DNA from: Acidobacteriota bacterium
GTDB lineage: Bacteria > Acidobacteriota > Terriglobia > Terriglobales > Acidobacteriaceae
Assembly (NCBI GenBank): GCA_021780315.1
Contig: JAJXYY010000026.1
Coordinates: 62,001 to 126,000, forward strand
Length of the DNA stretch: 64,000 nucleotides
Reading direction: 5' to 3'
The position numbers and the translations under genes were made by a program. Under the pieces are notes generated by a model, which searched no databases, had not been told where the DNA came from, and saw nothing but the letters and a program-made list of their open reading frames with translations. Positions 1 through 64,000 of this stretch are shown here, in pieces. Position 1 is the first letter of the stretch. The number at the start of each line of letters is the position of its first letter.

Positions 1-1811
1 AGCCCGCCATCACCATCCAGCAGCGGATGAATCAACACACGACCTAGCGACTGCCGCACACTCTCCACCAGGTGAACAATATTCTTCGACTGCTGCGCCG
101 CCTCGACCAGTACCTCCAGAATCGCGCCCAGATCGCGGATCGACACCTGCTCCCGCAGTAACTGTTGCAAAACCCGCTGTACCTCGCCTAGCGTCATCAG
201 CTTTGGGATCAACTCCTCCACCAGCTTTGGATAGCTCTCATTCATGCTGTCCAGCAGCCGTTTCACCTCCTGCCTCCCCAGCAACTCATGGGCATGCCGC
301 CGTATCAACTCGCCTAGATGCGTCCCAATCACCGTCGTCTGATCCACCACAGAGTAGCCCGCCGCCAGTGCCGACTCTTCCAATCCCGGCTGAATCCACC
401 GCGCCATCACTCCAAATGCCGGCTCCTTCGTCTCTACGCCCGGCAGGGCACGAGCCTTAGGATCTGCACTCACCGCAAGCAGGCAGTTCTGCTCCGTCTG
501 CCAACGCGCAACCTCCACTCCCCGTAGGCTCACCACATATTCCCGCGGCTTCAATCGCAGATTGTCCGTGATGTGAACCGCTGGCACAATGAATCCCAAC
601 TCCGTTGCCATATGCCGCCGCAGGGCCCGAACTCGATTCAGCATCTGTCCACCCTGCTTCTCATCCACCAGCGGAATCAGTTGAAATCCAATCTCCAGCG
701 TCAATTCATCCATCCGCAGCAACGACGCCAGATTCTCTCCCTTCGCCGTCTCTGCTCCCTTGGCAGTCCCAGCCGCTCCCGCACTGCCAACATTGGTCTC
801 TTCCTCCGCAACCAGCGCGTCCTCCCCCGCATTCGGCAGCCGCCGAGCTATCAGAGCTACACCCACCGCCATCACCACAAACGACAGCTTCGGCAAACCC
901 GGAATCATCGCCAGCCCCAGCAATACACCACAGGCGATCCACAACGTATTTCGCCCACGCAGCAACTGTGTTCCCAGTTCGTCGTTCAACGATCCTGCCG
1001 ACGAAGCCCGAGTCAACACCATGCCTCCTGCAATAGAAACCAGCAGGCTGGGGATCATCGTGACCAGCCCATCCCCAACCGTCAGGATCGTGTATGTCTT
1101 CACCGCAGTCGCGAGGTCCGCGCCCTGCTGCAACACACCGATCAGCAGCCCAGCAATAATGTTGATTCCCGTAATCAAGATCGTCGCTAGCGAATCGCGT
1201 TGATTGAACTTCGCTGCACCGTCCATCGCGCCGTAGAACTCAGCCTCTCGCGCAATCGCCTGACGACGCTTCCGCGCCCCCTGCTCGTCAATCAATCCGG
1301 CATTCATGTCCGCATCGATAGCCATCTGCTTGCCAGGAAGTGCATCCAGCGTGAACCGCGCCGTCACCTCCGCTGTGCGAACCGCACCGTGGCTTACCAC
1401 CAGAAACTGGATCGCAACCAAAGCCAGAAACAACACAAACCCCACCACGTAGTTGCCGCCCACGACAAACTGGCCAAACGCTTCAATCACCGCGCCGGCA
1501 GCGTGGGTTCCCTCGTGTCCATGCAGCAGAATCCTGCGACTGGAGGCCAGATTCAACGACAACCGAAATAAGGTCAGCAACAACAGCAACGTCGGAAACA
1601 CCGAGAAGTCCACCGCGCGTCGCACCTGCACCGCAGTCAGAAACACAATCACCGACGCCGTAATCGATGCCGCCAGCAGCACATCCAGCACCACGCTTGG
1701 CACTGGAATAATCATCACAAACACCATGCTGATTGCCGTCACCGGTAGCAGTAAAACACGCAGCTTCGAGCCCATCGCGCCGCGCTGCAGTCCTCCCGTC
1801 GCTTCACTCAC
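1..1811 (-). CDS. flhA: Flagellar export gate protein FlhA (3' end outside window)
   Basis: FlhA forms the nonameric ring of the flagellar type III export gate: an N-terminal membrane part and a large cytoplasmic domain that docks chaperone-substrate complexes. About 603 codons are visible, against roughly 690 in the family, so the last part of the protein is cut off by the window edge. Reverse-strand translation gives hydrophobic N-terminal segments and, close to the edge, the typical C-terminal string SIRDLGAILEVLVE. The chosen start is a GTG that overlaps the flhB stop as GTGA. The in-frame neighbour ATG at 1813 cannot be used because it runs straight into TGA. It is the last visible gene of the fliL-to-flhA transcription unit. 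Confidence 0.95.
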   Translation of the reverse strand, partial: MSEATGGLQRGAMGSKLRVLLLPVTAISMVFVMIIPVPSVVLDVLLAASITASVIVFLTAVQVRRAVDFSVFPTLLLLLTLFRLSLNLASSRRILLHGHEGTHAAGAVIEAFGQFVVGGNYVVGFVLFLALVAIQFLVVSHGAVRTAEVTARFTLDALPGKQMAIDADMNAGLIDEQGARKRRQAIAREAEFYGAMDGAAKFNQRDSLATILITGINIIAGLLIGVLQQGADLATAVKTYTILTVGDGLVTMIPSLLVSIAGGMVLTRASSAGSLNDELGTQLLRGRNTLWIACGVLLGLAMIPGLPKLSFVVMAVGVALIARRLPNAGEDALVAEEETNVGSAGAAGTAKGAETAKGENLASLLRMDELTLEIGFQLIPLVDEKQGGQMLNRVRALRRHMATELGFIVPAVHITDNLRLKPREYVVSLRGVEVARWQTEQNCLLAVSADPKARALPGVETKEPAFGVMARWIQPGLEESALAAGYSVVDQTTVIGTHLGELIRRHAHELLGRQEVKRLLDSMNESYPKLVEELIPKLMTLGEVQRVLQQLLREQVSIRDLGAILEVLVEAAQQSKNIVHLVESVRQSLGRVLIHPLLDGDGG

Positions 1812-2950
1812 ATCCCACCTCCAAAGCCATGCAATCCCATCGCGGCCGATCCAGTCTGCGTCGCCCGCAGCCGCATCGCCTCCATCTGTCGCTCACGACG
1901 CATTCGCTCTTCCGTCATTTGTCGATACAGGTAAGCAAGAATGCCCGCCACCGCTGCATACAACTCGTATGGGATCGACTGCCCGGGCTCCACCGATCGG
2001 TACAAACTCCTTGCCAGTGGCGGGTTTTCAATCATCGGAATCCCCAGCCAGCAGGCCTCTTCCCGAATCTCCGCTGCCAGCAGATCGCGTCCCTTCGCCA
2101 GTACCGTCGGAGCCTGCATCGTCTCGAAACTGAACTCCAGCGCCACCGCATAATGTGTGGGATTAGTAATAACTACAGTCGCTCGGCTCATATCCGCCTT
2201 CACCTTGCGCCGCCGCATCGCAGCCTGTATCTGTCGAATCTTGCCTTTGATCAGCGGGTTGCCCATGGCATCGCGCATCTCGTCGCGCATCTCCTGCTTG
2301 CTCATCTTCAGCCGCTGGTTCCAACTCCTCCACTCCATCGCATAGTCCAGCGCAGACCACGCCAACGTCACCCAGGCAGCATCCACCATTAGTCCGTATG
2401 CGGTTGAGAACATCGCCGGTAGCCGCAACAGACTCATCACCGGCATCGGCAGCATTAGGTTCTTTATCGCACGCCAACCCACCACCGCCATCACGCTCGC
2501 AGGCACCAGCGACTTAACGATCCGCGTTGCCGACCGCAGACTGAACAGGTTTCCTACATTTGTCGCCACATTCAGCCGGCTGAACCTCAACTCCAACGCC
2601 TCCGGATGAATCGACACGCCTCCACCCTGGGCCACACCAACCGCGAGTACACCTGCAAAGCTCGCGGCCATCACCAGCGCCAGCGGCATCAGCGCAGGCA
2701 TCAACGACCGCCGAACCGCCTCCTGCCACGGCATCTCACCCTCGCCATGCAGCAGCGTTGCCGCTCGCACACTCTCGACATATACCTTCCCCCAACTCGC
2801 AACAAACCCGTGCGACATCGCCCCAAGCATCAACATGCCCCCTAGCATCGCAATCGCCGAAAGCAACTCCCGGCTGCGTACCTGGTCGCCTTTTTCCTTG
2901 GCTTTCTGCTTGCGCTGCGGTGTTGCCTGCTCCGTCCCCTTCTCGCTCAA
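1808..2950 (-). CDS. flhB: Flagellar export switch protein FlhB
   Basis: FlhB switches the export apparatus from rod/hook to filament substrates by autocleavage. The 380-residue reading has the usual charged N-terminus (SEKGTEQATPQRKQKAKEKG), four hydrophobic segments, and the autocleavage motif NPTH at about residues 263-266 within VVITNPTHYAVAL. The start is a TTG whose last bases form the fliR stop (TTGA overlap). A longer in-frame extension back to 3019 exists, but it would lie inside fliR and adds residues that do not look like FlhB. Length and motif agree with the family. Confidence 0.95.
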   Translation of the reverse strand: MSEKGTEQATPQRKQKAKEKGDQVRSRELLSAIAMLGGMLMLGAMSHGFVASWGKVYVESVRAATLLHGEGEMPWQEAVRRSLMPALMPLALVMAASFAGVLAVGVAQGGGVSIHPEALELRFSRLNVATNVGNLFSLRSATRIVKSLVPASVMAVVGWRAIKNLMLPMPVMSLLRLPAMFSTAYGLMVDAAWVTLAWSALDYAMEWRSWNQRLKMSKQEMRDEMRDAMGNPLIKGKIRQIQAAMRRRKVKADMSRATVVITNPTHYAVALEFSFETMQAPTVLAKGRDLLAAEIREEACWLGIPMIENPPLARSLYRSVEPGQSIPYELYAAVAGILAYLYRQMTEERMRRERQMEAMRLRATQTGSAAMGLHGFGGGM

Positions 2951-3729
2951 GGCTTCACCAGCGCACTTTCGGCCGCATGTAGCAGCGCGGTAAAGTGTCG
3001 TTCGATCCAGGTGGGCCACACTGCCAAACTTCCGATCATGACCCCGTAGGCGATCATCGTCTTCACCGGAATACCCACGATCATCGCAGGCAACTGCGGT
3101 GAAAGCCTCGCCACCACGGCCACAGTAACTTCTACCGTCAACCCTGCCGCCAGCACAGGTGCTGACAGTTGTAGCCCTGCTAGAAATATCCCCCCTGCCA
3201 TCCTCACCAGTGCTGCCGCGCTAGTCACATCCATCACGCCACGTCCTACCGGAACCACGGCAAAGCTTCGCGCCACCGCAGCCAATAAAGTGCGATCCAG
3301 CCCGCTCCCAATGATCACCAACAGTCCAAGCCAGTTCAGCATCTGTCCCAACACCGGCGTCTCCACCTTGGAGTTGGGATCCAGCAGGTTCACCAGAGAA
3401 AAGCTGAACTGCATTCCCAGCACGGCTCCTACAAACATCAACGCCTCATTCAAAAGCGAGAGTGACATCCCAAACACCAGTCCAACGCTCAACTCACCCA
3501 GCAAAGCCTTCATCTCCAATACGGCATGGGCACCGGGCACCACAGAAACCGCAGGTGCCAGAAGCACAGTCATAGCAAGCACCAAACCTGTCTTGATACG
3601 CGGTGCTACTGCAGCAGAGGAGAACAGTGGCGCAAACACCATCAAGCCGCTCAGGCGGATCATGACCAGCATGGCTGCGCTCAGGTACTGTGGCCAATTG
3701 TGGATAAGGGAACTCGCATCCTGCGTCAT
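2947..3729 (-). CDS. fliR: Flagellar export gate protein FliR
   Basis: FliR is one of the three integral membrane subunits (FliP5FliQ4FliR1) of the export channel. The 260-residue product is strongly hydrophobic with about six membrane segments. It carries the typical region after the first helix (RLSGLMVFAPLFSS) and an N-P-containing loop (LDPNSKVETPVLGQ). The start chosen is the ATG at 3729, a few bases after the fliQ stop, which gives the usual family length; an upstream extension to 3804 would overlap fliQ completely at its end. The stop overlaps the flhB TTG start. Confidence 0.93.
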   Translation of the reverse strand: MTQDASSLIHNWPQYLSAAMLVMIRLSGLMVFAPLFSSAAVAPRIKTGLVLAMTVLLAPAVSVVPGAHAVLEMKALLGELSVGLVFGMSLSLLNEALMFVGAVLGMQFSFSLVNLLDPNSKVETPVLGQMLNWLGLLVIIGSGLDRTLLAAVARSFAVVPVGRGVMDVTSAAALVRMAGGIFLAGLQLSAPVLAAGLTVEVTVAVVARLSPQLPAMIVGIPVKTMIAYGVMIGSLAVWPTWIERHFTALLHAAESALVKP

Positions 3730-3734
3730 GACAT

Positions 3735-4004
3735 TCAGCCCAGATACCGATGAAAATTGGTGAAGAGATGCAGCGTATAAGTCACCAGGCGATGAATCGT
3801 CCATGGCAACGTCACCATCGCCACAACAAAAACAGCTACCAGTCGTGGCACTGCGGTCAATGTCTGCTCCTGCACACTGGTCAATGTCTGTGCCAGACTC
3901 ACCAGTAAGCTGATCAACGCAGCTGATACCAGCAAAGGCGCGCTCAGAATCATCGCTTCCACCAGCAACTTCCGAATTATCTCCACCGTCTGGTCCGGTC
4001 CCAT
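3735..4004 (-). CDS. fliQ: Flagellar export gate protein FliQ
   Basis: This 89-residue protein has two long hydrophobic helices and the family's N-terminal pattern (MGPDQTVEIIRKLLVEAM) followed by SAPLLVSAALISLLVSLAQTL-type residues. FliQ assembles with FliP and FliR into the substrate channel. It lies between fliP and fliR in the canonical order, with gaps of 13 and 5 bases. Length is normal for the family. Confidence 0.94.
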   Translation of the reverse strand: MGPDQTVEIIRKLLVEAMILSAPLLVSAALISLLVSLAQTLTSVQEQTLTAVPRLVAVFVVAMVTLPWTIHRLVTYTLHLFTNFHRYLG

Positions 4005-4017
4005 AGCATCCTTCTTC

Positions 4018-4899
4018 TTAGAAGCTCTTAATCAATTGATCTGCCAACAGATTCCAGCCATCCACCATCACAAACAGCAGAATCTTCAACGGAGTCGAGA
4101 TTACGACCGGCGGCAATTGCATCATGCCAATCGATGTAGTCACACTCGCCACCATCAGATCCACCAGCAGAAACGGCAGAAACAAAACTGCTCCTATCTG
4201 AAAGCCAGCCTTCAACTCGCTCAGTATGTAAGCCGGAACCACCACCTGGATCGGTAGATCGTCCCTGGTCTCCGGACGCTCAGCCATCCCCGCTGCGGCA
4301 AACACTGCCAGATCTTTCTCTCTGGCATACCGCAGCATGTACGCCTTTACCGGCTTCTCCCCTAAATCCATCGCATCGGCACCACTTACCGTACCTGCCT
4401 GATATGGAGCGATTGCTTGCTGCTCAACTTGTAACAACACTGGTTGCATAAGAAACCATGTCATCATGAGTGCCAGCCCCATCAAAACCTGATTCGATGG
4501 AGCAGTTTGCGTCCCAAGCGCCTGCCGCAGAAAATGAAACACCACCAACAGGCGTACCAGTGGAGTCATAGACAACAGCAGGGCAGGTACAAGTGTCAGT
4601 AAAGTCAGCCCTAGCACAATGGACCAAGGCACGCTCTTGTTCTGCGACAGCTCCGTCGCAATAGACTCTGTTTTAGGTGTCTCGACAGCCAATCCCCTCC
4701 TCACATCTACATGGCTGGGCACTCGTTCACGCGGCATTCCCTTGGCAAGTCCACGGGAACCTCGGTTCACCCAATACGAACCTCCCACCCCACGGTCTGC
4801 TCTTGCCGAATCCCTGCCTCCTGCTTCTGCATGTAACCGCGCCGTCAGGCTAGTCATCAGCAGCAACCCCAGCATAAATACTCTGAGCGAGCCAATCAC
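4018..4899 (-). CDS. fliP: Flagellar export gate protein FliP
   Basis: FliP forms the pentameric core of the export gate. The 293-residue product begins with a cleavable-type hydrophobic signal, continues with a polar stretch of about 60 residues, and then shows the conserved membrane core: LTLLTLVPALLLSMTPLVRL, the SNQVLMGLALMMTWFLM helix, and a C-terminal region ending in PLKILLFVMVDGWNLL. The start is a GTG overlapping the fliO stop (GTGA), which implies coupled translation. A longer in-frame start at 5007 would bury most of the extension inside fliO and is not preferred. Confidence 0.94.
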   Translation of the reverse strand: MIGSLRVFMLGLLLMTSLTARLHAEAGGRDSARADRGVGGSYWVNRGSRGLAKGMPRERVPSHVDVRRGLAVETPKTESIATELSQNKSVPWSIVLGLTLLTLVPALLLSMTPLVRLLVVFHFLRQALGTQTAPSNQVLMGLALMMTWFLMQPVLLQVEQQAIAPYQAGTVSGADAMDLGEKPVKAYMLRYAREKDLAVFAAAGMAERPETRDDLPIQVVVPAYILSELKAGFQIGAVLFLPFLLVDLMVASVTTSIGMMQLPPVVISTPLKILLFVMVDGWNLLADQLIKSF

Positions 4900-5216
4900 T
4901 GATGCCTCCCTGTGCGCTTCTCCTGCGATGATCCCGGTTGATTCAAAGGAACAATTGAATCCACGCTCTCCGGGCCGCCTCCGACCAGGTAATGTTGTCC
5001 ATGGCACACCACCAGCATCAACTGCCGCTTCGCCCCCAACTGGAGTGTCTCAACCAGTTTCATCTCCGCGGTCGGTCTCGTACCCGTCCAACTGCGACTC
5101 CTGTACATGTGAATGAGCCAATCCGCCAGGCCTCTACCGCGTTTATCTACCGCCGGTGTCGTGCCGTTTACTGTCTGTGCTGCTGGCTGCATCGCAAGCT
5201 CCCTTGAAAAACTCAT
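4896..5216 (-). CDS. fliO: FliO-like flagellar biosynthesis protein
   Basis: FliO helps FliP assemble into the export gate. It is assigned from position (between fliN and fliP) and from the C-terminal pattern MKLVETLQLGAKRQLMLVVC followed by a VGGGPESVDSIVPL tail, which is the cytoplasmic domain of the family. The 106-residue reading starts at an ATG preceded by GGTGGA about ten bases upstream. No membrane-spanning segment is visible before this domain, although typical FliO proteins have one; an alternative start at 5258 does not supply one either. Sequence conservation in FliO is low, so the symbol is moderately certain. Confidence 0.75.
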   Translation of the reverse strand: MSFSRELAMQPAAQTVNGTTPAVDKRGRGLADWLIHMYRSRSWTGTRPTAEMKLVETLQLGAKRQLMLVVCHGQHYLVGGGPESVDSIVPLNQPGSSQEKRTGRHQ

Positions 5217-5232
5217 GCCGTATCTTCCACCG

Positions 5233-5559
5233 TTATGCCAGACGAGTAAGCCGTACACCGATCACTTGCTCAATCACTTCAAATTCACACCAGCCTAGTT
5301 TCACCACTCCAGTTGCCAATGGCAGGTCTTCCGTATGCGCCCACTCACTTCCAAACACCTGACCCACGCTCAGCCCAAGCAGATGCTGAACCGTGAAGTG
5401 GCTCAGAGGAATGGAGACAGTGAGATGTAATGGAAGCTGTGACAGGACTGGCCAGGCGTGATGTCTGTCTATCTGCAACATCGTCGGCAATATCTCTTGC
5501 GCAGTAGCGCCATGCAATGCCAACTGAGTCGGTAATATCGTAGCGGCCTTATCACTCAT
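5233..5559 (-). CDS. fliN: Flagellar motor switch protein FliN (SpoA domain)
   Basis: A short protein of about 108 residues consisting largely of one SpoA (surface presentation of antigens) domain: LPLHLTVSIPLSHFTVQHLL, then GQVFGSEW, and a terminal EVIEQVIGVRLTRL. FliN lies at the bottom of the C-ring and binds FliH and FliM. The ATG at 5559 is preferred because GGAG lies five bases upstream. ATG 5571 and TTG 5574, which overlap the fliL stop, are alternatives that add four or five residues. The expected neighbour fliM is missing here. The length argues for FliN rather than FliM. Confidence 0.85.
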   Translation of the reverse strand: MSDKAATILPTQLALHGATAQEILPTMLQIDRHHAWPVLSQLPLHLTVSIPLSHFTVQHLLGLSVGQVFGSEWAHTEDLPLATGVVKLGWCEFEVIEQVIGVRLTRLA

Positions 5560-5570
5560 ACCCTCTCCCA

Positions 5571-6137
5571 TCAACGCTGGACTAGAAATTCGCCGAAGTA
5601 GATGTCCAACACTGGAACCTCGCCATTGTGCTGCTTCAGTGCAGCCTTCAAGGCTTCCTTCAAAGCGCTCTTTCCATCTGCCGCCAGTAAAGTATCTGCA
5701 CTCTGCCGCCCCAGGACATCCAGAACCGTATCGCGCAGGGCTGCGTCCGGCTTGGCCGCACCATTACCTTCTTTAGGCTTTTCTTCAGCCGCCTTGGTTC
5801 CCTTCGGCTGGCCCGGATCGGCGACTTTCAATGTCACCGCAACTCGCAGATAGGCCTTGCCACCTGCATCCGCCAGATTCACCACCATCGGCTCTAACTC
5901 CACCGGATGACTCACAATCTTTACCGGCTCAAGCTTGGCAGTAGCTGCGGTGGGGGCGTTGGAGGCCGGCAGTGCCAACTTGCCGCTGCGCACAAGATAG
6001 TAGCCAACTCCGCCCAGCAGTACGACTGAAATAACGATCGCTGCCATCACCGCAATCAGAAGTGGAATGAGAGCTAACTTCGATGCGCTCTCCGGGCTGG
6101 GTTTCTCTAACGTTGAGGTAGGTGATGTCGTTGCCAT
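5571..6137 (-). CDS. fliL: Flagellar basal body-associated protein FliL
   Basis: FliL is a single-pass inner membrane protein that surrounds the stator and supports motor torque. The 188-residue product has a short polar N-terminus, one strong membrane helix at about residues 22-50, an alanine/proline linker, and a periplasmic domain with the family pattern (PMVVNLAD, AYLRVAVTLKV) and the C-terminal GEFLVQR resembling the family's YFTEFVVQ ending. A lysine/glutamate-rich insertion (about residues 120-135) interrupts the domain. ATG 6137 is preceded by TAGGGA. An upstream ATG at 6152 is possible. It is the first gene after a terminator, so likely the head of the second flagellar transcription unit. 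Confidence 0.9.
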   Translation of the reverse strand: MATTSPTSTLEKPSPESASKLALIPLLIAVMAAIVISVVLLGGVGYYLVRSGKLALPASNAPTAATAKLEPVKIVSHPVELEPMVVNLADAGGKAYLRVAVTLKVADPGQPKGTKAAEEKPKEGNGAAKPDAALRDTVLDVLGRQSADTLLAADGKSALKEALKAALKQHNGEVPVLDIYFGEFLVQR

Positions 6138-6231
6138 AGTCCCTACATCCATCGCATGTGAGTGGCCAACTTAGGCCAGGCGTGGATAAGAAGTTCCACA
6201 CGGAAACTGAGGCTTCCTGGCCACAACTGAG

Positions 6232-6283
6232 AAAACGGGATGCTGGTCATTGGAGTATCCCTCTCCAACTTGCATCCCGTTTT
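6232..6283. terminator. Hairpin terminator between flgE and fliL
   Basis: AAAACGGGATGC (6232-6243) pairs perfectly with GCATCCCGTTTT (6272-6283). Inside the loop, TTGGAG (6250-6255) pairs with CTCCAA (6263-6268), giving a two-storey hairpin. On the minus strand the distal arm ends in TTTT. It lies about 35 bases after the flgE stop and about 95 bases before the fliL start, the right place to end the flgB-flgE transcript. Confidence 0.75.
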
Positions 6284-6316
6284 TTGCGGACCGTTCTGTA
6301 GCGAGCTAATCTATGC

Positions 6317-7543
6317 CTAACGAATCATGCCGATCACATCTTGTGCCACGGTATCGAATGTCGTTACAGTCTTTGAATTGGCCTCAAAGGCTCGTTGCGC
6401 CACAATCAGGTCGGAGAACTCAGTCGAGATATTCACGTTGGATTGCTCCAGGGCGCTGTCCTGAATCGTCGCTCGGCCACCTGCTCCCGCAACGCCAAAG
6501 CTTGCCAGACCCGATGCAGCCGTCGTCACATAGTTGTTGTTGCCAGTCAAAGTAAGTCCCTGCTCATTGGCCACCGAAGCAACAGCTACCTGTCCGATAT
6601 TGGTTGTCTGCCCGTTGCTGAACGTTGCCGTGATCAGGCCCGTAGAATCCACCGCAAAGCTTTGGTAGATGCCACTTGCGAATCCATCTTGACTGCTGGC
6701 AGTCGTCGTCGATGCTGCTGTCGATTGGCTGATCATCGGATTACTGCTTGCATCGTACAAATTCCAATTGAAGCTGAGATTGCTGGCTCCGTCCGTCAAA
6801 CCACCAAAGGCAATCCCGCCTACACTGGACGCAGGCGACGTCAGCTTTCCTGCTGCATTAAAGCTCAATGTGCCCGTATTGCCGCTGGCAGTTGCTGCAT
6901 CGGCAGTCGGTAGTGTCACTGCATAGCCCCAGGTATTCGCACCCGTCTTCGTGTAGGTCACGGTCGCAACATGGCTCTGTCCTAACGAGTCATACATTGT
7001 CAGCGGAGTAGCAAACTGCGTACCCACTGTAGCTCCTGCATTCAAGTTCGCGGTGATGGAGAAACTCTGCGTCGCCTTGGCCGATTCCGTCGATCCAACC
7101 GGCAGGGTCAACGGCGACAATGTGGTGTTTCCGCTCACCACTCCATTCACCGCAGGATAGCCCAACACTTGAGCACCATCTACTGTTGTCAACGTGCCCT
7201 GCGAGTTCAACTGAAAATTTCCTGCCCGCGTCAACGACTGGACACCGCCTTGCTGCACCACAAAGAAACCATCCCCGCTCAACGCCATATCGGTCGCGTT
7301 CCCTGTAGTCGAAAGACTCCCCTGGCCATAGCTCGTTGCCGTCCCCGACACCTTCGTTCCAACCCCCACCTGCAGCGCATTGTTCGAGCCTGAGGTTCCA
7401 ATCTGCTGGTAAAACAGATCTTCAAACGTTGTGCTCTGTTTTTTGAATGCGGTTGTGTTGAGGTTCGCTAAGTTATTGCCCACCGTATTCAGTTCTACCG
7501 AATCGGCCTGTAGTCCCGTCAAAGCAATTGAAAATGATCCCAT
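6317..7543 (-). CDS. flgE: Flagellar hook protein FlgE
   Basis: FlgE polymerises into the flagellar hook. The 408-residue protein has the N-terminal rod/hook motif (MGSFSIALTGLQADSVELN and NNLANLNTTAFKK), a low-complexity Ser/Thr/Ala/Gly-rich middle typical of hook D1-D2 domains, and the C-terminal coiled segment NVNISTEFSDLIVAQRAF followed by ending FDTVAQDVIGMIR. The ATG at 7543 has AAGGAG eight bases upstream and is clearly better than a 12-residue upstream extension. It follows flgD, the hook cap gene that its assembly needs. Confidence 0.95.
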   Translation of the reverse strand: MGSFSIALTGLQADSVELNTVGNNLANLNTTAFKKQSTTFEDLFYQQIGTSGSNNALQVGVGTKVSGTATSYGQGSLSTTGNATDMALSGDGFFVVQQGGVQSLTRAGNFQLNSQGTLTTVDGAQVLGYPAVNGVVSGNTTLSPLTLPVGSTESAKATQSFSITANLNAGATVGTQFATPLTMYDSLGQSHVATVTYTKTGANTWGYAVTLPTADAATASGNTGTLSFNAAGKLTSPASSVGGIAFGGLTDGASNLSFNWNLYDASSNPMISQSTAASTTTASSQDGFASGIYQSFAVDSTGLITATFSNGQTTNIGQVAVASVANEQGLTLTGNNNYVTTAASGLASFGVAGAGGRATIQDSALEQSNVNISTEFSDLIVAQRAFEANSKTVTTFDTVAQDVIGMIR

Positions 7544-7636
7544 GGCTCTTCTCCTTGTTTTGCTGTCGATTGATGCCATCCGCTCATCGCACTGGCAGCA
7601 ATGAACGGTGTTGGTTGTCTCAAACTCTCGATACAG

Positions 7637-8131
7637 CTACAGCCCTGTCAAAGACTGCAGCATGGCTGCTATATGCCTGATGCCACTCACAGCAGGCGTC
7701 GCTGCCGAAGCAGCAGTGGATGTTGTCGCTGACACCGAAGGTGTAGTAACTGCTGCGGTTGGTGCAGCAATCGGCGCCGTCGCACCTTTCACGGGCTCAA
7801 TGGTCGTCAACCCCTGATTAATCTGCATCAGCTGCTGCAGACTGTTTACTCCCACTAACTGTTGTATGTATGCGTTTGGATCCGTAGGCTGAGTCGGATC
7901 CTGGTTCTTCAGTTCGCTCACCAACAACGTTAGAAAGTCGCTGGAAGTGATCGTCGCTGCTCCGGAGGTAGACGTCGTTGCTCCGCCGCCAGTACTCGTC
8001 ACACTGCTGGCAGACGTGCTGCTACTTACCTTTACGGCAACCTGCCTCGGTGCCAGTGCGCTTGCTACCTTCGCTGCAGCCGAAGAACTCACTGGGCCAA
8101 TCGTATTCATCTGTACAGCATCCATATTCAT
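7637..8131 (-). CDS. flgD: Flagellar hook capping protein FlgD (short form)
   Basis: FlgD is the scaffold that caps the growing hook. The conserved N-terminal domain is plain: SSDFLTLLVSELKNQDPTQP, then DPNAYIQQLVGVNSLQQLMQ. It is preceded by about 60 residues rich in Ser/Thr/Gly. After the conserved part only about 50 low-complexity residues follow, so the tudor-like and Ig-like domains of longer FlgD proteins (about 220-240 residues) are absent. Total 164 residues. It lies between the fliK-like gene and flgE, a common order. Confidence 0.9.
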   Translation of the reverse strand: MNMDAVQMNTIGPVSSSAAAKVASALAPRQVAVKVSSSTSASSVTSTGGGATTSTSGAATITSSDFLTLLVSELKNQDPTQPTDPNAYIQQLVGVNSLQQLMQINQGLTTIEPVKGATAPIAAPTAAVTTPSVSATTSTAASAATPAVSGIRHIAAMLQSLTGL

Positions 8132-8144
8132 CCCCTTTTTCCCT

Positions 8145-9626
8145 CTAAACCCTTACGTTCAACCAGCCGCCACTCTCACCATTTCGCAGCAGTGGTCTCA
8201 CATCTGCGGCACGACTCGCTAACGTGTCGCCTTGTGCCGATCCTTCTCCGCTGTTGATGAGCGAATCACCAACTTTTGACAGTCTTTCCTCTCCCTTCGG
8301 CTGCGAACCACTCTGCGCATCGGTGGTGCCGCCCCCGCTCCCTGCTCCCGCGTGCAACCCAGTAGCCACGATGTGTTCCGCCACCGATGGCTGAACCGCA
8401 AACTGTTCCGTCTGGAGAAACCGAGTCAACCCCGGCAACTCACGATGCAACATCTCCTGTCCACTCGCAGACTTCGCCGACAGCGTCGCATTGACCAGCC
8501 CACCTCCGTCAACTTCGGCACGAATCTTCACCCAGCCATGAGCGCCATTGCGTAATCCAACTTCCAACGCAGAGGTACTTGCCTGCAGAACAGAGTGGCT
8601 CACGTCATCGACAGAATAGCCGCTGGTTCCAGGAGCCACGTCGGCAGGATCCGAACCATGCTGGTGCCCGTGTGTCTCCAGCAACGATGAAGCTACCTTC
8701 GACTCAACTAACGTTAGTCGTGGACTGATACTCAGGCCTGTCGATGACACCGAAAATCCCTGAGTCAGCGGTGTGACGAGCGAGACATTTTCAAGGATCG
8801 ATGGTTTTGGCAGCAACAAGACATCTTGATTTGGAGCTGCGGATTTGCCGTCTCCGCTCACCCCTGCAACACCACCTCCAATTGGATTCTGAAGCGACAC
8901 GCCTGGGGTTACTCCAGTGAAAGGCACAGCTCTCAATGGGCGCACTTGGCTCTTCGTTATCCGGTCTCTCGTGTCATAAGAAGCCGTGACGCTGGAGTCA
9001 GGCAACAGCTTCGTGTCCGCCATAGGAGGTTCACTTCTGTTGAGAGCTACGTTCTGTATAGGGGGTGCAACTATATGGCCCATGCCCAGCACTTGTTGCG
9101 GTGCTGCATCGCCTCGATGCACCAAAGCATGACCTGCCACTTGCTTCGTAGCTTCAACATGTATTTTTGTAGCTCTATCAATTGTTTCAGGATGTCTAAG
9201 TGCATTGTTTTTATCGATAGCAGACATTGACGCGGAGATAGAAACAGCAACAGCCGGGAGAGACGTTGGGCAACTAGGCAACGATATCTGACGCTCCGCC
9301 TTGGCACCGGACTTGCTATCGCTGCCAGCCAGCGTCTTATTCTCGCTAACCGCCAACGTCTTCTCTAATCCGCACTTTGCAGGAATCGTCTGCTTGCCTC
9401 CTTCATTCAAAGAAATTCCAGGTACAACTGCAATAGCTTTTACCGGGTCCGGCGCAAATTGTCGAAGAAGAATGCCCTTGAGCGGAAGATGCGAGGCAAC
9501 AAATCGCGATGCGAACGACACTGGAGGTTGACCGGACACCGGAAGCTCGATGGATGACTTGCTGACGCCAACTCCGAGCGAGCTGTCTATCAGGCCTATC
9601 GATACTTCATTCCGTCCTACGTTCAT
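8145..9626 (-). CDS. fliK: FliK-like flagellar hook-length control protein
   Basis: A 493-residue, low-complexity protein rich in Ser, Gly, Val and Pro, placed between fliJ and flgD where fliK usually lies. The N-terminal two thirds show no recognisable domain, as in other FliK rulers. The C-terminal part (about residues 360-420) has the pattern of the FliK substrate-switch domain: alternating hydrophobic strands, GWVKIRAEVDGGGLVNATLS, then a helix with LPGLTRFLQTEQF. ATG 9626 follows CAGGA; a longer start at 9659 lacks a binding site. Base composition in the middle is lower in GC than neighbours, which fits relaxed constraint. Confidence 0.78.
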   Translation of the reverse strand: MNVGRNEVSIGLIDSSLGVGVSKSSIELPVSGQPPVSFASRFVASHLPLKGILLRQFAPDPVKAIAVVPGISLNEGGKQTIPAKCGLEKTLAVSENKTLAGSDSKSGAKAERQISLPSCPTSLPAVAVSISASMSAIDKNNALRHPETIDRATKIHVEATKQVAGHALVHRGDAAPQQVLGMGHIVAPPIQNVALNRSEPPMADTKLLPDSSVTASYDTRDRITKSQVRPLRAVPFTGVTPGVSLQNPIGGGVAGVSGDGKSAAPNQDVLLLPKPSILENVSLVTPLTQGFSVSSTGLSISPRLTLVESKVASSLLETHGHQHGSDPADVAPGTSGYSVDDVSHSVLQASTSALEVGLRNGAHGWVKIRAEVDGGGLVNATLSAKSASGQEMLHRELPGLTRFLQTEQFAVQPSVAEHIVATGLHAGAGSGGGTTDAQSGSQPKGEERLSKVGDSLINSGEGSAQGDTLASRAADVRPLLRNGESGGWLNVRV

Positions 9627-9700
9627 GCATCCTGTAGCTGCAAATACACTGCCATACAAGATGGAATAACGATTAGGAATACTTCATCCGACGACACGAA

Positions 9701-10153
9701 TCAGGACCGCTGCTGAGATAGCCAATGCTTGCGGGCAACATAGCGATCATCCGATCTCGACTGCTCTGCGCGCACCTCAGCGCTGCCAGCTTCCGCCAGC
9801 ATCTCATCCACTATTTCCCTCATCTGTTCGCTGCGCTGTCGACACATAACATACTCTGCTCTCGCGGCTTCACACTGATTTACATGTACCATCCGACGCT
9901 CCATCAGCACACCAACGCCACGCTCAGCTGCCAACACAGTCACCTCAGCGGCTCGCCGATCCAGAGAACTCTCCGTGTGCAGCGCTAAACGTCCACGCGC
10001 TGACGCTTCCGCAACAAGGTCTTGCTGCCCTGCAATAGCCATCTCGGTCTCGTGTAGTCGCATCGCGGCAACTTCCAACTCGTAGGAACGCGCCTCGGCC
10101 ACAACTGCGTACAGTGCCGCTAATCGCTGCAAGGATCTCTGTTTCGAAAGCAC
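9701..10153 (-). CDS. fliJ: Flagellar export chaperone FliJ
   Basis: The 150-residue protein is almost entirely predicted coiled coil, rich in Glu, Arg and Ala, as expected for FliJ, which sits inside the FliI ATPase ring and couples it to FlhA. The start is a GTG at 10153, with GGAG seven bases upstream inside the end of fliI. An in-frame extension to 10273 is Arg/Trp-rich and lies within fliI, so it was rejected. It follows fliI with no gap, in the usual order fliF-G-H-I-J. Confidence 0.85.
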   Translation of the reverse strand: MLSKQRSLQRLAALYAVVAEARSYELEVAAMRLHETEMAIAGQQDLVAEASARGRLALHTESSLDRRAAEVTVLAAERGVGVLMERRMVHVNQCEAARAEYVMCRQRSEQMREIVDEMLAEAGSAEVRAEQSRSDDRYVARKHWLSQQRS

Positions 10154-10154
10154 G

Positions 10155-11492
10155 TCAAATCTCCAGGCCAAGAAAGCGTTTGATAGACTCCGCCATCGAC
10201 GGCGTCTCCCGACTCGTCTGCTGCAGATACTCACGTAACCTGGGCATCGCCTCGATCGCCCGATCCAGTGCAACGTCTATCCCCGCCTTGTACGCTCCAA
10301 TTCGGATGAGGTCCTCCGAGCGAGCATGCGTCGATAGCAATTTTCTGGCTAGCATGGTTTTACTCAGATGCTCCTCCGTTGTCACCGCTGGCATCAATCG
10401 GCTAAGTGAGTCCAGCACGTCCACCGGAGGGTAGTGCCCCGCCGACGCCAGCTCCCGCGACAGCACCACATGGCCATCCAACAACGACCGTACCGAGTCG
10501 ACAATCGGATCCTGCTGATCATCGCCCTCCATCAACACCGTGTAGAACGCCGTAATGCTACCCGTCGTAAAGTTGCCCGCCCGCTCCACCAACTTCGCAA
10601 GTTTGGTAAACACCGAAGGCGTATACCCCTTGCTCGCCGGCGGCTCTCCTGCCGCCAGACCAACTTCACGAGCAGCCATCGCATAGCGCGTCAGCGAATC
10701 CAGTACCAGCAGCACATGTTTTCCCTGGGACGCGTAGAATTCTGCAACCGCGGTGGCAGCCATCGCCGCACGCATTCGCAACAAAGGACTTTGGTCTGAT
10801 GTAGACACCAGGACCACAGATCGCTGCAACCCCTCTTCGCCTAACGAATCCTCCACAAACTCCCGCACCTCGCGGCCGCGTTCGCCCACTAGTCCCACTA
10901 CTGTAATGTCCGCAGCAGTATTGCGTGTCATCATCCCGATCAGCGTGCTCTTGCCCACCCCGGACCCACCAAAGATCCCCACACGTTGACCGCGTCCAAC
11001 CGTCAGCATTCCATCCAGTACGCGCAGTCCCGTCTGTAGCGGCTCACGAATCGGAACCCTCTGCATCGGTCGCGGCACTGCCCCATCCAACGGCCAGTTT
11101 CTTTGAACCTTCGGTGCTTCCAGATCATCGAGCGGTTCACCCAATGCACTGAGAATCCGCCCCTCCATCTGTGCTCCGACTGCAAAGCTCGGCATCACCC
11201 CCAACGCCAGTACAGAGTCTCCATACTGGATTCCCTGCGTCGTCTCCAGCGGCATTGCGATCACACTGCGTCCGCGAAACCCAATCACTTCGGCACGATG
11301 CCGTTCGCCACTGACGCGTACAATATCGCATCCCTCGCCAACCGAGCATAGCGGCCCCTCTGCCTCAACGGTCTGTCCGTTCGCCTCGATGACGCGTCCA
11401 CTCCACCGCCAGGCCGGGCGCGCAAGCAACTGCGAAAAATAGGCTGCCAGATCACCGTGATGGTCTAAACTATCGCGTTCCGCTACCACCAT
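10155..11492 (-). CDS. fliI: Flagellar export ATPase FliI
   Basis: FliI is the F1-beta-like ATPase that feeds substrates to the export gate. The 445-residue product has Walker A GGSGVGKST at residues 175-183, Walker B-type VLLVLDSLTRYAMA, the motif GLVGERGREVREFVED, and the EPPASKGYTPSVF segment typical of the type III ATPases. Length is normal. Its ATG shares one base with the fliH stop (TGATG), showing coupling. The C-terminus overlaps the ribosome-binding site for fliJ. Confidence 0.97.
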   Translation of the reverse strand: MVVAERDSLDHHGDLAAYFSQLLARPAWRWSGRVIEANGQTVEAEGPLCSVGEGCDIVRVSGERHRAEVIGFRGRSVIAMPLETTQGIQYGDSVLALGVMPSFAVGAQMEGRILSALGEPLDDLEAPKVQRNWPLDGAVPRPMQRVPIREPLQTGLRVLDGMLTVGRGQRVGIFGGSGVGKSTLIGMMTRNTAADITVVGLVGERGREVREFVEDSLGEEGLQRSVVLVSTSDQSPLLRMRAAMAATAVAEFYASQGKHVLLVLDSLTRYAMAAREVGLAAGEPPASKGYTPSVFTKLAKLVERAGNFTTGSITAFYTVLMEGDDQQDPIVDSVRSLLDGHVVLSRELASAGHYPPVDVLDSLSRLMPAVTTEEHLSKTMLARKLLSTHARSEDLIRIGAYKAGIDVALDRAIEAMPRLREYLQQTSRETPSMAESIKRFLGLEI

Positions 11493-12217
11493 CAGCCAGG
11501 CCTCTGCTGTAGCAGATCGAAGAACCCGTGCTCAATCTCTGCCAACTGTGCCGCAACGCCTAACTCGACTCTTCCCAGCCTGGTCGACAACACACACTCC
11601 CCGGGTGCTAAGGACGTATCGCCCACCACGGACACACTCTCATCCATATCCAACCGTAGAGCAGCAGTCCACCCCTGCTCCGTCCCTTCTGGCACGCGCA
11701 CTACCGTTCCACTCTCATCCGCAACTTTACCTAAGGCTACCCGCACCGTTGCCTGCAGAAGCATCGGATCAAGGCTGCTCTCCCTGTGCAGCACTCTGGC
11801 CGCAATCGCCAGCGATAGCTTCACCACCTCTACCTCAACCATTGCAAAGTATCGTTCGCGATCAAGACGGAATCGATCACAAGCCTCTCGTACCGCACCT
11901 TGTGCACGCAATATCTCCTGTTGCAGGCTCCGCTCATACTCCTCGCGCACACCAGCTAACTCCAGTGCATGTTCAGCGTGCAACTCGTCCACCAACTGCG
12001 GCCGCAGTCGATTCAACTCCGAGTTCAATTGCGCGACCTTCGCCTCCAGCAGCGCCTTGGCCTGCACCTCCACTCCTGCAGCCACTCGCTTCACGCCACA
12101 ATCCACCTGCTCAAACTGCAGGCGCCTCACCTGGCCTGGCAGCTGGCCTACCAGCAACGGTGCCCGGACTGAACCTGGTTCGCCAGCCTCATCTCGTATC
12201 TCAGACAGAGAGTTCAT
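11492..12217 (-). CDS. fliH: Flagellar export stator protein FliH
   Basis: FliH is the peripheral stalk that links FliI to FliN in the C-ring. The 241-residue product has a long Glu/Ala/Arg-rich helical middle (about residues 45-120) and a C-terminal part resembling V/F-type ATPase E/delta subunits (VEVEVVKLSLAIAARVLHRE, then LAPGECVLSTRLGRVELGV). The ATG at 12217 has GGAGG six bases upstream, within the end of fliG, and overlaps fliG by 17 bases; the ATG at 12223 is less suitable. Confidence 0.9.
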   Translation of the reverse strand: MNSLSEIRDEAGEPGSVRAPLLVGQLPGQVRRLQFEQVDCGVKRVAAGVEVQAKALLEAKVAQLNSELNRLRPQLVDELHAEHALELAGVREEYERSLQQEILRAQGAVREACDRFRLDRERYFAMVEVEVVKLSLAIAARVLHRESSLDPMLLQATVRVALGKVADESGTVVRVPEGTEQGWTAALRLDMDESVSVVGDTSLAPGECVLSTRLGRVELGVAAQLAEIEHGFFDLLQQRPG

Positions 12218-13289
12218 CGTCACCCTCCAGCTTCAGGATAATCTTGCCCTCATCTTCCATCTTCTGCGCCAGGGTCAGTAGTTCCTGCTTCGCAGCCGAG
12301 ACATCCCGGCTTCGTACCGGCCCCATGGCTTCCATGTCTTCCTTCAGCATCTCCACTGCACGAGAACTCATCGCCTGAAAGAGATGCGCCTTGATGTTGT
12401 CCTGTGCGCCCTTCAACGCCAGTGTCAGCACTCTCTTGTCGGCTGCACCCACCAGATCCCGAATACTCTGTGCCGGCACCGTCAACAAGTCGTCAAACGT
12501 AAACATCAGGTTGCGAATCCCGATCGCCACATCCGGTTGTTTCTGTTCGATTTTCTCCAGAATCCCTTTGCTCGCACTCTGCTCCATCCCGTTCAGAATG
12601 TCTGCCACCGCCTTATAGCCCGAGTATGTCTTGCGACCACTCGATCCCAAACCCTCCATCCGCTTGTGCAATACCAGCGCCACCTTTTGTGCCATCTCCG
12701 GGGAAAACTGGCGCATCTCAGCCAGCTTCTTTACCACTGCGACCCGCATCTCATCTCCCAGATGCATCAGTACCGTCGATCCTCGCTTCGACTCCAGGTG
12801 GGCCAGCACCAACGCCACCGTCTGTGGATGTTCCTTCTCCAGAAATTTGCTCAACTGCTGCGGCTCAATCTTCTGCAATATCGCCAGATCTCCCGTCGAG
12901 CGCTCCCGCATCTTCTTCACCTGCTTCAGCAACTCCTGCGCCTTCAAAGGGCCAAATGCCTCCGTCAACAACTTCAACGCATACTCCGGACCACCGCGCA
13001 CAATATACTGCTGCGTCTCCAGCAATCCATAGAACTCCGTCATTACTTGGGTCAATTGCGTAGCTGGAATCGCACCCAGCATTGTTATCTCATGCGTCAC
13101 CCGTTGTACATCTGCTGGGCTCAAGCTCTGAAACATAGCCTTGGCCAACTCGTCCCCCAGTGCCACCATCAAGATTGCAGCCTTACGCAATCCGCTCACA
13201 TCCGCAGGTATAAATCCTGCCTCTGCTGGCAATAACAATCCGCTCTGCGGACCGCGGCTGCTGCCACTGTCATACGTCTCCAATGCCAT
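12201..13289 (-). CDS. fliG: Flagellar motor switch protein FliG
   Basis: FliG is the C-ring protein that contacts the stator and generates torque. The 362-residue product shows FliG_N (SGLRKAAILMVALGDELAK), the middle domain with the conserved EHPQT motif (LEKEHPQTVALVLAHL), and the C-terminal domain with FTFDDLLTVPAQSIRDLV and ALKGAQDNIKAHLFQAMSSR. These are the residues expected around the torque helix. The start at 13289 overlaps the fliF stop by one base and follows a GAGGAG sequence. Confidence 0.97.
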   Translation of the reverse strand: MALETYDSGSSRGPQSGLLLPAEAGFIPADVSGLRKAAILMVALGDELAKAMFQSLSPADVQRVTHEITMLGAIPATQLTQVMTEFYGLLETQQYIVRGGPEYALKLLTEAFGPLKAQELLKQVKKMRERSTGDLAILQKIEPQQLSKFLEKEHPQTVALVLAHLESKRGSTVLMHLGDEMRVAVVKKLAEMRQFSPEMAQKVALVLHKRMEGLGSSGRKTYSGYKAVADILNGMEQSASKGILEKIEQKQPDVAIGIRNLMFTFDDLLTVPAQSIRDLVGAADKRVLTLALKGAQDNIKAHLFQAMSSRAVEMLKEDMEAMGPVRSRDVSAAKQELLTLAQKMEDEGKIILKLEGDDELSV

Positions 13290-15079
13290 CACTCGCTCTC
13301 CTCTGCCGGACCAATCCACGCTTCCAGCAACCGTGTGCTCTGCACCGGATCTCTGCGGATGTGTTCTGTCACATGCTCATAAATTCCTCGCTGTTCTGCC
13401 TTGGCACGCGACGCCTCGATCCCCATGGCCAGCCTCTCAGGCAACCCCGTCGTTGTAGGAGCAACGACCGTTTGCTGCTCGATCCCCCTCCTTGCGCCAG
13501 TCTCTCGAACTGGCTCCTGCAACAGTAAAGGCTCCTTCATCGTTGCACTCACCTGCTGCACCAGTGGCCTGAGCACAAACAACACCAGCAGCACTCCGCA
13601 CAGTCCAATCATCAAAGTCCGCAACATGCCCGGCTGCGCATGTGCCACACCGCGTAACATCTCCGCAGCCTGTTCCATCGGGGGCAGTTTCGTCGGGGCG
13701 GCATTCGAACTGAAGCTGACATTCTCTACCACCACCTCATCACCGCGTTTGCTATCGAACCCGACAGACGCCTGCGCCAACTGCTCCAGTCGATGCATCT
13801 CATCCGCGCTGCGTGGCCTCCACACCGCATGTTCCAGCTTGCCGGCGCCCTCCAGTCCAGCACGATCGTTTACCAGCACAGCGGCTGTCACCCGCCGCAC
13901 CCGCCCAGGATTTTCTTCACTATGAATAACGTGTTTACTCACCGCAAACGTTCCATTCTCCTGCCGCATACTTTGCCCCACACCGCCACTCTGTGGATAG
14001 ACCGGTATCGCTTCCTTCTGTAGCAGCGGCGGCGTTCCCGGTGCGGCCGCTGCCTGCGATCCCGCCACCGCCCCAACTGCAGCGGCTGCAGGAGAGTTGC
14101 TTGCCGTTCCCGGCACACCACTCGCACGACCCTGTTGCGCCAGGTTCTGTTCGCTCTTCTGCATCGTTATGGCAGCCACCTGGCTTGGGTCGTACACCTC
14201 ATCCGTACGCTCAACCGTGTCCTCGTCGTAGCTAATATTCACCGTAGCCCGCACGTTGTCACGTCCGGCCAGCGGCTCCAGCATCGCCACCAGTTTCGTC
14301 TCCATAGCCTGCTCTTGATCGCTCACCGTACTGTCTTTGCTCCGCGCCTTCAGGCTCACCCGCCCATCTGCATCCACCAGCGTCACCTGGTCTGGGCTCA
14401 GGTTCTCGACCGAACCCGCTACCAGGCTGCGGATAGCCTCCACCTGCTCCGCATCCATCGCAGCCCGTTTCAGCTTCAACACCACTGAGGCCTTTGCCAG
14501 CTTGGTCTCCGTCGCAAACAGGCTCTGCTGCGGCAATACCAGGTGCACCCGTGCCGACCGCACGGCACTCAAAGTTTCAATCGTGTGTTCCAACTCGCCT
14601 TCCAATGCCCGTTGATAGTTCACGCGCTCATCAAACTCACTCCCCACCCAGTTCGGCTTGTCGAACAGCTCGAATCCCAACCGGCCCGTCTGCGGCATCC
14701 CCTTGGCCGCCACCTCCATCCGAGCCTTGTCTAGCATCTCCGCCGGCACCTCCACACTAGCGCCATCCAAAGACATCTCATATGGAATCCCAGCCGCTGC
14801 CAACTCCTGCGATACCTGCTGCACATCCTTGCCATCTAGGCCCGAGAACAACACCCGCCAGTCCGGACGCTGCGCATACCACACCATTCCAGCAGTCACC
14901 GCGACCAGCAACGCAATCGACGCAATCAGCCATGTGCGCTTCCCATCCGGCATCGCAACTAGACGGCTCCGCAATGCGCCCACCATCGCTGTCGCCTGCT
15001 CTAAAGGACTGCCTCCACCGCCACTCGACGGGGCCACACGTTGCAAACCTGTCTGTTCGATCTCCGCCATCTGCGCCAC
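13289..15079 (-). CDS. fliF: Flagellar MS-ring protein FliF
   Basis: FliF forms the MS ring, the base of the flagellum. The 596-residue protein has a first membrane helix at about residues 47-68, the ring-building motifs after it (RPDWRVLFSGLDGKDVQQV, GIPYEMSLDGASVEVP, VNYQRALEGELEHTIETL, SARVHLVLPQ), a Pro/Ala/Gly-rich periplasmic loop, a second membrane helix near residue 490, and a short cytoplasmic tail for FliG. The start is GTG 15079 with GAGGTGA just upstream; ATG 15070, three codons in, is an alternative. Confidence 0.96.
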   Translation of the reverse strand: MAQMAEIEQTGLQRVAPSSGGGGSPLEQATAMVGALRSRLVAMPDGKRTWLIASIALLVAVTAGMVWYAQRPDWRVLFSGLDGKDVQQVSQELAAAGIPYEMSLDGASVEVPAEMLDKARMEVAAKGMPQTGRLGFELFDKPNWVGSEFDERVNYQRALEGELEHTIETLSAVRSARVHLVLPQQSLFATETKLAKASVVLKLKRAAMDAEQVEAIRSLVAGSVENLSPDQVTLVDADGRVSLKARSKDSTVSDQEQAMETKLVAMLEPLAGRDNVRATVNISYDEDTVERTDEVYDPSQVAAITMQKSEQNLAQQGRASGVPGTASNSPAAAAVGAVAGSQAAAAPGTPPLLQKEAIPVYPQSGGVGQSMRQENGTFAVSKHVIHSEENPGRVRRVTAAVLVNDRAGLEGAGKLEHAVWRPRSADEMHRLEQLAQASVGFDSKRGDEVVVENVSFSSNAAPTKLPPMEQAAEMLRGVAHAQPGMLRTLMIGLCGVLLVLFVLRPLVQQVSATMKEPLLLQEPVRETGARRGIEQQTVVAPTTTGLPERLAMGIEASRAKAEQRGIYEHVTEHIRRDPVQSTRLLEAWIGPAEESE

Positions 15080-15130
15080 TCACCTCTGGTTATCTGCACA
15101 ACCGCTTCTACCCATCGACACCCAACATGC

Positions 15131-15433
15131 TCAGAACTGCATGTTCATCATCTGGAGATAAGCGCCAACAGCTTTGTTACGCACCTGTAGCGCCAGCTCA
15201 AACGCCATGTCCGCCTTCTGGGTCGCGATCATCGCATCATGGATCTCCACACCATCTCCGCTTATCAGTCCTGTCACGGCCTGCGCTGCTTGCTGGTCCA
15301 GCGCACTCGTCTGCTTCATCATCGCCTGCATCATCCCTCCAAACGGAACACTCGGTCTGTTCGATTCACCCACCACGGTTGACACACTTGGCAAGCTGCC
15401 CGCCGCTCCTGCCAACACCCCTACGCTCGTCAT
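15131..15433 (-). CDS. fliE: Flagellar hook-basal body protein FliE
   Basis: FliE joins the MS ring to the rod and is an early export substrate. The 100-residue protein has the family's C-terminal signature: MIATQKADMAFELALQVRNK, followed by AVGAYLQMMNMQF. It sits between flgC and fliF, the standard order. A 51-base gap to fliF contains no obvious terminator, so both are probably co-transcribed. Confidence 0.95.
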   Translation of the reverse strand: MTSVGVLAGAAGSLPSVSTVVGESNRPSVPFGGMMQAMMKQTSALDQQAAQAVTGLISGDGVEIHDAMIATQKADMAFELALQVRNKAVGAYLQMMNMQF

Positions 15434-15470
15434 CGCACGCTCTCCACTTCCATTGCAACGCTGTCAATCG

Positions 15471-15995
15471 CTACTTCAGCAAATCCAGTGACGAAGTAAC
15501 CATGCCCTTCTCCGCCTGCACTGCCGATGCATTCATCCCGTATGCGCGAGTCGCCCCCATCAAGTCCACCATCTCCGTCAGCGGATTGATATCTGGATAG
15601 GCCACATAACCATCCGGCCCGGCATCCGGGTGGTCAGGCTCGTAGCGTCGTAACGGCTCACTGGCATCGCTGATCACGCCCGTCACTGCCACGCCTCCCG
15701 GCACCACTGCGGCATCCGTCACCGCACCCGTCAGCAGATTGGGAATCGACACCCCCCCGCCACCTATACCGCCAAAACCAGCCACGCCCCCCTGCCCCAG
15801 CATCTGGCCCGCCATCGTCTGGCCAAAGCTTCCGCCGCCCGCCGACTGAAACACCACATGATGCCGCTGGTACGGACCACCCTCTGCCGTCTGCGTCGTC
15901 TCCGAGTTCGCCATGTTCGACGCCACCACCTCGGCCCGCACCCGCTCCGCCTTCAACGCCGACGCACTCACATCCATCACGCCAAAGAGATTCAT
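15471..15995 (-). CDS. flgC: Flagellar proximal rod protein FlgC
   Basis: FlgC is a rod subunit. The N-terminus MNLFGVMDVSASALKAERV and the following ASNMANSETT match the rod/hook family, and the C-terminal part has NPLTEMVDLMGATRAYGMN, then KGMVTSSLDLLK. The middle carries a Gly-rich insertion (about residues 50-85: SAGGGSFGQTMAG, GGIGGGG) that makes it 174 residues instead of the common 135-150. It is separated from flgB by three bases. Confidence 0.95.
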   Translation of the reverse strand: MNLFGVMDVSASALKAERVRAEVVASNMANSETTQTAEGGPYQRHHVVFQSAGGGSFGQTMAGQMLGQGGVAGFGGIGGGGVSIPNLLTGAVTDAAVVPGGVAVTGVISDASEPLRRYEPDHPDAGPDGYVAYPDINPLTEMVDLMGATRAYGMNASAVQAEKGMVTSSLDLLK

Positions 15996-15998
15996 CCT

Positions 15999-16355
15999 CT
16001 ACTTCGCCTCCGCATGGATCGCGCTCATCACGTTCGCAAACTGATGCTTCATCAACTCCACCCCCAGCCGAAACTGCAACTGGCTCTTCGCCAACTGCAT
16101 CCCCTCCCGGTCCATGGATACGTTGTTCCCGTCCGGCCGCGCCACCAGGCCATCCACCTCCTGCACCGCGGGCGAAGTCACTTCGCCTGCACTAAAACTC
16201 AGCTGTTTCGTCAACTCCTGCTCAAAGTCGAACCCTTGCGTCCGATACCCCGGCGTATCCACGTTCGCCATATTGGCAGCCGTCAACTTCATCTGGTCGC
16301 TGGTCAGATCCAGATATCGATTGAGAGCATCGCTCATGCCCGACATCACCTGCAT
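15999..16355 (-). CDS. flgB: Flagellar proximal rod protein FlgB
   Basis: FlgB is a rod subunit and the first gene of the flagellar cluster. The 118-residue protein has LTSDQMKLTAANMANVDTPG and a C-terminal VELMKHQFANVMSAIHAEAK. The start at 16355 is preceded by GGAGGTGAGG, an excellent binding site, and gives the family length; the in-frame extension upstream runs through the promoter and terminator region and is not coding. A sigma-54 type promoter lies about 30 bases upstream. Confidence 0.95.
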   Translation of the reverse strand: MQVMSGMSDALNRYLDLTSDQMKLTAANMANVDTPGYRTQGFDFEQELTKQLSFSAGEVTSPAVQEVDGLVARPDGNNVSMDREGMQLAKSQLQFRLGVELMKHQFANVMSAIHAEAK

Positions 16356-16381
16356 CGCCTCACCTCCACGAACTCCAACGA

Positions 16382-16397
16382 TGCAGTCCAATGGCCA
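16382..16397 (-). promoter_or_regulatory. Sigma-54 (RpoN) promoter of the flgB operon
   Basis: On the minus strand the sequence is TGGCCATTGGACTGCA. GG and GC are ten bases apart, as in the consensus TGGCACG-N4-TTGCA, and 8 of the 12 consensus positions agree, including the GG and GC doublets. The predicted transcription start is near 16,371, leaving a short leader that holds the GGAGGTGAGG site of flgB. A sigma-54 activator gene lies directly upstream, which supports the assignment. Confidence 0.75.
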
Positions 16398-16403
16398 AAT
16401 AAA

Positions 16404-16425
16404 AGCGCCCTCAGGTGAGAGCGCT
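16404..16425 (-). terminator. Intrinsic terminator after the sigma-54 activator gene
   Basis: AGCGCCCTC (16404-16412) and GAGAGCGCT (16417-16425) form a nine-position stem with one mismatch and a four-base loop. On the minus strand it is followed by TTTTATTT. It stands between the regulatory genes and the sigma-54 promoter of flgB, so it isolates the flagellar operon from read-through. Confidence 0.75.
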
Positions 16426-16494
16426 CTTAGAAGCAAGACAGAAAACCTCGTTACCAACACCATCCACAAGACCTGCACTCCAAGCCACGCTCTC

Positions 16495-17796
16495 TCACCC
16501 CTGCGTCACCCTGCCAAACCGTATATGGCTCACCCCAATCTCCGGCTGCTCACCACACAGAATCGCCCCACGCTCCAGCACATGCATCAACTCGCGAACA
16601 TTCCCCGGCCAACCATACTGCCGCAAGAGCGGCATCGTCTCTCCAGCCAACTGCTTGCGCGGCGTCTCCTTTCCCATCTGTTCCAGAAAATGCTCCGCCA
16701 GCAGCGGTATATCGTCCACCCGCATCCGCAGTGCCGGCACCTCCACCGGAAACACCGCCAACCGGTGATACAGATCCAGACGAAACGCACGCTCTTCTGC
16801 TCGCTGCTCCAGCGGCTGGTGGGTCGCCGCAATCACCCGTACATCCACGCGCACCGTCTCGTTGTCGCCCACGCGCTGCAACTCCCCGCTCTCCAAAAAC
16901 CGGAGCATCTTCGCCTGTAGTGCCAACGGCATCTCGCCAATCTCATCCAGAAACAACGTGCCACCATGGGCCGCTTCAATCCGTCCGGTCCTCGACTGCA
17001 CCGCTCCAGTAAACGCGCCGCGCGTATGCCCAAACAGCTCCGCCTCCAGCAACGTCTCCGGTATCGCCGCGCAGTTCAACACCGCAAACGCCTTCGCCGA
17101 GCGGCTGCTCAGCCGATGCACCGCACGCGCCACCACCTCCTTGCCCGTACCCGTCTCACCTTCAATCAGCACCGTCGTCGAACGCGGTGCCACCAGCCGA
17201 ATCATCCTTCCCAACTCCAGCATCCGGCTGCTCATCCCCACCATCTCCGGCAGCGCCGTACTCATCGCAACCCCAGCACCGTCCGCTCGCTCCAACACAC
17301 TCTCGCGCAAGGCAGTTCGTCCCACTCGCGACTCCGTCTTGCCCCATGTCGCAGACGGTACGCCCCCTGCCGGAATCACTGTGGGAGCCGCCGCCCACAC
17401 CGCCGTATCATTCATCCCGGACAACGAGCCTACTGGCGCATCCTGAGCTTCCCGCAGTGCATGCAGCAACTCATTCCGCCGCGGACTCCGAGCACCACCT
17501 GCCTCCATCACGCCATCCACCCGCAGCAACTCCATCCCCGGATAAAGCAACCGCATCTGCCCGGCAAACTCCCCTACTTCCAGATCCGGCAACCAGCTAT
17601 CCACCAGTAGCGCCTCCGCCCGGCGATCTTCCAGAAACGCCATCGCCTCAGCCCCGCCCACGGCCTCCCGCACCTGCCAGCGAAGTCCCAGCAACACCCG
17701 CCGCAACCGCTCTCGCAAGCCAGCATCTGCGCTCGCCAGCACCACTGTCCGTGACGCAACCGCATCCAACACTCCCGCACTCGCACTTCCGCTCAT
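16495..17796 (-). CDS. Sigma-54 activator with degenerate receiver, no DNA-binding domain
   Basis: A 433-residue bacterial enhancer-binding protein. Residues 15-115 resemble a receiver domain: D66 in LLVDSWLPDLE is the likely phospho-acceptor, but the usual acidic pair and the conserved Lys are not evident. The AAA+ domain (about 183-415) is complete: Walker A GETGTGKE 213-220, GAFTGA 260-265 for sigma-54 contact, Walker B FLDEIGEMPL, and GWPGNVREL. Only about 25 residues follow, so the Fis-type helix-turn-helix is absent, as in Helicobacter FlgR. The start overlaps the upstream gene (ATGA). It lies next to flgB, whose promoter looks sigma-54 dependent, so a flagellar role is likely (inference). 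Confidence 0.88.
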   Translation of the reverse strand: MSGSASAGVLDAVASRTVVLASADAGLRERLRRVLLGLRWQVREAVGGAEAMAFLEDRRAEALLVDSWLPDLEVGEFAGQMRLLYPGMELLRVDGVMEAGGARSPRRNELLHALREAQDAPVGSLSGMNDTAVWAAAPTVIPAGGVPSATWGKTESRVGRTALRESVLERADGAGVAMSTALPEMVGMSSRMLELGRMIRLVAPRSTTVLIEGETGTGKEVVARAVHRLSSRSAKAFAVLNCAAIPETLLEAELFGHTRGAFTGAVQSRTGRIEAAHGGTLFLDEIGEMPLALQAKMLRFLESGELQRVGDNETVRVDVRVIAATHQPLEQRAEERAFRLDLYHRLAVFPVEVPALRMRVDDIPLLAEHFLEQMGKETPRKQLAGETMPLLRQYGWPGNVRELMHVLERGAILCGEQPEIGVSHIRFGRVTQG

Positions 17797-18065
17797 TTGT
17801 AGCTCCCACTCTCTCGCACATCCGGTTGCATCGCATCTTGGATCGACATCGCCTGCCGAACTACATCACGCATAGACGCCACTGCCCCATTCAGACGAAG
17901 ACACTCGTCCAGTCCAGCCCGCACAGCTTCCCGCATCGCCTCTGGTTCATCGCGCAGCATCCCCAGTTCCAGGCGGCAGCGCAACACCGTCAGCGGCTGG
18001 CACATCTCGTGCAGCACATGGTCCATCTTCGCCACTACATCGCTCGACCTCTTCGCAGTATTCAT
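17793..18065 (-). CDS. Stand-alone histidine phosphoacceptor (DHp) protein
   Basis: The 90-residue protein contains only a histidine-kinase dimerisation/phosphoacceptor helix pair. The H-box reads HEMCQPLTVLRCRLELG with His19 followed by Glu and QPL, the pattern of NtrB-like kinases, and a second helix follows (AVRAGLDECLRLNGAVASMR). There is no sensor domain and no ATPase domain, and none is present in the neighbouring frames. It lies between two response-regulator genes, four bases overlapping the sigma-54 activator and three bases after the OmpR-type gene. A phosphotransfer or phosphatase role between the two regulators is inferred. No start problem: ATG at 18065. Confidence 0.75.
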   Translation of the reverse strand: MNTAKRSSDVVAKMDHVLHEMCQPLTVLRCRLELGMLRDEPEAMREAVRAGLDECLRLNGAVASMRDVVRQAMSIQDAMQPDVRESGSYK

Positions 18066-18068
18066 CCC

Positions 18069-18827
18069 TCACGCCTGGACCAGCGCAGACTGGGAATACC
18101 CATCCAGCAGACCGTATCTACATCCACCAACGCCCAGCTTCTTTACCCCGCCCATCTGGTAGCCTTCTCCGCGCACCGTCTCAATCACCTGGTAGCTCAC
18201 CTCGCCCTTCGGCAGCGCAGCGCCTAGCTTCCGCCGCAGGTAGTTGATGTACACATCCACTACATTCGTCCCCGCATCCGGAGACATCTGCCAAACCTCT
18301 CGCAGCAACTCGCTGCGGCTGCAGCACCGTCCCCGTCGCTGCATCAGGAACTCCAGCAGACTGAACTCCTTGACCGTCAACTCCACCACCTGTCCGCTCC
18401 GCCGCACCGTCCGCTCCATCCGGTTCATCTCCACCGAGCCATGCCGCAACACCGGGTCCGCATACATCTCTCGCCGCCGCAGCAACGCACGGCATCGCGC
18501 CGTCAACTCATGAAAGCTGAACGGCTTCAGCAGGCAATCATCCGCGCCCAGATTCAAACACCGCACCCGCTCCTCCACCTTGCTTCGTCCCGTCAGTACT
18601 AGCACCGCCGTGCCATCCATACGACCCCGCATCTCCTCCAGTACCTCCATCCCGTCCTTCCGTGGCAGACTCAGATCCAGCACGATCAGATCCGGCTGGT
18701 CGGCCTGCGCCTGCCGCAGTCCAGCCTCGCCATCGCCCACCCAATTCACGTCATGCCCCTCCAGCGTCAAACCCTTTTGCAGAAACAACCCCAAGGCCGC
18801 ATCGTCTTCAATAATCAAAACCTGCAT
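18069..18827 (-). CDS. OmpR/PhoB-type response regulator
   Basis: The 252-residue protein has a complete receiver domain (residues 1-115: IIEDD at the acidic pocket, LDLSLPRKDG with the phospho-Asp, LVLTGRS, and LLKPFSFHEL with the conserved Lys) and a winged-helix DNA-binding domain (about 125-225: LTVKEFSLLEFLMQRRG, NVVDVYINYLRRKLG, VRGEGY). About 22 extra residues follow the usual end. GAGGAG lies shortly before the ATG. It heads the three-gene regulatory unit upstream of the flagellar operon and is divergent from lexA. No partner sensor kinase is next to it. Confidence 0.92.
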   Translation of the reverse strand: MQVLIIEDDAALGLFLQKGLTLEGHDVNWVGDGEAGLRQAQADQPDLIVLDLSLPRKDGMEVLEEMRGRMDGTAVLVLTGRSKVEERVRCLNLGADDCLLKPFSFHELTARCRALLRRREMYADPVLRHGSVEMNRMERTVRRSGQVVELTVKEFSLLEFLMQRRGRCCSRSELLREVWQMSPDAGTNVVDVYINYLRRKLGAALPKGEVSYQVIETVRGEGYQMGGVKKLGVGGCRYGLLDGYSQSALVQA

Positions 18828-19025
18828 CAGCTCTCCTCGTTTCTCTTCACTACAGTCCGGTCCCGGGAACCATCCGGAAGTTACCGCTGCGGTGTCGTGG
18901 TATTACCTTGGGTCATCCATTAGAAGCAAGCAAGCAAAAATGTGCCGGGGTTTACAACGCAATTCCAATTTGGGAATCATGCCCCGTCGCCCTCGTACCC
19001 ACCTCATTACGTGTTAACCGAAAAA
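18828..19025. other. Divergent intergenic region between response regulator and lexA
   Basis: No gene was found. Two near-palindromes are visible: GGTCCCGGGAACC (around 18,871) and ATTCCAATTTGGGAAT (around 18,963), either of which could be an operator for the response-regulator operon. A short run of GCAA repeats lies near 18,927. None is assigned to a known regulator. Confidence 0.35.
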
Positions 19026-19059
19026 GAACTTCCCTAGTTCGCTTTTTATTCGCTACAAT
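19026..19059 (+). promoter_or_regulatory. Candidate LexA operator and -10 element of lexA
   Basis: Three half-sites lie at exactly 11-base steps: GAAC 19026-19029, GTTC 19037-19040 and ATTC 19048-19051. The first pair forms the palindrome GAAC-N7-GTTC, and the second pair the direct repeat GTTC-N7-ATTC, close to the alphaproteobacterial LexA box GTTC-N7-GTTC. TACAAT at 19054-19059 is a good -10 element, seven bases before the lexA ATG. Autoregulation of lexA is general in the family; the box itself is inferred. Confidence 0.55.
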
Positions 19060-19065
19060 CCACCC

Positions 19066-19671
19066 ATGGCTATCACACGACGGCAAAAAGAGGTCATCGA
19101 CTTTCTCTCCGGCTTCACTCAGAAGAACGGCTACTCCCCTTCTTACGAAGAGATCGCCGCCGGTCTCGGCCTCAGTTCCCTCGCCACCGTCCACAAACAC
19201 ATCACCAACCTGCAAAACAAGGGCTTGCTGCAACGCGCTCACAACCGCAGCCGCTCCATCGACGTCCTGCCAGCTCGTTCCAGCAGAAAAGGGGCCGACC
19301 GCCTCCCGCTCCTCGGCCGCATCGCCGCAGGCCAGCCCGTCGAAGCCATCGAGACAGCCGAGAGCATCTCCTTGTCAGACATCATTGGCAACCGCGAAGT
19401 CTTCGCCCTTGAAGTCCGTGGCGACTCCATGCGCGACGAGCACATCGTCTCCGGAGACTACGTCCTCGTCGAGCGCACCCACACCGCCCGCGAGGGAGAG
19501 ATCATCGTCGCCCTCATCGACGGTGCCGACGCCACCCTCAAGCGTTTCTATCGTGAGGGCTCCATGATCCGCCTCCAACCCTCCAATACCGAGATGGCTC
19601 CCATCTACGCGCCTGCCGCCAACGTCAGCATTCAGGGCAAAGTCCTCGGCGTCCTGCGCAAATACGCCTGA
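19066..19671 (+). CDS. lexA: SOS repressor LexA
   Basis: LexA represses SOS genes and cleaves itself when RecA is activated. The 201-residue protein has the N-terminal winged helix (RRQKEVIDFLSGFTQKNGYS, PSYEEIAAGLGL, ATVHKHITNL), the Ala-Gly cleavage site in GRIAAGQPVEA, the catalytic Ser in VRGDSM, and the catalytic Lys in ATLKRF. Length is normal. No Shine-Dalgarno sequence precedes the ATG, and the -10 element is so close that the message may be leaderless. uvrA and uvrB, typical targets elsewhere, also lie in this window but show no matching box. Confidence 0.97.
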   Translation: MAITRRQKEVIDFLSGFTQKNGYSPSYEEIAAGLGLSSLATVHKHITNLQNKGLLQRAHNRSRSIDVLPARSSRKGADRLPLLGRIAAGQPVEAIETAESISLSDIIGNREVFALEVRGDSMRDEHIVSGDYVLVERTHTAREGEIIVALIDGADATLKRFYREGSMIRLQPSNTEMAPIYAPAANVSIQGKVLGVLRKYA

Positions 19672-19853
19672 TCTCCCGTACATCCGCTCCCAACTCAACC
19701 CCACTCCCGTCTAATCAGTCAGCGACGCTGTACTGCATCTCGCACGCCTCCCCAACTTTCCTCACCAATTCACGGAACCGCACGGACACTTTCTGCGTAA
19801 CCAGACTTCGGGACAGTGCAGCACGCACACATCAGCACCCCGGGAGTCACACC

Positions 19854-21062
19854 TTGGCTACAACGCGTAAGAGCAAACGTAAACTCTGGATCTGGGGCGG
19901 CCTCATCGTTCTGGTCGTCGCCGCAGTCCTCGGCATCGCCGTCACCGCCAGCGGGAGCAGCACCAAGCTGGAGCCATCCCAACTCGCGAAGACTGAGCTC
20001 GGCGATATCGCCCGCTCCGTCGTTGCCACAGGCAAAGTCCAGCCCATCACCAAGGTTGAGGTCAAATCCAAGGCCTCCGGAATCGTCACCAATCTCTACA
20101 CCGACATCAACGACCACGTAAAAACAGGACAACTCCTCGCCCAACTCGATCAGGTGGAGATCCTCGCTCAGGTCGCTGCGCAAAAGGCTCAACTCACCGC
20201 TGCTGAGTCCAACGCCCACGCCGCCGCCGCTGCCATTCAGTACGACAAGGTCAACGCAGAAGCTCCAGACCTGCCCATGTACAAGAACACCTACACCCGC
20301 GCCCTGGAGATGTCCAAGGACGGGGTCGTCTCCCACCAGGCCCTCGACGACGCTCAGCAGAAGTACCTCTTCGCCGTAAACACCCGCGATAAAGCCGTCG
20401 CCCAGATCACCGTCGATACCTCCAAGCTCCATCAGGCCGAAGCGCAAGTCGCACAATCCAAAGCCTCGCTCAAGCAACTCGAAGAGCAGCTCTCCTACAC
20501 CACCATCACCTCGCCCATGGACGGAGTCATCCTCTCCCGCGACGTGGAAAAAGGCGACGCAGTCTCCTCCATTCTCGTCCTCGGCTCGACTGCAACCCTC
20601 GTCATGACCATCGGCGACGTCCGCCAGGTCTACGTTCAGGGCAAGGTCGACGAGTCCGACATTGGCAAGGTCTATCTCGGCCAACCCGCCCGCATCAAGG
20701 TCGAGTCGTTCAAAGATAAAACCTTCCTCGGCAAAGTCACCCGCATCGCCCCTCTTGGCGTAGAAAAAGACAACGTCACCACCTTTGAGGTCCGCGTCTC
20801 CATCGACAACCCCGGCGGAGAACTCAAAGCCAACATGACCGCCAACGCTGAGATCATTCTCGAAGAGCACAAACACGTCCTTACCGTACCGGAACAGGCA
20901 GTCATCTACGACAAGGACCGCAACGCCTCCGTCGAAGTGCCCGCACCCAAGGAGAAAAAAGGCCGCCGCACCGTAGCCATCAAAGCCGGTATCTCCAACG
21001 GAACCCGCACCGAAGTCCTCTCCGGCCTCAACACCGGCGACACCGTCATCCTCCAGCAATAG
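19854..21062 (+). CDS. HlyD/MacA-type periplasmic efflux adaptor
   Basis: A 402-residue membrane-fusion protein. A basic N-terminus and one membrane helix (about residues 10-32) are followed by a biotinyl-lipoyl-like half domain (GKVQPITKVEVKSKASG), a long helical hairpin (about 100-205), the second lipoyl half (YTTITSPMDGVILSRDVEKG), a beta-barrel domain, and a C-terminal membrane-proximal domain. Such proteins connect an inner-membrane RND or ABC pump to an outer-membrane channel; the closest pattern is MacA-like. The start is TTG with GGGAG seven bases upstream. No pump gene is next to it, so the substrate cannot be told. Confidence 0.88.
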   Translation: MATTRKSKRKLWIWGGLIVLVVAAVLGIAVTASGSSTKLEPSQLAKTELGDIARSVVATGKVQPITKVEVKSKASGIVTNLYTDINDHVKTGQLLAQLDQVEILAQVAAQKAQLTAAESNAHAAAAAIQYDKVNAEAPDLPMYKNTYTRALEMSKDGVVSHQALDDAQQKYLFAVNTRDKAVAQITVDTSKLHQAEAQVAQSKASLKQLEEQLSYTTITSPMDGVILSRDVEKGDAVSSILVLGSTATLVMTIGDVRQVYVQGKVDESDIGKVYLGQPARIKVESFKDKTFLGKVTRIAPLGVEKDNVTTFEVRVSIDNPGGELKANMTANAEIILEEHKHVLTVPEQAVIYDKDRNASVEVPAPKEKKGRRTVAIKAGISNGTRTEVLSGLNTGDTVILQQ

Positions 21063-21127
21063 CGTATTGCCCCAACGCTGAACTCAAGTCAAATGGCACC
21101 CTCCCCGCCGATCTCCCAGGAGCTCCG

Positions 21128-21991
21128 ATGAACACCCGTATCTTACTCATTCCTACCCTCGTCCTTGCCACCACAGCTGCCCTTGCGCAGGATCGCAACT
21201 TCGACCGTACCCTCTCCCTCTCCGCTTCCCCCAGCATTAACGTCGCCACCGGAGCCGGCTCCATCCATCTCCACCCTGGCTCGGACAACCAGATCCATAT
21301 CGTCGGTCACATCCATGCCAACCACGGCTGGATGAATGGTGGCAGCAGCAATCTGGCAGCCCGCGTCCAGCAGATCGCCGAGCACCCGCCCATCGTCCAA
21401 TCCGGCAACGACGTCACCATCGGTGAGCGCCACGCCAGCGATCTCTACCGCAACCTCAGCATCGACTATGACATCACCGTACCGCGCACCTCCAGCATCG
21501 TGGCCTCCTCTGGATCCGGAGATATCGAAATCCAGGATGCAGCGGTCTCGTTCAAGGCAGACTCCGGCTCCGGCTCCATCCGTGCCCGCGGCGTCCACGG
21601 AGCAGCCAACCTCCAGACCGGCTCCGGAGACATCGAACTCGTCCAGGTCGCACCCGGAGACGTCCACACCCAAACCGGCTCCGGCTCCCTTCGTCTTACC
21701 GTCATGTCCTCCCCGCTCCGCGCCGGCACTGGCTCCGGAGACATCGAGGTCAACGGCGTTCCCACCTCCGACTGGCGTCTCGAAACCGGCTCCGGCAGCA
21801 TCCACCTCAACGTCGGCTCCGGCTCCAAATTTAATGTCAACGCCAGCACTGGCTCCGGCAGCATCCGTATCGAACAGCCCTTCACCATGCAGGGCGAGCT
21901 CAATCGCAATCACATCACCGCCTCCGTCAACGGAGGCGGCAACGCTAACCTCAAGGCCAACACCGGCTCCGGAGATATCCAAATCCGCTAA
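21128..21991 (+). CDS. Secreted DUF4097-family protein
   Basis: A 287-residue protein with a signal peptide (MNTRILLIPTLVLATTAALA, cleavage before Q) and a repetitive beta-structure. SGSGDIEI, TGSGDIEL, TGSGSLRL, TGSGDIEV, TGSGSIHL, TGSGSIRI and TGSGDIQI follow each other at about 20-25 residue steps, as in the DUF4097 (adhesin-like beta-helix) family. Its function is unknown. AGGAG lies seven bases before the ATG. It follows the efflux adaptor by 65 bases on the same strand and may be co-transcribed with it. Confidence 0.8.
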   Translation: MNTRILLIPTLVLATTAALAQDRNFDRTLSLSASPSINVATGAGSIHLHPGSDNQIHIVGHIHANHGWMNGGSSNLAARVQQIAEHPPIVQSGNDVTIGERHASDLYRNLSIDYDITVPRTSSIVASSGSGDIEIQDAAVSFKADSGSGSIRARGVHGAANLQTGSGDIELVQVAPGDVHTQTGSGSLRLTVMSSPLRAGTGSGDIEVNGVPTSDWRLETGSGSIHLNVGSGSKFNVNASTGSGSIRIEQPFTMQGELNRNHITASVNGGGNANLKANTGSGDIQIR

Positions 21992-22027
21992 GCCCGCTCA
22001 CTCCACTTCCAGCCAGTAGCAGCTAAC

Positions 22028-22753
22028 ATGGAAACCATGCCCGTCGCCTCCTCTTCGCTGCCCCGGCTCCTCGTCTTCGATCTCGATGGCACCCTCATCG
22101 ACTCCCGCGCCGACCTCTGCAACTCCGTCAACGGCATGCTCACCTATCTGGGCAAGCCCTCGCTACCCGATGACGTCATCGCCAGCTACATCGGCGATGG
22201 AGCCTCCATGCTCGTCCGCCGCGCACTCGGAGACCCCGAAGGCGACATCCACGACCAGCAGTATGTCACCGATGCGGTTACGTTCTTTCTCGACTACTAC
22301 CGCATCCACAAACTCGACTTCACCTACGTCTATCCCGGCGTCCTGTCCTCGCTCGAAGCCATCCGCGCTGCCCACCCCAAGCTCCCCATGGCCGTCCTCA
22401 CCAACAAGCCCGTCCACCCCTCCCGCGACATCTGCGACCACTTCGGCCTCTCTCGCTTCTTCTTTCAGAACTACGGCGGCAACAGCTTCCACACCAAAAA
22501 GCCCGATCCCCACGCACTCCTCACCCTCATCGCCGAAGCCAGCGCCATGCAACCTCACCTTGCACCCATCTCGCCCGCAGAGACCGTCATGATAGGCGAC
22601 TCCGACGTCGACGTCCTTACGGCCCGCAACTGCGGAGCCCGCTCCCTTGGCTGCACCTTCGGACTCTCGCCCCACGCCCTGGCCGCTGCCCAGCCAGACT
22701 TGCTGGCCCACTGCCCCACCGAGTGGCCAGCCTTGCTCGGCTTCACGCTCTAG
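22028..22753 (+). CDS. gph: HAD phosphatase, phosphoglycolate phosphatase-like
   Basis: The 241-residue protein has all HAD motifs: motif I VFDLDGTLIDS, motif II VLTNKP, the Lys in HTKKPDP, and motif IV MIGDSDVDV. The helical cap lies between motifs I and II, as in Gph/PGP enzymes, which hydrolyse 2-phosphoglycolate (from DNA 3'-end repair). Other small phosphate esters are possible substrates, so the symbol is tentative. A start at the second Met (22,037) is also possible. The gene ends 28 bases before the convergent peptidase gene. Confidence 0.8.
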   Translation: METMPVASSSLPRLLVFDLDGTLIDSRADLCNSVNGMLTYLGKPSLPDDVIASYIGDGASMLVRRALGDPEGDIHDQQYVTDAVTFFLDYYRIHKLDFTYVYPGVLSSLEAIRAAHPKLPMAVLTNKPVHPSRDICDHFGLSRFFFQNYGGNSFHTKKPDPHALLTLIAEASAMQPHLAPISPAETVMIGDSDVDVLTARNCGARSLGCTFGLSPHALAAAQPDLLAHCPTEWPALLGFTL

Positions 22754-22781
22754 CCGCATCCTCGCAGCCAACCGTCCCGCA

Positions 22782-24467
22782 TCAACGCTCCAACTCGAAC
22801 CGCCGGAAGAAGCTGCTCGCTCGATAATGAGGTGTCGCAGGATCATCCGCCACCGTACGTGCCAGGTCCGCCAGATAATCGTTGAACTCCGCCGCGGCTG
22901 CATAATCCACCGGCTGAGTCAGGTCATCATCCGTGGAGTGGTACCGCTGCGCCAGCCATCCCCGCCACGCCTTGTACTCCGGCGATCCATACGTCCAGCC
23001 AAACTTGAATGCCAGAGCAGGAATCCCCGCCTGCACAAAACTGTACTGGTCCGTCCGGATAAACGAATTCCGGTCTGGCTCCGGATCGACCGCAATCTCG
23101 ATATGATGCTTCGCCCCCACCACCTCCGCATCATCGGCCAGTGTGGACTGCTCCAGTCCCTGCACATGCAGCTTCTTGAGCGGAAAAATCGGCATGAACA
23201 TATCCAGATTCAGGTCTGCAGCTAGCGCCTTCTCCGGCACCGTCGGGTGCCCCGCAAAGTAGCGCGATCCCAGCAGGCCTTTCTCCTCCGCCGTGAAGAT
23301 CACAAACAGCATAGACCGTCTGGGCCGCACCTTCGCCATGCCAAACTGCTTCGCCACCTCCAGCACCGTGGCCACACCCGAGGCATCATCCATCGCGCCG
23401 CTATAGATCGTCTTTCCATGGATCGGAGCACCCACGCCCAGATGATCCAGATGCGCCGACACCAGCACATACTCCGCCGCCAGCTTCGGGTCCGATCCCT
23501 CCAGCTTCGCCACCACATTTGGCGACTTCACCTGCGACGTCTCCGTCACCACCGTCGCCGTCACCCGCTTGCCCAGGTCGAATCGTGGCAGCGGCTTCTG
23601 GGCATCCGCCAGTGCCAGTATCTCCGCAAACGTATGGCCCGTCCCTGCAAATAACTTCTCCGCCTCGGCAGGATTGAACGTAGCGGCAAACCGCGCATCA
23701 TGGAAGTCCGCCAGTGCCGGATGCCGTGCCGCCACCGTCGCCGAACTCGAATCCTCCGCCAATTGCATCCGTGGCTGTCCCGCTCCACTCGCCACCCGCT
23801 GCCAGCCAAAGTCCATCGACTTCGGCGTCGGTATCGAAATCGCCCCCACCGCCCCTGCATCCCGCAACACCTTCGCAAACGGAGAGGTCCGCGCAAACGA
23901 CTTCAGCGGTCCCGGCAGGTCCGCCGGGCCGCCATTCACATACACCACCACCTTGCCCTTCAGTGCCGCCATCGGTACCGCAGCTGAGTTGAAGTCGTCA
24001 TACCCAGCCTCCGGCAGATGCAGCCCATACCCGATAAATACCAGCGGAGCATCTACCTTCTCCAGCCGCCCACCCACAATCGCATCCGTCCCCAGCACCA
24101 GCGGTTCTGCCTTGCCATCCACCACCAGCCCCATCGCAGAACGCTCCGCTATCACCCGTTGCACATCGAACGTCACCGGTTGGTAGTACGTCCCATGCAC
24201 GCCCGCCGGTTCCAGCCCGAACGACTTGAACTGCTCCACCACGTACGACGCAGCTTTCAGGTACTCCGCACTCCCCGTCAACCGCCCCTTCATCGAGTCA
24301 TCCGCCAGATACTGAACCCGCGCCCACCATGCCTTGCCATGCTCTTCATCGCTGGTCATGCTCGTCCCAGCAGGCGCCGCGGCCCACGCCCAACCCATCA
24401 TCCCTGACCCAAGCGCACCTGCAGTCATCGTCACTGCGGCAACCAGAACACGTCGGCTCCATCGCAT
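22782..24467 (-). CDS. Secreted M28 family zinc peptidase with PA-domain insert
   Basis: A 561-residue exported peptidase. A basic N-terminus and hydrophobic segment form a signal peptide ending near AWAAAP. A PA-like domain (about residues 120-240) precedes the catalytic M28 core: SAHLDHLG and SGAMDDASG supply the first zinc ligands and bridging Asp, FTAEEKGLLGS the catalytic Glu pair, LNLDMF the next ligand, and YHSTDDD the last His. The family includes aminopeptidases and glutamate carboxypeptidase-like enzymes; the substrate is not predictable. It is divergent from the fluoride-riboswitch unit. Confidence 0.9.
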   Translation of the reverse strand: MRWSRRVLVAAVTMTAGALGSGMMGWAWAAAPAGTSMTSDEEHGKAWWARVQYLADDSMKGRLTGSAEYLKAASYVVEQFKSFGLEPAGVHGTYYQPVTFDVQRVIAERSAMGLVVDGKAEPLVLGTDAIVGGRLEKVDAPLVFIGYGLHLPEAGYDDFNSAAVPMAALKGKVVVYVNGGPADLPGPLKSFARTSPFAKVLRDAGAVGAISIPTPKSMDFGWQRVASGAGQPRMQLAEDSSSATVAARHPALADFHDARFAATFNPAEAEKLFAGTGHTFAEILALADAQKPLPRFDLGKRVTATVVTETSQVKSPNVVAKLEGSDPKLAAEYVLVSAHLDHLGVGAPIHGKTIYSGAMDDASGVATVLEVAKQFGMAKVRPRRSMLFVIFTAEEKGLLGSRYFAGHPTVPEKALAADLNLDMFMPIFPLKKLHVQGLEQSTLADDAEVVGAKHHIEIAVDPEPDRNSFIRTDQYSFVQAGIPALAFKFGWTYGSPEYKAWRGWLAQRYHSTDDDLTQPVDYAAAAEFNDYLADLARTVADDPATPHYRASSFFRRFELER

Positions 24468-24560
24468 CGCGTACCTCCCATTATGTGAAAAAGGTTGAGT
24501 GCGCTCAATCTAACACGTCCGCTGTCCCCTCCATCTCATTCCACACCGTGTTGCAACCGT

Positions 24561-24589
24561 TTGACCCACCCAAAATCCCTTGCTACGCT
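24561..24589 (+). promoter_or_regulatory. Probable promoter of the fluoride-responsive unit
   Basis: TTGACC (24561-24566) and TACGCT (24584-24589) are separated by 17 bases. Transcription would begin near 24,596, just before the first conserved riboswitch base at 24,606. The fit in distance supports it, although the -10 element is weak. Confidence 0.5.
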
Positions 24590-24603
24590 ACTGGTACAGT
24601 CCT

Positions 24604-24681
24604 AAGGCGATGGGGTTCCGCCTCTAACCGCACCTGCACCGCGCAGACGCTGATGACTCCTACGATTCCCGTAGGAGGCCC
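24604..24681 (+). promoter_or_regulatory. Fluoride riboswitch (crcB motif)
   Basis: The conserved elements of the crcB RNA are present in order: GGCGATGGGGTTCCGCC (24606-24622), TAACCGC (24625-24631), and CTGATGACTCCTAC (24650-24663). The final CTCCTACG (24657-24664) pairs perfectly with CGTAGGAG (24670-24677), which holds the ribosome-binding site of the next gene, with a five-base loop. Without fluoride this helix should hide the binding site; fluoride binding would free it. This indicates control of translation. The downstream gene is a CLC transporter, a known partner of this riboswitch. Confidence 0.93.
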
Positions 24682-26010
24682 ATGCCCGAAACCCTCGTAA
24701 TACCAGCCCGCCACAACTCTGTCTCTGCAGCTCTTCAGCCCTTCCGCCACGCTGCCCGCTGGTTATTCCTCAGCATCCTCGTCGGCATCTTCGCCGGCTC
24801 TGCATCAGCCATCCTGCTCATCATGCTCAACTGGGCCACGGACACCCGCGAAGCGCACCGCTGGATCATCGCACTCCTGCCCCTCGCCGGCCTGCTCGTC
24901 GGCATCCTCTACCACTCCTTCGGACGTTCCGTCGAGGCAGGTAACAATCTCATCCTCGAAGAGATTCACGCCGAGATCGAATCCCCTCCCACCACCATCC
25001 CCTTCCGCATGACCCCGCTCATCCTGCTCGGCACCGGCATCACCCATCTCTTCGGTGGCTCTGCAGGACGCGAAGGCACCGCACTCCAGACCGGGGCCTC
25101 CCTCGCCGACCAGATCGCCGTCCTGCTCGCTCGCTTCCCTCGGCTCACCCTCTCCTACGCCGACCGCAAAATCCTCCTCATGACCGGTATCAGCGCAGGC
25201 TTCGGCTCCGTCTTTGGCACACCCCTTGCCGGAGCCGTCTTCGGACTGGAGGTCCTCACCATCGGCTCCATCAGCTACCAGGCCATCTTCCCCTGCTTCC
25301 TCGCCTCCTTCGCAGCCGACTACGTCACCCGCGCCTGGCACATCCACCACACCCTCTACGCCGTCTCGCCACAGGCGCTCCAGTCCCCGCTCGACCCCGT
25401 CAACCTGCTCTCCTCCATCGCCGCGGGCATCGCCTTCGGCCTCACCGCCATGCTCTTCGCACGCTCCACCCACGCCATCGGACGCATCTTCAAGCGCTAC
25501 ATCGCCTACCCGCCCCTCCGCCCCTTCCTCGGCGGAGCCATCGTCGCCGCCGCCGTCTTTGCTATCGGCACCACCAAATACATCGGCCTCGGCATCCCCA
25601 CCATCGTCGCTGCCTTCTCCCAGCATCTACCCCGCTACGACTTCGCAGCCAAATTCGCCTTCACTTCGCTCACTCTTGGCGCCGGCTTCAAAGGTGGCGA
25701 GGTCACCCCACTCTTCTTCATCGGAGCCACCCTCGGCAACGCACTCTCCAGCATCCTCCCTTTGCCCTCGTCGCTGCTCGCCGCCATGGGCTTCGTCGCC
25801 GTCTTTGCCGGAGCAGCCAACACCCCCATCGCCTCCAGCCTCATGGCTCTGGAACTCTTCGGCCCCGAAGCAGGAGCCTTCGCCGCCATCGCCTGCGTCA
25901 CCAGCTACCTCTTCTCTGGGCATCGCGGCATCTACCACGCCCAGCGCTCCAACGGCACCAAGCACCCCACCGAGCCAGAGTCACCCTGCGACGACTACTC
26001 CCAGCTCTGA
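24682..26010 (+). CDS. CLC-type fluoride/proton antiporter
   Basis: A 442-residue membrane protein of the CLC family with about ten or more hydrophobic helices. The gating glutamate is E131 in GSAGREGTALQTG. The canonical GSGIP anion-binding loop is replaced by EAGNNLIL (residues 85-92), as expected for the fluoride-exporting CLC-F branch rather than chloride channels; this point rests on memory of the family. The C-terminal part contains GAGFKGGEVTPLFFIGATLG. No CBS domains are present. The fluoride riboswitch directly in front makes fluoride export by far the likeliest role. Confidence 0.9.
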   Translation: MPETLVIPARHNSVSAALQPFRHAARWLFLSILVGIFAGSASAILLIMLNWATDTREAHRWIIALLPLAGLLVGILYHSFGRSVEAGNNLILEEIHAEIESPPTTIPFRMTPLILLGTGITHLFGGSAGREGTALQTGASLADQIAVLLARFPRLTLSYADRKILLMTGISAGFGSVFGTPLAGAVFGLEVLTIGSISYQAIFPCFLASFAADYVTRAWHIHHTLYAVSPQALQSPLDPVNLLSSIAAGIAFGLTAMLFARSTHAIGRIFKRYIAYPPLRPFLGGAIVAAAVFAIGTTKYIGLGIPTIVAAFSQHLPRYDFAAKFAFTSLTLGAGFKGGEVTPLFFIGATLGNALSSILPLPSSLLAAMGFVAVFAGAANTPIASSLMALELFGPEAGAFAAIACVTSYLFSGHRGIYHAQRSNGTKHPTEPESPCDDYSQL

Positions 26011-26023
26011 AACGCCGCAAACC

Positions 26024-26614
26024 CTAACCCTCAAACCCCCGATTCCATCGCTCCACCACCCGCGTCTCCCGCTCCCATCCCAGCACGCTCACGCTACCCG
26101 TACCCAGCGTAAACAACCGTCCCCCATCCGCCGCCAGCCCAAGCCACCGCGCCGCCAGTATCCGCAAAATATGCGCATGGGCAAACAGCGCCACCCGCCC
26201 CAAATCGCCTCCGCTCGCTAATGCCCTGGCGATTACCCTATCCGCTCGCTCTCCCACCTGCTCCACCGTCTCACCGCCAACAATTTCGTTCTTCCACACG
26301 CTCCAGTCCGGAACCTCCGCTCGAATCTCCGCCGTAGTCTGGCCTTCGAATACGCCGTAGTCCCACTCCCGCAGCCCTTCCTCCACCACCGCCACGTCGC
26401 CATATCCCGCAATCGCGCATGTCGTACGCGCCCGTACCATCGGACTCACCAGCACTCGGTCAAACGGTCTACCCGCCAGATACTCCCGTAGCTCCTCCGC
26501 CCGCTTCCGCCCATGCTCCGTCAGCCCAATATCCGTCCGGCTGGTATGCTTCCCGCTCAAACTCCACTCCGTCTCACCATGACGAATCAGCCACAACTCA
26601 GTTCCTGCACTCAT
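26024..26614 (-). CDS. Histidine phosphatase family protein
   Basis: A 196-residue phosphoglycerate-mutase-like protein. The catalytic signature LIRHGETEW is at residues 9-17, with SPMVRARTT supplying the second arginine, the acid/base Glu in REWDYGVFEG, and the second catalytic His in LFAHAHILRIL. Members include alpha-ribazole phosphatase and broad-range phosphatases; the substrate is not determinable here. It is convergent with the CLC gene (13-base gap) and divergent from uvrB, sharing a 33-base promoter region. Confidence 0.9.
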   Translation of the reverse strand: MSAGTELWLIRHGETEWSLSGKHTSRTDIGLTEHGRKRAEELREYLAGRPFDRVLVSPMVRARTTCAIAGYGDVAVVEEGLREWDYGVFEGQTTAEIRAEVPDWSVWKNEIVGGETVEQVGERADRVIARALASGGDLGRVALFAHAHILRILAARWLGLAADGGRLFTLGTGSVSVLGWERETRVVERWNRGFEG

Positions 26615-26647
26615 TCCAATCCTCCTGCATCCAATATCCTATAAATT

Positions 26648-28636
26648 ATGGACTTTCAACTCTCCACACCCTACAAACCTCAGGGCGACCAACCCCGTGC
26701 CATCGCGGAACTCCTCTCCGGCCTCAGTGCGGGCGAGAAAGACCAGGTCCTGCTCGGCGTCACCGGCTCCGGCAAAACCTTCACCATGGCCAGCATCATC
26801 GCCGACTCGCAGCGCCCCGCCCTCATCCTCGCCCACAACAAGACCCTCGCCGCCCAGCTCTACCACGAGTTCAAAACCTTCTTCCCCTCCAACGCCGTCG
26901 AGTACTTCGTCTCCTACTACGACTACTACCAGCCCGAAGCCTACATCCCCGCCGGCGACCTCTTCATCGAAAAAGAAGCCACCATCAACGAAGAGCTCGA
27001 CAAGCTCCGCCTCTCCGCCACCCGCTCCCTCTTCGAGCGCCGCGACTGCATCATCGTCTCCTCCGTCTCCTGCATCTACGGCCTCGGCTCGCCCGAAGCC
27101 TACTACGGCATGCTCCTCCTCCTCGAAAAAGGCCAGAAGATCAAGCGCGAAGACATCACCCGCCGCCTCGTCGAAATCCTCTACGACCGCAACGACGTAG
27201 ACTTCCGCCGCGGCACCTTCCGCGTCCGCGGAGACATCATCGAAGTCTTCCCCACCTACGACGAGATGGCCTACCGCATCGAACTCTTCGGCGACGAGAT
27301 CGACGCCCTCTCCCAGATCGATCCCCTCTTTGGAACCATCAAGCAGCGCTACTCACGCCTCCCCATCTACCCCAAATCTCACTACGTCGTCCAGCCCGAA
27401 CGCAAAGCCGCAGCCACCGAAACCATCCTCGCCGAACTCTTCGAGTGGGAGGCTCAGCTTGAAAAAGAAGGTCGCCTCGTCGAGTCCCAGCGCATCCACC
27501 AGCGCACCCGCTTCGACCTCGAAATGATCAAGTCCGTCGGCTACTGCCACGGCATCGAGAACTACTCCCGCCACTTCTCCGGCCGCCTCCCCGGCGAGCC
27601 CCCACCCACCCTCCTCGACTACTTCCCCAAAGACTTCCTCATCTTCATCGACGAGTCCCACGTCACCATCCCTCAGCTCCACGGCATGTGGCACGGCGAC
27701 CGCTCCCGCAAACAGAACCTCGTCGACTACGGCTTCCGCCTCCCCTCCGCCATGGACAACCGCCCCCTCCGCTTCGAGGAGTTCGAGTCCCGCACCGGCC
27801 AGATCATCTACGTCTCCGCCACCCCCGGCCCCTACGAACTCACCAAGGCCGCCGGCGTCGTCGTCGAACAGATCATCCGCCCCACCGGCCTCGTCGATCC
27901 CCCCGTCGAAATCCGCCCCGTCAAAGGACAGATCGACGACCTACTCGCCGAGATCCGCGACCGCACCGCCAAAAACCAGCGTGTCCTCGTCACCACCCTC
28001 ACCAAGCGCATGTCCGAGGACCTCGCCAACTACTACACCGAGGTCGGTGTCCGCTGCCGCTACATGCACTCCGAGATCGAAACCCTCGAACGCATCAAGC
28101 TCCTCCGCGACCTCCGCAAAGGCGAGTACGACGTCCTCATCGGCATCAACCTCCTCCGCGAAGGCCTCGACCTCCCCGAAGTCTCCCTCGTCGCCATCCT
28201 AGACGCCGACAAGGAAGGCTTCCTCCGCTCTCAGGGCTCGCTCATCCAGACCATCGGCCGCGCCGCCCGCCACCTCGAAGGCCGCGCCATCCTCTACGCC
28301 GACAAGATGACCGACTCCATGAGCCGCGCCATCGCCGAAACCGACCGCCGCCGCACCACCCAACTCGCCTACAACGAGGAGCACGGCATCACCCCCGCCA
28401 CCATCATCCGCGCCATCGACATGGGCCTCGCCGGAATCCTTAAAGCCGACTACGCCGACCTCACCGACGACGCCGAGGGCATGCCCGAATTCGCCACCCA
28501 GCAGGAACTCGACACCTATATCTCCAAGCTCGAATCCGACATGCGCGAAGCCGCCAAAAAATTCGAATTCGAAAAAGCAGCCAAACTCCGCGACACAGTC
28601 AAAGAACTACGCACTAAAGAATTCCTCTTCAGCTAA
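26648..28636 (+). CDS. uvrB: Excinuclease ABC subunit B
   Basis: UvrB verifies DNA damage after loading by UvrA and recruits UvrC. The 662-residue protein has Walker A GVTGSGKT, the beta-hairpin region ending [12 protein letters not shown], the UvrA-interacting domain, helicase motifs ([52 protein letters not shown]), and a C-terminal UVR motif ([20 protein letters not shown]). Length is standard. The upstream gap is only 33 bases with TATAAA just before the ATG, so the leader is very short. No lexA-like box is seen here. Confidence 0.98.
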
Positions 28637-28863
28637 AACCAATTCCTCGCCACCGTGATCCTCAGCCCGTTCACCACAACCGTTCCTCCAACATTTCTTA
28701 ATGCTTCTGCAACCCACGCTTCTTCTAAACTGGTAACGGAAACTTCGCGTCTTTCGCGTTCGATATCTCGTCCACACCAAAGCCACTCGGCGCATCGCGC
28801 CATCAACATACAAGCACCTGGTTCGCAAGCGATGACCCCGCATCAGATCGGCAAAATAACCCA
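28637..28863. other. Intergenic region with no supported gene
   Basis: A 70-codon open frame (28,655-28,867) runs through it on the plus strand but has no binding site and no recognisable protein pattern. The stretch around 28,745 contains TTCGCGTCTTTCGCGTTCG, a short internal repetition. No hairpin with a T-run follows uvrB. Confidence 0.4.
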
Positions 28864-29796
28864 TTGACCCCCTTCTCTCTCTGCCACTCCCTCTTCCTCG
28901 CCGCCTGCGCCTTGGCAGCGCCCTTCGCTTACTCCCAGTCAACCTACGCTCCAGCAATTGTCTCGACCCAACCCGCCAGCGCCACCCTGCTCGTAGCAAG
29001 TAACTCATCCGCCCCACCAGCCGAAGCCCTGCCCGACGCCCCCTCCTATCTCCTCCAGCAATCGGAACCCCGCCAGCAGCCCCCCAGCGCCGCCTCCTCG
29101 TCCCTGCCCGCAACCGAACCAGCCGAAACACCAGCCCAAACCCGCGAACGCCTCCGCCTTCAGGCTGAGAGAGAACTCAAGGCCCAGAAGTCTCAGCGCA
29201 TCCTCGGCGTCGTCCCCAACTTCAACACCGTCCTCAGCGGACAAGCAGTCCCCCTCACCCCCCGCCAGAAGTTCAGCCTCGCCCTCCGCAGCTCTCTCGA
29301 CCCCTATTACTTCGGCACTGCCTTCCTCCTCGCCGGATACTCCGAAATCGACGACACCCATCAGGGCTATCACTGGGGTGCCAGCGGCTACTTCAAACGC
29401 GCCGGAGCCAACTACGCCGACACCTTCAACGGGGCACTCATCGGCAACGCGCTCCTGCCCGCCCTCTTGAAGCAGGACCCCCGCTACTTCCGCCAGGGTA
29501 CCGGCTCCATCAAAAGCCGTATGCTCCACTCCGCTCTCTCCACTGTCATCTGCCGCGGCGACAACGGAAAGACCCAGCCCAACTACTCCAACGTCCTCGG
29601 CAACTTCATCTCCGGAGCCATCTCCAACATCTATTACCCCTCCGACGAGACCGGCCTCGAACTTACCCTCACCAACGGTGTCGTCGTCACCGCCGAAGGC
29701 GCCATCGGAGCGCAACTGCTCGAATTCGCCCCCGACCTCGTCCGCCTCCTCCACCGCCACCAGCACGATCCCGCCCCCACAACCCACACCCCCTGA
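28864..29796 (+). CDS. Exported protein with LPDAPS motif, function unknown
   Basis: A 310-residue protein with a signal peptide (hydrophobic residues 7-22, likely cleavage at AYS-Q). A Pro/Ala/Ser-rich linker contains EALPDAPSYL (LPDAPS at 56-61), a motif I associate with many acidobacterial envelope proteins. The C-terminal half is conserved-looking (PLTPRQKFSLALRSSLDPYY, GASGYFKRAGANYADTFNG, LLKQDPRYFRQG), suggesting a membrane-associated beta or helical domain. The start is TTG; the preceding bases overlap a short open frame. I do not recognise a function. Confidence 0.65.
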   Translation: MTPFSLCHSLFLAACALAAPFAYSQSTYAPAIVSTQPASATLLVASNSSAPPAEALPDAPSYLLQQSEPRQQPPSAASSSLPATEPAETPAQTRERLRLQAERELKAQKSQRILGVVPNFNTVLSGQAVPLTPRQKFSLALRSSLDPYYFGTAFLLAGYSEIDDTHQGYHWGASGYFKRAGANYADTFNGALIGNALLPALLKQDPRYFRQGTGSIKSRMLHSALSTVICRGDNGKTQPNYSNVLGNFISGAISNIYYPSDETGLELTLTNGVVVTAEGAIGAQLLEFAPDLVRLLHRHQHDPAPTTHTP

Positions 29797-29875
29797 TCCT
29801 CACCCACCTCGATATCGATCCCATGTCTCCATCCGTTAACTTCCAGCAACAATCCATATAAGCTCATACTTGACC

Positions 29876-30955
29876 ATGACTCCTCCCGCCCCCCCAGCGG
29901 TGCGATCCACCGCCAAAAGCCGTCGTCGCGCCACCATCGCCGACGTCGCGCGCATGGCCAATGTCGCCCCCATGACCGTCTCCCGTGTCCTCACCGGCGC
30001 CGCCGCCGTCCGACCCGACAAAGTCAAACGCATTCAAGACGCCATTCAACTCCTCCACTACAAACCCAACGAAACCGCACGCGCCCTCCGCAGTCAACGC
30101 TCCAGAATTATCGGCCTCATCGTCCCACGCCTCTCCGATCCCTTCTTCGCCACCATCGCTCACGCCGTCAACAACGTCGCCGTCGACAACGGCTACTCCA
30201 TCCTCATCACCACCTCCAACGACGAAGAAGAGACCGAGTACTCCCAGGCTCAACTCATGGTCCTGCGCGGTGTCGAGGGTATCCTTATCATTCCTGGTGC
30301 CGGATACCACTCCAAACTCAACCGCCTGGAGTTCGAACACGTTCCCCTCGTCGCACTCGACAAGCCCATCGACGAACCCAGCATCGACTCCGTCTTCGTC
30401 GAAAACTTCCAAGGCTCCCGCCTCGCCGTAGAACACCTCATCGCTCACGGCCACACGCGCATCACCTGCATCTCCGACGCCAGCGACCTCTACACCCTCC
30501 ACAAACGCCAGCAAGGCTACGAGCAGGCCATGATCGATCACGATCTCAAGATCAACACCATCACCGACTGCACCGCACAACGCGCCTCCGAACGAATACG
30601 CCTGCTAATGCAGTCCAAAAATCCCCCCACCGCCATATTCACCACCAACGGCCCAGCCACCCGCAACCTGCTCCACACCCTGCTGGAACTGGCAGTCAAA
30701 CTTCCCGACGATCTCGCACTCATCGGATTCGACGACTTCGAATTCGCTGACATGCTCCAGACCAGCCTCACCGTCGTCCGCCAGCCAGCCAGCGAAATGG
30801 GACGCATCGCCGCACTCCGCCTCTTCGAGCAACTCCAGCAAGCAAACCAACCCCACATCGGCAAGATCATCACCCTCCCCGTCGATCTCGTCATTCGCCG
30901 ATCCTGCGGATGCAAGCCCAGACTCCCCTCCAGGCAGCGATCCCCCCGCACCTGA
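29876..30955 (+). CDS. LacI-family transcriptional regulator
   Basis: A 359-residue repressor-type protein. The helix-turn-helix TIADVARMANVAPMTVSRVL and the hinge helix NETARALRSQRS are followed by a periplasmic-binding-protein-like sugar domain starting IIGLIVPRLSDPFFA and including GFDDFEFADML and TVVRQPASEMGRIA. Members usually sense a sugar or metabolite. Target and ligand cannot be told, because neither neighbour is an obvious carbohydrate gene. The ATG at 29,876 is chosen over a TTG two codons earlier. The C-terminus has extra basic residues with two Cys (RRSCGCKPR). Confidence 0.92.
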   Translation: MTPPAPPAVRSTAKSRRRATIADVARMANVAPMTVSRVLTGAAAVRPDKVKRIQDAIQLLHYKPNETARALRSQRSRIIGLIVPRLSDPFFATIAHAVNNVAVDNGYSILITTSNDEEETEYSQAQLMVLRGVEGILIIPGAGYHSKLNRLEFEHVPLVALDKPIDEPSIDSVFVENFQGSRLAVEHLIAHGHTRITCISDASDLYTLHKRQQGYEQAMIDHDLKINTITDCTAQRASERIRLLMQSKNPPTAIFTTNGPATRNLLHTLLELAVKLPDDLALIGFDDFEFADMLQTSLTVVRQPASEMGRIAALRLFEQLQQANQPHIGKIITLPVDLVIRRSCGCKPRLPSRQRSPRT

Positions 30956-31001
30956 CCCCAGTCCCGTTGCACCTCCCCATCTAATCCCCGAACAGCCAGC
31001 C

Positions 31002-31433
31002 TCAGGCCATCGCCCGGTTTCGTCCCGGTGCCACCCCCAACTGTTCCAGAATCCCCAACTCGTCCATCACGCCCCAGCGCTCCACAATACGGCCGCCGTT
31101 GTACCGCCCTATCTGGATCCCGCGCGAGATGATCGTATGTCCCGTTGGCTCCACGCCCAGAAAACTCCCCCGGTGCGTACCCGTCATCTTGTACGCCATC
31201 GCCACGCTGTGTTCATCCGCCACCAGGTGCTTCACCTGAATCTTCAAATCAGGAAACGCCCCCAGCAACTCGCTGAAAAAATCGATATACCCCTCGGCAC
31301 CATGACGCTGTCCGGTTGCAGGATCATGGTCTACCAGACTCGGATCGATCAACTCCTTCAACATCACTAAACGTCCGCTGTTGATTGCCTCGATAAACCG
31401 CTTCTGCGCTTCGATATTCTTCTGATGATTCAT
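31002..31433 (-). CDS. SnoaL-like (ester cyclase/NTF2-fold) protein
   Basis: A 143-residue protein of the NTF2 fold. AQKRFIEAINSGRLVMLKEL, SLVDHDP, GAEGYIDFFSELLGAFPDLK, and the final HTIISRGIQIGRYNGGRIVE with ERWGVMDELGILEQLG are the standard SnoaL/ester cyclase pattern. Such proteins range from polyketide cyclases to small-molecule isomerases or proteins of unknown role. ATG 31433 fits the family start better than the longer frame to 31493. It is divergent from the dienelactone hydrolase. Confidence 0.82.
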   Translation of the reverse strand: MNHQKNIEAQKRFIEAINSGRLVMLKELIDPSLVDHDPATGQRHGAEGYIDFFSELLGAFPDLKIQVKHLVADEHSVAMAYKMTGTHRGSFLGVEPTGHTIISRGIQIGRYNGGRIVERWGVMDELGILEQLGVAPGRNRAMA

Positions 31434-31637
31434 GAGTCGCCTCGCTCTCACGGCACTCACGGTCATGCCGCGGTCTGCCATTATAAGCACCACATACGCT
31501 CTCTGCGAGCCCCATCATCACACCTGCCGAAACGGATATCATCATGCTTGAACGCTACACCGGCAACCGCTCCACCCCTGACCCGATTCATCTCAACCAT
31601 CCACCCCCACCCCAACCGCATCCCCACAAGGACCCTC

Positions 31638-32426
31638 ATGATCATCGTCGATAACGAACACGTAGAACTCACCACCCCCTACGGCCCCATGCGCACCCAC
31701 ATCGTCCGCCCCGCCGCCCCCGGCCGCTACCCCGGCATCGTCTTCTACTCGGAGATCTTTCAGATCACCGCGCCCATCCGCCGTACCGCCGCCCTCCTCG
31801 CCGGCCACGGATACATCGTCGCCATGCCCGAGATCTACCACGAGTTTGAGCCCGCCGGAACCGTCCTCGCCTACGACCAGGCAGGCTCAGACCGCGGCAA
31901 CAACTGGAAGACCACCAAGGAACTCGCCAGCTACGACGCCGACGCCCGCGCCGTACTCGACTACCTCAAATCCCGCCCCGATTGCACCGGCAAACTCGGA
32001 GCCTTGGGCATCTGCATCGGCGGACACCTCGCCTTCCGAGCCGCCATGAACCCCGACGTCCTCGGGACCGCCTGCTTCTACGCCACCGACATCCACAAAG
32101 GCGGACTCGCCAAAGGCATGGCCGACGACTCCCTCCTCCGCGCCAAAGACATCCACGGAGAACTCCTCATGATGTGGGGCCGGCAAGACCCACACATCCC
32201 CACCGAAGGCAGAATGAAGGTCCTCGCCCGCCTCAACGAGCTGGGCATCCGCCTCAACTGGCACGAGGTCAACGGTGCCCACGCCTTCATGCGCGACGAA
32301 GGCCTCCGCTACGACCCCGAACTAGCCTTCTCTCTCTACCAATTGGTCTTCAACTTCTTCCACCGTAAACTCGCCGAAGGAGACCTGCCCGTAGCCACCG
32401 CCGGATCCACCGAAACACGCCACTAA
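31638..32426 (+). CDS. Dienelactone hydrolase family protein
   Basis: A 262-residue alpha/beta hydrolase. The nucleophile is a Cys in GALGICIGGHLAFR (GxCxGG pattern of dienelactone hydrolases), the Asp is in MMWGRQDPHIP, and the His is in VNGAHAFMRD. Dienelactone hydrolase acts on 4-carboxymethylenebutenolide in chlorocatechol breakdown, but many members have other or unknown substrates. ATG 31638 has AAGGA six bases upstream, so the longer frame from 31,425 is rejected. Confidence 0.88.
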   Translation: MIIVDNEHVELTTPYGPMRTHIVRPAAPGRYPGIVFYSEIFQITAPIRRTAALLAGHGYIVAMPEIYHEFEPAGTVLAYDQAGSDRGNNWKTTKELASYDADARAVLDYLKSRPDCTGKLGALGICIGGHLAFRAAMNPDVLGTACFYATDIHKGGLAKGMADDSLLRAKDIHGELLMMWGRQDPHIPTEGRMKVLARLNELGIRLNWHEVNGAHAFMRDEGLRYDPELAFSLYQLVFNFFHRKLAEGDLPVATAGSTETRH

Positions 32427-32443
32427 ATCTCCCCCCCCAACCT

Positions 32444-32480
32444 CCCACGTCAGCATCAAATTTCCCAACGCTGACGTGGG
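32444..32480. repeat. Inverted repeat after the dienelactone hydrolase
   Basis: CCCACGTCAGC (32444-32454) is perfectly complementary to GCTGACGTGGG (32470-32480), with a 15-base loop. It lies 18 bases after the stop codon, so it may act as a terminator or transcript stabiliser, although no T-run follows. An eight-base C-run (32431-32438) precedes it. Confidence 0.55.
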
Positions 32481-32614
32481 GTCCCATGCCCACTTCCTGC
32501 GCCAGCCTCACCCGCAGAAAACAATCTCACCCTTCTTGACAAATCCACCCACCCCATCCGGTATCCTGAGTTCAGCACCAGATTCACCCAGGCACCTAAA
32601 GTCTACAAACCGCT

Positions 32615-32705
32615 GAATCCAAAGACTTTACCTGCAACTACAATTGAATCAAAACTTTACCCGTCAAGTCCAAAGCTAACCCGTCTCGAATCAAGACTTT
32701 GACGC
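32615..32705 (+). repeat. Three imperfect copies of a GAATC...ACTTT motif
   Basis: GAATCCAAAGACTTTACC (32615-32632), GAATCAAAACTTTACCCG (32646-32663) and GAATCAAGACTTTGACGC (32688-32705) are imperfect direct copies at 31- and 42-base steps upstream of holB. The last is part of the larger dispersed element. The rest of the 326-base gap between 32,427 and 32,752 holds no gene. Confidence 0.5.
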
Positions 32706-32728
32706 AAATGACCCAGGGGGGGGGTACA
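32661..32728 (+). repeat. Dispersed G-tract element, copy A
   Basis: The copy has TCAAGTCC at 32664, AAGACTTTG at 32693 (29 bases later), ATGAC, and a run of nine G (32716-32724) followed by TAC. Copy B at 53,790-53,857 has the same blocks with the same 29-base spacing. Copy A ends 25 bases before the holB start codon. Confidence 0.6.
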
Positions 32729-32752
32729 CCCGCCGGATAGGAGAACCAGCCC

Positions 32753-33883
32753 ATGTCGCTGCCCGCCACCTTCAACGACTTCCTCGGCAACAGCACCGCC
32801 GTAGAGCATCTCCGCACCGCCATCGCCGCCGGTCGTCTCCCTCACTCCCTCATCCTCTCCGGCCCTGCCGGAGCAGGAAAATACACCCTCGCCCTCATGC
32901 TCACCATGGCCGTCGAGTGCGAGCGCCAGCCCCGCGACCACTGGTCCAACGGCCAGTCCCTCGCCTCCTTCTGTGGAGTCTGCCGCAACTGCACCCGCAT
33001 CGCCGCCGTCTCCAACCTCGATGAAGAGGTTGACAAAGCCGTAGCCGCACGCGAAGAACTCCGCGAGACCGACAAGAAGGAAACCCGCGTCCTCATACAG
33101 CCGCACCCCGACGTCCTCATCGTCCCACCTGACCCACCCCAGCTCCTCATCAAACTCGGCCAGGTCCGCACCATCATCCAGCGCTCCCACTCCCTCCCCG
33201 GCGAAGGCCCCCGCAAGATCTTCATCCTCACCGCAGCCAACTTCATGAAGGAGGCCGCCAACTCCCTCCTGAAAGTCCTCGAAGAACCACCCGACTACGT
33301 CCACCTCATCATCCTCGCCGAAAACCCCGGCGAACTCCTCCCTACCATCCGCTCCCGCTGCGCCAACATCCGCCTCGGAGCGCTGCCCGTAGACGAACTC
33401 GAGATGTTCCTCGCCGACCGCCGTCCCGACGTTCCCTACAATCAACGTGCCCTCATCGCCCGCTTATCCCAGGGTGCTGCCGGAAAGACCCTCGGCTTCA
33501 ACCTAGAAGCCTATATCGCTGCACGCGCCGATGCGCTGCTCCTTATCCGCAACGCCGCCTCCGAACCAGACCACACCGCACTCTTCAAGATGACCGAGAC
33601 CTACCGCGCCGGGGCCGATGGCCAGCAGAAGACCACCGCGCTCCTCCGCTCCCTCACCCTCCTTCTCGAAGACCTACTCCTGCTCAACGCCGGAACCCCC
33701 GAACTCATCCGCAACACCGACCTCCGCCCCGAGCTCGACCGCCTCTCCCAGGCCCTCTCCTTCCAATGGATCGAGCAGGCCTCCCGTGGCCTCGATCAGG
33801 TCTACTCCGGCATGCGCCGCAACCTCCTCCGCAACCTCTCCCTCGACGCCTTCGCTCACCAACTCACCAACGCCGCCCGATGA
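32753..33883 (+). CDS. holB: DNA polymerase III delta' subunit
   Basis: Delta' is part of the clamp loader. The 376-residue protein begins with the family pattern (FNDFLGNSTAVEHLRTAIAA, RLPHSLILSGPAGAGKYTLA, the P-loop having Tyr in place of Ser/Thr), a zinc-type cluster FCGVCRNCTRI, QVRTIIQRSHSLPGEGPRKI, the EAANSLLKVLEEPPDYVHLI segment, and the RSRC sensor motif. The modified P-loop fits a non-hydrolysing delta'. A charged insertion (about residues 88-105: DEEVDKAVAAREELRETDKK) separates the zinc cluster from the rest. It is coupled to the next gene by an ATGA overlap. Confidence 0.92.
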   Translation: MSLPATFNDFLGNSTAVEHLRTAIAAGRLPHSLILSGPAGAGKYTLALMLTMAVECERQPRDHWSNGQSLASFCGVCRNCTRIAAVSNLDEEVDKAVAAREELRETDKKETRVLIQPHPDVLIVPPDPPQLLIKLGQVRTIIQRSHSLPGEGPRKIFILTAANFMKEAANSLLKVLEEPPDYVHLIILAENPGELLPTIRSRCANIRLGALPVDELEMFLADRRPDVPYNQRALIARLSQGAAGKTLGFNLEAYIAARADALLLIRNAASEPDHTALFKMTETYRAGADGQQKTTALLRSLTLLLEDLLLLNAGTPELIRNTDLRPELDRLSQALSFQWIEQASRGLDQVYSGMRRNLLRNLSLDAFAHQLTNAAR

Positions 33884-34905
33884 ACCCCAATCCCTCCCAC
33901 CTCACCGAATACCTCGACGGCACCACCGCCGATCCCTCCCCCGCCATCGCCCGTGCCGCCGCCATCCTCCGTGCCCGTGGCACCGTCGCCTTCCCCACCG
34001 AGACCGTCTACGGCCTCGGCGCCAACGCCCTCGATCCCCAGGCCGTCGCCCGCATCTTCACCGCCAAGCAGCGCCCCTCCTGGGACCCCCTCATCGTTCA
34101 CGTCTGCGACCCGGTCATGCTCGCCTCCATCGCCGTCGTCTCCCCCCAGGCCCAGCGCCTCATGGACGCCTTCTGGCCCGGCCCCCTCACCCTTCTCCTC
34201 CCCCGCACCCCCGCCATCCCCGACGCCGTCACCTCCAGCCGCCCCCTCGTAGGCGTCCGCATGCCCGCACACCCCCTCGCACTAGCCCTCATCCGAGCCA
34301 CTGGCCTGCCCATCGCCGCCCCCAGCGCCAACCGCTTCGGCCATACCAGCCCCACCACCGCCGCCCACGTCCTTGACGACCTCGACGGCCGCATCAACGC
34401 CATCCTAGACGGCGGCCCCACTTCAGTCGGCCTCGAGTCCACCGTCTTCGACCCCGCCACCAACACCCTCTACCGCCCCGGTGCCGTCACCCCCGCTATG
34501 CTGGAGACCATCACCGGCCCCATCACACTCTTCCAGCCACCCCAACACCCGGCCCAGCCCGAATCCCTCCCCTCGCCCGGGGTAGGCATCCGCCACTACG
34601 CACCCCATGCCACCCTCCTCCTGGTAAAAGACCAATCCACGCTCGACCAGCAAATCAGTCGCCTCTCCCAACGCGGAGAACGAGTCGGCGTGATGCTGCC
34701 CCACGGCTGGATTGCACCTCCCACCACCGAGACCTACCCCTGGGCCCACTGGGACGAGCCATCGGGCCTGGCCCACCGCCTCTTCAGCGGCCTCCGCCAC
34801 CTCGACCAGCGTGGCGTCACCTATATCCTGTGCCCCCTCCCCGAAGCACACGGCATCCGCCTGGCCATCCGCGATCGTCTCCTCAAGGCAGCCCGCACCA
34901 GCTAA
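33880..34905 (+). CDS. tsaC: L-threonylcarbamoyladenylate synthase (Sua5/TsaC type)
   Basis: The enzyme makes threonylcarbamoyl-AMP from threonine, bicarbonate and ATP for the t6A37 modification of tRNAs. The 341-residue product has a YrdC/TsaC domain (GTVAFPTETVYGLGANA, KQRPSWDPLIVHV, FWPGPLTLLLPR, VGVRMPAHPLAL, PIAAPSANRFG, LESTVFD) and a C-terminal SUA5 domain (PGVGIRHYAPHATLLL). It is thus the long Sua5-type. The start overlaps the holB stop (ATGA); a longer frame from 33,766 lies inside holB. Confidence 0.93.
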   Translation: MNPNPSHLTEYLDGTTADPSPAIARAAAILRARGTVAFPTETVYGLGANALDPQAVARIFTAKQRPSWDPLIVHVCDPVMLASIAVVSPQAQRLMDAFWPGPLTLLLPRTPAIPDAVTSSRPLVGVRMPAHPLALALIRATGLPIAAPSANRFGHTSPTTAAHVLDDLDGRINAILDGGPTSVGLESTVFDPATNTLYRPGAVTPAMLETITGPITLFQPPQHPAQPESLPSPGVGIRHYAPHATLLLVKDQSTLDQQISRLSQRGERVGVMLPHGWIAPPTTETYPWAHWDEPSGLAHRLFSGLRHLDQRGVTYILCPLPEAHGIRLAIRDRLLKAARTS

Positions 34906-34981
34906 CGTCTTCCCCGCATCCATCCCGGCAAGTCCATAAACAATTTTCACCACCCACTACACGCCAGCTTTATACTCAGAT

Positions 34982-35593
34982 ATGCAAAGTGCCGAGATCG
35001 AACTAAAATTTCCCGTAGCCGATCCTGCCGCCCTCGAGTCCCGGCTCACCCAACTCGGCTTCCATCTCGACACTCCCCGCACCTTCGAACACAATACCCT
35101 CTACGACACCGCAGATCGCAACCTTCGCACTCGCAGACAACTCCTCCGCATTCGTCAATACGGCAGTCTCTGCACCCTCACCCACAAGCGCCAACCAGAC
35201 CAGCAGGATCCCGTCGATACCACCCGCTACAAGGTCCGCATCGAGACCGAGACCACCATCAGCGAAGGCCCGGCGCTCGCCGAAGTCTTCCAGCAACTCG
35301 GCTTCAGCCCCGCCTTCGTCTACGAGAAGTACCGCTCCGAGTGGTCGCACCCCATCGCCCCCAACTCTGCCACCATCGCCCACCTCGTCCTCGACGAAAC
35401 CCCTATCGGCACCTACGCTGAGCTCGAAGGCCCCACCGACTGGATCGACCGCACCCTTATCGAACTCAATGTCGATCCCGCCACCTGCCTCACCGATAGC
35501 TACGGCAAGCTCTTCCTTGACTGGAAACAGCGCACCGGCAGCTCCGCCGAAAACCTCACCTTCGCAGAGATTGCTGTACCTGCACTTGTGTAA
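34982..35593 (+). CDS. CYTH domain protein (CyaB/ThTPase-like)
   Basis: A 203-residue protein with the CYTH signature ExExK (EIELK, residues 5-9) at the N-terminus, followed by the tunnel-forming strands TLYDTADRNLRTRRQLLRIR, CTLTHKR, RYKVRIETETTI, VYEKYRSEW, and LVLDETPIGTYAELEG. Members bind triphosphate compounds and include class IV adenylate cyclases and thiamine triphosphatases. Which activity applies here cannot be seen. It stands alone, 76 bases after tsaC. Confidence 0.87.
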   Translation: MQSAEIELKFPVADPAALESRLTQLGFHLDTPRTFEHNTLYDTADRNLRTRRQLLRIRQYGSLCTLTHKRQPDQQDPVDTTRYKVRIETETTISEGPALAEVFQQLGFSPAFVYEKYRSEWSHPIAPNSATIAHLVLDETPIGTYAELEGPTDWIDRTLIELNVDPATCLTDSYGKLFLDWKQRTGSSAENLTFAEIAVPALV

Positions 35594-35653
35594 CCTGACG
35601 CACTAAAGCCTCCCCCAAGGTCGCCGATACAGCCTCTATACCCGGAGGCTTCC

Positions 35654-35977
35654 TTGCGATCCACTCTTCGTTCTCTCTTCCTCATCTCTCTGGCCACACT
35701 GATCTCCATCCCCCTTCCAGCGGAAACCCACCGCACCATCATCTCCAAATCTCCCCCCACCTACCCAGAACTCGCGCGACGCATGCGCATCTCCGGCAAG
35801 GTCGTCCTCGTCGTAGTCGTCCTTCCCGATGGCTCCGTCTCCGACACTCACCCCGAATCAGGCCATGCCATGCTCGTTCCAGCCGCCCAGGATGCTGTCC
35901 GCCACTGGAGGTTTGCCCCCGCACCCGAAACCTCCGAGACCACAGTAGAGATCAACTTTACCGATACCGCCCACTAA
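35654..35977 (+). CDS. Small exported TonB C-terminal domain protein
   Basis: A 107-residue protein: a signal peptide (hydrophobic residues 7-22, ending near PLPAE) followed by one TonB C-terminal domain (PPTYPELARRMRISGKVVLV, VLPDGSVSDTHPESGH, AAQDAVRHWRFAPAPE). It lacks the N-terminal membrane anchor and Pro-rich spacer of true TonB, so it cannot span the periplasm in the usual way. The start is TTG with GGAGG five bases upstream. Role unknown. Confidence 0.8.
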   Translation: MRSTLRSLFLISLATLISIPLPAETHRTIISKSPPTYPELARRMRISGKVVLVVVVLPDGSVSDTHPESGHAMLVPAAQDAVRHWRFAPAPETSETTVEINFTDTAH

Positions 35978-36019
35978 CCTCAGCCACGCCATTCAGCGTC
36001 AGCGCATACAAAGGACAGC

Positions 36020-37729
36020 ATGAAACTCGAAGCAAAACTCGGACTCAGCACCGGCCTACTCGTTCTAGCCATGTTCCTCAGCGCCTACACCGCACATGTG
36101 CGTATTCAGGAGGCGAACGACCTCTCCTCATCTATCGTGACTCGACGCATGCCTGCTGTCATGGCCCTCCGAGACGCCCGTCTCAGCCTCGTAGAAGGCA
36201 TCCGCACTCTCGAATCCTACTTGCTCTTCGGCATCGACCAGCAATCCGCTGCCGACTACCAGAAGCAGCGCGCAAACGAGTGGCAGGTCGTGGACCACGC
36301 CTTGGCCGAACTCCAGAAATCCGTCCAGACCTTCGATCTCGGCAACGATCGCGAAAAGCTCAACACCATCGTCTCGGACCTCAACAGTCTCTGCACTCTT
36401 GAAGACAAAGTGGAGCAATTGAACGCATCCCACACCCCCGAAGGCACCACTCAGGCATACGACCTGCTCCGCAACGAAATCGTCACCCGTCACACCAAGA
36501 TCAACATCGACCTCAATCAACTCATCGCCGAGCAGGTCAGCCAATCCAACGTAGAGGCCGAGCAGTTGCAGCGCGCCAATCACTCTGTGCTCCTCACCCT
36601 CTGGCTCACGACACTCTTCGGCGCAGCCATCGGGGGCTCTCTCTCCATGCTCCTCGGTCGTCGCATCGCCTCCGCCGTCAACATCGTCGCCCAGAGAGCA
36701 AACGCCATCGCTGCTGGCGATCTCACCGGAAAGGAACTCGACCTCCATAGCAACGATCAAATCGGCAATCTCGTCGTCTCCATGCAGCAGATGCAGGACA
36801 ATCTGGGCACCATCATCGGCACCGTGGTGCAGACGGCTGGCACGCTCACCGGCAACGCCGCCTCTATGCGCACCGCCAGCGATCGCATGCACCGCCGCAT
36901 CGACCAACAAAGCCAGCAGACCCAGCAAGCCGCCTCCGCAATGCAGGAGATGTCCGCCTCCATTGCCGAAGTCTCCCGCCACACCCAGTCCGCAGCAGAA
37001 ACCGCACGCAACGCAGCCGAAACTGCACGTGCCGGTGGAACCATCGTCAAAGAGGTCCTCGGCAACATGCACTCCATCGCTACCGCAGTCAGCGAAACCT
37101 CTGCTACCGTCGGTCTCCTCGGCGACGACTCCCGCAAGATCAGCCAGATCGTTACCGTCATCGAAGAGATCGCTCGCAAGACTAATCTCCTCGCCCTCAA
37201 CGCAGCCATCGAGGCAGCACGCGCTGGCGATCAGGGCCGAGGCTTCGCAGTCGTAGCCGGCGAGGTACGTCGACTCGCCGAGTCCACCGCCCTGGCCACC
37301 GGAGAGATCGCCAGCATGATTCAGGGCGTTCAGGATCGTACCCGCACCGCCATCGCCAGTATGGCCAGCGGTACCGGCACCGTCGAGCACGGCGTCGTCA
37401 CCACCACCCAGGCCGGCGAAGCACTCCAGCGCATCATTGGTATGGCCGAACAGGTTGACCGCATGATCACCCAGATCGCCATCGCCGCCAACCAGCAGTC
37501 CGTCGCCGCAAATCAATCCAGCTCCAGCCTCGACTCCATCCACTCCCTCAGCCACGAAAACCTCACTGAGATGGCCACCACCGCAGCCGGAATCGAATCA
37601 CTTCGCACCACCGCAGCAGCCTTGGAACATCAGGTGGACCACTTCCACCTCCAAACTCCCATCTCCACATCAACTCAACGCGCTACCACACGCCCCGCAC
37701 CCCACTACTCCGTCCCCCAACCCGCCTGA
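36020..37729 (+). CDS. Methyl-accepting chemotaxis protein
   Basis: A 569-residue chemoreceptor. The first membrane helix (residues 8-26), a helical periplasmic domain of the four-helix bundle type (about 27-190), the second membrane helix (about 190-212), a HAMP linker ([20 protein letters not shown]), and the cytoplasmic signalling domain are in order. The hairpin tip shows [20 protein letters not shown] and [19 protein letters not shown]. There is no C-terminal CheR-binding pentapeptide; the last residues are Thr/Pro-rich. Together with the flagellar genes it supports a chemotactic organism. AAAGGA precedes the ATG. Confidence 0.94.
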
Positions 37730-37760
37730 CACTACCCGGCTTCACCAACCAAATGAAAAG

Positions 37761-37782
37761 GGGTCCGCAACCAGGCGGACCC
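37761..37782. terminator. Bidirectional terminator between chemoreceptor and TonB genes
   Basis: GGGTCCGC (37761-37768) and GCGGACCC (37775-37782) form a perfect eight-base stem with a six-base loop. The plus strand continues CTCTTCGTT and the minus strand continues CTTTTCATTT. It sits between two convergent genes. Confidence 0.75.
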
Positions 37783-37807
37783 TCTTCGTTCTACCTAACC
37801 CAACCAG

Positions 37808-38773
37808 CTAGAAGATCTGGAAGTTCACTTCTACATTCAACTCAACCAGTACCGGCTTGCCGTTCTCCATCGCAGGCTTGAACTTGTACTGCTTCACCGC
37901 CTCAACAGCCTTCTCATCCAGCCCCATGCCCACGCCACGAATCACATGCACATGGCTCGGATTTCCATTTTGATCAACGTAAAGATTAACCAGCACATTC
38001 CCAGCAACCTTCGCCTTGCGGGCCTCTTCCGAGAACTCAGGCTCTACCGAATAGATCAGGATCGGCGCAGAAACACCGCCACCAATCCGCCGCGGTCCGC
38101 CGCCCGTATTGCCGCCCGATCCCGGCCCCAGTCCAGATCCATTCCCTGAACCCAGTCCCGTTCCGGAGCCATTCCCCATCGACATCCCCACCAACGGCGA
38201 ATTCGCCACTCCAATCTGAGGAATGCTGCTCGCCATCTTGACGTCTTTCTGTACCTCAATCGTCGGCTGAATCTTGATCTTCGGGTCCTGCATCGGAGGA
38301 GCCTTCGGAGGAACAATCTGCGTGTCCGCAAACTTCGGCGGAGTCCCCTTGGTCACCGGAGTCGGCCCACGCTGACCACCGCCACCGCCCATCGATTGGG
38401 CCTTCGCAGGAGCCATCGGAGGAACTGTCAGTTCCACCGGAACCAGCGTCGTTACGCTCTTTGTTCCCATCGAAATATGCTTCGCCAAAAGCCATGCAAT
38501 CAAAAGGATCACGAGCCCATGTAGCACAACTGCGATCGCCGTCGAGGTCGGGTCACGCTTAACCGCCATCCGGTCAGCCACCGCGATCGGCTTCGACTCC
38601 AGCTTCAGTGGTGGCAACTTCACAGGAAAAAACACGTCCCGGACGCTGCTCATCAGCGAGCTGAAAACACCTTCTTCCTTCGTCTCGGTCCAGCGTGGAG
38701 CGTCCCCACCGCGCAGCACAGGCGGCTCGTGCGTAGGGTCTATCTCCGGTGGTATCAACAATGAATTCGCCAT
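37808..38773 (-). CDS. TonB-family energy transducer
   Basis: A protein of about 321 residues. An acidic N-terminal cytoplasmic part leads into one membrane helix (STAIAVVLHGLVILLIAWLL), a Pro/Gly-rich periplasmic spacer with NGSGTGLGSGNGSGLGPGSG, and the TonB C-terminal domain (PEFSEEARKAKVAGNVLVNL, VDQNGNPSHVHVIRGVGMGL, AVEAVKQYKFKPAMENGKPV). It should transmit proton-motive force to outer-membrane transporters. ATG 38,773 is preferred; a GTG at 38,845 is possible. It is divergent from ileS. Confidence 0.88.
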   Translation of the reverse strand: MANSLLIPPEIDPTHEPPVLRGGDAPRWTETKEEGVFSSLMSSVRDVFFPVKLPPLKLESKPIAVADRMAVKRDPTSTAIAVVLHGLVILLIAWLLAKHISMGTKSVTTLVPVELTVPPMAPAKAQSMGGGGGQRGPTPVTKGTPPKFADTQIVPPKAPPMQDPKIKIQPTIEVQKDVKMASSIPQIGVANSPLVGMSMGNGSGTGLGSGNGSGLGPGSGGNTGGGPRRIGGGVSAPILIYSVEPEFSEEARKAKVAGNVLVNLYVDQNGNPSHVHVIRGVGMGLDEKAVEAVKQYKFKPAMENGKPVLVELNVEVNFQIF

Positions 38774-39067
38774 ATCGTTTGGTAGCCCCGGCGGTATCGG
38801 CGATCGCTCGCCATCCGCGTCATCCTCTCGTTCTCGTGCTCCCACTCTCTTCCAATACGCTTCCCGATCTCTGCCGGTTTTCTTCCTGGGGGCACTGCAA
38901 CTGGCTCCATATACATTCTACAAACATTCAAGAGCCTGTGCTTAATTCCTTGGACGCACTTCACCCGGTGGAAGTCTCGTTCCAACTCCGCTTCCACCCT
39001 CCGCACAGCTACAATAAGGGTTTGGCGCAAACCTGAAACTCCGCCCCTGATGAACCACGAGGAAAGA

Positions 39068-42049
39068 ATGCCGCAAGCTTCGGATCGCAACGCCGCTACT
39101 ACCCAGCCAGATCAGCCCGTCAAGGCCCTGAAGTCGACTCTCAACCTCCCCCAGACCGCCTTTCCCATGAAGGCCAATCTGCCCCTCAACGAGCCTGCCC
39201 GCCTCGCCCAATGGCAGACGCCGGACGCAGAAGGCAAAGACCTCTACGCCCAGATCCGCGCCGCGCGCGCCGGCTCGCCCAAGTACATCCTCCACGACGG
39301 CCCCCCCTACGCCAACGGAGCCATCCACCTCGGCCACGCACTCAACAAGTGCATCAAGGACTTCGTCGTCAAAACCAAGACCATGGCCGGCTTCGACTCC
39401 CCCTACGTCCCCGGCTGGGACTGCCACGGCCTCCCCATCGAAATCAAAGTCGACGAGCAGCTAGGCCGCAAGAAACTCGAAATGGACCCCATCGCCGTAC
39501 GCCGCGCCTGCCGCGAGTACGCGCAGAAGTACGTCGATCTCCAGCGCAGCCAGTTCGAGCGCATCGGCGTCTTCGGCCGCTGGAACCAGCCCTACCTCAC
39601 CATGTCCTTCCCCTACGAGGCCTCCATCGTAGAGACCTTCTACGACTTCTTCGAAAAAGGCTTCGTGTACAAGGGCCTCAAACCCGTCTACTGGTGCATC
39701 CACGACCGCACCGCCCTCGCCGAGGCGGAAGTCGAGTACGAGCAGCACACCAGCCCCAGCGTCTACATCCGCTACGCCCTCACCAGCGACCCCGCCGCCA
39801 TCCACCCCGCGCTCGCCGGCCACAATGTCAACACCATCATCTGGACCACCACCCCCTGGACCATCCCCGCCTCCCAGGCCGTAGCCTTCAACCCCGAAAT
39901 GGAGTATGTCGCCCTCGGCACTGAGGAAAACACCACATACATCATCTCCGCCGACCTCGCCCCACAAGTCATCCAGGCCTGCAACCTCACTGGCACCAAC
40001 GAGATCGCCCGCTTCAAAGGCGAGATGCTCGACCGCGTCACCTTCCATCACCCCTTCCTCGACCGCAGCATCCTCGGCGTCCTGGCCTCCTACGTCACCG
40101 CCGACCAGGGCACCGGAGCGGTCCACACCGCACCCGCCCACGGCGTAGACGACTTCGCCACCGGCAAGCGCTACAACCTGCCCGAGATCCAGTATGTAGA
40201 CAACTCCGGCCGCCAGCGCAACACCTCCGACGCCGCCTCCCACCACACCACCCAGCCTTACGAAGACCTCACTGTCTTCAAGTCCAACCCCGTCATCATC
40301 GAACTCCTCAAAGAAAATGGCGCGCTCCTCAACGCTACCGCCTTCGAGCACTCCTACCCGCACTGCTGGCGCTGCCACAACCCCGTCATCGTCCGCGCCA
40401 CCGAGCAGTGGTTCATCGAGATGGACAAAGAGATGGTCGCGTCCGACGGCACCATCACCACCTACCGCCAACGCACCCTCGATGAGATTGCCAAAGTCAC
40501 CTGGGACCCCGCCTGGGGCGAAGAGCGCATCTCCAACATGATCGCCACCCGTCCCGACTGGTGCATCTCCCGCCAGCGCATCTGGGGCGTACCCATCGCA
40601 GTCTTCCTCTGTGAAAAGTGCCACACTCCCCTGCACAACCCCGCCATCAATAAATCCATCGTCGATCTCTTCCACAAGGAAGGCGCCGACGCCTGGTACT
40701 CCCACGACGTAGCCACCCTCCTCCCTACCGGCACCGCCTGCGCCTGCGGAGGCACCGAATTCCGTAAGGAGATGGACATCCTCGACGTCTGGTTTGAGTC
40801 CGGTGCCTCCTGGCACGCCGTCCTCGACATCGAACCCGAACTCCACTGGCCCGCCGACCTCTACACTGAGGGCGGCGACCAACATCGCGGCTGGTTCCAC
40901 TCCTCGCTCCTCACCTCCGTCGCGGTTCGCGGCGAAGCCCCCTACAAGATGGTCGCCACCTCCGGTTGGACCCTCGACGAACAGGGCCGCGCCTTCTCCA
41001 AGTCCCTCGGCAACGGCGTCGATCCCGTCGACGTCGCCAAGCGCCTCGGCGGCGAGATCATCCGCCTCTGGGTAGCCTCCGTCGACTTCCGCGAAGACGT
41101 CGCCGCCAGCGAAAACCTCATGCAGCGGGTCAGCGACAATTATCGCAAGCTCCGCAACACCCTCCGCTTCCTCCTCGGCAACCTCCACGACTTCTCCCCC
41201 GCGACCAACGCCCTCTCTTTCGCGGCTATGGAGCCACTCGACCAGTACATCCTCGCCAGACTCGCCGAACTCACCACCAAAATTCGCGCCGCCTACGATG
41301 CCTTCGAGTTCCACCGCGCCTATCACGCCCTCAACGAGTTCGTGAACACCGACCTCAGCGCCCTCTACCTCGACGTCCTCAAAGACCGCCTCTACACCTT
41401 CGCCCCCGACCACCCCGCCCGCCGCTCCGCGCAAACCGCCCTCTGGCGCATCGCCGAAGCCCTCACCCGCCTCATCGCCCCCATCCTCAGCTTCACCGCC
41501 GACGAAGTCTGGGCCCTGCTCCCACCAGTAGATACCCGCGAGCCCAGCGTGCACCTCGCCCTATTCCCCAACCTCGCCGACATCGTCCCCGGCAACACCT
41601 CCAGCCTGCTAGCCGACTGGAAGCAACTGCTCCTCATCCGCGAGCAGGCCATGAAGGCCCTCGAAGAAGCCCGCGCACTCAAGACCATCGGCAAGGGCCT
41701 CGAAGCCGCCGTGGAACTCGAAGCCGCCAACGACGCCAGCACCACGCACTACGATCTGCTGCTGCGCTACCAACAGAGTCTCCCCGAACTGCTCAACGTC
41801 TCCACCGTCCAGATCTCCGTCTACTTGAATCCGGAAGCCTCTGCCTCATGGATGAACGCCAAAGCCAAACCTGCCACCGGCACCAAATGCGAACGCTGCT
41901 GGCGCTTCACCGCTGACGTGGGCGATCAGCCCAGCTACCCCACCGTCTGCCTCCGCTGCGCCGAAGCCCTCGCCGCCATCCACTTCGCCCCATACGAAAA
42001 ATCCGTATCCACTCCTGCCGATGCCGCAGCCTCGGAGCCACAAGCCTAA
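39068..42049 (+). CDS. ileS: Isoleucyl-tRNA synthetase
   Basis: Class I synthetase charging tRNA(Ile). The 993-residue protein has the HIGH-type motif PPYANGAIHLGHAL (HLGH near residue 87), PGWDCHGLPIE, the editing domain (TTPWTIPASQAVAF, GTGAVHTAPAHGVDDF), a KMSKS variant AFSKSLGN, and the C-terminal zinc cluster CERCWRF plus CLRC. Length is slightly above the common 930-960 because of an N-terminal extension and an insertion. ATG 39,068 has GAGG five bases upstream; ATG 39,050 is the alternative. It overlaps lspA by one base (TAATG). Confidence 0.97.
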   Translation: MPQASDRNAATTQPDQPVKALKSTLNLPQTAFPMKANLPLNEPARLAQWQTPDAEGKDLYAQIRAARAGSPKYILHDGPPYANGAIHLGHALNKCIKDFVVKTKTMAGFDSPYVPGWDCHGLPIEIKVDEQLGRKKLEMDPIAVRRACREYAQKYVDLQRSQFERIGVFGRWNQPYLTMSFPYEASIVETFYDFFEKGFVYKGLKPVYWCIHDRTALAEAEVEYEQHTSPSVYIRYALTSDPAAIHPALAGHNVNTIIWTTTPWTIPASQAVAFNPEMEYVALGTEENTTYIISADLAPQVIQACNLTGTNEIARFKGEMLDRVTFHHPFLDRSILGVLASYVTADQGTGAVHTAPAHGVDDFATGKRYNLPEIQYVDNSGRQRNTSDAASHHTTQPYEDLTVFKSNPVIIELLKENGALLNATAFEHSYPHCWRCHNPVIVRATEQWFIEMDKEMVASDGTITTYRQRTLDEIAKVTWDPAWGEERISNMIATRPDWCISRQRIWGVPIAVFLCEKCHTPLHNPAINKSIVDLFHKEGADAWYSHDVATLLPTGTACACGGTEFRKEMDILDVWFESGASWHAVLDIEPELHWPADLYTEGGDQHRGWFHSSLLTSVAVRGEAPYKMVATSGWTLDEQGRAFSKSLGNGVDPVDVAKRLGGEIIRLWVASVDFREDVAASENLMQRVSDNYRKLRNTLRFLLGNLHDFSPATNALSFAAMEPLDQYILARLAELTTKIRAAYDAFEFHRAYHALNEFVNTDLSALYLDVLKDRLYTFAPDHPARRSAQTALWRIAEALTRLIAPILSFTADEVWALLPPVDTREPSVHLALFPNLADIVPGNTSSLLADWKQLLLIREQAMKALEEARALKTIGKGLEAAVELEAANDASTTHYDLLLRYQQSLPELLNVSTVQISVYLNPEASASWMNAKAKPATGTKCERCWRFTADVGDQPSYPTVCLRCAEALAAIHFAPYEKSVSTPADAAASEPQA

Positions 42050-42552
42050 TGACCTCCACCACCCAATCCCGAGACTACCGCCCCATCCTCTTCGCCCTCA
42101 CCGCGCTCGTCGTCCTGCTCGATCGCCTCAGCAAACTCTGGATCGACAGCCACATCCAGATGGGAACCTACATCACTCTCATCCCCGGTGTCTTCCGACT
42201 CTCACACGTCCTCAACACTGGCGCCGCCTTCTCGCTCTTCGCGGACTCGCTCTCACCCAGCACCGTCCGCAATGCTCTCATCGCCTTCTCCGTCATCGCC
42301 TGCCTCATCGTCGTGGCCATGCTCTGGCGCACCGGACGCACCCTCACCCTCGGCTCCGTTGCCTTCGCCCTCATCCTCGGCGGAGCCATCGGCAACCTCT
42401 ACGACCGCATCCGTTTCGCCCACGTCATCGACTTCCTCGAAGTCCGCATCATCCACTACCACTGGCCCGACTTCAACATCGCCGACTCATGCATCGTCAT
42501 CGGAGCCGGACTACTCCTCCTCGAAATCCTACGTCCCCAACCCACTGTCTAG
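42049..42552 (+). CDS. lspA: Lipoprotein signal peptidase II
   Basis: LspA cleaves the signal peptide of diacylglyceryl-modified prolipoproteins in the inner membrane. The 167-residue protein has four hydrophobic helices, the conserved LNTGAAFSLF, and the catalytic Asp motifs GNLYDRIRFAHVIDFLEV and FNIADSCI. The start overlaps the ileS stop codon, an arrangement common in bacteria. Lgt, the preceding enzyme of lipoprotein maturation, is encoded at 57,924-58,787. Confidence 0.96.
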   Translation: MTSTTQSRDYRPILFALTALVVLLDRLSKLWIDSHIQMGTYITLIPGVFRLSHVLNTGAAFSLFADSLSPSTVRNALIAFSVIACLIVVAMLWRTGRTLTLGSVAFALILGGAIGNLYDRIRFAHVIDFLEVRIIHYHWPDFNIADSCIVIGAGLLLLEILRPQPTV

Positions 42553-42588
42553 CCGGTCATCTACTCTGTCGCCAATACCCTGCCCCTT

Positions 42589-45500
42589 ATGAATGACCAG
42601 ATCACAATCCGCGGTGCCCGTACTCACAACCTCAAGGGCATCGACGTCGACATCCCCCACAACGCCCTCACCGTCGTCTCCGGCGTCTCCGGCTCCGGCA
42701 AATCCTCGCTCGCCTTCGACACCATCTACGCCGAAGGCCAGCGCCGCTACGTCGAATCCCTCTCCGCCTACGCCCGCCAGTTCCTCGAACGCATCGAGAA
42801 ACCCGACGTGGACCACATGGACGGCCTCGCCCCCGCCATCGCCATCAAGCAGAAGAACCAGACCCGCAACCCACGCTCCACCGTAGCCACCGCCACCGAA
42901 ATCTACGACTACCTCCGCCTCCTCTACGCCCGCTGCGGCACCGTCACCTGCCTCCACTGCGGCGGCATCGTCAAGCACGACACCGTAGACGAAATCGTCA
43001 CCACCCTCCTCAACCTCCCCGAATCCACCCGCACCTTCGCCCTCTTCCCCATCACCCGCGCCGAAGTAAAACTCGAGCCCATGCAGCAACCGGCCACCGA
43101 AGAGACCGCCCCACCCAAACCCGCAAAGAAATCCGCCTCAAAAAAAGCCGCTAAAAAAGCCACCGAAGCAGTTACATTCAACCTCACCGACTCCCTCCGC
43201 GACCGCCTCACCGAACTCCGCCGCCGCGGCTACAACCGCCTCTATCAGTCCGGCAACATCGTCGAGTTCTCCACCCCTGAGTCCCTCCTCGAACTCGACT
43301 TCAACGCCCCCATCTTCGTCCTCATCGACCGCCTCGCCATCAGCCCCGAAGTTCGAAGCAGAATCGTAGACGCCATCGAGACCGGCTACCGCGAGTCCGG
43401 CGAAGTCCAGTTCCACACCGTCCCCCGCGAGCCCGCCGAAGCCCCGCAACTCCTCCGCTTCTCCGCCGCTTTCGAGTGCACCACCTGCCACCGCGCCTAC
43501 CGCGAGCCCGAACCCCGCCTCTTCTCCTTCAATAATCCCTACGGCGCCTGCCCTCGCTGCCAGGGCTTCGGCAACACCATCGACTTCGACCCCAACCTCA
43601 TCATCCCCGACAAATCCAAGACCCTCGCCGAAGGCGCCATCGCCCCCTGGACCACCCCCAAGTACCGCCCCCACCACGGCGAAATGCTTCGCGCCGCCAA
43701 GACCGCTAACATCCCCACCAACGTCCCCTGGTACGATCTCACCCCCGACCAGCAGCGCTTCATCGAGTTCGGCAGCGGCTCCTTCCCCGGCATCCGCGGC
43801 TTCTTCTCCGCCCTCGACCGCAAAAAATATAAGCTCCACGTCCGCGTCTTCCTCTCCAAATACCGCGGCTACGCCCTCTGCCCCGACTGCCGCGGTCAGC
43901 GCCTCCGCGCCGAAGCCCGCGCCGTCCTCATCACGCCGCACAATGGGCCCGCCCAGAACATCTGCGAGACCTCCGCCCTCACCATCACCGCCGCCCAGGC
44001 CTTCTTCGACAATTTGCAACTCTCACCGTCACAATTGGAAGTCGCCGGTAAGATCCTCGAAGAAGTCCGCCAGCGCATCCACTTCCTCCATCAGGTCGGC
44101 CTCGACTACCTCACCCTCGACCGCCTCTCCTCCACTCTCTCCGGCGGCGAGGCCCAGCGCATTCAGCTCGCCACCTCCCTCGGCTCCCGTCTCGTCGGCG
44201 CCCTCTACGTCCTCGACGAGCCCTCCATCGGTCTCCACACCCGCGACACCGCCAAGCTCATCCGCATCATGAAGGACCTCCGCGACCTCGGCAACACCAT
44301 CCTCGTCGTCGAGCACGATCCCGACGTCATCCGCGCCGCCGACTACCTCCTCGACCTCGGCCCCGGAGCCGGCGAACTCGGCGGCCAGCTCCTCGCCGCC
44401 GGAACCGTAGCCGAAGTCACCGCCAACCCCAACTCCATCACCGGCAAATACCTCTCCGGCCGCCTCTCCATCCCCATCCCCAAATACCGCCGCGAGCCCG
44501 GCCGCGAGCACCTCAAACTCACCGGCGCCCGCATCCACAACCTCCGCGGCGTCGATCTCGACATCCCCCTCAACCTTCTCTGCTGCGTCACCGGCGTCTC
44601 CGGCTCCGGCAAATCCACCATCATCCACCAGGTCCTCTACCGCGCCCTCATGCAGGCCCTCGGCCAGACCGAAGGCAGCGACCCCGCCAGCCTCTTCCGC
44701 GAGCTCTCCGGCACCCAGCACCTCAACGACGTCATCCTCGTCGACCAGTCCCCCATCGGTCGCACCCCGCGCTCCAACCCCGTCACCTACATCAAGGCCT
44801 TTGACGAAATCCGCTCCCTCTTCGCCGCCCAGCCCGACGCCAAACGCAAAGGCTACGGCCCCGGACACTTCTCCTTCAACGTCCCCGGCGGCCGCTGCGA
44901 CGTCTGCGAGGGCGATGGCACCGTCACCGTGGAAATGCAGTTCCTCGCCGACATCGAACTCCCCTGCGAAGAATGCAACGGCGCACGTTACAAATCCTCC
45001 ATCCTCGATATCAAGTACAAAAACAAGAACATCCACGACGTCCTCAACATGACCGTCAAGGAAGCCCTCACCTACTTCGCCGGACACCCCAGAATCGTCG
45101 ACAAGCTCTACGTCCTCGACGAGGTCGGCCTCAGCTATGTCCGCCTCGGCCAGTCCGCCACCACCCTCTCCGGCGGCGAAGCCCAGCGCGTCAAACTCGC
45201 CTCCCACCTCGCCACCGCCCGCTCCATCATCGCTCGCACCGGCAACAACGAAGCCGCCAAGAAAGCATCCGCCAGCCGCACCCTCTACATCCTCGACGAG
45301 CCCACCACCGGCCTCCACTTCGACGACGTAGCCAAGCTCCTCAGCGCCTTCCGCAAACTCATCGACGGCGGCGGCTCCCTCCTCGTCATCGAGCACAACC
45401 TCGACGTCATCAAATCCGCCGACTGGGTAATCGACATGGGCCCCGAAGGCGGCAGCGGAGGAGGCCAAATCGTAGCCACCGGAACCCCCGAAGAGATCGC

Positions 45501-45594
45501 CGCCAACCCCGCTAGCCACACCGGCCACTGGCTAGCCCCCGTCCTACAACTCCCCACCACCAAACCTGAACCCGAACTCCAACCCACCACATAA
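42589..45594 (+). CDS. uvrA: Excinuclease ABC subunit A
   Basis: UvrA is the ABC-type ATPase that finds DNA damage and loads UvrB. The 1001-residue protein has two ATPase modules: Walker A SGVSGSGKSSLAFDT near residue 31 and GVSGSGKSTIIHQ near residue 668, signature motifs LSGGEAQR in both halves, and two zinc fingers (CLHCGG with later CTTC and CPRC, and CDVCEGDG with CEEC). It is about 55 residues longer than usual, in part because of a Lys/Ala-rich insertion (PKPAKKSASKKAAKKATEA) near residue 180. The ATG follows lspA by 36 bases; no lexA-like box is visible. Confidence 0.97.
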   Translation: MNDQITIRGARTHNLKGIDVDIPHNALTVVSGVSGSGKSSLAFDTIYAEGQRRYVESLSAYARQFLERIEKPDVDHMDGLAPAIAIKQKNQTRNPRSTVATATEIYDYLRLLYARCGTVTCLHCGGIVKHDTVDEIVTTLLNLPESTRTFALFPITRAEVKLEPMQQPATEETAPPKPAKKSASKKAAKKATEAVTFNLTDSLRDRLTELRRRGYNRLYQSGNIVEFSTPESLLELDFNAPIFVLIDRLAISPEVRSRIVDAIETGYRESGEVQFHTVPREPAEAPQLLRFSAAFECTTCHRAYREPEPRLFSFNNPYGACPRCQGFGNTIDFDPNLIIPDKSKTLAEGAIAPWTTPKYRPHHGEMLRAAKTANIPTNVPWYDLTPDQQRFIEFGSGSFPGIRGFFSALDRKKYKLHVRVFLSKYRGYALCPDCRGQRLRAEARAVLITPHNGPAQNICETSALTITAAQAFFDNLQLSPSQLEVAGKILEEVRQRIHFLHQVGLDYLTLDRLSSTLSGGEAQRIQLATSLGSRLVGALYVLDEPSIGLHTRDTAKLIRIMKDLRDLGNTILVVEHDPDVIRAADYLLDLGPGAGELGGQLLAAGTVAEVTANPNSITGKYLSGRLSIPIPKYRREPGREHLKLTGARIHNLRGVDLDIPLNLLCCVTGVSGSGKSTIIHQVLYRALMQALGQTEGSDPASLFRELSGTQHLNDVILVDQSPIGRTPRSNPVTYIKAFDEIRSLFAAQPDAKRKGYGPGHFSFNVPGGRCDVCEGDGTVTVEMQFLADIELPCEECNGARYKSSILDIKYKNKNIHDVLNMTVKEALTYFAGHPRIVDKLYVLDEVGLSYVRLGQSATTLSGGEAQRVKLASHLATARSIIARTGNNEAAKKASASRTLYILDEPTTGLHFDDVAKLLSAFRKLIDGGGSLLVIEHNLDVIKSADWVIDMGPEGGSGGGQIVATGTPEEIAANPASHTGHWLAPVLQLPTTKPEPELQPTT

Positions 45595-45784
45595 CCCACA
45601 AAGCGTTTTCTCGTCGATCACGAGGCGGCGTTCATCGATCAGCCTTATATCCAGATACTGATCGGCTAAGGCCTGTTAACTCATTCGACTCCCACTGCGA
45701 CAAGAAGAAAACCTCTTACGTGGCGTCCATATACTCGGGTTAGCCACGCAGTGAATGGTCATCTTGGAAGACGTCAGGATTGTG
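45595..45784. other. Intergenic region of changed composition
   Basis: No gene was found. GCCTTA and TAAGGC form a weak inverted pair around 45,645-45,673. Composition changes here from the C-rich third positions of uvrA to a more mixed sequence, and the change continues to about 47,870. Confidence 0.4.
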
Positions 45785-46747
45785 ATGAAGCCTTTGATCT
45801 TTGCTCTTTGTATTGTGTTTTCGTTCGGCTGTTTGGGCGCGCAGACCGTCTCCTGGCAGCCATCGCCGGGACATACACAGGTGCCGATATGGCCGGGTGC
45901 AGCGCCTGATTCGCAGCCTGTTCCGGGGCCGGAGTTCGCAGTGACGGCGGCGGGCAAGGATGCACTGGTTGCCGGCAGTCCGTGGGTTGCCGTGGAAAAC
46001 GTCTCTCAGCCCACGATGACGGTCTATTCGCCAAGGGGAAAAAATACAGGGGCTGCCGTGGTCGTCTTTCCTGGAGGAGGTTATACGATTCTGGCCATCG
46101 ATCTGGAAGGCACGGAGGTCTGTGACTGGCTGATATCGAAGGGGATCACCTGTGTGCTGTTAAAGTACCGCGTGCCGGGCGAAGGCCTGTATCCGAAATC
46201 GGCACCGTACCCGAGATCAGGAGCGTATCCGCAATCACCGATAGCGCTCGAAGATGCACAGCGGACGGTGGGGCTTGTGCGCTTTCATTCCGCAGAGTGG
46301 CATATCGACCCGCACAAGATCGGGGTACTCGGCTTTTCGGCAGGCGGCCATATGGTGGCAGCGATCAGCGTGCATTTTGCTCAAAGGTTATACTCGGCAG
46401 TCGATGCGGCTGACAAAGAAAGCTGCCGTCCTGATTTTGCAGTGGCTATCTACCCGGGGCATCTGTCGCGTGCAGTCAACAGTATTGCTTTGAATCCGGA
46501 TATCGAGAGTTATATTACCCAACGGACGCCGCCGACGTTCTTGCTACAGAATGAGGACGACAATGTGGACCGTGTCGAGGACTCGCTGAGTTACTATGTT
46601 GCCCTTAAGAAGGCTCGCGTTCCCGTGGAAATGCATCTGTATGCGCACGGCGGACATGCGTTTGGATTGCGTCGCACAAAGTTTCCGGTGACGGCGTGGC
46701 CTCAGTTGGTGGAAACGTGGCTGGGAACAATCGGAATCATCTACTAA
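45785..46747 (+). CDS. Exported alpha/beta hydrolase, acetylxylan-esterase-like
   Basis: A 320-residue secreted hydrolase. A signal peptide (residues 3-19, ending LGAQ) is followed by an alpha/beta fold: the oxyanion region VVFPGGGYTILA (HGGG-like), the nucleophile in GVLGFSAGGHM (GxSxGG), the Asp near NEDDNV, and the catalytic His in AHGGHAFGLR. This pattern fits the BD-FAE/acetylxylan esterase group active on polysaccharide side chains. ATG 45,785 has AGGA six bases upstream; a start 10 codons earlier is possible. Codon use is more mixed than in neighbours, suggesting later acquisition. Confidence 0.83.
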   Translation: MKPLIFALCIVFSFGCLGAQTVSWQPSPGHTQVPIWPGAAPDSQPVPGPEFAVTAAGKDALVAGSPWVAVENVSQPTMTVYSPRGKNTGAAVVVFPGGGYTILAIDLEGTEVCDWLISKGITCVLLKYRVPGEGLYPKSAPYPRSGAYPQSPIALEDAQRTVGLVRFHSAEWHIDPHKIGVLGFSAGGHMVAAISVHFAQRLYSAVDAADKESCRPDFAVAIYPGHLSRAVNSIALNPDIESYITQRTPPTFLLQNEDDNVDRVEDSLSYYVALKKARVPVEMHLYAHGGHAFGLRRTKFPVTAWPQLVETWLGTIGIIY

Positions 46748-46799
46748 ACGTTCTTCTCGTCGAAGCAGACCATCAGCCTTCAAACGATCACGGAGCTCA

Positions 46800-47849
46800 T
46801 CAGTTGCTATCAGCCGACTTTACGGGAGTGCTCCCCTTTTCTATCTTTGCGGCGAACGCTTCGATCTCCTTGATAACCTCCGCCCGATCAGAGTCCTGCA
46901 CGCCGTGAGCCGCATGTGGCAACAGAACGACTGTCGCGTCCGGTTGCGATCTGAAGAGCTTTGCACGCTGGTCGACGAATTCCATATCTGCTTTCTCTTG
47001 CCGAACACGTGCGTCGTCCGTCACATTTGCAGGAAGCTTGTGCGGATAGGCGAAGATTGCAAGCACAGGACACTTGAGCAGGTTATACCGTTGTTCGCCA
47101 TCGAGGATCGCTCTCTCCGCTCTTCCTTCCGGAGTATTTCGCTCCGCTGTACCCTTCGCCAGCTCTTCCGCCGACATGGGAGCCGCTTGGCTCAGGGAAT
47201 GGGAGAATGTTTGCAATTCCTTCTCAAACGAAGGAAGTTCCCGAAGAAAAGCATCGACTGCCTTTTTTTCGTCAGCCGGATTGATGTCGTCCAAAGCATG
47301 ACTAAGATAGCGACGCATGGAAATCATGTCGATCTGGAGATCGTTCATTCCCGGTTCTGAAAGCGCATATCGATATCCGGCGTCCAGATACACCAGACCA
47401 GCAACCCGTTCTGGTTTTCTACTACCAATGGAACTCAATTCCTCCCCAGCGAGAGAGTGCCCCACAAGTAGCGGCTTGTTCAGACCAAGATGCTGCAGTA
47501 CGGTCAGGACGTCATCCCCAAGGCGGTCTGCCGAATAATTCTCAGCAGTAGGATCTGGTGCGCTGGAGCTTCCATAACCCCGCCTGGTTAATGCATAGAC
47601 ATGGAATCTGGCCCGCAAGGCCATGGCAAACGAATCGAAACCACTCCCTTTCGCGCCTAACCCCGCTAAAAGGACCAGTGGCGGTCCCCAACCACCCCAA
47701 TCCAACACTTCCACCTTAATCCCCGGCTCTACATCTACCAGAGACACCTTTGGACCCGCTGTTTGCGCAGCGCACACATAAACGCCGCAAGAAACGGCCA
47801 GTGAAAAGATTGCGACGAGGGCTCTGGGAAAGGCAGAATATTTCACCAC
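46800..47849 (-). CDS. Exported alpha/beta hydrolase
   Basis: A 349-residue protein with a signal peptide (hydrophobic residues 8-27, cleavage near CAAQ) and a classical alpha/beta hydrolase fold. LVLLAGLGAKGSGFDSFA holds the oxyanion region, ALTRRGYGSS follows, the nucleophile Ser is in LLVGHSLAGEE, and the catalytic His is in LLPHAAHGVQDSD. A helical cap lies in between (about 180-260). The substrate is unknown. It is convergent with the previous hydrolase (52-base gap) and shares the altered codon use. Both may have come in together. Confidence 0.83.
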   Translation of the reverse strand: MVKYSAFPRALVAIFSLAVSCGVYVCAAQTAGPKVSLVDVEPGIKVEVLDWGGWGPPLVLLAGLGAKGSGFDSFAMALRARFHVYALTRRGYGSSSAPDPTAENYSADRLGDDVLTVLQHLGLNKPLLVGHSLAGEELSSIGSRKPERVAGLVYLDAGYRYALSEPGMNDLQIDMISMRRYLSHALDDINPADEKKAVDAFLRELPSFEKELQTFSHSLSQAAPMSAEELAKGTAERNTPEGRAERAILDGEQRYNLLKCPVLAIFAYPHKLPANVTDDARVRQEKADMEFVDQRAKLFRSQPDATVVLLPHAAHGVQDSDRAEVIKEIEAFAAKIEKGSTPVKSADSN

Positions 47850-47894
47850 ATCAGCTTACCTTAGCTGACACCACGCGGCTGCTATCGTACCCAT

Positions 47895-48044
47895 ATGCGA
47901 TTGCTCCTCCTCCTTCTTCTGCTGACGCCGCCGACCCTTGCCCAGAACAAATCGCGACCACCCGCAAATCCCGACCACGCGGGCCTCCGTAGCATCTCTT
48001 CTACCCGCCCCCGAGCCAGCATCTTTCCACGTCTCATGTTCTAG
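47895..48044 (+). CDS. Small putative secreted peptide or gene remnant
   Basis: A 49-codon open frame begins ATG CGA TTG and encodes MRLLLLLLLLTPPTLAQ, a near-ideal signal peptide, followed by about 32 Pro/Arg/Ser-rich residues and a TAG stop. No binding site is visible, and the mature part resembles no known protein. It may be a short exported peptide, the front end of a decayed gene, or chance. It ends nine bases before the next gene. Confidence 0.35.
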   Translation: MRLLLLLLLLTPPTLAQNKSRPPANPDHAGLRSISSTRPRASIFPRLMF

Positions 48045-48053
48045 AATCGCTGC

Positions 48054-49451
48054 ATGTTTCTTAAGCAGTACTATCTCGGCTGCCTCGCCCACGCCTCCTA
48101 CCTCATCGCCGACTCCGCCAGCGCCACCGCCATCGTCGTCGATCCCCAGCGTGACATACAGCAGTACCTCGCCGATGCCGAGCAGCTAGGCGTCCACATC
48201 CGTCACGTCTTCCTCACCCACTTCCATGCCGACTTCATCGCCGGCCACCTCGAACTGCGCGACCGCTGCGGCGCGGACATTCGACTCGGAGCCCAAGCCC
48301 ACGCCGACTACCCCTTCATCCCCATGAAAGACGGCGACACCCTCGATCTCCCCGGCCTCCGCCTCCACATCCTGGAGACCCCCGGCCACACCATCGAATC
48401 CATCTCCATCCTCGTCTACGATCTCCAAAAAGATCCCGACACCCCCTATGCCGTCCTCACCGGAGACACCTTGTTCATCGGCGACGTCGGTCGCCCCGAC
48501 CTGCGTGCCTCCCTCGGCTGGACCGCCCAGGCCCTCAGCAGTCACCTCTACGACTCACTCCACAACAAGCTCATGCTCCTCCCCGAGCACACCCTCGTCT
48601 ACCCCGCCCACGGAGCAGGCTCCCTCTGCGGCAAGCAACTCTCCTCCGACACCGTCTCCACCCTCGGCGAGCAGCTACGCCTCAACTACGCCCTGCAACC
48701 CATGACCCGCGAACAATTCACCGAGTTGGTCACCGCCGACCAGCCCGACGCACCGGCCTACTTCACCTTCGACGCCATCCTCAATACCCGCGAGCGCGCT
48801 ACCCTCGATCAGGTCCTGCTCAAGGTACTTCAACCCATCCCCCTCGACCAGGTGCTCGAACTGCGCAACACCGCAGCCCACATTCTCGATGTGCGCGACG
48901 CCGCCGAGTACGCCAAAGGCCACCTCACCGGCACCATCAACATCGCCCTCAACGGCCAGTACGCCACCTGGGCTGGCACCCTCCTCAACCCCGCCAACCC
49001 CATCGTCATCATCGCCGAACCCGGACGCGAAGAAGAAGCCGCGCTCCGCCTCGGACGCATCGGCTTTGACCACGTCAAGGGCTACCTCCAGAACGGAATG
49101 GGAGCCCTGGCAGATCGTCCCGACCTCATCCGCACCACCGAAAAAGTAAGCGCCGCAACCCTCGCCGAAGAACTCGCCTCTAACCATCCTCCCCTCGTCG
49201 TCGACATCCGCACCCCCGCCGAGTGGACCGCCAAACACCTCAACGGCAGCATCAACCTGCCCCTAGCCCACCTGCCCGAACTGATCGCCGAACTCCCCCG
49301 CACCCGCAGAATCGCCGTCCACTGCGCCGGCGGCTACCGATCCTCCATCGCCGTCAGCATCCTCAACCAGAACGGCATCACCAATCTCATCGAACTCGCC
49401 GGTGGCATTGCTGCCTGGGAAGCAGCCAGCCTACCCCTCATCTCCACTTGA
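48054..49451 (+). CDS. Metallo-beta-lactamase fold/double rhodanese fusion, persulfide dioxygenase-like
   Basis: A 465-residue fusion. The N-terminal domain has the metal motif THFHADFIAGH (residues 55-65), ETPGHTIES, and TGDTLFIGDVGRPDL, typical of ETHE1-like persulfide dioxygenases (glutathione persulfide to sulfite). Two rhodanese domains follow. The first (about 275-350) has IIAEPGREEEA where the active Cys should be, so it is probably inactive. The second (about 375-462) has the catalytic HCAGGYRSS loop. The protein probably handles sulfane sulfur. No start problem: ATG at 48,054, although no clear binding site precedes it. Confidence 0.88.
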   Translation: MFLKQYYLGCLAHASYLIADSASATAIVVDPQRDIQQYLADAEQLGVHIRHVFLTHFHADFIAGHLELRDRCGADIRLGAQAHADYPFIPMKDGDTLDLPGLRLHILETPGHTIESISILVYDLQKDPDTPYAVLTGDTLFIGDVGRPDLRASLGWTAQALSSHLYDSLHNKLMLLPEHTLVYPAHGAGSLCGKQLSSDTVSTLGEQLRLNYALQPMTREQFTELVTADQPDAPAYFTFDAILNTRERATLDQVLLKVLQPIPLDQVLELRNTAAHILDVRDAAEYAKGHLTGTINIALNGQYATWAGTLLNPANPIVIIAEPGREEEAALRLGRIGFDHVKGYLQNGMGALADRPDLIRTTEKVSAATLAEELASNHPPLVVDIRTPAEWTAKHLNGSINLPLAHLPELIAELPRTRRIAVHCAGGYRSSIAVSILNQNGITNLIELAGGIAAWEAASLPLIST

Positions 49452-51746
<2,295 letters not shown>

Positions 51747-51803
51747 TCCCATAGGCTCCAGTCGTCGCACTTATGCAATGCACAGACTCCACCCAACCAG
51801 AAG

Positions 51804-51829
51804 AAGCCCGGCCCACTCAGGCCGGGCTT
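51804..51829 (+). terminator. Terminator after katG
   Basis: AAGCCCGGCC (51804-51813) pairs perfectly with GGCCGGGCTT (51820-51829), with a six-base loop. It is located 58 bases after the katG stop. Confidence 0.7.
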
Positions 51830-52027
51830 CGCTATATCGCCTACCAGACCTCGCATCGACTTCGCCACCAACCTGCATCTACCTCTCTGGTTCGACTCCA
51901 CCGATACTTTTCCGATAATCTGGTGTTTCAACTACTAGGAAGCAGACGCGAACCGAAGCGTCCAGATCCAATAGCCCGCATCGAACCATCATGCGGCAGA
52001 CGGGCAGGGCCAGTTAGGAGTAACACT
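51830..52027 (+). other. Leader region of the glycine-rich protein gene
   Basis: No gene is supported; the open frame from 51,773 lacks coding character before 52,028. A small hairpin CCGCAT (51976-51981)/ATGCGG (51991-51996) lies in the leader about 30 bases before the binding site. Confidence 0.4.
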
Positions 52028-52495
52028 ATGCGCAGCCTCAAGTATCTCGCTCTCTTTACCATCGTTGGCTTCATCGTCCTGTCAACCCCAGCGGCACACG
52101 CGCAGATCTCATTCGGTATCAACATCGGCGGCGGAGACGGAGACTATGATGAGGCTCCCCCCGTCTGTCAGTACGGCTACTACGGCTATGCCCCCTACAC
52201 CTGTGCTCCCTATGGCTACTACGGGCCGCAGTGGTTCAACAGCGGAGCGTTCATCGGCGCTGGCCCCTGGTATGGTCGCGGCTGGGGTGGTGAAGACGGA
52301 GGTTGGGGAGGTGATCGCGGACGTTGGGGTGGGGAAGGTGACCGCGGACGCTGGGGTGGAGAACACGGAGGAGGAGGATGGGGTGGTGAACACCGCGGCG
52401 GTTGGGGTGGCGGTCGTGGCTACGTAGGCGGCGGCTTCCACGGCGGTGGCGGCGGCTTCCACGGTGGTGGTGAGCACGGCGGCGGACACCACTAA
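52028..52495 (+). CDS. Secreted glycine/tryptophan/histidine-rich protein
   Basis: A 155-residue protein with a signal peptide (residues 5-25, cleavage at AHA-Q), then a short conserved-looking part with a Tyr-rich CQYGYYGYAPYTCAPYGYYG (two Cys), and a C-terminal tail of Gly, Trp, Arg and His with a tandem GDRGRWGGE duplication and a His-rich end (GGGFHGGG, GGGHH). The pattern resembles small envelope proteins in Acidobacteria with YXG repeats. Function unknown; metal binding by the His-rich tail is conceivable. AGGAG lies seven bases before the ATG. Confidence 0.7.
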   Translation: MRSLKYLALFTIVGFIVLSTPAAHAQISFGINIGGGDGDYDEAPPVCQYGYYGYAPYTCAPYGYYGPQWFNSGAFIGAGPWYGRGWGGEDGGWGGDRGRWGGEGDRGRWGGEHGGGGWGGEHRGGWGGGRGYVGGGFHGGGGGFHGGGEHGGGHH

Positions 52496-52519
52496 GCCTG
52501 CACCAAAGAACAACATCAG

Positions 52520-52545
52520 GACGGCTGCCCTCACCGGCAGCCGTC
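52520..52545 (+). terminator. Terminator after the glycine-rich gene
   Basis: GACGGCTGCC (52520-52529) and GGCAGCCGTC (52536-52545) form a perfect ten-base stem with a six-base loop, 25 bases after the stop codon. Only a weak T content follows. Confidence 0.7.
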
Positions 52546-52652
52546 TCCGTTTGCCTCTCGATTGTCTAGTACCCCGCAGTCACCCCCATCAGCCCAATCC
52601 TTGTCACCCAACTCTGCCGTCTCTACTAACTTCCAGTCGCCGTCTAAGCACA

Positions 52653-52683
52653 AAACGGCCCCGGAGATAATCCGGGGCCGTTT
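52653..52683. terminator. Strong terminator, convergent position
   Basis: AAACGGCCCCGGA (52653-52665) pairs perfectly with TCCGGGGCCGTTT (52671-52683), with a five-base loop. Both strands end in T-rich sequence, so it can serve the minus-strand gene ending at 52,702 and read-through from the plus strand. Confidence 0.8.
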
Positions 52684-52701
52684 CCTTGTCTTCGCCTGCG
52701 T

Positions 52702-53589
52702 CTACTTGGCTGGTTTGGCGACTGCAACCTTCTTTGCTGCAACCGCAGTCGCCGCCTTCGGACTCCAGAAATCAGCATCCTCCTTGGTCCAACTCTCCGG
52801 CAACCGGCTCATGCTGGGCGTAAAGACAAACAGATTCGACTCAGTGCTGTTATAGCCCTCCCGCTCAAACGCCAGCATGTGTTTCTGGGCCTCTTCACCT
52901 AGACCGCGTTGATACTTCGCCACCAGCGCATGGTGCTTATCCAGATCGCCCAGCGACTTCACCGCAATCACCACCAGGTAGGAGTCGTCCTTCGCTTCGC
53001 CAAACGTCTGTTGATAAACCAGATAGTGGAAGTCCGGATCGGCCTTCATCCAACCTTCTTGCACGTGCTGGATCACATCCGCAAACTCGGCGCTGTGTCC
53101 CAGCTTCACATGAATATGGATCAGTTCCATAAAGCGCATCTTCCCCAGATTCACCGGATCGGGATTGCTCAACCGCGGGCGCAGCCGCCACACGGCAGTA
53201 TCCGCCCCGGCCAGCGTCCCGCTGTGGTCCTTGTCCAGCTTGGACAACTTCTCCCCCAGCATCGTCTCGTCGTAGTCGTGCACCTCCGACATCTCCTCCA
53301 AAGACGAGTAGCCCGACAGGAACACCGTCTGCTGCGCGCCCGTAATCGCCCCCATGCCAACGTAGTACTGGCTCCCCTTACCCGCAGCCAGTACCTCCGC
53401 ATACTGGGCCTCCAGCCTGGCATGCGCTGCTTCCTCTCCCGGCTTCGGTATCTCACGCACAGTCACCAGTATCGGTGCTGGGCCGCTCGGCACTGGCGCA
53501 TGCTCCTCGGCGCGTGCAACCAATGTAGTTACTCCAGCGGCAACAACCGCCATCCATACAACCCACTTCCCAAACCCGGTCTGAACCAT
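52702..53589 (-). CDS. Exported protein, possible dimeric alpha/beta-barrel fold
   Basis: A 295-residue protein with a signal peptide (residues 8-26, cleavage at ARA-E). Two similar halves can be seen: ILVTVREIPKPGEEAAHARL with YYVGMGAITGAQQTVFLSGY, and RFMELIHIHVKLGHSAEFAD with FHYLVYQQTFGEAKDDSYLV. This suggests a tandem ABM/NIPSNAP-like barrel. The C-terminus is Ala/Lys-rich. No catalytic motif is recognised. AGGAG lies 16 bases before the ATG. Function unknown. Confidence 0.68.
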   Translation of the reverse strand: MVQTGFGKWVVWMAVVAAGVTTLVARAEEHAPVPSGPAPILVTVREIPKPGEEAAHARLEAQYAEVLAAGKGSQYYVGMGAITGAQQTVFLSGYSSLEEMSEVHDYDETMLGEKLSKLDKDHSGTLAGADTAVWRLRPRLSNPDPVNLGKMRFMELIHIHVKLGHSAEFADVIQHVQEGWMKADPDFHYLVYQQTFGEAKDDSYLVVIAVKSLGDLDKHHALVAKYQRGLGEEAQKHMLAFEREGYNSTESNLFVFTPSMSRLPESWTKEDADFWSPKAATAVAAKKVAVAKPAK

Positions 53590-53748
53590 TTTCCTGACAT
53601 CTCCTATTCAAGGGGAAACAAAGATCACAAGTAGTCTAAAGGAACCCCACCAAAGGCGATACCGCATCGACCAGTCCACACAAACCCCGTGCTTGGACTC
53701 CGCCCCTTGACGCACCTGTTATCCTTTAATCACAAGATAAGAGTGTAG

Positions 53749-53774
53749 AGGCCCGGCCAATCCAGACCGGGCTT
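53749..53774 (+). repeat. Hairpin in the leader of the TPR gene
   Basis: GCCCGG (53751-53756) pairs with CCGGGC (53767-53772), and the flanks GTGT/ACAC extend it. It is similar in sequence to the katG terminator (GAAGCCCGG...CCGGGCTTC). It stands upstream of repeat copy B and downstream of the likely promoter region, so it may attenuate the TPR operon. Confidence 0.45.
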
Positions 53775-53789
53775 CCACACTTAACGTCA

Positions 53790-53857
53790 GCATCAAGTCC
53801 GGACCTATGTCCTCTGGTTCGAAGACTTTGCACACTTTATGACGGGGTGGGGGGGTA
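53790..53857 (+). repeat. Dispersed G-tract element, copy B
   Basis: TCAAGTCC at 53,793, AAGACTTTG at 53,822 (29 bases later), ATGAC at 53,839, then GGGGTGGGGGGG and TAC. Block order and the 29-base spacing match copy A at 32,661-32,728. It ends three bases before the likely start codon of the TPR gene. Confidence 0.6.
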
Positions 53858-53859
53858 CC

Positions 53860-55227
53860 ATGCAAGCACCGAAGAAACACACTGGCAGCCCGGCTGCCCA
53901 AGTCTGTGCGTGCGTGTCCGCAGCCATCCTGTCCCTGCTGTTCCTCGCCACCGCTCCAGTCCACGCCCAGCTCCCTGCCGGGACCTCCGACGCCAGCTCC
54001 AGTGCCCCCACCCAGCAGCAGGATCCCCTCCGCGCTCAAGCCGCCACCGCACTCGACCAGCGTGACTTCCCTACCGCCCTCAAGCTCCTCACCCCCCTCG
54101 CTGCACAAAATCCCCACGACGCCCATCTCCTCTACGACCTCGGCTTCACCCAGGACGCTCTCGACCAGACCAGCGCAGCCGCCGGCACCTATCGCCTCGC
54201 CGCTCTCGCCGATCCAAAATTCTTCGAACCTCACCTCGCGCTCGGTCTACTCCTCGCCCGCACCGGCAACCTCACCGAAGCCCACTCCGAACTCGCCGCC
54301 GCCGTCGCCCTTAACGCTCCCGATCCCTCCCTCAAGGCCCGCGCTTTCCGTGCTCTCGCCCGCCTCGACCAGCAAGCCCACCCCGCTCAGGCCAGCGCAG
54401 AGCTCCTCGAAGCCCTCAAACTGTCTCCCGAAACCCCCGAAGACATCCTCCTCTCCGCCGAACTCGCTGAGTCCGCCAACGACCTGCCCGCCGCCGAAGC
54501 CACCTACCGCCGCATCCTCAAGGCCGACCCCGCCAACCCCGACGCCACCGCGGCCCTCATCCACCTGCTCCTCCGCCAGAACAAGCCAGCCGACGCCGAA
54601 TCCCTCCTCACCGCCGCCCTCGCCCAACACCCCAACGACATCACTCTCAACGCCCAACTGGCCAGCCTCTACGCCGACCAGGGTAAGTTCGCTCAGGCCA
54701 TCCCCATCGTCGCCCGGCTACACACCGCCCAACCCGCCAACCTCGCCATCACGCGCCTCCTGGCCCGCCTCTACAGCCGCAACCAGCAATACGACCAGTC
54801 AGATCCCCTCTACGCCACCCTCATCCTCGCCGCACCCCACGACCCCACCCTCCTCGACGACCGGGCCGACGCACTCATTCACCTCCACCGAGCCGCCGAA
54901 GCCGAAACCCTCCTTAAGCGAGCCGTCGACCAGCCCACCGCCTTCCCATCCCGCGAAGACTTCGCCCTCGCCGCCAGCCACCTCGCCTTCGCCGCCTCGG
55001 AAAACAACGACCCCACCACCACCTTGCAAGCTTTGGCGCTTCGTGCTACAGTGCAGCAACAGTCACCATCCTCCCTGTTCCTTGCTGCCACCGCGCACGA
55101 TAAGCTGCATCAGACCAAGGAGGCAACTGACCTGTACAAACAGTTCCTCTCCGTGGCGAATGGAAAATTCCCCGATGAGGAGTGGCAGGCTCGCCACCGC
55201 CTGATCACCCTCGAACATTCGAAGTAG
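53860..55227 (+). CDS. Exported tetratricopeptide-repeat protein
   Basis: A 455-residue protein with a basic N-terminus and a signal peptide or anchor (about residues 15-37, ending VHAQ). The rest is built of about nine TPR units (for example ALKLLTPLAAQNPHDAHLLY, EATYRRILKADPANPDATAA, DAESLLTAALAQHPNDITLN, QAIPIVARLHTAQPANLAIT), a helical scaffold for protein binding in the periplasm. ATG 53,860 is preferred; ATG 53,839 lies within the repeat element. It heads a cluster of four same-strand genes. Partner unknown. Confidence 0.82.
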   Translation: MQAPKKHTGSPAAQVCACVSAAILSLLFLATAPVHAQLPAGTSDASSSAPTQQQDPLRAQAATALDQRDFPTALKLLTPLAAQNPHDAHLLYDLGFTQDALDQTSAAAGTYRLAALADPKFFEPHLALGLLLARTGNLTEAHSELAAAVALNAPDPSLKARAFRALARLDQQAHPAQASAELLEALKLSPETPEDILLSAELAESANDLPAAEATYRRILKADPANPDATAALIHLLLRQNKPADAESLLTAALAQHPNDITLNAQLASLYADQGKFAQAIPIVARLHTAQPANLAITRLLARLYSRNQQYDQSDPLYATLILAAPHDPTLLDDRADALIHLHRAAEAETLLKRAVDQPTAFPSREDFALAASHLAFAASENNDPTTTLQALALRATVQQQSPSSLFLAATAHDKLHQTKEATDLYKQFLSVANGKFPDEEWQARHRLITLEHSK

Positions 55228-55252
55228 GTACGCGCTCCCTGCGAGGTGCGTT

Positions 55253-55714
55253 ATGCGATGCAAACTGCTTCCCCTCCTCCTCCTCCCGCTCACTTTCAGC
55301 TTTTCGCCCATAGCCTGCGCCTCCACCATCGACGAGTCTCAGGCAGATCCCCAGATCATCCAGCAACTCCAGGCCCGCGCGCTGCAGGCCAATCCTCGCG
55401 AGCAATGCTTCCTCTACACCGAACTCGTCCACGCCATGACCGAACTCGCCGGCCACCAGATGCTCGCCGGTGAAGCCGATCAGGCCAGCAATACCCTCAA
55501 GCAGGTAGAGCACTACGCCCAGCTCATCCACCTCGGCCTCGCCAGCGACACCCGACGCCTCAAGAATGCCGAGATGCTCATGCACCACACCACCTACCGC
55601 CTCAGCAACTACCTCCACGCCGCCTCCAGCGACGACAAGGTCGTCCTGCAAGCTACCCTCAAGCAACTCGACCAGATCCAGAATGAACTCCTGAATCAGG
55701 TCTTCTCCCACTAG
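55253..55714 (+). CDS. Small exported helical protein, unknown function
   Basis: A 153-residue protein with a signal peptide (MRCKLLPLLLLPLTFSFSPI, cleavage near ACAS). The mature part is helical: IIQQLQARALQANPREQCFL, LAGHQMLAGEADQASNTLKQ, and a C-terminal DKVVLQATLKQLDQIQNELL. It resembles no family I recognise. It is placed 25 bases after the TPR gene, with GAGGTG before the ATG, so it is likely co-transcribed. Confidence 0.65.
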   Translation: MRCKLLPLLLLPLTFSFSPIACASTIDESQADPQIIQQLQARALQANPREQCFLYTELVHAMTELAGHQMLAGEADQASNTLKQVEHYAQLIHLGLASDTRRLKNAEMLMHHTTYRLSNYLHAASSDDKVVLQATLKQLDQIQNELLNQVFSH

Positions 55715-55730
55715 CGACCAAGAAAGCCCG

Positions 55731-56276
55731 ATGCCCCGCTGCACCACGACACTCCGCCTCGCACTCGTCCTGCTTCTGGCTATCGGCTCAACCCGCGCCC
55801 AGAGCAACTCCGCCGACCTCAGCGACAAAGAGGTCGAGCAACTCCGCGAGTCAGCCTATCTCCCCAACGACCGAGTCCTGCTCTTCCTCAAGTTCCTCGA
55901 TCTCCGTACCAGTAAAGTACAGGATCTCTTTGCCCATCCCCGCAAGCCCGGACGCGAACAAGACACCCACGATCTTCTGGAGCAGTTCACCGCCCTCGCC
56001 GACGAACTGGAAGACAACCTAGACGACTACGGCCCGCATCACCGCGACATCCGCAAAGCCCTCCCCAAACTGCTGGAGGCCACAGACCGCTGGGCCACCG
56101 CCATCAAATCACCTCCGGAAGACGACGCCTACGCCATACCCCGTAAACTGGCCCTGGAATCCATCCGCGACCTCCGCGAAGACACCACCCGCCTCATCGA
56201 GCAGCAACGCGTCTGGTTCCTGGCCCACCCACCCCAAAAGCAGCCCCCCAACCAAACCATCGACATCCCACGTTAG
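55731..56276 (+). CDS. Small exported protein, unknown function
   Basis: A 181-residue protein with a signal peptide (hydrophobic residues 8-19, cleavage at TRA-Q). The mature part is acidic and helical: LSDKEVEQLRESAYLPNDRV, VLLFLKFLDLRTSKVQDLFA, then LLEQFTALADELEDNLDDYG. The C-terminus is Pro/Gln-rich. It starts 16 bases after the previous gene. It looks like an interaction partner rather than an enzyme; no motif is recognised. Confidence 0.65.
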   Translation: MPRCTTTLRLALVLLLAIGSTRAQSNSADLSDKEVEQLRESAYLPNDRVLLFLKFLDLRTSKVQDLFAHPRKPGREQDTHDLLEQFTALADELEDNLDDYGPHHRDIRKALPKLLEATDRWATAIKSPPEDDAYAIPRKLALESIRDLREDTTRLIEQQRVWFLAHPPQKQPPNQTIDIPR

Positions 56277-56315
56277 CCAACATCCACACCCCTCCATGTT
56301 AACCTTCCAGTAAGC

Positions 56316-57002
56316 ATGTCCTCCGCTTTGGTCCCCATCTTCGAGGAGCAATACCGCGACCTTCGCCCCCGCGCCCCTATCCCGCCGCTGGACATCCGTT
56401 TTCGTCGCTTCACCTCCCTTAACACCACCATCCGACTCCGCGAGGGCTGTCTTCATGTCCGCCTCTCCGACCTGCTCGAGCACGCACCCGAGTCCGTCCA
56501 CCAGGCCATCGCCCACATCCTCCTAGCCAAGCTGTACAAGAAGCCCATCGCCCCCACCCACGCCGATCGCTACCGCCGCCACGTCTCCTCCGAGGCGGTC
56601 GCCAAGCAGGCCGAGCACATCCGCCAGACCCGCGGACGCAAGCGCATCTCTACCCCCACCGGCCACCACTACGACCTCGATGAAGTCTTCGAGTCCCTCA
56701 ATGCCCGCTTCTTCCACGGTCTCCTGGGACGGCCAACCCTGACCTGGTCCGCTCACCACGCCCGCCGCATGCTCGGTCACTACGATGCCGCCCACAACAC
56801 CATCGTCGTCAGCCGAGTCTTCGACCGTCCGGACACCCCCCGCTGTGCTGTCGAGTACCTCCTCTACCACGAGATGCTCCACCTCAAGCACCCCGTCCGT
56901 GTCAAAGCAGGCCGCCGCTGTGTCCACTCCCGAGAGTTTCAGGCCGAAGAGCGGCTCTTTCCCCAGTTGGAAGAAGCGAAAGCCTACCTCAAGCGCCTCT
57001 GA
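56316..57002 (+). CDS. SprT-like zinc metalloprotease-fold protein
   Basis: A 228-residue protein with the SprT/M48-like pattern: YDLDEVFESLNARFFHGLLG, RMLGHYDAAHNTIVVSRVFD, and the zinc motif YLLYHEMLHLKHP, in which HEMLH supplies two His and the catalytic Glu. A further His comes later (RCVHSREF). The N-terminal part (residues 20-90) has a repeated strand pattern. No signal peptide is visible, so it is probably cytoplasmic, unlike its three upstream neighbours. It is the last gene of the cluster. Confidence 0.78.
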   Translation: MSSALVPIFEEQYRDLRPRAPIPPLDIRFRRFTSLNTTIRLREGCLHVRLSDLLEHAPESVHQAIAHILLAKLYKKPIAPTHADRYRRHVSSEAVAKQAEHIRQTRGRKRISTPTGHHYDLDEVFESLNARFFHGLLGRPTLTWSAHHARRMLGHYDAAHNTIVVSRVFDRPDTPRCAVEYLLYHEMLHLKHPVRVKAGRRCVHSREFQAEERLFPQLEEAKAYLKRL

Positions 57003-57134
57003 TCACAGCGCGATTCGCCAAAAATCTCAAGCTCTCTGGCACGAACCATGCTACGATTTCGCGCAGCAAGCAGCCTTGACTCCACCTGCCTCCAACGGGC
57101 CAACCATTCTCATAATCCAGACTTGAGGTCACAA

Positions 57135-57860
57135 ATGTCCCTCTCAAAACGCGCAATTGCAGAGTTCTTTGGCACCTTCTGGCTCGTCTTCGGGGGCTGC
57201 GGATCAGCAGTCCTCGCCGTCGGCTTTCCCACTCTTGGTATCGGCTTCGTCGGCGTCGCTCTGGCCTTCGGACTCACCGTCCTGACCATGGCCTTCGCTA
57301 TCGGTCACATCTCCGGCTGCCACCTCAACCCAGCCGTCTCCGTTGGCCTAGTTGTCGCCAAACGCTTCCCCATCACGGAACTGCCTGCCTACATCGCAGC
57401 CCAGGTCATCGGAGCTATCGCCGCCTCTGGAACCCTCTTCCTCATCGCCAGTGGCAAAGCCGGCTTCTCGCTCGCCAACGGATTCGCCTCCAACGGCTAC
57501 GGCGTCCACTCTCCCGACGGCTACTCGCTCCTCGCCTGCTTCCTCGCCGAAGTCGTCCTCACCGCCTTCTTCCTGCTGGTCATCCTCGGTTCCACCGACG
57601 AGCGCGCCCCCAAGGGCCTCGCCCCGGTCGCTATCGGCCTCTGCCTCACCCTCATCCACCTCATCAGCATCCCCGTCACCAACACCTCGGTCAATCCCGC
57701 TCGCTCCACGGGCCCTGCACTCTTCGTAGGCGGTTGGGCACTCTCTCAACTCTGGCTCTTCTGGGTTGCACCCATCCTCGGCGCCGTCATTGGAGGCCTT
57801 ATCTCCACAGCCTTCTTCAGCGCGCCGCAGGACCCCATTCGCGAAGCCATGTCCAAATAA
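57135..57860 (+). CDS. aqpZ: Aquaporin Z-type channel
   Basis: A MIP-family water channel of 241 residues with six membrane helices and both NPA boxes: [11 protein letters not shown] in the first half and [12 protein letters not shown] in the second. The Arg after the second NPA and the small residues around it are typical for water-selective AqpZ. ATG 57,135 has GAGGT six bases upstream; the frame upstream to 57,048 is not membrane-like. It ends at a bidirectional terminator. Confidence 0.95.
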
Positions 57861-57873
57861 CCCCGCACAAAAA

Positions 57874-57903
57874 AACGGCGGCTGGCATCAGCCAACCGCC
57901 GTT
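57874..57903. terminator. Bidirectional terminator between aqpZ and lgt
   Basis: AACGGCGG (57874-57881) pairs with CCGCCGTT (57896-57903), and inside TGGC (57883-57886) pairs with GCCA (57891-57894) around ATCA. Both strands follow with T-rich sequence, most clearly the minus strand, where the stem is followed by TTTTTG. Confidence 0.8.
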
Positions 57904-57923
57904 CTCTCTCATCATCGCTTCGT

Positions 57924-58787
57924 CTAGGTAACCTGCTCCTCCGCCACCACCGGAGCCCACTGGACCCGCTTCGACTGGGCATATGCCATCAGCAAAGCCC
58001 CGGCAACCACGCTTCCCAGCGCAGCCACCTGTGCATTGCTCATTCCCCAGTAAAGACGTGGATTAATCCGCACAAACTCCACCAGAAACCGGCCCACCCC
58101 ACTCAACACCAGGTACATTCCCGTCAGCCAGCCAACCGGCTTGGAACGTTCCGTCAGCTTCCACAAAATCCAGAATACCAGCACCGAAAAAAGCAATTCG
58201 TATGCCGGAGTAGGCTGCACCAGGTCCACGGTCGGCACCAGCGCATCTTTCGCCATGTGGACTCCCCACGGTAGCGTTGTCTTCATCCCGTAGTCGCCAT
58301 CTCCGCTCGTCAGGCAGCCAATCCGCCCCACACCATAACCAATCGCCGCCGCCGGTGCAGCCAGATCCAGCATCCGAATCGCGCCTACCCGTCGGCCCAA
58401 CACGCCTGCCAGCGCTCCCCGAAACCGTGCCTCGCGTCCCTGCCACATCAGCATCGCTATCCCGGCCAGCATCCCGCCGTACCAGGCAAATCCTGCTTGA
58501 AACCAGTGCAGAAAGCCCATCAGCATATCCAGCGGATGACCCCAGCCCGGTAGTGCAATCTGGCGCATCGCCATCTTCAACTCGGCAACATTCTGTAGCT
58601 CATGCCAGGTCTTCGCGCCAATCACGCCAGCGATCACTACAAGCGCCACGACATTCAGAGCATCCGCATCCACGCCATGCCGTACAAAGTTATGGTGCAA
58701 CACGATCGTCGCCACCACTGCTGCCAGCCACAACAACAGCCCAAACGTGCCCAGATGCAACGGGCCTAGATTTATATAAGGGTACAT
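57924..58787 (-). CDS. lgt: Prolipoprotein diacylglyceryl transferase
   Basis: Lgt attaches diacylglycerol to the lipobox Cys of prolipoproteins. The 287-residue protein has about seven hydrophobic helices, FAWYGGMLAGIAMLMW matching the family's region 4, the signature GYGVGRIGCLTSGDGDYG (with the catalytic Arg in VGRIGC), and a C-terminal helix with GRFLVEFVR. ATG 58,787 has AGGT five bases upstream and gives the family start (YPYINLGPLHLGTFG). Confidence 0.95.
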   Translation of the reverse strand: MYPYINLGPLHLGTFGLLLWLAAVVATIVLHHNFVRHGVDADALNVVALVVIAGVIGAKTWHELQNVAELKMAMRQIALPGWGHPLDMLMGFLHWFQAGFAWYGGMLAGIAMLMWQGREARFRGALAGVLGRRVGAIRMLDLAAPAAAIGYGVGRIGCLTSGDGDYGMKTTLPWGVHMAKDALVPTVDLVQPTPAYELLFSVLVFWILWKLTERSKPVGWLTGMYLVLSGVGRFLVEFVRINPRLYWGMSNAQVAALGSVVAGALLMAYAQSKRVQWAPVVAEEQVT

Positions 58788-58909
58788 ATACCTAAAGTAT
58801 AGGGCAGCAGCCGCCCCAACTACTCTATCGCTCGCACAAACCGCAACACCCCCACACAAAAACCCACCCGCTTTGCCTTGCCCCCACCATTCGCGCTAAC
58901 CTGACCTTC

Positions 58910-59485
58910 ATGCCCAACAGCACGCCTAACTTCCCTCACGCCTCCACCATGGACATCCTCTTCACCAAACAACAGATCGCCGACCGCACCCGCGAGATCG
59001 GCGCTCAGATCACCGCAGACTACGCCGGACATACCAACGGACAGCCCATCGTCCTCATCGGAGTCCTAAAAGGCGCAGCCATCTTCCTCGCCGACCTCGC
59101 TCGCTCCATCGACGTCGACAACACCTTCGACTTCGTTGCGGTCTCCAGCTATGGCAGAGCCAAAGTCTCCAGTGGAGCCGTCAAACTCATCAAAGACATC
59201 GACAACCCCATCGAGGGCAAGCACGTCATCCTCGTCGAAGACATCCTCGACACCGGTCTCACCCTCAGTTATCTCCGAGGCCTCATGCTCCAGCACAAGC
59301 CCGCATCCCTCAAAATCGCAACCTGCCTCGACAAACCCGCGCGCCGCCTCGTCCCCATCGAAGCCGACTACGTCGCCTTCAAAATCCCCAACCAGTTCGT
59401 CATCGGCTACGGCATGGACTACGCAGAACGCTACCGCGGAGTAGACGACATCCGCCTCTTCCCCGAAGAAGCCGCAGGCCACTAA
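58910..59485 (+). CDS. hpt: Hypoxanthine phosphoribosyltransferase
   Basis: Hpt salvages hypoxanthine and guanine with PRPP. The 191-residue protein has IVLIGVLKGAAIFLADLARS, the PRPP loop VILVEDILDTGLTLSYL, the flexible-loop region SSYGRAKVSSGAVKLIKD, and the purine-recognition segment DKPARRLVPIEADYVAFKIP followed by YAERYRGVDDI. Length is normal, with 13 extra N-terminal residues; a start at the Met of MDILFTKQQIA (58,949) is an alternative. Confidence 0.95.
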   Translation: MPNSTPNFPHASTMDILFTKQQIADRTREIGAQITADYAGHTNGQPIVLIGVLKGAAIFLADLARSIDVDNTFDFVAVSSYGRAKVSSGAVKLIKDIDNPIEGKHVILVEDILDTGLTLSYLRGLMLQHKPASLKIATCLDKPARRLVPIEADYVAFKIPNQFVIGYGMDYAERYRGVDDIRLFPEEAAGH

Positions 59486-59576
59486 ACAACATCTCCGAAT
59501 TCAGCCGCCTGCCGGAACCAACGCCTTGAGTGCCCATCTTCGCAACAGCTCCGTCGTCGCCAGGATGGGCCCCTAA

Positions 59577-60608
59577 CTATTCCCCCAACCCAAACTCCCG
59601 CGCCAGCAACTCGTAGCTACGCACCCGCCTCTCCTGTTCCCACACAATCGTATTCACTACCACTTCCCCAATCCCCAACGCCTCCGCCATCCCCCGCAAC
59701 CGCTCCCCAACTATCGCCGGAGTCCCCACAAAGTACCGTGGCCACTCCCCTTCTTCCACCGCCATATCTCCAAACGCCCGCAACTCCCGCAGCGCCTCCT
59801 CCGGTGAAGCCACTGGTCTCCGGTCTCCCGTACGAATCCGCCGCTGCAGCAGTCGCACGCTGGCATGTAGATAGTCCGCCTCCTCGGCTGTCTCCGCACA
59901 GATCACTCCTACCGCCACGGTAGCCTCGGCCTGTTCCCGCCGCACCCCACCCCGAAACCCTCGCGTATAGGCCTCGATTGCCGCTCGCGTATGGATCGGA
60001 CTAAAGAAATGGGCGAACGCATACGGCAGCCCAAACTCTACTGCCGCCGCCGAACTCCACATACTCGACCCCAGCATCCACACCTCCGGGCCACCCGCCA
60101 TCTCCGGCGAAACCCGCAGACTGCCAAACGGATGTCCCGCCGGAAAACTCCTCTCGAAATAAGCCAGCAACTCCGCCACCTGATCCGGAAAATCATCCGC
60201 CATCTTCGCCCCACGGTCACGCTTCAACGCCAGCGCCTCTACCGGACCGCCTCCCGGAGCCCGCCCAATTCCCAGATCCACCCGCCCCGGATACAGAGCA
60301 TGCAGCGTCCGAAAAACCTCTGCCACCTTCAGCGCAGAGTAGTGCGGCAGCATAATCCCACCCGAACCAATCCGTATCCGCCGCGTCTCCGCCCCAATCC
60401 GGGACAGCATAATCTCCGGAGCCGAACACGCCAGCGTATCCATCGCATGGTGCTCGCTCATCCAGAAACGCGTATACCCCAGCGCATCCACCCGCCGCGC
60501 CAACGCGATCGAATGCTGCAACGCATCACCCGGTGTACTTCCAGTCGACACCGGCGCCTGGTCCAGCACCGATAACCTCAACCCACCCTGCCTCATCCTC
60601 GAATCCAT
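59577..60608 (-). CDS. LLM-class flavin-dependent oxidoreductase
   Basis: A luciferase-like monooxygenase fold of 343 residues. RLSVLDQAPVSTGSTPGDAL, TRFWMSEHHAMDTLACSAPE, IRIGSGGIMLPHYSALKVAE and PGRVDLGIGRAPGG are the hallmarks of the family branch close to the YhbW/LuxA-like MsnO8 proteins. It should bind FMN or F420; the substrate is unknown. ATG 60,608 is chosen; ATG 60,629 and 60,596 also fit. It is followed by a weak inverted repeat (59,532-59,570). Confidence 0.9.
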   Translation of the reverse strand: MDSRMRQGGLRLSVLDQAPVSTGSTPGDALQHSIALARRVDALGYTRFWMSEHHAMDTLACSAPEIMLSRIGAETRRIRIGSGGIMLPHYSALKVAEVFRTLHALYPGRVDLGIGRAPGGGPVEALALKRDRGAKMADDFPDQVAELLAYFERSFPAGHPFGSLRVSPEMAGGPEVWMLGSSMWSSAAAVEFGLPYAFAHFFSPIHTRAAIEAYTRGFRGGVRREQAEATVAVGVICAETAEEADYLHASVRLLQRRIRTGDRRPVASPEEALRELRAFGDMAVEEGEWPRYFVGTPAIVGERLRGMAEALGIGEVVVNTIVWEQERRVRSYELLAREFGLGE

Positions 60609-60632
60609 CCTGATTGGATGCCCATCCACGCC

Positions 60633-63071
60633 CTACGCTTCACCCCCCTTCCCAACTCCGGTTGAACCCGGCCATCTCCACCCTGTAATCGCCGGTGGGT
60701 CAATCCCATGCTCATGTGCGTACGCCACGTGCTCGATAATCTGGTCCTCCAGCCACTGCTTCGTATGCGCCCCCACCGCCTGCAATCCCGGAACCCGGTT
60801 GATCACATCGATACACAGATTGAACCGGTCTACCTGATTGCAGATCGCCAACTCCAGCGGAGTATTGATATTGCCCTTCTCCTTATACCCGCGCACATGC
60901 AGATTCTCATGGTTCGTCCGGCGATACGTCAGCTTGTGAATCAGCCACGGGCACGCATGGAAGTTGAAGATAATCGGCTTGTCCTTCGTAAACAACGAGT
61001 CGAAGTCCCAGTCCGATAACCCATGCGGATGCTCCGACTCCGACTGTAGCTTGAACAAGTCCACCACGTTGACAAACCGAATCTTCAACTTCGGAAAATG
61101 CTCCCGCAGAATCGCCACCGCAGCCAGGCTCTCCATCGTAGGAACATCGCCCGCCGCGGCCATCACCACATCCGGATCTTCGCCTCCGTCATTGCTGGCA
61201 AACTCCCATATCCCCAGCCCCTTCGTGCAGTGCAGTATCGCCGCATTCATATCCAGATACTGCAGGTGAGGCTGCTTGTCCGCCACAATCACATTCACGT
61301 AGTCCGTGCTGCACAGGCAGTGGTTCGCCACACTCAGCAGGCAGTTCGCATCTGGCGGCAGATAGATTCGCGTTACCCCCGCACTCTTGTTCGTCACAAC
61401 ATCCAGAAAGCCCGGGTCCTGGTGCGTGAACCCATTATGGTCTTGTCGCCAAACCAACGACGTAATCAGCAGGTTGATCGATGAGATCGGCACCCGCCAC
61501 TTCACCTCCGTCTTGCACTTCTCCAGCCACTTCGCGTGTTGGTTAAACATCGAATCGATAATGTGCACAAACGACTCATACGTCGAAAAAAACCCATGCC
61601 GCCCCGTAAGCACATACCCTTCGAACCATCCCTCTAACGTATGCTCGCTGAGCATCTCCATCACACGGCCATCACGCGCCAACTCGCCGCCGTCACTGTC
61701 CTCCGGCTTCAGCTCCGCCATCCATGTCTTCTTGCTCGCCGCATAGATCGCCTGCAGTTTGTTCGATGCCGTCTCGTCCGGACCAAACACCCGGAACGTG
61801 TGCATGTTCCGCCGCATCGTATCCGCTAGAAAATGCCCCAGAACATCCGTCGACGAAACCTCTTCACTCCCCGGCTTCGTCACCCCTACCGCAAACTCCC
61901 GGAACGCAGGCAGGTTTAGGGGTCGTCGCAACAATCCCCCATTTGCATGGACGTTCGCACTCATCCTTCTGCCGCCCTTCGGAGCCATCTCCCGCAACCC
62001 CGCCACCGGCCTGCCACACTCGTCAAACAACTCCTCCGGACGATAACTCCGCATCCACTCTTCCAGCTTCTGCATATGCGCCGGATTCGTCACAACATCC
62101 AGAATCGGCACCTGGTGCGCTCGCCAGAATCCTTCCACTTTGTGCCCATCCAACTCCTTCGGCCCCGTCCATCCCTTCGGCGTCCGTAGCACAGTCATCG
62201 GCCACATCGGCCGCTCCACCGGCCCACCCGAGCGTGCCTTCTCCTGGATCGCTCGAATCATCAGCACGCACTCCTCCAACACCGTCGCCATCTTCGCGTG
62301 CATCTCCGCCGGATCATCCCCCTCCACCACATATGGAGTCCAGCCATAGCCGCGAAACAGACTGTCCAGCTCTTGAGATGAAATCCTCGCTAGAATCGTA
62401 GGGTTCGCGATCTTGTAACCATTCAGGTGCAATATCGGCAGCACCGCACCATCGGTCTTCGGATTCAAAAACTTGTTCGAGTGCCACGACGTCGCCAACG
62501 GCCCGGTCTCCGCCTCCCCATCCCCCACTACCACCGTCGCGATCAGGTTCGGATTGTCAAACACCGCTCCAAACGCATGGGAAACGCTGTATCCCAACTC
62601 ACCCCCCTCATGGATCGAGCCCGGCGTCTCCGGAGTACAGTGGCTGCCAATTCCGCCTGGAAATGAAAACTGGCGAAAGAAGCGGCGCATCCCTTCTTCA
62701 TCCTGACTGATATTCGGATAAACCTCGGAGTACGTCCCCTCCAGATAAGCATTCGCCAACACCGCCGGTGCCCCGTGTCCCGGACCCGATAGATAAATCG
62801 CATCCAGGTCGTACTTCACAATCAGCCGATTCAGATGCACCCACACAAACGTCTGCCCCGGGTCCGAGCCCCAGTGCCCTAGCAGCCGTTTCTTGATATG
62901 CTCCGGCTGCAACGACTCCTTCAGCAAGGCATTCTCACGCAGGTACAACATCCCCACGCACAGATAGTTGCACGCACGCCACCACGCATCCATCCATCGC
63001 AACTCCTCCGCACTCGGCGCAACCACACCACTTGAGCTCACTCTCGAACCGTTCACAATAGCTGTGCGCAT
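60633..63071 (-). CDS. xfp: Phosphoketolase (xylulose-5-P/fructose-6-P)
   Basis: A thiamine diphosphate enzyme splitting xylulose-5-phosphate or fructose-6-phosphate with phosphate into acetyl phosphate and a sugar phosphate. The 812-residue protein has the N-terminal [20 protein letters not shown], the diphosphate-binding [31 protein letters not shown], and the C-terminal [11 protein letters not shown] and [14 protein letters not shown] segments. Length is standard. The ATG at 63,071 has AGAGGAA eight bases upstream. It lies downstream of an HdeD-like gene and ackA, which use its product. Confidence 0.96.
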
Positions 63072-63134
63072 CGCTGATTCCTCTCTCTCAACACCACTCA
63101 TTCGAAATGAAAAACAACTTGCCACCTGCCGACG

Positions 63135-63761
63135 CTACGTCGCCTCGTCCACCGGCATGCCCGCATGGCCTGTCTGCCATCCAAAAAACATCAACTTAAC
63201 TCCTTCCACCAGCAGATACAAGCCCAGCAACCCAATCGCATCCCTATCCTCCAGACGTGTCGCATACACCAGCAATCCCCCTAAAAGCAGCGAGATAACC
63301 CCAAACACATCAACACCAATCCTGCCCACCCGCCCCGTCATATGGCTGCGCACAAAAAATAAATTCCAAAATCCCGCAGCCTCTGCCTGCACCGCTGCCA
63401 CCACCAACAAGATCTGCATCGACAAGTCAGAAAAATAAAACAGCAGCAAAGCCGCAATCGCCAGCATCAACCCGGCCAGCATATAAAAGACCGCTCGCCG
63501 CGGATCGCTCGCCTCACTCCGGTACACCAGCACCCACTCTGTAATCGCTGCTAACGCCAGAGCACTGGCCGACAACACCACCGCCGCCACGATCCCAATC
63601 ACCTCAAACAGCGGATTCGTCATCCCCGTCCGCAAGTAGAGAAATACCAGCCCCAGTCCCAGTACTATCAAACCTTGCGTCGTCAGCGCACGCAAGTGTA
63701 ACTTCGGTTCAACCGCCATCGCCGATCCGCCGCTCACTCGACCATCGGACGCTATACTCAT
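63135..63761 (-). CDS. HdeD-like (DUF308) membrane protein
   Basis: A 208-residue protein with six hydrophobic helices: the segments around residues 27-45, 52-75, 87-105, 110-130, 145-165 and 172-195. This matches the HdeD/DUF308 family of small inner-membrane proteins linked with acid stress in Escherichia coli. It lies between xfp and ackA on the same strand, 63 and 25 bases away, so it is likely co-transcribed with the acetate-producing enzymes. GGGA lies seven bases before the ATG. Function here is not established. Confidence 0.8.
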   Translation of the reverse strand: MSIASDGRVSGGSAMAVEPKLHLRALTTQGLIVLGLGLVFLYLRTGMTNPLFEVIGIVAAVVLSASALALAAITEWVLVYRSEASDPRRAVFYMLAGLMLAIAALLLFYFSDLSMQILLVVAAVQAEAAGFWNLFFVRSHMTGRVGRIGVDVFGVISLLLGGLLVYATRLEDRDAIGLLGLYLLVEGVKLMFFGWQTGHAGMPVDEAT

Positions 63762-63786
63762 TCCCTACCTCATCCATCCACATCCA

Positions 63787-64000
63787 TCAAGCCACACTCA
63801 TCTCACACAGTTCACGCTGTAGCATCGCTCGCACGTGCACCGCAATCTGTTCCTCCTCGCGACTCGGCACGATACGCACCTCGCACCAACTCGCCTTGTC
63901 GCTGATAGTACTGGCGTCCTTGCCATTCTTCTCCGCGTCCAGCTCAATCCCCATCCATGCCAGGTGTGCACACACCTCTTCCCGCACCCGCGCGCTGTGC
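63787..64000 (-). CDS. ackA: Acetate kinase, C-terminal part (5' end outside window)
   Basis: Reverse-strand translation from the window edge gives HSARVREEVCAHLAWMGIEL, then the DAEKNGKD segment and VRIVPSREEEQIAVHVRAML, the characteristic end of acetate kinase (VR-x3-C-x2-L-x2-LG pattern and the PxxEE motif). The enzyme turns acetyl phosphate and ADP into acetate and ATP. Only the last 70 codons are visible. The gene is in the same orientation as the HdeD-like gene and xfp and probably first in that unit. Confidence 0.88.
   Translation of the reverse strand, partial: HSARVREEVCAHLAWMGIELDAEKNGKDASTISDKASWCEVRIVPSREEEQIAVHVRAMLQRELCEMSVA

Follow-up and report, generated by a model that had tools for sequence, protein, structure and literature searches.

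A three-gene unit before the flagellar operon

The window, a 64,000-nt stretch from the genome of a soil bacterium of the Acidobacteriaceae, carries on its minus strand three open reading frames, confirmed at the coordinates in Table 1, that precede the flagellar gene flgB. The first two genes are 3 nt apart and the last two overlap by 4 nt. The open reading frames and their Pfam domains agree with an earlier note on this DNA, which had described an OmpR-type regulator, a 90-residue H-box protein and an HTH-less sigma-54 activator. In line with its further claim that no histidine-kinase ATPase domain is present, Pfam found no HATPase_c in any of the three proteins. The window genome carries rpoN, and likewise FliG. 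An Rfam search of positions 12000-22000 at gathering thresholds gave no match.

Table 1. Features of the locus, numbered from the first nucleotide of the window
Feature	Position	Strand	Basis
OmpR/PhoB-type response regulator, 252 aa	18069..18827	-	Pfam Response_reg 9e-26, Trans_reg_C 5e-25
DHp-only protein, 90 aa, putative phospho-acceptor His19 (HEMCQPLT)	17793..18065	-	Pfam HisKA 1.5e-4
HTH-less sigma-54 activator, 433 aa: truncated pseudo-receiver, AAA+ domain with GAFTGA, short tail	16495..17796	-	Sigma54_activat 1e-67
flgB, which opens the flagellar operon; probable ATG at 16355	15999..16355	-	Open reading frame; relatives
lexA, divergent neighbour, landmark outside the switch	19066..19671	+	At most about 350 nt from the OmpR gene in 21/43 named loci
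Direct repeat GGTAAT...GGTAAC ahead of the OmpR-type gene, a candidate site of autoregulation	18880..18907	-	Sequence repeat
Terminator-like 13-bp hairpin, T-rich on its 3' side, located 2 nt upstream of the -24 element	16400..16429	-	Alignment
Sigma-54-like -24/-12 element TGGCCATTGGACTGCAT before flgB	16381..16397	-	Comparative motif counts, alignments

The OmpR-type regulator has a canonical receiver (D8, D9, D51, T79, K101) and a winged helix recognised by Pfam. Aligned relatives retain both acids, Asp51, Thr79 and Lys101, save for an Asp-Glu pair in L049, Ser79 in L043, L047 and L054, and L032, which is a fragment. By contrast, the receiver of the activator is degraded, a feature the earlier note did not mention whilst correctly reporting the lack of an HTH. 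Pfam recognised Sigma54_activat and an AAA lid, listed no HTH and found only a trace of Response_reg (E 0.2). All 24 aligned activators have GAFTGA and a short C-terminal tail. Their receivers keep Asp24 and Asp66 in 24/24 rows and have lost the first of the paired acids as well as the Thr/Ser and the Lys; in deeper rows both acids of the pair are missing. The modelled receiver has four strands and no beta-5. The model has a mean pLDDT of 59.7, and was therefore kept out of the fold search, with 69-92 per block of ten residues in the receiver part (residues 11 to 120). The shuttling of phosphoryl groups between the two regulators that was proposed earlier is thus unlikely, since the predicted activator receiver is truncated and lacks one acid, the Thr/Ser and the Lys, albeit with Asp66 kept.

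In the family, 200 genomes were searched with the 90-residue protein and 47 gave matches. The best were short frames adjoining genes for an OmpR-type regulator and the same activator; the weaker ones included longer proteins and ordinary kinases. Among named genomes, a scan identified 43 loci, labelled Acidobacteria, Acidobacteriota, Acidobacteriaceae, Acidobacteriales, Granulicella, Edaphobacter, Terriglobus and one 'bacterium'. The gene order, which the earlier note had suggested looking for in acidobacterial genomes, was OmpR, DHp, activator in 38 of the 43. Three of the five exceptions are truncated by the end of a contig (L127, L132, L133); L113 reads DHp-activator-fliA with no OmpR gene in the 4.7 kb upstream, and L115 reads OmpR-DHp-fliA without an activator. 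In the named loci, a kinase ATPase profile matched none of the frames lying between the OmpR gene and flgB or fliA at E 1e-5. The named and window-lineage sets overlap (L096=L031, L101=L035, L102=L032, L109=L036, L117=L038, L120=L040, L130=L043), and identical sequences were removed from trees and counts. Truncation of the DHp gene by a sequencing error was ruled out, the same short gene being present in 50 of 69 rows of the first tree.

The 90-residue protein and its likely partner

The sole match of the 90-residue protein above noise was to HisKA (residues 16-70), at 22.2 bits and under the gathering score of 26.9. Pfam recognised HisKA in 8 of 16 short DHp proteins. Across the DHp protein sets A1 and A2 only HisKA, HisKA_3, HATPase_c and T3SS_needle_E were listed at E 0.01, with no match to the families specific for ChpT or Spo0B (SPOB for the latter) and none for the DHp proteins to a classical Hpt domain. 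The window protein has no ATPase-like domain behind its hairpin, unlike its longer relatives. The earlier description of a DHp-only protein holds in that HisKA stands alone in these 90 residues; what it missed is that the protein appears to be a truncated form, related to DHp proteins that carry a dead ATPase domain. The predicted structure is a two-helix hairpin (pLDDT 85.6), for which Foldseek returned nothing at E 0.001 or better, designed hairpins outranking kinase DHp domains.

Residues H19, Q23, P24, T26 and R66 are invariant in 16/16 aligned DHp proteins. The histidine, whose conservation the earlier note had left to be checked, is present in 94/94 distinct DHp cores (53 short, 41 long), a count in which four loci entered through a pattern demanding His, the His-bearing motif was taken in proteins with several QP motifs, and loci came from searches with His-bearing queries. 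It is also present in 4/4 DHp proteins that were found via the activator and not via the DHp. HisKA phosphatases and kinases use an acidic residue after the histidine. This +1 position is acidic in 46 of 94 DHp cores (35/53 short, 11/41 long) compared to 18 of the 19 kinases in the fetched loci whose ATPase motifs are intact. Position +4 is Gln in the DHp cores, as set by the search pattern, and Asn, Thr or Ser in the 19 control kinases. With the histidine kept and the neighbouring acid unconserved, phosphotransfer of the kind carried out by Spo0B, ChpT and PhyT fits these sequences better than kinase or phosphatase activity.

Between the window DHp gene and that of its nearest relative, L095, dN/dS was 0.034 over 62 codons. 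Among the 40 closest pairs listed, dN was 0 in three and dN/dS was 0.019-0.219 in 36, with a single value of 0.51 (L110/L116). By this measure the small gene is under purifying selection. The three-gene unit is real, conserved and selected.

An OmpR-DHp pair without an activator within 2.5 kb was found in 22 of 91 loci, which include two with the activator further on (L059, L148) and one cut by a contig end (L132). These pairs, together with the pseudo-receiver of the activator, make the OmpR protein the likely partner of the DHp protein. L113, where the DHp and activator genes occur without an OmpR gene upstream, is a counter-example to the OmpR protein as the only partner. It lends some weight to the DHp protein being a non-catalytic adaptor or dimeriser for either regulator with a structural histidine, as do the small two-helix form and the gene overlap with the activator. 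We consider such an adaptor quite improbable, however, as conservation of a histidine in every core amid varying neighbours is characteristic of a phospho-acceptor.

In three genomes the OmpR gene of an OmpR-DHp pair is immediately preceded by a kinase gene, a linkage that favours the phosphotransfer reading. In L056 it encodes a hybrid kinase with PAS, HisKA, HATPase_c and a receiver (Pfam), whilst the linked kinases of L247 and L251 read as lacking a receiver. The latter two could phosphorylate the OmpR protein directly, which counts against a phosphotransfer role for the DHp protein. Elsewhere in the window genome, unlinked to the locus, a lone receiver and a protein judged Hpt-like by eye lie downstream of at least one hybrid kinase with two receivers (L188).

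Probable stages of reduction among relatives

Deep relatives belonging to several families of the class share the gene order OmpR, DHp with degenerate ATPase domain, HTH-less activator, kinase, HTH activator, flagellar operon. This five-gene order was seen in L056, L059, L062, L064, L066, L168, L169, L170, L174, L175, L177, L182 and L184, with extra genes inserted in L059 and L175 and flgC as the first flagellar match seen in L175. The kinase is full-length, soluble and FleS-like (PAS, HisKA and HATPase_c in L064) and the second activator is FleR-like (receiver and HTH_8 in L064; both Pfam), labels that denote position and domains and not established orthology. The Granulicella/Edaphobacter/Terriglobus lineage of the window has neither this pair nor a dead ATPase domain at the locus. 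Searched against the window genome, the FleS/FleR-like proteins found generic relatives only, the best kinases at 33-34% identity and the best activators at 40-42%. The earlier note had held that relatives with a full-length kinase gene at this place would point to truncation. Such a kinase does occur in the deep relatives, but two genes downstream, and the place of the DHp gene itself is taken by a longer, degenerate pseudokinase.

In these deeper relatives the DHp gene encodes 213-337 aa, comprising the hairpin and an ATPase-like domain with its motifs lost. Pfam recognised HisKA in 16/16 longer relatives and HATPase_c in 1/16. None of 38 long DHp proteins has a G2 box and two have both N-box Asn residues, yet a profile of the long form still aligns along entire kinases of known structure. 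Spo0B, ChpT and PhyT are regarded as kinases that have decayed. The likeness to Spo0B drawn in the earlier note is borne out as one of origin, in that relatives combine a DHp with a decayed ATPase domain.

In a tree of OmpR and activator sequences, 49 DHp-only rows form one clade (SH-aLRT 85) beside the long-form loci L049 and L050. L050 is an intermediate, with a long-form DHp protein, flgB directly after the activator and no FleS/FleR; its genome (G052, 70% complete) gave no rpoN match. L048 is a second origin of the DHp-only form and L251 adds a third. A search with the activator pseudo-receiver, which is independent of the DHp, gave at least 118 matches at E 4.7e-16 or better, followed by a gap to 1.2e-11. 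Forty of these were fetched, mostly from genomes in which the locus had not been seen earlier. They comprised 29 loci with OmpR and activator but no DHp between them, four with a DHp protein and seven scored by script as lacking OmpR, one of which (L256) does show it in the gene context. Here 'no DHp' means no match to DHp or HPT profiles among frames of at least 60 aa, in gaps of up to 308 nt. On a tree with the added loci, which also omits near-copies (a list of 13 names), the DHp-only state needs at least three changes and the DHp-less state at least four. The trees are midpoint-rooted, carry SH-aLRT support only and have long branches at L048, L152, L251 and L257, and reading the series as loss and not gain rests on the deep relatives. 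A search of the class with profile A2 matched mostly ordinary kinases (373/399 genomes, E 1e-6); its 30 best loci and 20 contexts give no frequency.

An irreducible three-part switch is not supported by the relatives, some of which carry five genes and others two, with no DHp. The small DHp protein is neither universal nor an accident. That some lineages manage without it would suit a functionless, decaying remnant of a lost kinase, but we strongly disfavour this reading as very improbable given the low dN/dS in nearly all of the closest pairs listed (L110/L116 excepted), the persistence of the DHp-only form across the clade of 49 rows and its repeated origin. A decaying pseudogene was likewise rejected on dN/dS.

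The OmpR receiver is canonical in 25 of the 29 DHp-less loci; Asp51 and Lys101 are present in 29/29 and the acidic pair is broken in four. The DHp protein is thus dispensable elsewhere and the OmpR protein can be served otherwise, which counts against the phosphotransfer reading. Retention of OmpR in these 29 loci agrees with a DHp-only phosphatase or phosphate sink that turns the OmpR protein off, the phosphate coming from an unlinked kinase or from acetyl phosphate. Many kinases owe their phosphatase activity to their DHp domains, and forward relay would be unneeded in L247 and L251 with their receiver-less linked kinases. The residues after the histidine speak against this, with an acid at +1 in just 46/94 cores and, by search pattern, Gln in place of Asn, Thr or Ser at +4, and we regard a phosphatase or sink as unlikely.

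Output of the unit and a possible phosphotransfer route

The TGGCCATTGGACTGCAT element ends 25 nt before the likely flgB start codon. In a scan with a weighted sigma-54 consensus, p was 0.05 or less in 12 of 50 regions and 0.08 for the window site, which alone is not beyond chance; support for the site is comparative. Upstream of flgB, 25 of 31 distinct regions contain the pattern TGGN9TGC, chosen after the weighted scan, compared with a mean of 2.40 and a maximum of 7 in dinucleotide shuffles; upstream of fliA, 11 of 15 contain it, against a mean of 1.34 and a maximum of 4. Nine loci without a recognised downstream gene were left out of these counts, and relatedness among the sequences causes such comparisons to overstate significance. 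The stricter TGGN9TGC[AT] gave 25/31 before flgB (mean 1.25, max 5) and 3/15 before fliA (mean 0.68, max 3), where enrichment is not clear. The window's own site is visible in the alignments and stands outside the 25/31 count, as a long FlgB frame overruns it. The flgB counts uphold the placement of the unit before a sigma-54-like motif of the flagellar operon. The adjacent hairpin is present in 12/12 aligned loci, picked as near relatives with the motif, and includes one compensated pair. It is probably the terminator of the regulator operon, in which case flgB would depend on its own promoter.

A GGTAA-GGTAA repeat, picked after viewing the alignment and confined to one subclade, precedes the OmpR gene in 11 of 47 regions (shuffled mean 0.14). 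It was found in 0 of 46 regions before flgB or fliA, which gives no support to the suggestion that the OmpR protein provides the activator's DNA contact at flgB, although a single motif proves no site either way.

Amongst the 43 named loci, the unit lies before flgB or flgC in 23 and before fliA in 15, whilst five end too early. FliG was found in 5 of 14 fliA-type named genomes tested (two of which repeat G188 and G116) compared to 4 of 4 flgB-type, with completeness unstated. The unit is present without FliG in G116 and G188 (100% complete), which keep it with fliA, and in G095 (99%). Given its position before fliA in sister lineages and the FliG-less genomes that keep it, the unit may exert sigma-54 control over flgB or sigma-28, and not over flagella alone. 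A stronger form, in which the unit controls sigma-28 (FliA) and other sigma-54 promoters with flagella as one output, is compatible with phosphotransfer and draws on the same fliA loci and complete genomes, and on a full-consensus TGGCACGCAGGTTGCAT site before fliA in L040. We hold it to be somewhat unlikely, since flgB or flgC follows in the 23 named loci and in many deep relatives and the stricter motif shows no clear enrichment before fliA.

Taken as a whole, the locus is best explained by a kinase-derived DHp phosphotransfer module for the OmpR protein together with a FlgR-like activator, an explanation that we place just short of even. A soluble histidine kinase would have eroded to a DHp with a dead ATPase domain and then to the bare hairpin of the 90-residue protein. 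This would act as a dimeric histidine phosphotransferase, exchanging phosphoryl groups between Asp51 of the adjacent OmpR-type regulator and a receiver in an unlinked kinase or hybrid kinase. The regulator would control expression of the unit, probably via its own upstream repeat. The HTH-less activator would take no phosphate and, without DNA binding of its own, would act from solution on the sigma-54 promoter of flgB, or of fliA in sister lineages. The gene-order states, motif decay, kept histidine, selection and conserved sigma-54-like motif on which this scheme is built are read directly from the alignments and gene contexts. No phosphodonor for the DHp protein was identified in the window genome, which counts against the scheme.

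CtrA is an OmpR-family regulator, and ChpT has an ATPase-like domain. In CckA-ChpT-CtrA, ChpT is a histidine phosphotransferase feeding CtrA, which controls flagella, according to PMC3692519, which gives ChpT 204 aa in the paper's strain, against 90 aa in the window. The PAS hybrid kinase adjoining the OmpR-DHp pair of L056 resembles this relay, but the window locus has no linked kinase and adds an HTH-less sigma-54 activator. PhyT of Sphingomonas, as described in PMC5898713, is a tested phosphotransferase, a DHp protein with a degenerated ATPase domain and an HRxxN motif. As in many of the DHp proteins compared here, its histidine is followed by a non-acidic residue, and it is encoded at the locus of its own response regulator. 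It differs in feeding PhyR and in being anchored in the membrane, with a periplasmic region; the window protein has no such region, an OmpR-type neighbour and no ATPase domain. Spo0B is an intermediate histidine phosphotransferase hardly distinguishable from kinases by sequence (PMC6136694), but serves sporulation and not flagella, and the window locus has no Spo0F-like gene.

The activator most resembles FlgR of Helicobacter, a flagellar sigma-54 activator without a DNA-binding domain whose working receiver is phosphorylated by the soluble kinase FlgS (PMC3930126). The window activator has a pseudo-receiver instead and no kinase at its locus. In the same paper, FleS/FleR of Pseudomonas and FlrB/FlrC of Vibrio share the domain make-up of the deep relatives' pair before flgB; the locus in the window lineage lacks the pair and has the OmpR-DHp-activator unit as an extra.

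A kinase-derived phosphotransferase and a FlgR-like activator are thus each already known, and complete loss of the ATPase domain, as judged from sequence, would be the new element. No description of such a flagellar control system was found in the literature searched, largely without subscription journals. It is possible, if somewhat doubtful, that a bare hairpin of about 80 residues with no sensor or ATPase remnant is a complete phosphotransfer protein for an OmpR-type regulator of flagella and sigma-28, reached by at least three independent kinase erosions at this Acidobacteriota flagellar control locus. Several states of reduction, namely pseudokinase, bare DHp hairpin and nothing, are visible at one locus in living relatives. 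This series makes it testable how small a functional phosphotransfer protein can be and what frees a regulator from needing one. It also suggests how these Acidobacteriota may control their flagella, through an HTH-less sigma-54 activator beside an OmpR-type regulator.

Variation in the arrangement of the unit

The order OmpR-type regulator, 90-aa DHp-only protein (DHp), sigma-54 activator was unchanged at L101, L105, L106, L107, L109 and L130 despite a distant lexA, which lies 1.2-6.5 kb off at these loci and is the divergent neighbour at others. At L239, L240, L246 and L258 the gene order was activator-FleS-FleR-flgB, FleS and FleR being a full-length soluble kinase and an HTH-bearing activator, and the OmpR-DHp pair did not adjoin it. 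The respective genomes (G127, G028, G147 and G010) carried that pair at a separate locus. Among the named loci whose contig would show an OmpR gene, only L113 had DHp without one; none was found across the 4.7 kb upstream of its DHp gene.

Features of the window and of related loci
Feature	Location	Strand	Remark
Separate OmpR-DHp pairs	L061 (G127), L060 (G028), L054 (G147), L065 (G010)		
DHp-activator-fliA	L113:4758-7914	+	no OmpR gene found in 4.7 kb upstream
FlgB-like start fused to FlgK-like remainder, after activator; then FlgL-like gene	L047:10519-12803	+	by eye
Terminator-like hairpin	window 16400-16429	-	ends 2 nt ahead of the -24 box of the sigma-54-like flgB promoter
Hybrid kinase with two receivers, lone receiver, small Hpt-like protein, consecutive	L188:1874-4662	+	window genome

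Hairpin and candidate phosphodonor

The layout of hairpin and -24 box in the window recurred at the 12 loci aligned. The kinase, receiver and Hpt-like row at L188 showed no linkage to flagellar genes and is a candidate donor system.

Genomes without a FliG match

No FliG match was found in the 99% complete genome G095, which carries the putative fusion at L047. The unit was retained adjoining fliA at L040 (also L120), L043 (also L130) and further fliA-type loci. Genomes G116 and G188 retain it there and gave no FliG match, suggesting a sigma-28 role of the unit outside flagella.
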